NCBI GenBank assembly: GCA_027062325.1
Contig: JAMOTN010000055.1
Location: 1 to 27,002 of the forward strand
Direction: 5' to 3'
Length of the DNA stretch: 27,002 nucleotides
Source: a bacterium
Lineage (GTDB): Bacteria; JAMOTN01
Positions 1-27,002 of the stretch are shown piece after piece; the first letter of the stretch is position 1, and every line of letters starts with the position of its first letter. The translations under genes were made by a program, and so were the position numbers. The notes below the pieces were generated by a model, which saw only the letters and a list, made by a program, of their open reading frames with translations, did not search any database and had not been told where the DNA came from.

Positions 1-825
1 TTTCGGTTCCACTCGTAAGTTAACGGGAGAGAAAAGTGGTTCTTTTAAGACAGCGTATTCTAATTGAGGTTCTGGAACAGGAAGTTTTAATTCGTATACG
101 TTTACATCTTCTGGATCGTATTTAAAAGGGGATACCTTGATAATGGGGGGGGTTACAGTTGCTTTTTTGATGTGTTTAAGAGGTTTAAAGGTAGGTGCTA
201 CCTCTCCTTCAACTTTTAGTATTCCCAGTGGAGAGCTGTCTAGCATTACGTAATATTCTGCTTTAAACATACCGATTTTTGCTGAGGGGAGTATGCGCCA
301 CTTCAGAATAACAAAGTCCAATCCAATTCCTGCGAGTTCTATGTCCAAGAAAGGTTCGTCTTCTTTTCCTTGCCATTCAAAGCTTTTTAGAGAAAATGTC
401 ATGTTTTTAAACTTTACATTGGTGGCAAAGCGCAGTTTACTCCAACTTGATAATCCTCTAGAAGTGTGGCGCAGGAGTAGCTTTTCAATCCACACTATAC
501 GTTTTGAAACTTTGAAAGCAGCTCTTATGTTTTTAAAATTAGAAGTGCGGATCATTATCTCATGGATTCCTGGTGGTGTTTCTGGAGAAATTGTGAATCT
601 AGCAACTCCACTTTTTACTTGTACAACCCGTGATTTGAAAAATTTAAGAATTCCATGTTTTGCCCATACTACTTCTGCTGTGCCGTTCATAATATAATCT
701 GAAAGGTCGAGAGTAAATTCATTATTTGAGGCATAGCCAAGAAGAGATAAAGAGAAGGCATAGTTTATTGCTCCTAAAATTATTACTAGAACGATTAAAA
801 TGGCCGTGTGTTTTAAAGTTTCCAT
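1..825 (-). CDS. Unrecognised membrane-anchored protein, 3' end cut by window edge
   Basis: The minus-strand frame from the ATG at 825 stays open to position 1, giving 275 residues without a stop, so the C-terminus lies outside the window. A GGAGGA ribosome binding site sits just upstream of the ATG. The N-terminus (METLKHTAILIVLVIILGAI) is one hydrophobic segment, residues about 7-26, acting as an uncleaved anchor or signal peptide. The rest alternates short hydrophobic and charged stretches as in beta-rich extracytoplasmic domains, and a Pro/Val/Glu-rich segment lies near residues 215-265. No family was recognised. It lies 20 bases behind the 202-residue gene and is probably cotranscribed with it. 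A plus-strand reading frame at 293-697 overlaps it and is judged a shadow. Confidence 0.75.
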   Translation of the reverse strand, partial: METLKHTAILIVLVIILGAINYAFSLSLLGYASNNEFTLDLSDYIMNGTAEVVWAKHGILKFFKSRVVQVKSGVARFTISPETPPGIHEIMIRTSNFKNIRAAFKVSKRIVWIEKLLLRHTSRGLSSWSKLRFATNVKFKNMTFSLKSFEWQGKEDEPFLDIELAGIGLDFVILKWRILPSAKIGMFKAEYYVMLDSSPLGILKVEGEVAPTFKPLKHIKKATVTPPIIKVSPFKYDPEDVNVYELKLPVPEPQLEYAVLKEPLFSPVNLRVEPK

Positions 826-845
826 AGTCTTCCTCCAACTTGCTG

Positions 846-1454
846 TCATGCAATAGAATTCAAAATATTTTGTAGAAAATGTTTATCTTCAGGTTTTACC
901 TTACCACTGAGCATACGTTTGAGTCTGTCAGCTGCTACGTTTGTTAATTTACCGCGGCGTGTAAGTTGTTCGATTGCTTCTTCATAATCTAAAGGTATAT
1001 CTTCTTCTGCTGCGAGGCGTCTTATAATTATCTTTGTTAGTTCTGTTAGTGCTTCAGGGTTACTTATATTATCTATGAGTTCTGAAATTACATCTTTAAA
1101 CATGGTGTTTTGTATATTTGATGCCCATAGTCTGGAATATTCATCGCGAGCACAAATAAGAATTCTCTTGTAATGTTCAACGGCCTGCTGGTGAAATTTT
1201 CTAAACTCGGTTCGTCTGCCTAAAATGTGAGTTTTGGGTAATTCTTGGTAGGATATGAACTCTGTGTAGTAAACACTCTTTGGTCCGAATAACTGGTTAA
1301 GCAAACTTTTGCAGGATAGCTTCCATCTGAGGTATGTTTCTCTCTCTGTTCCTTGAAGAGGTGTATCGTCAGTTACGGATTTGAAGTTTTTGATAACATC
1401 TGCTTGAGCGATTAGATCGTCAATCCAAGTCAATATTTTGTCTCTACCAAGCAT
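846..1454 (-). CDS. Unrecognised 202-residue cytoplasmic protein
   Basis: This complete frame has an ATG start and an AGGAGG ribosome binding site eight or so bases upstream. It has no signal peptide or membrane segment. The protein looks mostly helical: an N-terminal helical part (residues 1-60), a central segment rich in aromatic and basic residues (60-110), and a C-terminal helical region (residues 115-200) with many Leu/Ile and charged residues. The last 40 residues (PLDYEEAIEQLTRRGKLTNV and following) resemble a small helical adaptor, but no family was recognised and no catalytic motif is evident. It is first in a two-gene minus-strand unit with the anchored protein downstream, and a possible TTGAAA/TATGAA promoter lies just upstream. 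Confidence 0.7.
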   Translation of the reverse strand: MLGRDKILTWIDDLIAQADVIKNFKSVTDDTPLQGTERETYLRWKLSCKSLLNQLFGPKSVYYTEFISYQELPKTHILGRRTEFRKFHQQAVEHYKRILICARDEYSRLWASNIQNTMFKDVISELIDNISNPEALTELTKIIIRRLAAEEDIPLDYEEAIEQLTRRGKLTNVAADRLKRMLSGKVKPEDKHFLQNILNSIA

Positions 1455-1471
1455 TATTTTCCTCCTATTTG

Positions 1472-1500
1472 TTCATACTCTGAATTACTAAGCTTTTCAA
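1472..1500 (-). promoter_or_regulatory. Possible sigma-70-type promoter for the 202-residue gene
   Basis: Read on the minus strand, TTGAAA (complement of 1495-1500) is followed after 17 bases by TATGAA (complement of 1472-1477). The -35 matches the other good promoters in the window. The -10 is weak (4 of 6), and the predicted leader would be only about 15 bases, with the start close to the ribosome binding site. Confidence 0.35.
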
Positions 1501-1529
1501 ATAAATGATAACAAATAAGAATAGTTAAT

Positions 1530-1554
1530 AAAAAAGGGGGTGGCAAGCACCCCC
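1530..1554 (-). terminator. Intrinsic terminator after the transaldolase gene
   Basis: On the minus strand GGGGGTG pairs with CACCCCC across a 5-base loop (7 bp, 1536-1554), followed by six T (complement of 1530-1535). It lies about 35 bases past the transaldolase stop. Confidence 0.85.
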
Positions 1555-1588
1555 TGTTATGAATTTGAATAAAATCAAATTTTCAACA

Positions 1589-2239
1589 TTAACCTTGGAG
1601 TTTTTTCCAGTCTTCTAGAAAACGCTGGATCCCCACATCGGTGAGTGGATGATTGAACACTTTTTGCCATACTGAGAATGGTGCAGTTGCTATATCGGCA
1701 CCAATTAAAGCTGCCTCAACTAGATGCATTGGATGACGAATACTTGCTGCAATTATCTGCGTTTCTATGGCATAATTTTCAAAAATTTCGACTATCTCTT
1801 TAATAAGCTTCATCCCGTCGGATGATATATCATCAATTCTTCCGATAAATGGACTTACATAAGTTGCACCTGCTTTTGCAGCCACTAAAGCTTGCATTGG
1901 AGAGAATATAAGGGTGACATTTGTTGGAATCTTTTTCTGGGATAGAATAGCTACTGCTTTGATTCCTTCTTTTGTGCATGGAATTTTTACTACTACGTTT
2001 TCTCTGATTGAGTGAATCTCTTCTGCTTCCTTTACCATTCCTTCAGTGTCAAGAGAGATAACCTCACAACTAACAGGTCTTGGATATACTAGCTCGCTTA
2101 TCTTGTTTACAAATTCATGAAAATCCTTATGTCCCTCTTTTGCTACCAGAGATGGATTGGTGGTTACACCGTCGAGTACTCCCCAGTTCATCATTTCCTT
2201 TATCTGATCCAAATTTGCTGTATCTATGTAAAATTGCAT
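1589..2239 (-). CDS. Transaldolase / fructose-6-phosphate aldolase, short TalC/Fsa type
   Basis: The 216-residue product has the usual length and pattern of the short transaldolase family (MipB/TalC/Fsa), cytoplasmic TIM-barrel enzymes. Visible signatures are the N-terminal FYIDTANL with Asp6, DGVTTNPSL at 23-31, the Schiff-base lysine Lys85 in [15 protein letters not shown] at 106-114, [11 protein letters not shown] at 124-134, and the C-terminal [11 protein letters not shown]. True transaldolase (sedoheptulose-7-phosphate + glyceraldehyde-3-phosphate to erythrose-4-phosphate + fructose-6-phosphate) and fructose-6-phosphate aldolase cannot be separated here by eye. Overall similarity to the Thermotoga-type enzymes favours transaldolase in the non-oxidative pentose phosphate pathway. 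The ATG has a GGGGGGAGG ribosome binding site. It follows tRNA-Leu by 43 bases on the same strand and may share its transcript. Confidence 0.95.
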
Positions 2240-2282
2240 ATGCCTCCCCCCACTTTAAAAATTTTAGGACAAAATAAAAAAG

Positions 2283-2368
2283 TGCCGAGGGCGGGAGTCG
2301 AACCCGCACGGGGGTGAAACCCCAGTAGATTTTGAGTCTACCGCGTCTGCCAATTCCGCCACCTCGGC
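2283..2368 (-). tRNA. tRNA-Leu (anticodon CAA)
   Basis: The minus strand folds as an 86-base class II tRNA. The acceptor stem is GCCGAGG/CCTCGGC with discriminator A at 2283. The D-arm includes GCGGAATTGGCAGACGC. The anticodon stem GTAGA/TCTAC closes the loop CTCAAAA with anticodon CAA (reads UUG), the long variable arm is GGGG/CCCC, and the T arm is GCGGG/CCCGC with TTCGACT. The CCA end is not encoded (CTTTTTT follows), so it must be added after transcription. The acceptor stem could extend by two more pairs into the flanks. Confidence 0.97.
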
Positions 2369-2389
2369 ACTTACCAATAACCTAAATAA

Positions 2390-2418
2390 TTTTTACCACA
2401 TGCCTAATTTTTTTTCAA
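2390..2418 (-). promoter_or_regulatory. Probable promoter of tRNA-Leu
   Basis: On the minus strand TTGAAA (complement of 2413-2418) is followed by exactly 17 bases and TAAAAA (complement of 2390-2395), the latter preceded by TGG as in an extended -10. The start would fall about 15 bases upstream of the mature tRNA 5' end. Confidence 0.5.
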
Positions 2419-2453
2419 GAGGTGAAGCTTTGTTTTGTGTGAGCTTCAAAATG

Positions 2454-2482
2454 TTATTTGTTTGGCTGTAAATTGGTATAGA
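2454..2482 (+). promoter_or_regulatory. Possible extended -10 promoter for the TolQ/ExbB-like gene
   Basis: TATAGA at 2477-2482 is preceded by TGG (extended -10). A poor -35 (TTATTT, 2454-2459) lies 17 bases upstream. It is the only reasonable plus-strand candidate in the 206-base divergent spacer (2369-2574), which otherwise shows nothing recognisable. Confidence 0.35.
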
Positions 2483-2574
2483 ATGAAATGGATTTATACT
2501 GTAAAAGTGCTGATAATACATTAAAATCATTTATAAGAGCTAAAAAGAAAAGTTAAAGAAAGGAGTGATAATTT

Positions 2575-3117
2575 GTGGAGTACTTTGCCAAAGGTGGTCC
2601 GATAATGTGGGTGATAATGTTTGTAGCATTTTTTGGACTGTATTTCCTAGTCTACAAAATTTTGCAAGCTTTAAAACTCAGATATTTTTTTAAAGAGGAG
2701 TTGCCGCAGCTTGTGGAGAAGGAAAATTTCTTTGAAGAGCTTGGTGAGCGTTGGAATGAAGTTGTGACTCTATTTACTGCTACAACAGGTTGGAAAGAGG
2801 CTTGGCAGATTAAGGTTTTCTCCGGAATTGAATTTGTTGAGACAGCAATTTCTATAAGTCCGCTTTTGGGATTACTTGGGACTTTCACTGGTTTGGTAAA
2901 AGCTTTTGGAGCTACAGCAACTTCTAATACGACCAAACTTGCAGAGGGGATAGCTCAAGCTCTCTACACGAGCATATTTGGATTACTTGTTGCTATAGTT
3001 TTGAGTGTAGCTTTGACATTTGTGGAAAAGTTGCTTGAAGATGTGTATATGAGAGGAGTTTTAATAAGACAGGGAGAGGTAGATGGATTTAGAGGGAGTT
3101 TGGATATGGAAGGCTAG
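2575..3117 (+). CDS. MotA/TolQ/ExbB-family proton channel subunit, orphan
   Basis: The 180-residue protein has the family layout: a first membrane segment at about 10-30, a cytoplasmic region to about 80, and two more membrane segments at about 88-110 and 130-150. The conserved core is visible as SPLLGLLGTFTGLVKAF (residues 94-110) and the Ala/Gly/Leu-rich third segment beginning GIAQALYTSIFGLLVAI. Family members form the stator that converts proton or ion flow into force for TonB, Tol-Pal or motility systems. The usual ExbD/TolR/MotB partner with a single membrane helix is absent from the neighbourhood. The start is a GTG with AGGAG nine bases upstream. The next gene, an acyltransferase, follows 40 bases on, and a direct functional link to it is not apparent. 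Which subfamily it belongs to cannot be told by eye. Confidence 0.88.
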   Translation: MEYFAKGGPIMWVIMFVAFFGLYFLVYKILQALKLRYFFKEELPQLVEKENFFEELGERWNEVVTLFTATTGWKEAWQIKVFSGIEFVETAISISPLLGLLGTFTGLVKAFGATATSNTTKLAEGIAQALYTSIFGLLVAIVLSVALTFVEKLLEDVYMRGVLIRQGEVDGFRGSLDMEG

Positions 3118-3157
3118 AGAGAAAATAAGATGAAGATTTAAGAGGGAGGGAAGAGAT

Positions 3158-4069
3158 ATGCCTACATGGAAGGAGGTATTTGCCAAGGGAAGAGAATTTA
3201 GTGGTGGAGTTGTTTTTGCAGGGGCTGATGATGAAGATGTATTAAAGGCTGCGGTTACTTTATTGAAGGAGTTTAAAGGTAGTGTTTTTCTTACCAGCAC
3301 AACCTCTGTAATAGATAAGGTGAATAGGGTAGCTGATGACTTAAGAGTTGAAGTCGATTTGAGTAGAGTTGAAGAGGTAATTTTGGATAATGAAGAGGAT
3401 ATGTTAAATGAGGCTGTTAAGCTTGCTTCTCGAAAGGGAGTTTTGGCAAAGGGGATGGTGCATACTGCTAAATTTTTAAAAGCAGTTTTTACCAAACAAA
3501 ATGGATTGCGCAGAGATGGTGATGTATTTTCTCATCTTGGAGTGTTTAAGTGGAATGATCCAGAAAGTGGTTATGAGAGAATAATTGGTTTGTCGGATGC
3601 TGCTATCAATCCCAAGCCGAATTTGGAACTTAAAATTAAAATAATAGACAACGCTGCTAAAGCTTTTGTAAGTATGGGATTTGAAAATCCGAAGATTGCT
3701 CTTCTAGCGGCTGTGGAGACTGTTAATCCTGCTATGCCGGAGACGTTGGATGCTGCTTATCTTTCTAAAATGTCAGATAGAGGGCAGATTAAATGGCAGG
3801 TAGAGGGACCATTGGCTTTAGACAATGCTGTAAATAGAGGGGCTGCGGAAAAGAAGAAGATACGCGGTAAGGTTAAGGGAGATGCTGATATACTAATTGC
3901 TTCTGAAATAGCAGCAGCGAATATGCTTTATAAGTCTTTTACTTTTGTCGCAGGATTGGAGATGGCTGGGATTGTTGTTGGTGGGAGAAATCCATTTGTT
4001 CTAACATCACGTGCTGATAGTTGGGAGCATAAAGTGAAGAGTGTACTTTTAGCTTGCGCTGTGGTTTAG
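3158..4069 (+). CDS. ptb: Phosphate butyryltransferase / phosphate acetyltransferase family enzyme
   Basis: The 303-residue length and conserved blocks fit the Ptb branch of the phosphate acyltransferases, which exchange CoA and phosphate on acyl groups (butyryl-CoA to butyryl-phosphate, or related acyls). Blocks visible are LSDAAINPKPNLELKIKII (about 146-164), IALLAAVETVNPAMPETLDA (178-197), ALSKM-like YLSKMSDRGQIKW, EGPLALDNAV (about 215-224), GDADILIASEIAAANMLYKS, and the C-terminal PFVLTSRADSWEHKVKS. The ATG has a GGGAGGG ribosome binding site. No butyrate or acetate kinase gene lies nearby, so the acyl substrate is not indicated by context. The stop codon falls at the junction of a 17-base tandem repeat, suggesting recent change at the extreme C-terminus. 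Confidence 0.9.
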   Translation: MPTWKEVFAKGREFSGGVVFAGADDEDVLKAAVTLLKEFKGSVFLTSTTSVIDKVNRVADDLRVEVDLSRVEEVILDNEEDMLNEAVKLASRKGVLAKGMVHTAKFLKAVFTKQNGLRRDGDVFSHLGVFKWNDPESGYERIIGLSDAAINPKPNLELKIKIIDNAAKAFVSMGFENPKIALLAAVETVNPAMPETLDAAYLSKMSDRGQIKWQVEGPLALDNAVNRGAAEKKKIRGKVKGDADILIASEIAAANMLYKSFTFVAGLEMAGIVVGGRNPFVLTSRADSWEHKVKSVLLACAVV

Positions 4070-4082
4070 CTTGCACTGTAGT
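4049..4082 (+). repeat. Two-copy 17-base tandem repeat across the ptb stop
   Basis: TTAGCTTGCGCTGTGGT (4049-4065) is immediately followed by TTAGCTTGCACTGTAGT (4066-4082), identical at 15 of 17 positions. The first copy encodes the last residues of the acyltransferase. The stop codon (4067-4069) lies in the second copy because 17 is not a multiple of three. Confidence 0.85.
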
Positions 4083-4122
4083 ATAGTGTGAGATTAGGGG
4101 CAGTGTCAATGAGGTGATATTT

Positions 4123-6270
4123 ATGTATAGATTTATGATTAATCTTCTTGTTGCTTTCATTTTGTTAGTTGCCTTTACTAGCAGTGCGGATGGGGTCATA
4201 CTTCCTGTTAGATCCATTCCAGAACTTGGGTGGCGTGTATTTAAGATGAATTATCATCATGTAAAATTGGAAGTAAAAGGAGCAATTGCACGCGTTGAAA
4301 TTGAGGAAGAATTTGAGAATACCTCTAATAGGGAAGTAGAGGCTGTTTACTATTTCCCTTTGCCTCGAGAGAGCGTTGTTTCAAAGTTTGCAATAGAGGT
4401 AGATGGAAAGAGAAAAAATGCTCACATAGAGGATCAAAAAACGGCTCTAGATGAGTATTTGAAAATAGTAAGGCGTCTCAAGGATCCTGCACTTTTGTCA
4501 TATATTGGAGATGGAATTTTAAAGGTTCAACTGTTTCCTGTACCTCCACATGCAAAGAGAAAGATTTTTATAACTTATATTCAGGCTGTAAAGTTTGATG
4601 ATTACGGAGTTACTAAGGTTTTCAGCGTTCGTTATCCGTTTTTACTGGATAAATATGTAAGAGAATTTAAAAATCTTGTGATAGAAGCGAAGTTGCCTCC
4701 GGCTTACAGAGTGGAAGTTGATGGAATAGATGTTCGTAAAGAAAAATTGAAAGATGGTTGGTTTATTTCAGTAGAGAAAACAAAAGTGAAGCCCCAAAAA
4801 GATATAGTCTTCAAGTGGTACGCAAGCAGCATTAAAACGGCATTAGTATTGGCAAGTACGGGGTATTGGCATGGTAGAGGGCATGCTTACTTGAGGATAA
4901 TGCCTAACTTTGAATTTGATCCAATGCCAAGAGATGTTGTTGTGGTGTTAGATGTTTCAGGGAGCATGTCAGGAGATAAGTTGGGAGCGGCTGTTGATTC
5001 AATAAAGCAGCTTTTGAGGCAGATAGGAAGGAAGGATAGAGTGTTTATCATACCTTTTGCAAGTGGTGTTATGCCTATCGGAGATGGATTGATTAAGGTT
5101 GATAAAACTGCAAAGAAAAAATTGGCTCAAGAGCTTGATAATCTATTTGCAGCAGGGGGAACCAACATATACGATGCCCTCTACCGAGGATTGATTGAGC
5201 TAGCCAAGTCAAAAGATAAGGGAAGATTAAAGCTTTTGATATTTGTGACGGATGGAATACCAACTGTGGGTGAAGTTGATCCTAAGAGGATTGTTAGAAT
5301 GGTGGAGAGTCTTAATGCTGATGTTACAGGCTTTATTGTTGGGATAGGAGAAGATGTCAACAGTGTGTTGTTAAATAGAATAGCGGACACTTTGTCGGGA
5401 AAAGTGTTGTACGTCAAAAGTGATGAAGAAGAGGTGCGGGAAGGGTTGTTGAGAGTTTTTGAGTCAGTTTCGCGCCCAGCTATTAAAGTAAATAGTGCGG
5501 ACTTTGGGCTTATTCACGTTTATCCTCCTCGTCTAAGAGTTATCTTTGCAAAAGATCCCTTTGTTGTAGCTGGCATTTACCAAAAACCGGGAACTTACGA
5601 GGTTATGATAAGGGGAAAAGTTTTGGATAAAGATGTGGTGTGGAAGTTCAAATTACACTATTCTTCTGAAGAAAACCAAGAGGCGGCAAAAATGTGGGCA
5701 GAGACTGCATGTGCTTGGTTGCTGGATCAGATTAGATTTGAAGGTGAGAAGAAAGAACTTGTGGATGATCTGAAAAGACTAGCTGAGGAGTATGAAATAG
5801 TGACTCCTTACACATCTTTTTTGGTAAAGGAAAAGTTGTTGCCGGTTGCTTCGAGTAGAAATGTAAGTTTTGATTTTAGGAAAAGTGTTGGAAGTAAGGC
5901 TGTTAAAGTGAGTGAGGCTTTAGCAATGGCAAAGGGAGTGAGAGTTAACAAAAGTGGCTCATTTGCCTCGCCTTTATCTTTGGCAGAGGTGTTTTTAGGA
6001 AGAGAGACTAAAACTATAAATGGCGCCAAGTTTATAAAAACGGATAAGGGATATGTTCAACTTGGGAAAGCTGTTCCGCAGCATGTTAAGATAAAGATTT
6101 TCTCTGATGCATACATATGGCTTGTGAAAAAGTATCCAGAACTAGCTAAGTACTTACAATTGGGAAAGGTGAGCTTTGTATGGCGCGGAGTTAGGTTTGA
6201 AATAGCAGAGGATGGAGTTGAGGATGCAGAAGCTTTGGAAAGTGTGTTGGAAGGATTACTGACTGATTAG
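4123..6270 (+). CDS. Exported VIT + von Willebrand factor A domain protein
   Basis: The ATG at 4123 is preferred because GAGGTGAT lies six bases upstream. An in-frame GTG at 4114 falls inside that site. The 715-residue protein starts with a signal peptide (MYRFMINLLVAFILLVAF, cleaved near residue 23). A VIT domain follows at about 40-165, including FPLPRESVVSKFAIEVDG and EDQKTALDEYLKIV. A vWA domain at about 270-455 carries the metal-site motif DVSGSMS (Asp277, Ser279, Ser281), GGTNIYDA and FVTDGIPTVG. The C-terminal helical region (YEIVTPYTSFLVKE) is typical of VIT/vWA proteins related to inter-alpha-trypsin inhibitor heavy chains. Such domains bind ligands through a bound divalent cation. 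No enzyme activity is indicated. The next gene, 17 bases on, encodes another exported vWA protein, so the pair probably acts together at the cell surface or periplasm. Confidence 0.92.
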   Translation: MYRFMINLLVAFILLVAFTSSADGVILPVRSIPELGWRVFKMNYHHVKLEVKGAIARVEIEEEFENTSNREVEAVYYFPLPRESVVSKFAIEVDGKRKNAHIEDQKTALDEYLKIVRRLKDPALLSYIGDGILKVQLFPVPPHAKRKIFITYIQAVKFDDYGVTKVFSVRYPFLLDKYVREFKNLVIEAKLPPAYRVEVDGIDVRKEKLKDGWFISVEKTKVKPQKDIVFKWYASSIKTALVLASTGYWHGRGHAYLRIMPNFEFDPMPRDVVVVLDVSGSMSGDKLGAAVDSIKQLLRQIGRKDRVFIIPFASGVMPIGDGLIKVDKTAKKKLAQELDNLFAAGGTNIYDALYRGLIELAKSKDKGRLKLLIFVTDGIPTVGEVDPKRIVRMVESLNADVTGFIVGIGEDVNSVLLNRIADTLSGKVLYVKSDEEEVREGLLRVFESVSRPAIKVNSADFGLIHVYPPRLRVIFAKDPFVVAGIYQKPGTYEVMIRGKVLDKDVVWKFKLHYSSEENQEAAKMWAETACAWLLDQIRFEGEKKELVDDLKRLAEEYEIVTPYTSFLVKEKLLPVASSRNVSFDFRKSVGSKAVKVSEALAMAKGVRVNKSGSFASPLSLAEVFLGRETKTINGAKFIKTDKGYVQLGKAVPQHVKIKIFSDAYIWLVKKYPELAKYLQLGKVSFVWRGVRFEIAEDGVEDAEALESVLEGLLTD

Positions 6271-6287
6271 TTTTCGAGGTGATCTAA

Positions 6288-7112
6288 ATGAAAAGTAAGT
6301 TGTTTTTTTGTTTGATACTTAGTGCAGTATTTATGAATTTTGTGGTTTTTTCAGGGAGTAGAAAACCCATTTTGCAGGTTTGCTTTGTGATTGATGTTAC
6401 TGGTAGCATGTCTGATGAGATAGCGGAGGTTAAGGGAAGAGTGAATGAAATAATAGATGATTTTCATAATAAATTCTCCACTATCGAGCTGTCTCTTGTA
6501 GCTTATAGAGACAAAAAAGATGGCAGTATTGCTAAAGTTGTTGACTTTACTTCTAACATTAACAGTTTTAAAACAAAGATAAGAGATCTTGAGGCTAGGG
6601 GTGGTGGTGATATAGCAGAGGATTTATTGGCTGCTTTAAAAAAAGTTCCATTGTTATCGTGGAAAGATAAAGCTTTGAAGCAGGTTTTTATAATAACAGA
6701 TGCTCCTACTCACTGGGAGTATGATTCTTCGTTTTCAATTGAAGAATTTGGTAAGAGGGCGATTGAAAGAGGAGTTAACTTTAATATCATAGTTTATCCA
6801 CCTGGTACTGATGACAAAAATTATGAGCAACTTGCAAGGATCACTGATGGTAGGTACTTAGCCGAGGAAGAAAAGAAGGTTGTTTTCGGTAAGGTAAAAT
6901 CAGTAAAGACTTTAAAAGTGAGGTCTGCTGGAGGGACACTGGGAACTTTTATTGGGGGTGTAGTTTCAAATAAGGGATTGGTAGATGAGGTAATTTCTGC
7001 AAAGGGTGATGTTGAAGAGACTTCGACTAGTGAAAAATCTCTCATGGATAGAATTAAAAGCATTATAGAAGAAAAAGTGCGAGAAATGGATAAAAGTAAA
7101 GGGAGAGAATAA
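6288..7112 (+). CDS. Exported vWA-domain protein of the alpha-kinase-associated type
   Basis: The 274-residue protein has a signal peptide (residues 1-22, MKSKLFFCLILSAVFMNFVV) followed by a vWA domain. The metal site is DVTGSMSDE (Asp36, Thr38 replacing the first Ser, Ser40). VAYRDKKDG (71-79), GGGDIAEDLL (105-114) and FIITDAPTHWEYD (134-146) are the pattern I associate with the vWA domains of VwkA-type proteins and their bacterial relatives. The C-terminal 70 residues are charged and probably helical, ending in a Lys/Glu-rich tail. GAGGTGAT precedes the ATG. No kinase domain is present or adjacent. It follows the VIT/vWA gene closely and is likely cotranscribed. Ligand unknown. Confidence 0.85.
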   Translation: MKSKLFFCLILSAVFMNFVVFSGSRKPILQVCFVIDVTGSMSDEIAEVKGRVNEIIDDFHNKFSTIELSLVAYRDKKDGSIAKVVDFTSNINSFKTKIRDLEARGGGDIAEDLLAALKKVPLLSWKDKALKQVFIITDAPTHWEYDSSFSIEEFGKRAIERGVNFNIIVYPPGTDDKNYEQLARITDGRYLAEEEKKVVFGKVKSVKTLKVRSAGGTLGTFIGGVVSNKGLVDEVISAKGDVEETSTSEKSLMDRIKSIIEEKVREMDKSKGRE

Positions 7113-7151
7113 TAGGGGAAAGTTGGATTTATGAAAACAGGGGTGATTAAT

Positions 7152-7433
7152 ATGCTTAGGTCATTGAGAAGGGCAACGATTATGTTGGGAGTTGTACTTC
7201 TTATCTTAGGGATAGCCATGGTTGCTTTTGCAGTGGTTACGGCTATTGCACCTGAGGAGCCAGAAGGATATGGAACTCATTATCATCACAGACATTACCG
7301 CAGCAGGTCTTACTTTTTCTTTGGAAGATCAAGGAGTTGGATGTGGGGAGGATCTCATAAAGTTTCTAGTGGACTTGGTGGGAGAGTTTCTTCGCGATCA
7401 GGATTTTTCGGTGGTGGTTTTGGTGGAAAATAG
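7152..7433 (+). CDS. Small membrane protein with Gly/Ser/Arg-rich tail
   Basis: The protein is 93 residues from the ATG at 7152, which has GGGGTGAT five bases upstream. An in-frame ATG at 7131 would give 100 residues. One hydrophobic segment (TIMLGVVLLILGIAMVAFAV, about residues 10-30) is followed by a His/Tyr/Arg stretch and a C-terminal tail ending SGFFGGGFGGK. The tail resembles the low-complexity Arg/Ser/Gly ends of several small bacterial membrane proteins found near DUF350 and aminopropyltransferase genes (DUF4247-like), but that link is only an impression. It sits between the vWA genes and the membrane aminopropyltransferase, so it could belong with either. Confidence 0.65.
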   Translation: MLRSLRRATIMLGVVLLILGIAMVAFAVVTAIAPEEPEGYGTHYHHRHYRSRSYFFFGRSRSWMWGGSHKVSSGLGGRVSSRSGFFGGGFGGK

Positions 7434-7506
7434 CTGCTAGGTTGAACTATCGACTCCTTAAATTAGTTGGATAAAAATAGTGGAGCTAAAAGGTGGATTT
7501 GGAATT

Positions 7507-9000
7507 ATGGGATTGTTCAAACGTTTTAAAAAAATTGAAGATTATTATCTTTTGTTTTTGATTTTTTTAACTTCAGGGTGTGCGATAGCTTGGCAGTTGC
7601 TGCTTGGAAATGTGGCTTCTTATCTTACAGGAGATGTTTTACTTGAGTTTTCTATAACACTTGCGACATTTATGCTGGCTATGGCTTTATCCTCGTGGTT
7701 GGTAAAATTTTTTAATGATGAGCAGTTAAAGCATGTTTTAAATGTTTCTGCAGCAGCTTTGGTAGTGTTGAACTCGTTTGCTCCTTTGTTGCTTCTTCCC
7801 CTGAAAGATGATGCCATAATTACAAGAACACTGTTTGGTTTTTCATTTACACTTGGTTTTTTCGTGGGTATGCAGTTGCCTGTATTGATGAGGTTATATG
7901 AAAAAGGACGACGGTTAGCCAATGTGGTTTCAGATAGTTTTATGGTTGACTACGTTGGTGCGGTTGTTGGGGCAGTATTGGTAATATTTTTACTGCCCAA
8001 GCTTGGTTATGTTAAAAGTTTTATTTTCTTCTCGTTGGCTCTTGGTTTGGGAGTTTTGTTCTACGATGTATCGTGGTTTGTAGCTGTAGCAATTGTTGTT
8101 TCAGCGTTTATATGGAAGGTAGGAGATAACACTGTTGAAAAAATGTTGGAATCTAAGTATGGAAAAACTGTTTATTTGAAGAGAAGTCGATTTCAAGAGA
8201 TAAGGTATGCTCAAAAGGGAAAAGGAGAAGTTTTATATCTGGATGGCAATGTTCAGTTTACAAGTTTTGATGCGAAGATTTATCATGAGAATTTGCTTCT
8301 TGGGGCTGAGTTTTTAAAGAATTATAAAAATTTTGTTCTGAAGTCTAAAGCAACTCGTGTAGCGGGTCTTGATGCTTTGGTGATAGGTGGAGGAGACTTA
8401 TTTGCAGCTAGTTGGTTGATTGCTCAAGGGTTTGCAGTTACACTTTGTGAGTTAGACAGAGAGGTTGTTGAGGCGGCAAAAAATTGGGAGGGACTTTTAT
8501 ACTGTGATCTTGATAGAGTTTTGAAGGAGACAAAATTCTTTTTTCAAGATGCTTATAAGTTTGTTTGGAAAGAAAAGAAAAAGTATGATGTTATAGTAGT
8601 AGATTTGCCGGATCCTCACAACTATGCTCTTGCAAAGCTTTATTCAGTTGAGTTCTATTCTAGGTTGTATGAGCTGATGGAGAATGAAGGTGTGCTTATG
8701 GTTCAAAGTAGCTCTCCCCTTAAAGCAACAAAGGCGTTCTGGTGTATTAATAAAAGTTTGAGAGAAGCGGGATTCAAAGTTTTGCCTTTGCGATTCTGGA
8801 TGCCTTCGTTAAAAGTGTGGGGGGTAAATGTAGCTTTTAAGGATTTAAAGCTTGCAGAGAGTTTCGGTAAAATATACAGGGAAAAGATAATATTTCCCAA
8901 ATATGAGTTTGAGCTGAGCAAGGGTGTTGAGGCTTCTTATATGAATTATCCTGAAGTTATTTACTACTATTTAAGGGAGGGATTTAGAAATGGTACTTAA
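7507..9000 (+). CDS. Membrane-fused aminopropyltransferase (spermidine synthase-like)
   Basis: The ATG at 7507 is favoured because AAAGGTGGA lies about ten bases upstream. An in-frame GTG at 7480 lacks a site. The 497-residue protein has an N-terminal half of about seven hydrophobic segments (residues 15-210) and a C-terminal SpeE-type domain (about 215-480). The latter shows VLYLDGNVQFTSFDAKIYHE (substrate side), the nucleotide-binding GGGDLFAASW, CELDREVVEAAK, and the catalytic-region pattern VVDLPDPHNYALAKLYSVEF. SpeE-family enzymes transfer an aminopropyl group from decarboxylated S-adenosylmethionine to an amine. The membrane-fused group is known in many bacteria, with poorly known substrates. 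The DUF350 gene overlaps its end by 11 bases, a pairing reported repeatedly elsewhere. No speD gene is in view. Confidence 0.88.
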   Translation: MGLFKRFKKIEDYYLLFLIFLTSGCAIAWQLLLGNVASYLTGDVLLEFSITLATFMLAMALSSWLVKFFNDEQLKHVLNVSAAALVVLNSFAPLLLLPLKDDAIITRTLFGFSFTLGFFVGMQLPVLMRLYEKGRRLANVVSDSFMVDYVGAVVGAVLVIFLLPKLGYVKSFIFFSLALGLGVLFYDVSWFVAVAIVVSAFIWKVGDNTVEKMLESKYGKTVYLKRSRFQEIRYAQKGKGEVLYLDGNVQFTSFDAKIYHENLLLGAEFLKNYKNFVLKSKATRVAGLDALVIGGGDLFAASWLIAQGFAVTLCELDREVVEAAKNWEGLLYCDLDRVLKETKFFFQDAYKFVWKEKKKYDVIVVDLPDPHNYALAKLYSVEFYSRLYELMENEGVLMVQSSSPLKATKAFWCINKSLREAGFKVLPLRFWMPSLKVWGVNVAFKDLKLAESFGKIYREKIIFPKYEFELSKGVEASYMNYPEVIYYYLREGFRNGT

Positions 9001-9280
9001 GCAAGAATTGATTCAGATGGGATTGACTATTCTTTGGGCACTAGTTGGTGCAATTTCTATGGGAGTTTCATTGGGAGTACTAATTAGGTTTTTTGATGCG
9101 ATGACACCTGTTAATGAGTGGGAAGAAGTTAGAAAGGATAACAGGACTATGGGTATAATTTTGGGAGCAGTTATAGTTGCATTTGCAATAGTGGTAGCAG
9201 CTGTTGTGATTGATATAAACGTTGAAGTTAATGTTACCAAGGCAATGGTGGATGCTGCGCAAAGTATGGGTGCAAAGTAA
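8990..9280 (+). CDS. DUF350 (YjfL-like) small membrane protein
   Basis: The 96-residue protein has the DUF350 character: two to three membrane segments (about 8-32, 52-76) with small residues, and an acidic/basic loop between them. Typical features are the Gly/Ala/Ser-rich first helix LWALVGAISMGVSLGVLIRF and the helix beginning NRTMGIILGAVIVAFAIVVA. The start overlaps the aminopropyltransferase end by 11 bases, with GGGAGG seven bases upstream of the ATG, so translation is probably coupled. The family's molecular role is not known. Its frequent neighbour is a membrane-fused spermidine synthase, as here. Confidence 0.8.
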   Translation: MVLKQELIQMGLTILWALVGAISMGVSLGVLIRFFDAMTPVNEWEEVRKDNRTMGIILGAVIVAFAIVVAAVVIDINVEVNVTKAMVDAAQSMGAK

Positions 9281-9393
9281 GTTTTACTGTTCTGCTAAGG
9301 ATTTTTAAGTAATATAATAGTTACGAAAGCTAAAAATTTGTTATTGAGGCTTGTAGCTGGACAGTTAGTTTGAGATGAGAGGAGTGCAGGTGT

Positions 9394-10329
9394 TTGGTAA
9401 GGGCAAAATTTGTGGTTGTAGCAATATGGTTACTTGCGTCTTTTATGTCATTTTATTTGTCTGAGTATGTAATAGCTCATGTTGTTTTTTTAACAACTTT
9501 ACTCCTTTTGTATTTTGAAGATCTTGGAGTTGCTACGGTTGGAATGATCATTCTCTTAATAAGCATAAAATTTCATCCTCCGTTGTCTGCCTATTCTTTG
9601 ATTTTTTTGAGTATAATTGCAGTGTTTCTCCCTGAACAGATCGAGGTAAAACCTCCGAGAAGTAAAGAAGCTACATGGGTGAAAATTCTTTTTCTTATAG
9701 AGTCCAATGATGGTAAGTTGTTTTGGAAAGAAGATGTGCAGCTCAATAAAAGTCAGGGAGACGAGGTAGATAGCTTGGGGGAAGGGAGATTAGGTTTAGA
9801 GAAAGAATACGTGAAGTTTATTCCTGAAGATACTGATGGTGTTGAATTCTTGCGATTTTCTTCTGTAAAAGAGTTGACAGATAGAATAGAGCTGCTATCC
9901 GGTTTGAAAAAGTGGACAGTTTTTGTTCAGCGCAATAAGATGTTTTTGGCACGGTTATTGGATGTTTATCCGACCAGACATTGGAGGCCTCTGATTGAGG
10001 CTATAACTATTATGAAAGAGGAGGAGGGAGTTGCGACTTCGGAAGAAGTGCGGCTTATATTGACAGAACTTGAGTTAATACGTGGAAGGTTTAAAGAAGC
10101 TGTAAATATTCTTTCTGTTGTAGAGACTGAGAGTTTGAAAAGTTACTTAGAAAGTGGTGGTGTGATAGGAACTGAGCTTTTTCCGGGAGTTGCTGCTGTG
10201 GTTCTCATGCAGAGAGGATATGTTGAAGAAGCTGCAAAGATGTTTTCAATATTGAAGAGTAGTAAGACTCCATTTAAATTTAGACAAAAGCTCATAAATT
10301 GGATAAAGGAAAATTATGATTTTAAGTAG
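9394..10329 (+). CDS. Unrecognised membrane protein with helical cytoplasmic part
   Basis: The 311-residue frame begins at a TTG with AGAGGAG eight bases upstream. Residues about 5-80 form three or four closely packed membrane segments. The remaining 230 residues are soluble and charged: a mixed part (90-170), then a helical region (180-310) with features of tetratricopeptide-like repeats (residues 228-241 LIRGRFKEAVNILS and 275-288 MQRGYVEEAAKMFS have the same spacing of Arg-Gly, Glu-Ala and Ser). This repeat similarity is my reading and not a confirmed match. A TATAAT at 9313-9318 lies 76 bases upstream without a good -35. The prepilin peptidase gene follows after 27 bases, so an assembly or membrane role is possible but unproven. 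Confidence 0.65.
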   Translation: MVRAKFVVVAIWLLASFMSFYLSEYVIAHVVFLTTLLLLYFEDLGVATVGMIILLISIKFHPPLSAYSLIFLSIIAVFLPEQIEVKPPRSKEATWVKILFLIESNDGKLFWKEDVQLNKSQGDEVDSLGEGRLGLEKEYVKFIPEDTDGVEFLRFSSVKELTDRIELLSGLKKWTVFVQRNKMFLARLLDVYPTRHWRPLIEAITIMKEEEGVATSEEVRLILTELELIRGRFKEAVNILSVVETESLKSYLESGGVIGTELFPGVAAVVLMQRGYVEEAAKMFSILKSSKTPFKFRQKLINWIKENYDFK

Positions 10330-10356
10330 AAGTTGATTGGGAGTTGATGGTTTTTA

Positions 10357-11196
10357 ATGGAGGAAATTTTCACTGTTTTGGATGAAAAGTTGAGCTATCC
10401 AATACAAATTTTATTTTCGGTGTTTTCTAAGGAAACGCCTAGCTTTTTTTCCTATGCGGTAATATTTGCCTTTGGGTTGGTTGTTGGAAGTTTTGCAAAT
10501 GTTTGTATAGGGCGATTACCTGTGGGAAATGGGATAGTTTATACTCCTTCATTTTGCCCTTACTGTAAGACAAAACTTGAGTGGTGGCAATTGATACCAT
10601 TGTTGTCGCAGTTGTTATTAAGAAGATGTTATTGGTGCCGACGTCCTATTAGTTTTAGGTATTTTTTTGTTGAGTTGTGGTATGGAGTATTCTTTGCATA
10701 TAACTATTACCTTTTTGGTTTAAGTACCAAGTTTGTTGTGAGTACTGCATTAATAGCTTTATTAACTGTGGCTTTTTTTACGGATTTGGAGAGACAAATC
10801 ATACCTGATGAAATAAACATTCTAGGAGCAGCTGCGTTTGTATTGTTGGGTGTGTTCATGAAGGCTTCAGGAGTTGTTGCTTTTGCAAGTGGTGAGTCTA
10901 TGATTACAGGGGCGGTTGTGCTGGCATTGATTTTCTGGGCTATTGTGGTTTTATCTGGTGGTGGAATGGGGATGGGGGATGTTAAGCTGGCAGCGTTGAT
11001 AGGGGCAGCTCTTGGTGTAGAGAGAGGATTGGCTTCGGTGTTTTTGGCATTTTTGATAGGTGGAGTATATGCTTTGGTAGTTTTATTGTTTGGTGCAAGG
11101 AGAAGAAAGGATTACATACCCTTTGGGCCTTTTTTGGTTGTAGCTGTTATACTTGAAGTATGGGGATTAAATCCTTTGCATTGGTTGAGATTTTAG
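10357..11196 (+). CDS. pilD: Type IV prepilin peptidase / methyltransferase
   Basis: The 279-residue membrane protein cleaves the leader of type IV pilins and pseudopilins and methylates the new N-terminus. The N-terminal domain has the expected GSFANVCIGRLP (about 44-55) and the two zinc-type Cys pairs CPYC (67-70) and CYWC (91-94), which mark the bifunctional form. The aspartyl protease residues are Asp143 in FTDLERQIIPDE and Asp208 in GGGMGMGDVKL. About seven to eight membrane segments follow the usual plan. The ribosome binding site is poor (GGGAG, about 13 bases away). The next gene, encoding a pilin-like protein, overlaps its end by 37 bases, giving it an obvious substrate. Confidence 0.95.
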   Translation: MEEIFTVLDEKLSYPIQILFSVFSKETPSFFSYAVIFAFGLVVGSFANVCIGRLPVGNGIVYTPSFCPYCKTKLEWWQLIPLLSQLLLRRCYWCRRPISFRYFFVELWYGVFFAYNYYLFGLSTKFVVSTALIALLTVAFFTDLERQIIPDEINILGAAAFVLLGVFMKASGVVAFASGESMITGAVVLALIFWAIVVLSGGGMGMGDVKLAALIGAALGVERGLASVFLAFLIGGVYALVVLLFGARRRKDYIPFGPFLVVAVILEVWGLNPLHWLRF

Positions 11197-11636
11197 CTGC
11201 TATTGCGGTGATTTCTATTGCAATATTACCACTTTTTGATAGTTTCTTTACTTCACGTCATGTTGGTTATAAAGTAAGGGATTATTCAATGGCTTATGTT
11301 CTTGCTTATGATAAGATGGAGCTCATAAGGTGGTTGGATCCCGGACTTTTGAAGAATGAAAGTAATGATTTAGGATTGCAAATTGAGAAAGATATTGATG
11401 AGTGGGAGAAAATTTACAAAGTGAGGTATTCGAAATTTTACAAGGGTTTGAAGGTTTGGAGAAGAAGTTTAGAAGTTAGATGGAATGATGAAAAAGGTTT
11501 GTATGAAATAAGTGTGTGTATTTACAAGTTAGTGAGAGGAAAAGAGAAAAGAATAATCTGTGTGAAAACCTATAGAAGGAGGGGCGTTGTTTATGCTGAA
11601 GATATTGAAGGGAAGCATAACAGAAGTAAACGTTGA
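11160..11636 (+). CDS. Type IV pilin-like protein (minor pilin / pseudopilin)
   Basis: The 158-residue protein begins MGIKSFALVEILAAIAVISI, a prepilin leader followed by the hydrophobic N-terminal helix. Phe at mature position 1 and Glu at position 5 are present, but Ser replaces the usual Gly at -1. The C-terminal 110 residues are charged with short beta-like stretches, and two Cys (in SVCIYK and IICVK) could pair. It resembles minor pilins of the PilV/GspI kind rather than a major pilin. The ATG lies inside the end of pilD (37-base overlap, no clear ribosome binding site). The gene's own end overlaps the macrodomain gene by 44 bases. No other pilus assembly genes are in the window. Confidence 0.75.
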   Translation: MGIKSFALVEILAAIAVISIAILPLFDSFFTSRHVGYKVRDYSMAYVLAYDKMELIRWLDPGLLKNESNDLGLQIEKDIDEWEKIYKVRYSKFYKGLKVWRRSLEVRWNDEKGLYEISVCIYKLVRGKEKRIICVKTYRRRGVVYAEDIEGKHNRSKR

Positions 11637-12102
11637 TGTGATAGTCAATGCTGCAAATAGCTTGGGGTATATGGGAGGTGGAGTTGCAGGTTACATCAAA
11701 AGAGTTGGAGGAAAAGAGATAGAAGATGAAGCAGTGAGAAAGGGACCAACACCTATTGGAAAAGCAGTTTTAACTACTTCTGGAAGGCTTAGTTTTAAAG
11801 GGGTAATTCATGCTCCAACAATGGAAAGACCTGCTCAGAGAATTCCAGATGAAAATGTTTATAAAGCAACCAAAGCTGCATTGGAGTTAGCTGATGAAGA
11901 GTTTCAAAGTATTGCCATTCCTGGTATGGGAACAGGTGTTGGAGGGGTGGAGCACAGAATTGCGGCAAGGAGAATGATTGAGGCATATAAGGATAGCTTA
12001 CCGTTTAAAAATTTAAAACTGGTGGTATTTGTTGATATAGATGATAGAATGGTGGAAGCTTGGAAAGGGGCTGCTAGAGAGTTAGGGATAGAATTTGAAT
12101 AG
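11593..12102 (+). CDS. Macrodomain protein (ADP-ribose binding)
   Basis: The ATG at 11593 is favoured because AGGAGGGG (11577-11584) lies eight bases upstream. An in-frame TTG at 11587 is too close to that site. The 169-residue protein is a single macrodomain. It shows ILKGSITEVNVDVIVNAANS, with the Asn residues that contact ADP-ribose, the glycine-rich loop GYMGGGVAGYI, a second strand GVIHAPTM, and SIAIPGMGTGVGG, the second phosphate-binding loop. Macrodomains bind or hydrolyse ADP-ribose derivatives (mono-ADP-ribose, ADP-ribose-1''-phosphate, O-acetyl-ADP-ribose). Which applies is not decided by sequence reading. The gene starts inside the pilin-like gene and precedes queE by 23 bases. A link with pili is not obvious. 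Confidence 0.9.
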   Translation: MLKILKGSITEVNVDVIVNAANSLGYMGGGVAGYIKRVGGKEIEDEAVRKGPTPIGKAVLTTSGRLSFKGVIHAPTMERPAQRIPDENVYKATKAALELADEEFQSIAIPGMGTGVGGVEHRIAARRMIEAYKDSLPFKNLKLVVFVDIDDRMVEAWKGAARELGIEFE

Positions 12103-12125
12103 TTGTTGTGTTGTTGGGAGGAGAT

Positions 12126-12833
12126 ATGAGAGTGGCTAAAGATTTTTACGGAATAACAGAAATTTTTACTAGTATTCAGGGAGAAGCTAGATATACAGGT
12201 GTTCCTATGGTATTTGTGAGATTTTCGGGCTGTAATTTACGCTGCCCTTGGTGCGATACCCAATACGAGAAGATGCAGAATTATCCGTTTGAGAAACTTG
12301 TAAATCGGATAGTAGATGAAGGAAAAAAAGCGATGGTTGATTGGGTGAGCTTTACTGGGGGTGAACCGGCATTATGGATTGATGATGATATTTTATCTGC
12401 TGTTAAAAGTGAAGGTTTTAAGTTGCTGTTGGAGACGAATGCTACTAATGTTTTAACTGAAAATTTGTTTGAATATGTTGATACTGTATCTGCTGATTTT
12501 AAGCTTGCCTACTTTGGTTTTGATGAGGCTTTGTCATTGCATTCTGAATTTTTGAAACAGGTGTCCAAACTTGGTGTAGATTTTTACGTAAAATTGCTGT
12601 TTTCTTTTTCAGATTCACTAGAGGATGTTGCTAAAGCTTTAGAGTATCTTTTTTCTTTGAATTGTGAAGTGTATTTGCAGCCTCTTTATGAGGAGAGAGA
12701 AAAGTTCGTGAAGAGGTGGGAGTTGTTTTGGAAGAAGGTTAGGGAATTGGTGAGTGGTACAGAAATTGATGATAAGGCTTGGGCTCGAGTTAAATTTTCC
12801 TTTCAGATTCACAAGTTTTTACGTTTAAAGTAA
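12126..12833 (+). CDS. queE: 7-carboxy-7-deazaguanine synthase (radical SAM)
   Basis: The 235-residue protein converts 6-carboxy-tetrahydropterin to 7-carboxy-7-deazaguanine in queuosine/preQ0 synthesis. EIFTSIQGEARYTGVPMVFV (12-31) is the QueE start motif. The iron-sulfur cysteines are Cys36, Cys40 and Cys43 in CNLRCPWCDTQ, with CX3CX2C spacing, and FTGGEPAL (76-83) is the SAM-binding block. The ATG at 12126 has GGAGG four bases upstream. A GTG at 12132 has better spacing and would start MAKDFYGITEIF, and a GTG at 12108 is less likely. No queC, queD or queF lies in the window, so the rest of the pathway, or preQ0 uptake, must be elsewhere. Confidence 0.93.
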   Translation: MRVAKDFYGITEIFTSIQGEARYTGVPMVFVRFSGCNLRCPWCDTQYEKMQNYPFEKLVNRIVDEGKKAMVDWVSFTGGEPALWIDDDILSAVKSEGFKLLLETNATNVLTENLFEYVDTVSADFKLAYFGFDEALSLHSEFLKQVSKLGVDFYVKLLFSFSDSLEDVAKALEYLFSLNCEVYLQPLYEEREKFVKRWELFWKKVRELVSGTEIDDKAWARVKFSFQIHKFLRLK

Positions 12834-12866
12834 TGGCACAGTTTCTGTTAATTTGTTTGTGGTATA

Positions 12867-12875
12867 TGGTAAAAT
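12867..12875 (+). promoter_or_regulatory. Possible extended -10 promoter before the FmdB-type gene
   Basis: TGG followed by TAAAAT (12870-12875) matches an extended -10. The -35 region is weak (GTTAAT with a 17-base spacer). It lies in the 84-base gap after queE, and the ribosome binding site GGGGGGAGG follows about 30 bases later. Confidence 0.4.
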
Positions 12876-12917
12876 TTAAAGTGAAGCGTCAAAAATTTAA
12901 AAAGGGGGGGAGGTTTT

Positions 12918-13127
12918 ATGCCTACTTATAAGTGGAGATGTGAAAAGTGCGGTTACTCCTTTGAGGAGTTCGTGAGACCTGGAATTGATGAAGAGCCAAC
13001 TGAATGTCCAAAATGTGGGGGAGAACTTTCAAAAATGATAAATTGGGCAGGGGCTGTTGCAGGAGTTGAGAGCGGTTCGAGTTGTAGTGTTTGCTCAACT
13101 GGAAGTTGTCCTACATGCAGTCTATAA
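12918..13127 (+). CDS. FmdB-type zinc-ribbon protein with a second Cys cluster
   Basis: The 69-residue protein starts MPTYKWRCEKCGYSFEEFVR, the FmdB regulatory-protein family opening, and has the zinc-ribbon cysteines Cys8, Cys11, Cys30 and Cys33. A second cluster at the C-terminus, CSVCSTGSCPTC (Cys56, 59, 64, 67), could bind another metal ion. Such Ser/Gly/Cys tails occur in some family members. The family is named after a putative regulator near formylmethanofuran/amide genes, but its real function is poorly known. The ATG has a strong GGGGGGAGG site. The following exported-protein gene begins 23 bases after the stop. Confidence 0.88.
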   Translation: MPTYKWRCEKCGYSFEEFVRPGIDEEPTECPKCGGELSKMINWAGAVAGVESGSSCSVCSTGSCPTCSL

Positions 13128-13150
13128 ATTTTTTTGCGGGAGTGGTTTGT

Positions 13151-13945
13151 ATGTGGCGTAAGTTTCTTGTTTTTCTGATCATTTCTGTATGCATGTTTGG
13201 GTTTGCACTATCTAGATTGGATGAGGAAGGAATGACACCTCCAGCTGGAGCGCAAGTTGCTGCTCCGCAGATTGATATGAAGGATTTTTCCCAGCTTATG
13301 CAGAGGATAAACTCCCATCCTTTCATGCAGAAAAAGATGCAGTTAGATATGAAGATCAATCAATTGATGGAGGAGTTGATGAATAAATTGGGACCTGATA
13401 TTGTTACCAAAATCTTTTCTAGCCCTGAATTTACTGGAAAGATGTCTGCTTTGAAAGAAAATTTGCGTCGGACAATTACAGCTTCTCAGGGAGATATTAC
13501 TACTGATCAGTTGAAGAAGTTGACGCTTGATATGATGTTTAAAAATGATGAGGTAGTAAAAACTGTGCTAGATAATGTTCAGAAGCTGATAGTAAATCTA
13601 AATGCTGATCGGCAGGCGCAGCTTAAGAAACTGCTCTCAGAGATTGAAAACTTGGTTGGACAAGTTGATAGTTTGGTGAGAAGTAGTGAGTTTGACAAGT
13701 TTATAAAAGATAATTTTGCTGATTTGAAAAAGTTTTATTCGGATTACCTTCCTAAGCTTATGGGGAATGTTCAGCAGGAGATACACCATGAGACCAACAA
13801 AACAATGGAAGAAGTACATCAAAATTTAAAAGATGTGAACAATGAAATTCAGAAAGAGCACGAAGAATTTAATAGAGACTTGAATAAAGATATGAATGAT
13901 TTGAATAGCGACCTCAAAGATATGATGAACGACTTAGGTAACTAG
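13151..13945 (+). CDS. Exported coiled-coil protein, unrecognised
   Basis: The ATG at 13151 has GGGAGTGG about eight bases upstream and opens a signal peptide (MWRKFLVFLIISVCMFGFAL, cleavage near residue 21). An in-frame start at 13091 would overlap the zinc-ribbon gene and lacks support. The 264-residue product is Met- and Gln-rich at the N-terminus (PPAGAQVAAPQ), then almost wholly helical. The last 60 residues (HHETNKTMEEVHQNLKDVNN and onward) form a repeating Asp/Asn/Leu coiled coil with 7- or 11-residue spacing. No family was recognised. The architecture suits a periplasmic or surface-associated structural or chaperone-like protein. A hairpin follows the stop. Confidence 0.7.
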   Translation: MWRKFLVFLIISVCMFGFALSRLDEEGMTPPAGAQVAAPQIDMKDFSQLMQRINSHPFMQKKMQLDMKINQLMEELMNKLGPDIVTKIFSSPEFTGKMSALKENLRRTITASQGDITTDQLKKLTLDMMFKNDEVVKTVLDNVQKLIVNLNADRQAQLKKLLSEIENLVGQVDSLVRSSEFDKFIKDNFADLKKFYSDYLPKLMGNVQQEIHHETNKTMEEVHQNLKDVNNEIQKEHEEFNRDLNKDMNDLNSDLKDMMNDLGN

Positions 13946-13955
13946 AAAGCTTTTG

Positions 13956-13979
13956 TGAGGGGGTGATAAAGCCCCCTCA
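13956..13979 (+). terminator. GC hairpin after the coiled-coil gene
   Basis: TGAGGGGG pairs with CCCCCTCA (8 bp, loop of 8). The tail is only ATTCTACTT, so termination may be partial. The next gene's ribosome binding site (GGAGG) lies 18 bases downstream. Confidence 0.5.
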
Positions 13980-14009
13980 TTCTACTTAAGTTTGTGGAGG
14001 TCAAAGTCT

Positions 14010-14855
14010 ATGATTGGTAAAATAAAAGGAATGTTGCTGTGCCTTGTCTTTGTAACAGGAACTATTATTTTAGCATTTGTACCTTCCGATGAAATTGACT
14101 TTCTTCCTCCAGGAATTAGTGATGTTTTTATCTCCAATGCTCGGGTTTCATCTGTGGAAGTTAAAGTATCACAGTTAACAGATGATTTGCTAAATGAAGC
14201 TAAAATCTATAGCGTCAAAGTTCAAAGGGGAGTATTATTGGATTCACTGAAAAATATTAGAAATAGAGGTTTAGATTATTTAATAATGCTGTTAAAACAA
14301 GACTGGAGGTATCAATCATATACTTTACTACCAACTGTTAGGACTTTTGAATTTTTTTCAAAGTTGATTGCTGATTTTCCAATGGTTTTTCAAAATTTTG
14401 AAAGTTTAAAAATGGCTTACTACACTTATTTTCCAGACATTGTTAAAGCTTTTTTGTTCAAAGATGAGACAATGGTCAGATTATTGGCAAAGTACATGTT
14501 TTCTTTCTTACTCGAGCTCCATAGAAAAGGTGGACCAAAAGGATTTTTAATGCCTTCAGGAACAGTTTTAATATTATCTAACTTATTCAAAGATGTGGCT
14601 AGATTGATGAAGTTGGATTTTTCGGTAGCCCAAGTTGTTGCTGGATCTGGATTGGTGTTTTTAAATTATGATGCCTACAAGCTTTTTATACAGCAGTTTG
14701 CTAGCGAGGTTAATAGAGAGGTAGGCTATGTTAATATGAATAAAGAGGCAGCCTATGCTTATTTGGAGTGGAGAAAGATTTCTGCTTTGTGGTTGGATTG
14801 TCTAAAAGTTGCTAAATTATTGGGAAATGTTAATGAGAAAAGGAGAGAAAAGTGA
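14010..14855 (+). CDS. Unrecognised exported or membrane-anchored protein
   Basis: The ATG at 14010 has GGAGGTC eight or so bases upstream. A TTG at 13992 lies ahead of that site and is rejected. The 281-residue product has an N-terminal hydrophobic segment (GMLLCLVFVTGTIILAFVPS, about residues 7-26). That is followed by a short beta-like part and a helical remainder (residues 60-270) rich in Leu, Phe and Lys. Two internal segments (about 180-198 and 206-225) are mildly hydrophobic but are read here as amphipathic helices. No domain or motif was recognised. It may share the FmdB/coiled-coil transcript if the hairpin upstream is leaky. A good extended -10 for metG begins just past its stop. 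Confidence 0.65.
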   Translation: MIGKIKGMLLCLVFVTGTIILAFVPSDEIDFLPPGISDVFISNARVSSVEVKVSQLTDDLLNEAKIYSVKVQRGVLLDSLKNIRNRGLDYLIMLLKQDWRYQSYTLLPTVRTFEFFSKLIADFPMVFQNFESLKMAYYTYFPDIVKAFLFKDETMVRLLAKYMFSFLLELHRKGGPKGFLMPSGTVLILSNLFKDVARLMKLDFSVAQVVAGSGLVFLNYDAYKLFIQQFASEVNREVGYVNMNKEAAYAYLEWRKISALWLDCLKVAKLLGNVNEKRREK

Positions 14856-14860
14856 AGAGA

Positions 14861-14869
14861 TGATATAAT
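14861..14869 (+). promoter_or_regulatory. Extended -10 promoter for the metG-chemotaxis operon
   Basis: TGA followed by TATAAT (14864-14869) is a perfect extended -10. No -35 is evident (purine-rich AAGGAGAG lies at the proper distance). Transcription would start near 14876, giving a leader of about 35 bases before the metG GTG. Confidence 0.5.
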
Positions 14870-14909
14870 ATAATTCAAATGCAGCGAGAGAACGAGAGGA
14901 GGATGAGGA

Positions 14910-16433
14910 GTGGAAAGAAGAAGATTTTACGTTACAACCCCTATTTATTACATAAACTCCAAACCTCACATAGGTAGTGCTTACACTACGGTTGTTGCCG
15001 ATGTGCTTTCTCGCTTTCACAAAATTTATGGTGATGAAGTGTTTTTCTTAACGGGAACAGATGAGCATGGGCAGAAGGTTTACAAGGCTGCTGTTGAAAA
15101 AGGATATGGGGAGGATGTGAAAAAATACTGTGATGAGATGGCTAATACTTTTAAAAGTGCATGGGATAAGTTGAACATTGAGTACGATCGTTTCATAAGG
15201 ACAACGGATCCTGATCATGAAGAGGTTGTCAAGTGGTTTTTGGATGAACTCTACAAGAAAGGCGATATTTACAAAGGAATTTATAAAGGTTATTATTGTG
15301 TATCTTGTGAGCAGTTTGTTCCGGAAGCTGAGGAGACAAATTACACATGTCCTGATTGTGGTAAAAAGTTGGAATATGTTGAGGAAGAAAATTACTTTTT
15401 CAAACTTAGCAAATACGCTCCATTAGTGAAGAAACACATTGAAGAAAACCCCGAATTTATCCAACCAGAGTTTAGAAGAAATGAAATTCTAGCACGTTTA
15501 GAGGGAGAAGTGAAGGATGTTTCCATTACCCGTGCGACTGTTAAGTGGGGAGTAGAGTGTCCTTTTGATCCTGCTCAGAAAGTGTATGTGTGGTTTGACG
15601 CACTCATAAACTATGTGAGTGGTATAGGTTTCTTACATGATGAGGATAAGTTTAAAAAGTTCTGGCCGGCTAATGTTCACTTGATAGGAAAAGATATAAT
15701 GTGGTTTCACTGTGTTATATGGCCAGCAATGCTAATGGCAGCAGGAATTGAGCTTCCCAGAGCTGTTTTTGCTCATGGTTGGTGGAAGGTTTCAGGTGAG
15801 AAGATGAGCAAGAGCAAGGGAAATGTTGTAGATCCTTTTGAGATGGTTGAAAAATACGGTATAGATCCGTTGAGATTTTATCTTGTTAAAGAGATACCAT
15901 TGGGTTTGGATGGTAATTTTTCCGAAAAAGCGTTGGTTGAGAGATTTAATGCAGATGTAATTGATAACTGGGCTAATCTTTTAAACAGAACTCTTGCTCA
16001 GATTGAAAAGTTTTTTGATGGAAAAATTCCTGAATATAAAGAAGATAATTGTGAATTAAAAGGGCGGGTTGAAGGTAAATTACGTGAAGTGGAAGATCTT
16101 TACTACAACTACAGACTAAAAGAAGCCATGGATAAATTGAATGAGGTTAGCATTGAGGGAAACAAGTTTATTACTGAAAAAGAGCCTTGGAAGTTAGCAA
16201 AGAGTGGAGCTAAGGAAGAAGCAGCTTCTGTGCTTGCGCAAGTTTTGGAACTGGTGAGGATTGTGGGTTGCTACTACTGGCCGGTAATTCCTTTGTTGGT
16301 TGAAAAAGCTTTTGCTTACATGGATTTGACACGTGATGAAGCTTTAACACTTGATTGGGTATGGCCCCAATCAGGTAGAATAAGTAAGAGAGAAGGGGTT
16401 TTGCACAATAAGCTTGAGTATAAGGAGGAATAG
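14910..16433 (+). CDS. metG: Methionine-tRNA ligase
   Basis: The 507-residue class I aminoacyl-tRNA synthetase charges tRNA-Met. It shows the HIGH-like HIGS at 20-23, TGTDEHGQKV (48-57), a Cys4 zinc knuckle (Cys130, 133, 147, 150), WFDALINY (228-235) and KMSKS at 298-302 within GEKMSKSKGNVVD. The anticodon-binding helical domain fills the C-terminal 150 residues. The C-terminal tRNA-binding (EMAP-II-like) domain found in longer enzymes is missing, so this is the short form. The start is GTG with GAGGAGGA eight bases upstream. The cheW gene starts only 4 bases after the stop, so the chemotaxis genes look cotranscribed with this housekeeping gene. Confidence 0.97.
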   Translation: MERRRFYVTTPIYYINSKPHIGSAYTTVVADVLSRFHKIYGDEVFFLTGTDEHGQKVYKAAVEKGYGEDVKKYCDEMANTFKSAWDKLNIEYDRFIRTTDPDHEEVVKWFLDELYKKGDIYKGIYKGYYCVSCEQFVPEAEETNYTCPDCGKKLEYVEEENYFFKLSKYAPLVKKHIEENPEFIQPEFRRNEILARLEGEVKDVSITRATVKWGVECPFDPAQKVYVWFDALINYVSGIGFLHDEDKFKKFWPANVHLIGKDIMWFHCVIWPAMLMAAGIELPRAVFAHGWWKVSGEKMSKSKGNVVDPFEMVEKYGIDPLRFYLVKEIPLGLDGNFSEKALVERFNADVIDNWANLLNRTLAQIEKFFDGKIPEYKEDNCELKGRVEGKLREVEDLYYNYRLKEAMDKLNEVSIEGNKFITEKEPWKLAKSGAKEEAASVLAQVLELVRIVGCYYWPVIPLLVEKAFAYMDLTRDEALTLDWVWPQSGRISKREGVLHNKLEYKEE

Positions 16434-16436
16434 GTT

Positions 16437-16889
16437 ATGTTCAAAGGTGTTGAATTTCAGGTGGGAGAGGAGTTTTTTGTAGCTGATATAAACTATATAA
16501 GAGAGGTCATCTCGTGGCAAGAGGTTTCTAAAGTTCCTAACGTACCAGAGTTCGTTGAGGGTATAATAAATTTGAGAGGAAAGGTTATACCAGTTGTTGA
16601 TCTGGCGAAACGCTTCAATTTTGAGGTGAAAATAGATAATACGAAGCGAAAGATAATGATAGTACAGGTATTTGAAAAACTTGTTGGAATAATAGTTGAC
16701 AATGTTACACGAGTAATTGATGTGACGGATGAAATGATAGATGACACAGATATACTTCAAAATGTTGCAAATACTGTAGCTGGATATTTAAAAGGAGTTG
16801 CTAAAATAGGAGAAAAATTGGTTATGATAATAGACTTGGAAGCTTTGTTCTCGCCAGAGGAGAGGGAACGTCTCACAGCAATGAAATAA
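16437..16889 (+). CDS. cheW: CheW chemotaxis adaptor
   Basis: The 150-residue protein is one CheW domain. It couples receptors to the CheA kinase in the cytoplasmic signalling array. Typical blocks are FQVGEEFFVADINYIREVI (7-25), VPEFVEGIINLRGKVIPVVD (residues 36-55), MIVQVFEKLVGIIVDNVTRV and the C-terminal VAKIGEKLVMIIDLEALF. AAGGAGG lies within the metG end, and the gap to metG is 3 bases, so translational coupling is likely. The next gene follows after 42 bases. Two further CheW-like domains are encoded downstream in the two kinase halves. Confidence 0.95.
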   Translation: MFKGVEFQVGEEFFVADINYIREVISWQEVSKVPNVPEFVEGIINLRGKVIPVVDLAKRFNFEVKIDNTKRKIMIVQVFEKLVGIIVDNVTRVIDVTDEMIDDTDILQNVANTVAGYLKGVAKIGEKLVMIIDLEALFSPEERERLTAMK

Positions 16890-16931
16890 GAAGATGAGCT
16901 GATAGTGATGAAGCTCAAAGGGGTGAGATAG

Positions 16932-18197
16932 TTGGAAGATAAAGAGTTGCTTGAAATGTTTATTGTTGAAGCAAAGGAGCATCTTGAAAATGCGAATAAT
17001 ATAATGCTTGATTTGGAGCAGAATCCTGATGATAAAGATAAGCTAAATGAGTTATTTAGAGCGATGCACACTATCAAAGGTGCTGCAGGTTTTTTGGGAT
17101 TAGTTGAAATTCAAGAGCTTTCGCATAAAATGGAAACGGTTCTTGATAAGTGTCGTGGTGGTGAGCTGAAATTTGAGGGAGATATACCTGATCTTATGTT
17201 TAAAGGGATTGATATGTTAGTGGAGATGGTTGATAAGTTAGAAGCTGGAGAAGAAAATTGGCAGGTTGATGTCTCTGAGGTTGTTGAGGCTTTAATAAAG
17301 ATAGCAGAGAGTGGTTCGTCATCTACTGAGGAGAAAAAAGAGAAAAAGGAGAAAAAGAGCACCAAAAAGAAGGCTACAAAGAAAAAATCGAAGAAGAAGG
17401 AAGAGAAGGAGGAATCGAAAGAAGAGGATGAGTCTGGGTCTGAAGAATCTTCTACTCAAGTAGAAACCACCGTTCAAATAGACGAGGAGTTACTCAAACA
17501 AATTGCTGAAGAGTACGATAAGCAAGTGCAAGCTCTTCAGGATGAGATTAAGAAGAAAAAAGAGGAGAAAAAAGAGGAATCAAAAGAAGAGGAGCAGGAA
17601 GAGGAGCAGGTTAAGGAGGACATATACTTGATATTCGAGGTAGAAGGTATCCGCTATCTATTACCAGCCACTAAAGTTTTGGAAGTTACGGAACTTTTGA
17701 GGACCACAACGGTTCCTGATACACCGCTTTTTGTAGAGGGAGTTGCAAATTTACGCGGGAGCATAATCACTGTTTTTAATACAGATGTTTTCTTTGAAAG
17801 TCCGGATTTAAAAAAGGTGGAATTGGTTACTGGAGTTTCTGGAAATACTTCCCAAAAATCTATTGAGGAAGCTGGTGGAGAGGGTGCTAAAAAGGAAGAG
17901 GCACATTCCTCCAACAATGATGTAATGGATAATGTGTTTGTTGATGATGAGAGAAAGGTTGTGGTAATGGAGACAGAAGCTTACGGGACTATGGGTGTGA
18001 TAGTTGACAAAGTTTTGGTTGTTAAGAGAATTTCAGATAAAGAATTTGTGCAGTATCCTGGTGTTAAGGGGAGAGAATTTTTCAAAAGAATTTACAAAGA
18101 TGATCAAGGAGTAGTGATAGAACTTGATTTTGAGGAGATGCTTAAGATAAAAACAGAAAAAGAATGGAAAAAAGGTAAGAAGGAGAGAAGGGTATGA
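16932..18197 (+). CDS. Hpt-linker-CheW protein (phosphotransfer half of a split CheA)
   Basis: The 421-residue protein begins at a TTG with GGGGTGA seven or so bases upstream. Residues 1-115 are a CheA-type Hpt (P1) domain with phosphoryl-accepting His46 in LFRAMHTIKGAAGFLG. Residues about 130-228 are a low-complexity linker of Lys, Glu and Ser, mostly homopurine at DNA level, with one coiled-coil-like piece (186-206). Residues about 228-420 are a CheW-like (P5) domain (VEGIRYLLPATKVLEVTELL, VEGVANLRGSIITVFN) interrupted by a Ser/Gly/Glu-rich insertion near 300-335. There is no dimerisation domain, no ATPase and no CheY-binding P2. It should be phosphorylated in trans by the product of the overlapping gene. 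The end overlaps that gene by four bases (ATGA). Confidence 0.93.
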   Translation: MEDKELLEMFIVEAKEHLENANNIMLDLEQNPDDKDKLNELFRAMHTIKGAAGFLGLVEIQELSHKMETVLDKCRGGELKFEGDIPDLMFKGIDMLVEMVDKLEAGEENWQVDVSEVVEALIKIAESGSSSTEEKKEKKEKKSTKKKATKKKSKKKEEKEESKEEDESGSEESSTQVETTVQIDEELLKQIAEEYDKQVQALQDEIKKKKEEKKEESKEEEQEEEQVKEDIYLIFEVEGIRYLLPATKVLEVTELLRTTTVPDTPLFVEGVANLRGSIITVFNTDVFFESPDLKKVELVTGVSGNTSQKSIEEAGGEGAKKEEAHSSNNDVMDNVFVDDERKVVVMETEAYGTMGVIVDKVLVVKRISDKEFVQYPGVKGREFFKRIYKDDQGVVIELDFEEMLKIKTEKEWKKGKKERRV

Positions 18198-19399
18198 GTG
18201 TGACAAAGACAGTACGCGTTGATGTTGAACGTCTTGATGAATTGATGAAGTTGATTGGGGAGCTTGTCATCAACAGAACGCGCCTTTCAAAAATTGCCAA
18301 AGATGTGGAAGATGAAAGTGTTGATCGTGACACTTTAAAACGTGAAATGATGATGGCAGCAGGGTATATAGGGCGTATATCAACGGAGTTGCAAGAGCAG
18401 ATAATGAAGATGCGTATGGTTCCAATTTCACAGCTTTTTGGGCGTTTTCCGCGCATTGTACGTGATTTGTCTAAAAAACTGAATAAAAAAGTCCAACTAG
18501 TTATGGAAGGTCAGGAGACAGAGCTTGATAGGAATATTGTTGAAACACTATCTGATCCAATGGTTCACATTATAAGAAATGCTATAGATCATGGAATAGA
18601 ATTGCCAGAAGAACGTGCGATGGCTGGAAAGCCAGAAATTGGAACGATAAAACTTATAGCATATCATGAGGGAAATAATATTGTTGTTATTGTTGAGGAT
18701 GACGGTCGTGGAATAGATCCAGAAAAAATTGCTAAGAAGGCATTGGAAAAAGGATTAGTAACACAGGAAAAATTAGCACGTATGTCAAAGCGTGAGATTT
18801 TGAACTTGATATTTATGCCTGGATTTTCAACTGCGGATAAGGTAACGGATTTGTCCGGACGTGGTGTTGGAATGGATGTTGTGGCTACTGCTGTTGAAAA
18901 GTTAAAAGGAAGTGTGGAAGTTGATAGTAAAATTGGAGAGGGAACACGTATAATAATGAAGTTGCCTCTGACTTTGGCAATACTAGAGGTCTTCTTGTTC
19001 AAAAGTGGTGAGGACATATTTGCGATTCCTCTCAACGTTGTCAACGAGGTCATACCCATAAAGCTTTCGGATATTAGGGAAATTGGAGGAGAAAAGCTAA
19101 TAACTATAAGAGGGGATGTGTACAAGGTAGCAGCACTTCCAGATGTTATGAGCCGTGTTAAATTTGAACCTAAAGATGATAAGGCATATGTGATTATTGT
19201 ATCAATTGCAGAAAAAAGATTTGGAATACTGATAGATGGTCTTGTAGGACAAGATGAGATAGTTGTTAAATCTCTTGGAAATTATTTAGCTGGACTACAA
19301 GGGATTTCTGGTGTTACAATATTAGGAGACGGGCGTGTCATATTGATTATGGATGTGGCAGGATTTTACAGGAAAATGGAAGAGATGCAGGAGGTTTAA
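18194..19399 (+). CDS. CheA kinase core without Hpt domain (catalytic half of a split CheA)
   Basis: The 401-residue protein contains only P3-P4-P5 of CheA. The dimerisation helices come first (about 1-75, VERLDELMKLIGELVINRTR), then an HATPase domain (about 80-265) with the N box HIIRNAIDHGIE (Asn129), G1 DDGRGID (169-175), the PGFSTADKVTDLSGRGVGMD lid region, and GEGTRI (248-253). The C-terminal CheW-like P5 domain (about 265-400) contains FAIPLNVVNEVIPI. All catalytic boxes appear intact. There is no histidine phosphotransfer domain and no P2. The ATG overlaps the preceding Hpt gene by four bases, with AAGGAGAG upstream. CheA cores that phosphorylate a separate Hpt protein are known (Rhodobacter sphaeroides CheA4 acting on CheA3), and this pair has the same domain split. 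Confidence 0.95.
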   Translation: MSVTKTVRVDVERLDELMKLIGELVINRTRLSKIAKDVEDESVDRDTLKREMMMAAGYIGRISTELQEQIMKMRMVPISQLFGRFPRIVRDLSKKLNKKVQLVMEGQETELDRNIVETLSDPMVHIIRNAIDHGIELPEERAMAGKPEIGTIKLIAYHEGNNIVVIVEDDGRGIDPEKIAKKALEKGLVTQEKLARMSKREILNLIFMPGFSTADKVTDLSGRGVGMDVVATAVEKLKGSVEVDSKIGEGTRIIMKLPLTLAILEVFLFKSGEDIFAIPLNVVNEVIPIKLSDIREIGGEKLITIRGDVYKVAALPDVMSRVKFEPKDDKAYVIIVSIAEKRFGILIDGLVGQDEIVVKSLGNYLAGLQGISGVTILGDGRVILIMDVAGFYRKMEEMQEV

Positions 19400-19440
19400 T
19401 ACCCGCCGAACAAAAATTTTCTTGATGGGAGGGATGAAGT

Positions 19441-19710
19441 ATGGCGGAGGTACTTAAAGTGGCAAGCAAATCTGATCCTAAGAAAGTAGCAGGAGCTATT
19501 GCTGCAGTTATTGAAAAGGATAAAGAAGAGGTGGAAATCCATGCAGTAGGTGCGGCTGCTGTTAATCAGGCGATAAAGGCGGTTGCAATTGCACGTGGTT
19601 ATGTTGCTCCAAAAGGGTTTAATTTGATTGCAGTTCCAGCTTTCACTAAGGTGGAGATTAATGGAGAGGAAAAGACAGCGATAAAGTTGATAGTTAGATC
19701 TCAGAAGTAG
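19441..19710 (+). CDS. SpoVS-family protein
   Basis: The 89-residue protein matches the SpoVS family throughout: VLKVASKSDPKKVAGAIAAV, EVEIHAVGAAAVNQAIKAVA, IARGYVAPKGFNLIAVPAF and the C-terminal KTAIKLIVRS. SpoVS is an Alba-fold-like small protein, likely nucleic-acid binding, first known from sporulation control in Bacillus but also present in non-sporulating bacteria. GGGAGGG precedes the ATG, 42 bases after the CheA core stop, and a strong terminator follows, so it closes the metG-chemotaxis unit. Nothing in the window points to sporulation. Confidence 0.95.
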   Translation: MAEVLKVASKSDPKKVAGAIAAVIEKDKEEVEIHAVGAAAVNQAIKAVAIARGYVAPKGFNLIAVPAFTKVEINGEEKTAIKLIVRSQK

Positions 19711-19756
19711 GTTGCCTTGGATTTAGCTATAAAGGCAGACTTGTTATAGTTGAAGG

Positions 19757-19784
19757 GCCCCCGTGAAACAACGGGGGCTTTTTT
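19757..19784 (+). terminator. Strong intrinsic terminator after spoVS
   Basis: GCCCCCGT pairs with ACGGGGGC (8 bp, loop GAAACA), followed by TTTTTT (19779-19784) and more T after one C. It ends the metG-cheW-Hpt-cheA-spoVS unit. Confidence 0.95.
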
Positions 19785-19787
19785 CTT

Positions 19788-19793
19788 TATAAT
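19788..19793 (+). promoter_or_regulatory. Possible -10 (TATAAT) directly behind the terminator
   Basis: A perfect TATAAT lies 60 bases before the ATG of the next gene. No good -35 is present. GTGAAA in the terminator loop has a 19-base spacing. If real, promoter and terminator overlap. Confidence 0.3.
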
Positions 19794-19847
19794 AGAGTGT
19801 GAAGGAAATCATAAATTAGCCGAGAGTAAATATAGGAGGTGTTTGGT

Positions 19848-20690
19848 ATGAGGAGAATAGGAGCAGTTTTGCTTTTGATGTTTGTGTTTTCTGTTTTTGC
19901 TGGAATGCTTTCTTGGCACTTCAAAGAGGGTATGAAGTTTTTGAAGCAGGCTAAGGCTAAAGAGGACTTATTTGTTCTGCCGGGAATGATAGATGTGACG
20001 AAAAAATACAGAGTTTTTCTTGCAAGAAAAAATTTAGAGCTTGCACTTTATCATCTTTATCAAGCAGGTTTGTTGGCTGAAAAGGCTGGAATGTTAGATA
20101 AGGCAAAGATGTACTATGAACGTGTTGTAAAGTATGGCAAAGTTCGTAAGCACATAGTTATGAAAAATATTTTCGGAAAGGTTGTATTTGATAAGTATGT
20201 AACTGTAAAGGCTGACACTGATTACGTTGAAAGAGCACGTGTTAAACTTGAACACTTTGGTGGAGTGGCCTTTTTGAAAAATTTGAAAACCTTTTACAGA
20301 ACCGCTGTTAAGAGAAATAAAGTTGAAGAGGAGATGAATATTACTCCTACGGACGAACCTTTGTATGCTGAGCTTGCAAAGAAGCGTAAAAAACTTCTTG
20401 CCAGAGAAGAAAAGTATTTGAGGAAAATTGTGAATGCTGTTGTGGAGGATATGAGAAATGATGAATGGAAAAAGTTCAATGCACTTCTCAACTTTGCAGA
20501 TAATTCGTGGAAAGAGCACAACAATTCTGCTGTTTATCTTTACAAAGGATTAAAGGATATTGAGAAAGCTTTTAAGTTCATAATTGCAGATTTGGCAGAG
20601 TCTGGTCAGATTGCCAATAGTATGATATATGAGGGTAAAAAACTCCATCTTAAGAAGGTTATTTTCAAGGTCAAGAGTTGGTTGAAATAA
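19848..20690 (+). CDS. Unrecognised exported helical protein
   Basis: The ATG at 19848 has AGGAGGTG six bases upstream. An in-frame GTG at 19839 lies inside that site. The 280-residue product starts with a signal peptide (MRRIGAVLLLMFVFSVFAGM). It continues as a strongly basic, helical protein rich in Lys, Tyr and Phe. The region 45-100 (ALYHLYQAGLLAEKAGMLDK, AKMYYERVVKYG) has the small/large residue pattern of a tetratricopeptide-like helical pair. No family was recognised. It stands alone between two terminators, with its own possible -10, so it is likely a single-gene unit. Confidence 0.7.
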   Translation: MRRIGAVLLLMFVFSVFAGMLSWHFKEGMKFLKQAKAKEDLFVLPGMIDVTKKYRVFLARKNLELALYHLYQAGLLAEKAGMLDKAKMYYERVVKYGKVRKHIVMKNIFGKVVFDKYVTVKADTDYVERARVKLEHFGGVAFLKNLKTFYRTAVKRNKVEEEMNITPTDEPLYAELAKKRKKLLAREEKYLRKIVNAVVEDMRNDEWKKFNALLNFADNSWKEHNNSAVYLYKGLKDIEKAFKFIIADLAESGQIANSMIYEGKKLHLKKVIFKVKSWLK

Positions 20691-20736
20691 GGTGTTTGAA
20701 TAAAATGTAGTGGTTTTCTAGATGTTGAAATACGGA

Positions 20737-20767
20737 AGCGGGGGTGACGCAGGTTGCCCTCGCTTTT
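20737..20767 (+). terminator. Intrinsic terminator after the helical exported-protein gene
   Basis: AGCGGGGG pairs with CCCTCGCT (8 bp including one G-T pair, loop of about 12), followed by TTTTATTTTG. It lies 46 bases past the stop. Confidence 0.8.
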
Positions 20768-20829
20768 ATTTTGTTTGTTAAGTAAAATTGTTGTGTTGTA
20801 GGTTAAAAAGGTATAGGGGGAAGCTTTGC

Positions 20830-22146
20830 TTGAGACGATTTAAAAGGACACTTAAAGTTTTGTTTGAAGGAGAAGGGAGCAGCAGGGTTTTAGTTGACAG
20901 TGTAATGACCATCATTATTTTTTTAGTCATAGTTTTATTCAATTTGTTGCCTGATCTTGCTTATTTTATATCAATTACCATATTTGGGTTAGAGTATGTG
21001 TTGCGTTTATGGATAAAGGGGAATAAGTTGAAATACATCTTCAGTTTTGCAGGGGTGGTAGATTTAGTTTGTATTTTTGTACCTGTTTTACCTGGAGAAT
21101 ACACCGAATATGTACTTTTGTTAAAAATTTTCCGTTACAGCAAATTTTCTAAAACTTTTGCAGAAGTTTTTTGGGAGAAATTACCGGAGTTATTGTCTGT
21201 TTTAGCTCTGGCTTTGATACTGGTTGTAGTAATATCGGTAATAGTTTATCATTTTGAAAGTGGAGTTAAGGACACATCTTATCGGAGTTTGTGGGATGCA
21301 ATATGGTGGGGAATAGTTACTCTCACAACTGTTGGTTATGGGGATATGTATCCGCAAACGAATGCGGGCCGTGCTTTTGCAGTGATTGCTATGTTTTTAG
21401 GAATTGGGGTTATATCCATTCCAACAGGTATAATAAGTGCGGGGTTGGTGGAGAAGATCATGGATAAGAAACTTAGAGGAAAGCTTGACTTAGAGGATCA
21501 TGTTGTATTTCTTGGTTACAATGATTCTTTTAATCGAATTTTACAGGAAGAAGAAATACAGGATATGACGGCGGTTGTACTCATTACTAAAAAGGATGTG
21601 AATGTTCCAGCGTGGGTATTGCATTACAAAGAGGATTACTTATCATCTGTTTTATTGGAAAAGTTGAACTTAAACTATGCAAGAGCTGTTGTAGTGTTAT
21701 CAGAGCGTGAAGGTGAAGAAGATAGCGTTGATGCAAAGAGCATGCTGACAGCGATTACTGTGAGAAAAATGGCTCCTGATGTTCACATAGTTCTTGAGCT
21801 TTTGAGGGATGAGAATATAAAAGTGGCAAAGGAGATATTGAGGGGTGTAGATGTAGTTGCTCAATCAAAATTAATAGGAGAAATAACAATCGCTTCTATT
21901 GTCTCTCCCGGTATATCTGATGTTTTCTCTGAGCTGATGAGTATTGGGGGAAGCGATTTAATTTTAATGGGAGCAGAAGAATTAGGGGTTGATGAGCCTG
22001 AACTGTTTGATGAATTTATGGATAGGTTGCATGAAAGGGGGATATTGCCAATAGGTATAAAGAGGGGAGAGGAGGTCATACTAGTTCCTGATAAAGATTT
22101 TCACGTTATTTCTGATGATGAGGTATTTGTAGTAAAAAGAGGTTGA
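20830..22146 (+). CDS. Six-helix potassium channel with cytoplasmic TrkA/RCK-like domain
   Basis: The TTG at 20830 has AGGGGG nine bases upstream and gives 438 residues. An in-frame TTG at 20788 has no site. Hydrophobic segments fit a voltage-channel-like S1-S6 plan: about 20-38, 42-62, 70-88, a weakly charged S4-like stretch (VLLLKIFRYSKFSKTF), 120-142, then the pore helix and selectivity filter TVGYGD (about 167-172) and S6 (182-207). The cytoplasmic part starts DHVVFLGYNDSFNRIL, where a Rossmann-type NAD-binding RCK motif would sit. It ends with a C-terminal TrkA_C-like section (GIKRGEEVILVPDKDFHVIS). The phosphate-loop glycines are atypical, as in the Castor/Pollux-related RCK group. S4 has few regular arginines, so voltage gating is doubtful and ligand control is more likely. 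Confidence 0.92.
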   Translation: MRRFKRTLKVLFEGEGSSRVLVDSVMTIIIFLVIVLFNLLPDLAYFISITIFGLEYVLRLWIKGNKLKYIFSFAGVVDLVCIFVPVLPGEYTEYVLLLKIFRYSKFSKTFAEVFWEKLPELLSVLALALILVVVISVIVYHFESGVKDTSYRSLWDAIWWGIVTLTTVGYGDMYPQTNAGRAFAVIAMFLGIGVISIPTGIISAGLVEKIMDKKLRGKLDLEDHVVFLGYNDSFNRILQEEEIQDMTAVVLITKKDVNVPAWVLHYKEDYLSSVLLEKLNLNYARAVVVLSEREGEEDSVDAKSMLTAITVRKMAPDVHIVLELLRDENIKVAKEILRGVDVVAQSKLIGEITIASIVSPGISDVFSELMSIGGSDLILMGAEELGVDEPELFDEFMDRLHERGILPIGIKRGEEVILVPDKDFHVISDDEVFVVKRG

Positions 22147-22217
22147 GGTGAAACATAATCTCTTGTCTTCAGTAAAATAATAATAAAGAAGATGAATATC
22201 TAAGGGGAGTGAGGAGT

Positions 22218-22727
22218 ATGAGGAGAGTAGTAGTGCTTGCGGTGATTTTCATATTTTCATCGCTTTTTGCAGCTTCAAGTGTTACGTTTTTCGATGCAGT
22301 TGGCTACATCGCTGATGATATGGCATCAGATGTTAAAAGTTTTGTTGATAAGGTGCGTGATACGGTTAAGTACCACAATGAATTGAATAGAAAACGTTGG
22401 GAAAATTTTAAGAGAGATGTTAATTACACTGTAAATGGTGTTGTAAACACTTTGAAAAAAGAAGAGGAGCTTTTGAGAAGAAAGGTTGATTCTGTAAAAG
22501 AGTATGTGAGGCAGGTAAGGTACAATGTTGCGCGTAAAATTTGTCCTGAGTGTGTTAGTGGTGCTTACAATGTTCCAAATTCTTCAGCTATTCGCATGGT
22601 CAGGAGAGTTAAGACTGTTAGAGTGATGAGTAATTTTAATAAGAGAAGGTATTTTTCACGTGGGAGGATGGCTGTAAAAAGTGATATAAATTTTAACCGT
22701 TACATAAGAAGAGGAAGAACTAGATAA
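22218..22727 (+). CDS. Small basic exported protein, unrecognised
   Basis: The ATG at 22218 has GGGGAG eight bases upstream. An in-frame GTG at 22209 overlaps that site. The 169-residue product has a signal peptide (MRRVVVLAVIFIFSSLFAAS), a central amphipathic helical region (residues 25-105), one CPEC pair, and a C-terminal tail with many Arg and Lys (about 120-169, ending RYIRRGRTR). The basic tail suggests binding of polyanions such as cell-wall polymers or nucleic acid, but that is inference only. A terminator follows 39 bases later, so it probably forms the end of the channel-gene unit or its own unit. Confidence 0.65.
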   Translation: MRRVVVLAVIFIFSSLFAASSVTFFDAVGYIADDMASDVKSFVDKVRDTVKYHNELNRKRWENFKRDVNYTVNGVVNTLKKEEELLRRKVDSVKEYVRQVRYNVARKICPECVSGAYNVPNSSAIRMVRRVKTVRVMSNFNKRRYFSRGRMAVKSDINFNRYIRRGRTR

Positions 22728-22765
22728 TTGTATAGTATAAAATTTGTTCAATGCAAAGTGATTAG

Positions 22766-22792
22766 CGGGGCTTATTTTAGCCCCGTTTTTTT
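22766..22792 (+). terminator. Intrinsic terminator before gatB
   Basis: CGGGGCT pairs with AGCCCCG (7 bp, loop TATTTT), followed by seven T (22786-22792). gatB begins about 50 bases downstream, so it needs a promoter in 22793-22841 or depends on read-through. Confidence 0.93.
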
Positions 22793-22841
22793 ATTATCAT
22801 ATTTGTGTGTTTTGAGATTTGAAAAATTGGGAGGGATTGAC

Positions 22842-24326
22842 GTGTCGTTTAATTTACCTGAGGGTTGGGAAGCAGTAATTGGATTGGAAATACATATTCA
22901 GGTAAAGACTAGCACTAAGGCTTTTTGTAGTTGTAGCTCTGATTATTTTGGAAAAGAACCAAATACGAATGTGTGTCCTATCTGCCTTGGCCATCCTGGA
23001 ACTTTGCCTGTGCCAAATGTGGAGCATTTGAGGAAAGCCATAGCTTTTGCTAGAGCTGTTGGATGTTCTATTCGTAGAACTGTGAAATTTGATAGAAAGA
23101 ACTACTTTTATCCTGATTTACCAAAGGGGTATCAGATTACTCAGTACGATGAACCAATAGGGTATGAGGGTGAGATAAAACTAGTTAGTGGGAAGAAGAT
23201 AAGGGTAAAACGCGTCCACATGGAGGAGGATACCGGGAAAATTGTCTATGCAGGTGGAGATAGAATGGCAGACTCTGATGCTGCTTTGATAGACTACAAC
23301 AGAGCTGGTATTCCACTCATAGAGGTTGTTTCAGAAGCCGATATGAGAACTCCTGAAGAGGCTGTTTGGTATGCCAGACAGATTCAATATACGGCTCGTG
23401 TTTTGGGAGTTTCAGATGCTGATATGGAAAAGGGCTCAATGAGAGTGGATGTGAACGTTTCGGTTCGAAAAGTTGGGGAAAGTGGTTTCAGGACAAAAAC
23501 TGAGATAAAGAATCTCAACTCATTTAGAAGTTTGAGAGAGGCTCTTGAGTATGAGATAAAGAGGCAGATAGATGTTTGGGAAAGTAAAGAAAGAGTTGAG
23601 AATGTCACAATGTTATGGGATGAGAAAAAACGAGTTACTAGGCCTATGAGAGGAAAAGAAGGGGAGGCTGATTACAGATATTTTCCAGAACCAGACATTC
23701 TCCGGTTAGATGTTCCGGAAGAGATTATGAGGTCTGTAGGGGAAATTTTGAGTAATTTTAAATCGCCTTTTGAGGTGTGGAATGAGTTTTCTAAGATTGG
23801 TCTGGCTGAGAAAGAGAGGATTTTTTTAATAGAAAATCCAGAAGTTGTTGAGTTTATTCACCAAGTTTATGAGGAGTTTGGTGATGGTTTTGAAAAAAAC
23901 AGGAAAAAGATAGTTTCTGCAGTCTTAAATTACGCGGTTCCTAAAGGTTTTGTGGCAGAAAGTACACATTTGGCATGCAGCTTTGCTGCTGCACTAAAGT
24001 TGTGGTTTTCTAAGAAAGTGGAAAAGGAAGGTTTTTCAAAGTTGCTTGATTTATTAAAGAAGGAAAAAGGAGAAGTAGATGTTGATAGAGCTGAAAAGAT
24101 AGCTACTGAGAAAGGGTTGATTATTTCTTCTGATGTTGATGAAGGTGAACTTATCAAAGAGATCGAGAAGATTGTTAACTCTTTTCCTGATAAGCTAGAA
24201 GCGTATAAATCTGGTAAAAAGCAGTTGTTTGGTTTCTTCATGGGGCAGGTTATGCAAAAGTTTAGGGGGAAAGTGCCGGGGAGCGAAGTGCAGAAGCTTT
24301 TGAGGCAAGTTTTGGATGGTAGGTAA
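22842..24326 (+). CDS. gatB: Aspartyl/glutamyl-tRNA amidotransferase subunit B
   Basis: The start is the GTG at 22842 with GGGAGGG six bases upstream. The frame is open further upstream, but that would run through the terminator. The 494-residue protein has the GatB length and motifs: VIGLEIHIQVKTSTKAFC, CSC/CPIC zinc cysteines in the first 60 residues, KNYFYPDLPKGYQITQYD, HMEEDTGKI, DYNRAGIPLIEVV, and EGEADYRYFPEPDI. The YqeY-like tail domain is visible at the C-terminus (ending LLRQVLDGR). With GatA and GatC it converts Glu-tRNA-Gln (or Asp-tRNA-Asn) to the amide, using ATP and glutamine-derived ammonia. gatA and gatC are not adjacent here. Confidence 0.96.
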   Translation: MSFNLPEGWEAVIGLEIHIQVKTSTKAFCSCSSDYFGKEPNTNVCPICLGHPGTLPVPNVEHLRKAIAFARAVGCSIRRTVKFDRKNYFYPDLPKGYQITQYDEPIGYEGEIKLVSGKKIRVKRVHMEEDTGKIVYAGGDRMADSDAALIDYNRAGIPLIEVVSEADMRTPEEAVWYARQIQYTARVLGVSDADMEKGSMRVDVNVSVRKVGESGFRTKTEIKNLNSFRSLREALEYEIKRQIDVWESKERVENVTMLWDEKKRVTRPMRGKEGEADYRYFPEPDILRLDVPEEIMRSVGEILSNFKSPFEVWNEFSKIGLAEKERIFLIENPEVVEFIHQVYEEFGDGFEKNRKKIVSAVLNYAVPKGFVAESTHLACSFAAALKLWFSKKVEKEGFSKLLDLLKKEKGEVDVDRAEKIATEKGLIISSDVDEGELIKEIEKIVNSFPDKLEAYKSGKKQLFGFFMGQVMQKFRGKVPGSEVQKLLRQVLDGR

Positions 24327-24435
24327 CTTTTATTAGCGATGAGAAGCTCAGAAGGATTGAAACATGAGTTCTTTTTTGGCAATATAAAGAGTGTTGTTGT
24401 TTTAAGGTTATTATTTTAGGAGAGGAGGGATTAAG

Positions 24436-24879
24436 ATGTCAGGAGAAGTATGGGCTTTATTAGCGTCTCTTTGTTGGGGAATTGGAGGTTTCTTTGAAAA
24501 GAAAGGTATGCACATGGGAAACATTCCGCCTGAGATTGGAATTACAATAAGAACGGCTGTTGCTCTTGGTTTGCTGTTTTTGTTCAGCTTATTCTTCTCA
24601 AATTGGGGAGCTGTAGCTTCTGCTCCTAAAAAAGCCTTGCTTACACTTGTTTTAGGTGGAGGAGTCGTTGGAGGAACTTTGGGAATGCTTTTCTTCTACA
24701 AGGCAATCAAGGCTGGAACCCTTGGAGTAATGATGGCTATTGCTTTTTCTTCGCCAATTTGGGGTGCAATAATGGGAGTTATATTTATGGGGGATAAAAT
24801 GCTGTGGCAGCAGTGGTTAGGGCTTGCAATGGTAATTGGTGGAGTGGCGTTGTTGATGTTGTTCAAAGGGCACCATTAA
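24436..24879 (+). CDS. Half-size EamA/DMT-family transporter
   Basis: The 147-residue protein is a single EamA unit with about five membrane segments (LLASLCWGIGGFFEKKG, TAVALGLLFLFSLFF, a central Gly-rich one near VLGGGVVGGTLGMLFFYKAI, MMAIAFSSPIWGAIMGVIFM and WLGLAMVIGGVALLMLF). Most EamA drug/metabolite transporters carry two such units (about 300 residues), so it should act as a dimer like the small multidrug-resistance proteins. The substrate is not evident. GGAGAGGAGGG precedes the ATG, 109 bases after gatB, and a terminator follows. That 109-base gap shows nothing firm, although a TTGAAA near 24356 has no -10 at a proper distance. Confidence 0.88.
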   Translation: MSGEVWALLASLCWGIGGFFEKKGMHMGNIPPEIGITIRTAVALGLLFLFSLFFSNWGAVASAPKKALLTLVLGGGVVGGTLGMLFFYKAIKAGTLGVMMAIAFSSPIWGAIMGVIFMGDKMLWQQWLGLAMVIGGVALLMLFKGHH

Positions 24880-24905
24880 GGAGATTATCCGATATGGGTG
24901 TCGAG

Positions 24906-24934
24906 GGGCGGGCCATTTGGTCCGCCCTTTTGTA
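24906..24934 (+). terminator. Intrinsic terminator after the EamA gene
   Basis: GGGCGGGCC pairs with GGTCCGCCC (9 bp including one G-T pair, loop ATTT), followed by TTTTGTATTTTG. It lies 27 bases past the stop. Confidence 0.9.
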
Positions 24935-24964
24935 TTTTGTTTTGAATTGTGGGAGTGGAGTTAA

Positions 24965-26437
24965 ATGAAAAAAATTGCTCACGTGGAGTTGCCTGTGAAG
25001 TTAGAAAGTTTGAGGGTGAGTGTTTATTTCATTAGGGTTTTGCTTGAAACTTTGGATTTGCCAGAGGATATAGTAATGGCTTTAGAGGTTGCTGCAGAAG
25101 AAGTTATAAGTAATGTGATTGAACACTCTGGTCTTACGGAGGAGGATTTTTTTGAACTTGATGTTTGGAATAGAGCAGGAGCAATAGAAGTAGTTATAAG
25201 AGAAAAAGGAGTCCCGGTGAGTTTGGATGAGGAGTTAGAACGAGTTTTTGATAAAACTGCCGAAGATTTTGTGGAAAATCCTGAAGAAAAGGGATTGGGA
25301 TTTTACATTTTAAACAGATTGGTTGATGAAGTCGAGTTTCACTACGAGGCTAGACGTGGAAAGGTCATAAAACTTGTTAAAAGATTGCCCTATGATTCAA
25401 TTTTGAGTGAGAAGAGGAGAGAATATGATTTTGAGGTTGACTTCTCTTTGTTGAAGAGTGGTTTTTTAGGTCCGGATGATGCCTTGTTGATTTCTCAGTG
25501 TATATGGCACGTCTATGGATACAGCTACTTATGGGATGTGGTGTATTATCCTCAAAAACTTGCAAAGTACATAGAGAGTGGAGATATTATTCCTTATGGT
25601 TACTGGTATGAGCTGGAAGGAGAAAAGAGATTGGTGGCTCACTGTGCTTTGGAGAATCCTGGTGATTGGTTCACAGATGTTGAGATAGGTATGGCAGTTG
25701 TAGTTAAAAATGTAAGAAAAAAGGGGCTTTTGAAAGTTATGACGGATAAGCTCATAGAATTTGCAAAGAATAAATTACGAAAAAAGGCAGTTTTTGTCCA
25801 AGCAGTGGCAAATCATCCTGTTTCTCAGAGAGTTGCTTTGAAAAATGGTTTTGTACCTACTGCTTTTTTGCTTTCATTTTTACCGGCGGGAATGAACTTT
25901 GATGGTTCTGGTCTAAACAAGAGGGGAGCTGTGGTTGTATTTTACAAAGTTTTTGAAAGAGATAAAAAAGTTTTATTTGTTCCTTTCAAGTATGCTGATT
26001 TTGTAGAAGGAATTTATAAAAGCTTGAAGTTGGAAATTAACATAATTTATCCAGAGTTGAGTTGGGATGAAGCAAAAGTTGCAAGTGAAGTGAAGACTTT
26101 ATGGAGAGAAGATCAAAAATCTGGCTATGTTTTTATAAAAAGAGCGGGTTTTGATCTTGTCAGGATACTTGAAGAAAGAATAAGAAGTTTTAAAGCAAAG
26201 GGAGCGGCAAGTTGCTATGTGGATGTATGTTTAGAAGATGAAAAAACGGCTTCTTTTGTTGATTGGTTATTGTTAGACGGTTTTACTGTTGCAGGAATTT
26301 TACCAGAGCATATTGAGGGAGAAGATTACTTGAGAATGCAGTGGATAGATAAAGATAATTCTGAAACCAAAGAATTTGAGCTTGTAGATGAGGTTTCAGG
26401 ATTGGTTAAATATGTTTTATCAGAGGTTGGATTTTAA
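24965..26437 (+). CDS. RsbW-like switch ATPase fused to GNAT-type domain(s)
   Basis: The 490-residue protein has at least three parts. Residues 1-143 are a serine kinase/anti-sigma-type HATPase (HATPase_c_2). The N box is EVAAEEVISNVIEHS (37-51), the G1 position reads REKGVP where DxGxP is usual (Glu in place of Asp), and the later glycine motif is EKGLGFYILNRL. Residues about 155-325 are a GNAT-type acyltransferase domain with the acetyl-CoA loop near VRKKGLLKVM and the final AVANHPVSQRVALKNGFV block. The C-terminal part (about 330-490) ends like a second GNAT fold (SFVDWLLLDGFTVAGILPEH) but lacks a clear acetyl-CoA loop. No sigma factor, STAS protein or PP2C phosphatase is nearby, so the partner is unknown. 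GGGAG precedes the ATG after the EamA terminator. Confidence 0.88.
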   Translation: MKKIAHVELPVKLESLRVSVYFIRVLLETLDLPEDIVMALEVAAEEVISNVIEHSGLTEEDFFELDVWNRAGAIEVVIREKGVPVSLDEELERVFDKTAEDFVENPEEKGLGFYILNRLVDEVEFHYEARRGKVIKLVKRLPYDSILSEKRREYDFEVDFSLLKSGFLGPDDALLISQCIWHVYGYSYLWDVVYYPQKLAKYIESGDIIPYGYWYELEGEKRLVAHCALENPGDWFTDVEIGMAVVVKNVRKKGLLKVMTDKLIEFAKNKLRKKAVFVQAVANHPVSQRVALKNGFVPTAFLLSFLPAGMNFDGSGLNKRGAVVVFYKVFERDKKVLFVPFKYADFVEGIYKSLKLEINIIYPELSWDEAKVASEVKTLWREDQKSGYVFIKRAGFDLVRILEERIRSFKAKGAASCYVDVCLEDEKTASFVDWLLLDGFTVAGILPEHIEGEDYLRMQWIDKDNSETKEFELVDEVSGLVKYVLSEVGF

Positions 26438-26467
26438 AAATGGTCAAAAATTACCCAATTTTTTTCT

Positions 26468-26484
26468 AAAAAAAAGCTTTTTTT
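26468..26484 (+). promoter_or_regulatory. A-tract/T-tract element upstream of the osmC-like promoter
   Basis: Eight A, GC, and seven T form a near-perfect palindrome ending two bases before the -35. Its place at about -38 to -58 fits an UP element for the RNA polymerase alpha subunit. It could also serve as a weak transcript end for the ATPase-GNAT gene, 30 bases upstream. Confidence 0.5.
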
Positions 26485-26486
26485 AC

Positions 26487-26515
26487 TTGAAAAGTAAAAA
26501 ATATATCTTTATAAT
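26487..26515 (+). promoter_or_regulatory. Near-consensus sigma-70-type promoter for the OsmC-family gene
   Basis: TTGAAA (26487-26492), a 17-base AT-only-like spacer and TATAAT (26510-26515) make the best promoter in the window. The predicted start near 26522 leaves a leader of about 75 bases before the ATG at 26596, within which no riboswitch fold was recognised. Confidence 0.85.
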
Positions 26516-26595
26516 ATGCAAAATGAAGTTGAGTAATCAGTTAATAATGCTAACTTTTATTGAAGGCACAACTTTTTTTATGGAGGTGGAATGGT

Positions 26596-27002
26596 ATGAC
26601 TAAGCTTGAAGCAAAGGTCGTTATGGAAGAAGGAAAGATGGGGGGAGTAGCGACTGTGAGAGGTCATGAAGTTAAATTCGATCAGCCACCGACATGGGGT
26701 GGAGAAGACACAGCCGCAACACCGATGGAACTTGTGTTGTCAGCACTCGGAGCATGTATTGCCACAGTTGCTAAGCTTATAACTCAGAAACACATGCAGA
26801 AAAATCCTAAAATAACTGTTGAGCTTGAGGGGATTGAGCAGGAGAAACCTCCTGTTGTGTTTACAGATATTACAGCCAAAATACATGTAGAGGGACTGGA
26901 CTTGGATACGGCTAAAAGAATAGTTGCGAAGGCTGAGGAAATTTGTCCGGTTGGTGCAATGTTGAAGAAGGCTGTACCTAATTTCAAAGTAGAGGTTGTA
27001 TA
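26596..27002 (+). CDS. OsmC/Ohr-family protein, last base of the stop lies outside
   Basis: The ATG at 26596 has GGAGGTGG about seven bases upstream. An out-of-frame ATG at 26591 stops at once. 135 codons are present and the window ends with TA, probably a stop codon missing its last base. The product has the OsmC plan: N-terminal beta strands (MTKLEAKVVMEEGKMGGVAT), the helix LVLSALGACIATVAKLI with the first redox cysteine (Cys55), and EEICPVGAMLKKA with the second (Cys116). The two cysteines form the thiol peroxidase pair in OsmC/Ohr proteins. The PPTWGGEDTAATPMELVLSA segment is typical of the YhfA-like subgroup. Its role is likely organic peroxide or sulfur-species handling in the cytoplasm. 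Confidence 0.9.
   Translation, partial: MTKLEAKVVMEEGKMGGVATVRGHEVKFDQPPTWGGEDTAATPMELVLSALGACIATVAKLITQKHMQKNPKITVELEGIEQEKPPVVFTDITAKIHVEGLDLDTAKRIVAKAEEICPVGAMLKKAVPNFKVEVV

Follow-up and report, generated by a model that had tools for sequence, protein, structure and literature searches.

Two neighbouring genes, p1 and p2, probably encode the two parts of one bipartite CheA, which is the only chemotaxis kinase seen in the genome; we put the probability of this reading at roughly 0.78. The genes lie on contig C55 of a 1.65 Mb assembly that is 83.9% complete. This contig, 27,002 nucleotides long, was analysed as a whole and is referred to as the window; the genomes used for comparison share only domain-level kinship with the source bacterium. 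The open reading frames and Pfam matches showed that metG is followed on the + strand by cheW (16437-16889), p1 (16932-18197), p2 (18194-19399), and then a spoVS-like gene. The features of the locus are given below.

16437..16889, + strand: cheW, stand-alone adaptor of 150 aa, 3 bp after metG (Pfam CheW 123 bits; clusters with stand-alone CheW)
16919..16925, + strand: likely Shine-Dalgarno sequence AGGGGTG for p1, TTG start at 16932 (inferred by reading the sequence)
16932..18197, + strand: p1, 421 aa, Hpt, K/E linker, and CheW fold; phosphoacceptor subunit (ORF, Pfam)
16944..17240, + strand: Hpt (P1) domain of p1, aa 5-103 (Pfam Hpt 64 bits)
17241..17624, + strand: linker of p1, aa 104-231 (composition, AlphaFold model)
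17610..18149, + strand: CheW-family domain of p1, aa 227-406, with E251 and R275 (profiles, tree, columns, model)
17808..17945, + strand: insert of approximately 46 residues in the CheW domain of p1, aa 293-338, mostly of low model confidence (alignment, AlphaFold)
18176..18178, + strand: TAA closing the p2 frame, 15 bases 5' of the p2 ATG (sequence reading)
18180..18185, + strand: likely Shine-Dalgarno sequence AAGGAG of p2 (inferred by reading the sequence)
18194..19399, + strand: p2, 401 aa, P3-P4-P5 CheA core without Hpt (ORF, Pfam, alignment with T. maritima CheA)
18206..18412, + strand: P3 dimerisation domain of p2, aa 5-73 (Pfam H-kinase_dim)
18554..18973, + strand: P4 ATPase domain of p2, aa 121-260 (Pfam HATPase_c)
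18986..19366, + strand: P5 regulatory domain of p2, aa 265-391 (Pfam CheW 86 bits; P5 profile 133 vs CheW 24)

The Pfam domains of p1 and p2 all scored far above the cut-off. The Hpt domain of p1 contains His46 (codon CAC, 17067-17069, within AMHTIKGAAGFLGL), a residue that was invariant when the domain was aligned with 19 other CheA Hpt domains. AlphaFold modelled the domain as a helical bundle (pLDDT 93-98), and the nearest solved structures were the CheA P1 domains 2ld6 and 1tqg. According to Pfam, p2 begins directly with P3 and has no Hpt domain; its alignment with P3-P4-P5 of T. maritima CheA (371 bits) was unbroken, including the N, G1, F, and G2 boxes. These results agree with the first-pass annotation, which had placed His46 in an Hpt domain on the first protein and all of the ATPase boxes, but no Hpt, on the second.

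The arginine codons of p2 were 18 CGN and 7 AGR, as compared with 342 and 719, respectively, elsewhere in the genome (p 1e-4), and the FliG and FliI-like genes shared this lean to CGN. We do not claim horizontal transfer of p2, since its codon usage overall ranked only ninth among the compared genes and the flagellar genes lean alike.

Lysine and glutamate made up 50% of the 128-aa linker of p1, whereas the 99 other CheA linkers between Hpt and P3 had a median of 18% and a maximum of 37%. The K/E linker, which had been pointed out as an oddity, is thus indeed unusual, exceeding every other linker measured. P2 was found in the linker neither by Pfam nor in the AlphaFold model. Its absence, also listed among the oddities, is therefore real but not odd, as approximately 52% of CheA proteins are without P2 (PMC10782961). 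The linker was modelled as disordered at approximately aa 131-184, followed by a 41-residue helix (aa 185-225); our guess is that this predicted helix could form a coiled coil that pairs p1.

The C-terminal domain of p1 appears to be derived from CheW and not from P5, a conclusion that is supported but not proven. Pfam CheW matched aa 232-403 in two stretches with 64 bits, and of the NCBIfam models the one for CheW matched whereas the one for P5 did not. When scored against a CheW profile made from 28 stand-alone CheW domains and a P5 profile made from 58 P5 domains, all from the collected loci, the p1 domain reached 63-66 bits with the former and 16-17 bits with the latter. The controls from the same locus gave 126 vs 33 (stand-alone CheW) and 24 vs 133 (P5 of p2). 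A column-by-column score, CheW minus P5, came to +78 bits for the p1 domain; the stand-alone CheW reached +133 and P5 of p2 -156, and a few columns of the p1 domain were P5-like. The invariant or near-invariant CheW residues F9, E25, P36, P39, G44, L48, R49, and G50 (domain numbering) are kept, and the CheW motif V-P-x-x-P-x-F-V-x-G-x-x-N-L-R-G is retained, whereas the P5 motif is missing. E251 and R275 of p1 are the equivalents of E38 and R62 of E. coli CheW, the salt bridge between which is required for CheW function (PMC3828127). The domain thus has the fold and the conserved residues, including the E38/R62 pair, of the CheW family. Pfam found no receiver domain in p1, so the protein is not a CheV.

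Phylogenetic analysis pointed in the same direction. The careful tree grouped the p1 domain, which has a long branch, with CheW at a branch support of 100/100, but forcing it into P5 cost 9 log units and P5 membership was not rejected (AU p 0.143). A quick tree favoured P5, the search being too poor to decide. The AlphaFold model of the domain had a mean pLDDT of 79.6, with values of approximately 90 or higher over most of the body, and its Z-scores were 16.8-18.1 to the best CheW chains and 14.2-14.7 to P5; two NMR CheW models gave lower Z-scores than the best CheW chains. We gave less weight to this structural comparison, because the CheW rows used for the model bias it towards CheW. The annotation had spoken of two P5-bearing proteins. 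This part was not borne out, since the p1 domain sorts with the stand-alone CheW by profiles, tree, columns, NCBIfam, and structure, even if P5 is still allowed by the AU test.

Split CheA proteins are rare, and the best-studied pair is CheA3/CheA4, which comes from a bacterium that has other, complete CheA proteins. As in Rhodobacter (Cereibacter) sphaeroides CheA3/CheA4, a protein with Hpt and a C-terminal CheW fold and a P3-P4-P5 protein are encoded here in one operon. Each of the two R. sphaeroides proteins is inactive alone, and together they phosphorylate a CheY, in trans (PMC3591291, PMC6829392). The likeness to this pair drawn in the annotation holds for the bipartite CheA but probably not for a P5 on the Hpt protein: CheA3 ends in P5, whereas the p1 domain scores as CheW. 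Furthermore, the two proteins differ in their middle region, which in CheA3 comprises 794 residues, shows CheY6 phosphatase activity, and includes degenerate P3/P4, whereas in p1 it is approximately 130 residues long and had no Pfam match. Finally, p1/p2 is the only CheA seen in its genome, unlike CheA3/CheA4.

Berry et al. (2023) trace CheA3/CheA4 back to a duplication after which P3/P4 decayed in CheA3 (PMC10782961). p1 might be a remnant of the same type; its C-terminal domain would then be a P5 that diverged once a whole CheA had been duplicated and one of the copies had lost P3-P4. We consider this unlikely. The origin proposed for R. sphaeroides CheA3 (PMC10782961) provides the precedent, and the P5 grouping left by the AU test (p 0.143), together with the few P5-like columns of p1, speaks for it. 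On the other hand, the profiles prefer CheW by approximately 48 bits, the tree places the domain in CheW at 100/100, and it is the CheW motif that is kept and the P5 motif that is missing. In addition, no remnant of P3 or P4 was found in the linker of approximately 130 aa, which had no Pfam match and was modelled as disorder and one helix.

Other split systems resemble p1/p2 in part. Hamer et al. (2010) described short-linker CheA3-like Hpt-P5 proteins in Caldicellulosiruptor saccharolyticus, Anaerocellum, and Desulfuromonas acetoxidans (PMC2829493). C. saccharolyticus, which reportedly has a P1-P5 protein and a P3-P4-P5 protein in one genome, with fewer linker residues than CheA3, is the closest precedent by description (PMC2829493), and the p1/p2 split probably matches this kind, again as compared by description. 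For the bipartite CheA of Berry et al. (2023), the operon contains a separate Hpt gene (PMC10782961). This CheA is like p1/p2 in that Hpt comes from its own gene adjoining the rest of CheA, but a CheW-fold anchor is not mentioned for it (PMC10782961), whereas p1 has a CheW-fold domain. Hik36/Hik43 (PilL-N/PilL-C) of Synechocystis are likewise an interacting Hpt protein and kinase protein (PMC7656254); unlike p1 and p2, their genes are far apart, the kinase half carries a receiver, and the system controls type IV pili. Thus, a split CheA is in itself already known, and it is the apparent CheW adaptor on the Hpt half that may be new.

If p1 and p2 form one bipartite CheA, p2 would dimerise through P3, bind ATP through P4, and join the receptor array through P5. 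His46 of p1 would be the phosphorylatable residue, borne on a flexible K/E-rich tether that ends in the long helix and the CheW-family domain, and this domain could put p1 at a CheW position beside P5 or the receptors. There, P4 of p2 would phosphorylate His46 in trans. Phosphorylated p1 would then donate the phosphoryl group to CheY, which would act on the flagellar motor, and a CheC/CheX-type protein would reset CheY~P. The specific proposal that p1 joins a phosphoacceptor and a CheW adaptor in one protein, which would occupy CheW positions in the array and not be borne on the kinase dimer, is tentative, and we hold it at somewhat below even odds. If it is true, p1 competes with CheW for the sites beside P5, the ratio of phosphoacceptor to kinase is set by the CheW sites filled with p1, apart from the number of kinases, and the array design differs from that of CheA3/CheA4. 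Since p1/p2 seems to be the whole kinase of a small genome and its layout is short and simple, it makes a cleaner system for asking if P1 needs a tether to the kinase dimer, and one suited to asking if the phosphoacceptor can instead be recruited to the array by an adaptor domain.

The 84%-complete assembly contained one H-kinase_dim match, in p2, and one Hpt match, in p1. CheW domains were confined to cheW, p1, and p2, which bears out the three CheW-type modules claimed for the locus. A complete single-chain CheA, named beforehand as the finding that would speak against the split, was not found in the 84%-complete assembly. P1, P3, P4, and P5, which share one chain in a canonical CheA, are spread here over two ORFs, an Hpt protein and a neighbouring P3-P4-P5 protein of the same operon, as in a bipartite CheA. 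With one Hpt and one CheA core in the assembly, phosphorylation in trans, as the annotation had suggested, would be the sole route available. It follows that p1 and p2 should be each other's sole substrate and kinase, p2 being without another substrate and p1 without another kinase, provided that no further CheA is encoded in the sixth of the genome that is missing. The other contigs supplied eight receptor-signalling matches (seven over the cut-off), two single-domain CheY-like receivers (CheR immediately precedes one of these), one CheC/CheX-type phosphatase, FliG, and the FliI-like ATPase.

A working CheA in the missing part of the genome is the premise of another explanation, in which p1 is an accessory adaptor or a phosphate sink with a CheV-like role. 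The completeness of only 83.9% and the spread of the chemotaxis genes across contigs leave some room for this, but it would leave p2, with intact P3, P4, and P5, without a substrate. Moreover, the genes p1 and p2 lie side by side behind cheW and overlap, and all of the available sequence has a single Hpt and a single core. We therefore regard this explanation as very unlikely.

The junction of the two genes was as annotated, both ORFs being present and joined by an ATGA overlap (18194-18197). The TAA at 18176-18178 closes the p2 frame; therefore, a frameshift 5' of that stop cannot fuse p1 and p2, and a -1 frameshift fusion at the A-run near 18168-18173 is ruled out. A CheW domain before P3 was found in 0 of the approximately 105 other core-bearing CheA ORFs in the collected loci. 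Since the CheW fold precedes P3, a simple frameshift of one CheA cannot explain p1 and p2, as had been argued from the outset. As read from the sequence, the locus fits two genes, which may be translationally coupled: the overlap is 4 bases long, each gene has a putative ribosome-binding site of its own, and the p2 frame is closed. That p1 and p2 are an assembly or frameshift artefact of one longer protein is highly improbable: the overlap is a mere 4 bp and metagenome assemblies have such errors (in-frame stops in L052 and L159; runs of N in the CheA gene of L152), but the rejoined order, Hpt-CheW-P3-P4-P5, was seen in none of the approximately 105 ORFs, and p2 has its own Shine-Dalgarno sequence and start, with its frame shut by the TAA 15 bases 5'.

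Some other genes of the window were recorded along with the kinase genes. The SpoVS-like gene directly 3' of these (19441-19710) had a weak Pfam match to Alba. At 24965-26437, Pfam showed a protein in which a GNAT acetyltransferase domain comes after an ATPase domain of the anti-sigma type (HATPase_c_2). Two adjoining proteins of approximately 285 aa are encoded at 13091-14855; Pfam did not match one of them at all, and its matches to the other were weak and below the threshold.

We surveyed 386 genomes and 80 GTDB loci for further split CheA genes. At the threshold used, a CheA core was present in 190 of the 386 genomes. Among the matches listed from these genomes and loci, a second split CheA was not found, as every candidate failed inspection and all of the other short-frame cores sit at a contig end or beside an error; these matches give only an approximate rate. 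G132, G198, G221, G286, and G322 were rejected on account of contig ends, G040 on account of runs of N, and G356/L159 on account of an in-frame stop inside P4. In L052, from the archaeal MAG Dive100_bin4.136, an in-frame TAA (5656-5658) lies inside P2 and is probably an error or the mark of a pseudogene. G023:C8 has an Hpt-only ORF of 373 aa with neither a core nor CheW adjoining. A plasmid search gave no protein spanning both halves of p1.

Other domain orders were seen in two of the loci. In the ADurb.Bin243 MAG (L102, 1252-7932), a CheA is ordered P3-P4-CheW-Hpt, with Hpt at the C-terminus, and its neighbours are a second CheA, which begins with two Hpt domains, and another ORF with Hpt. 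An ORF of G386 (L182, 244-2046) has approximately four tandem CheW-type domains.
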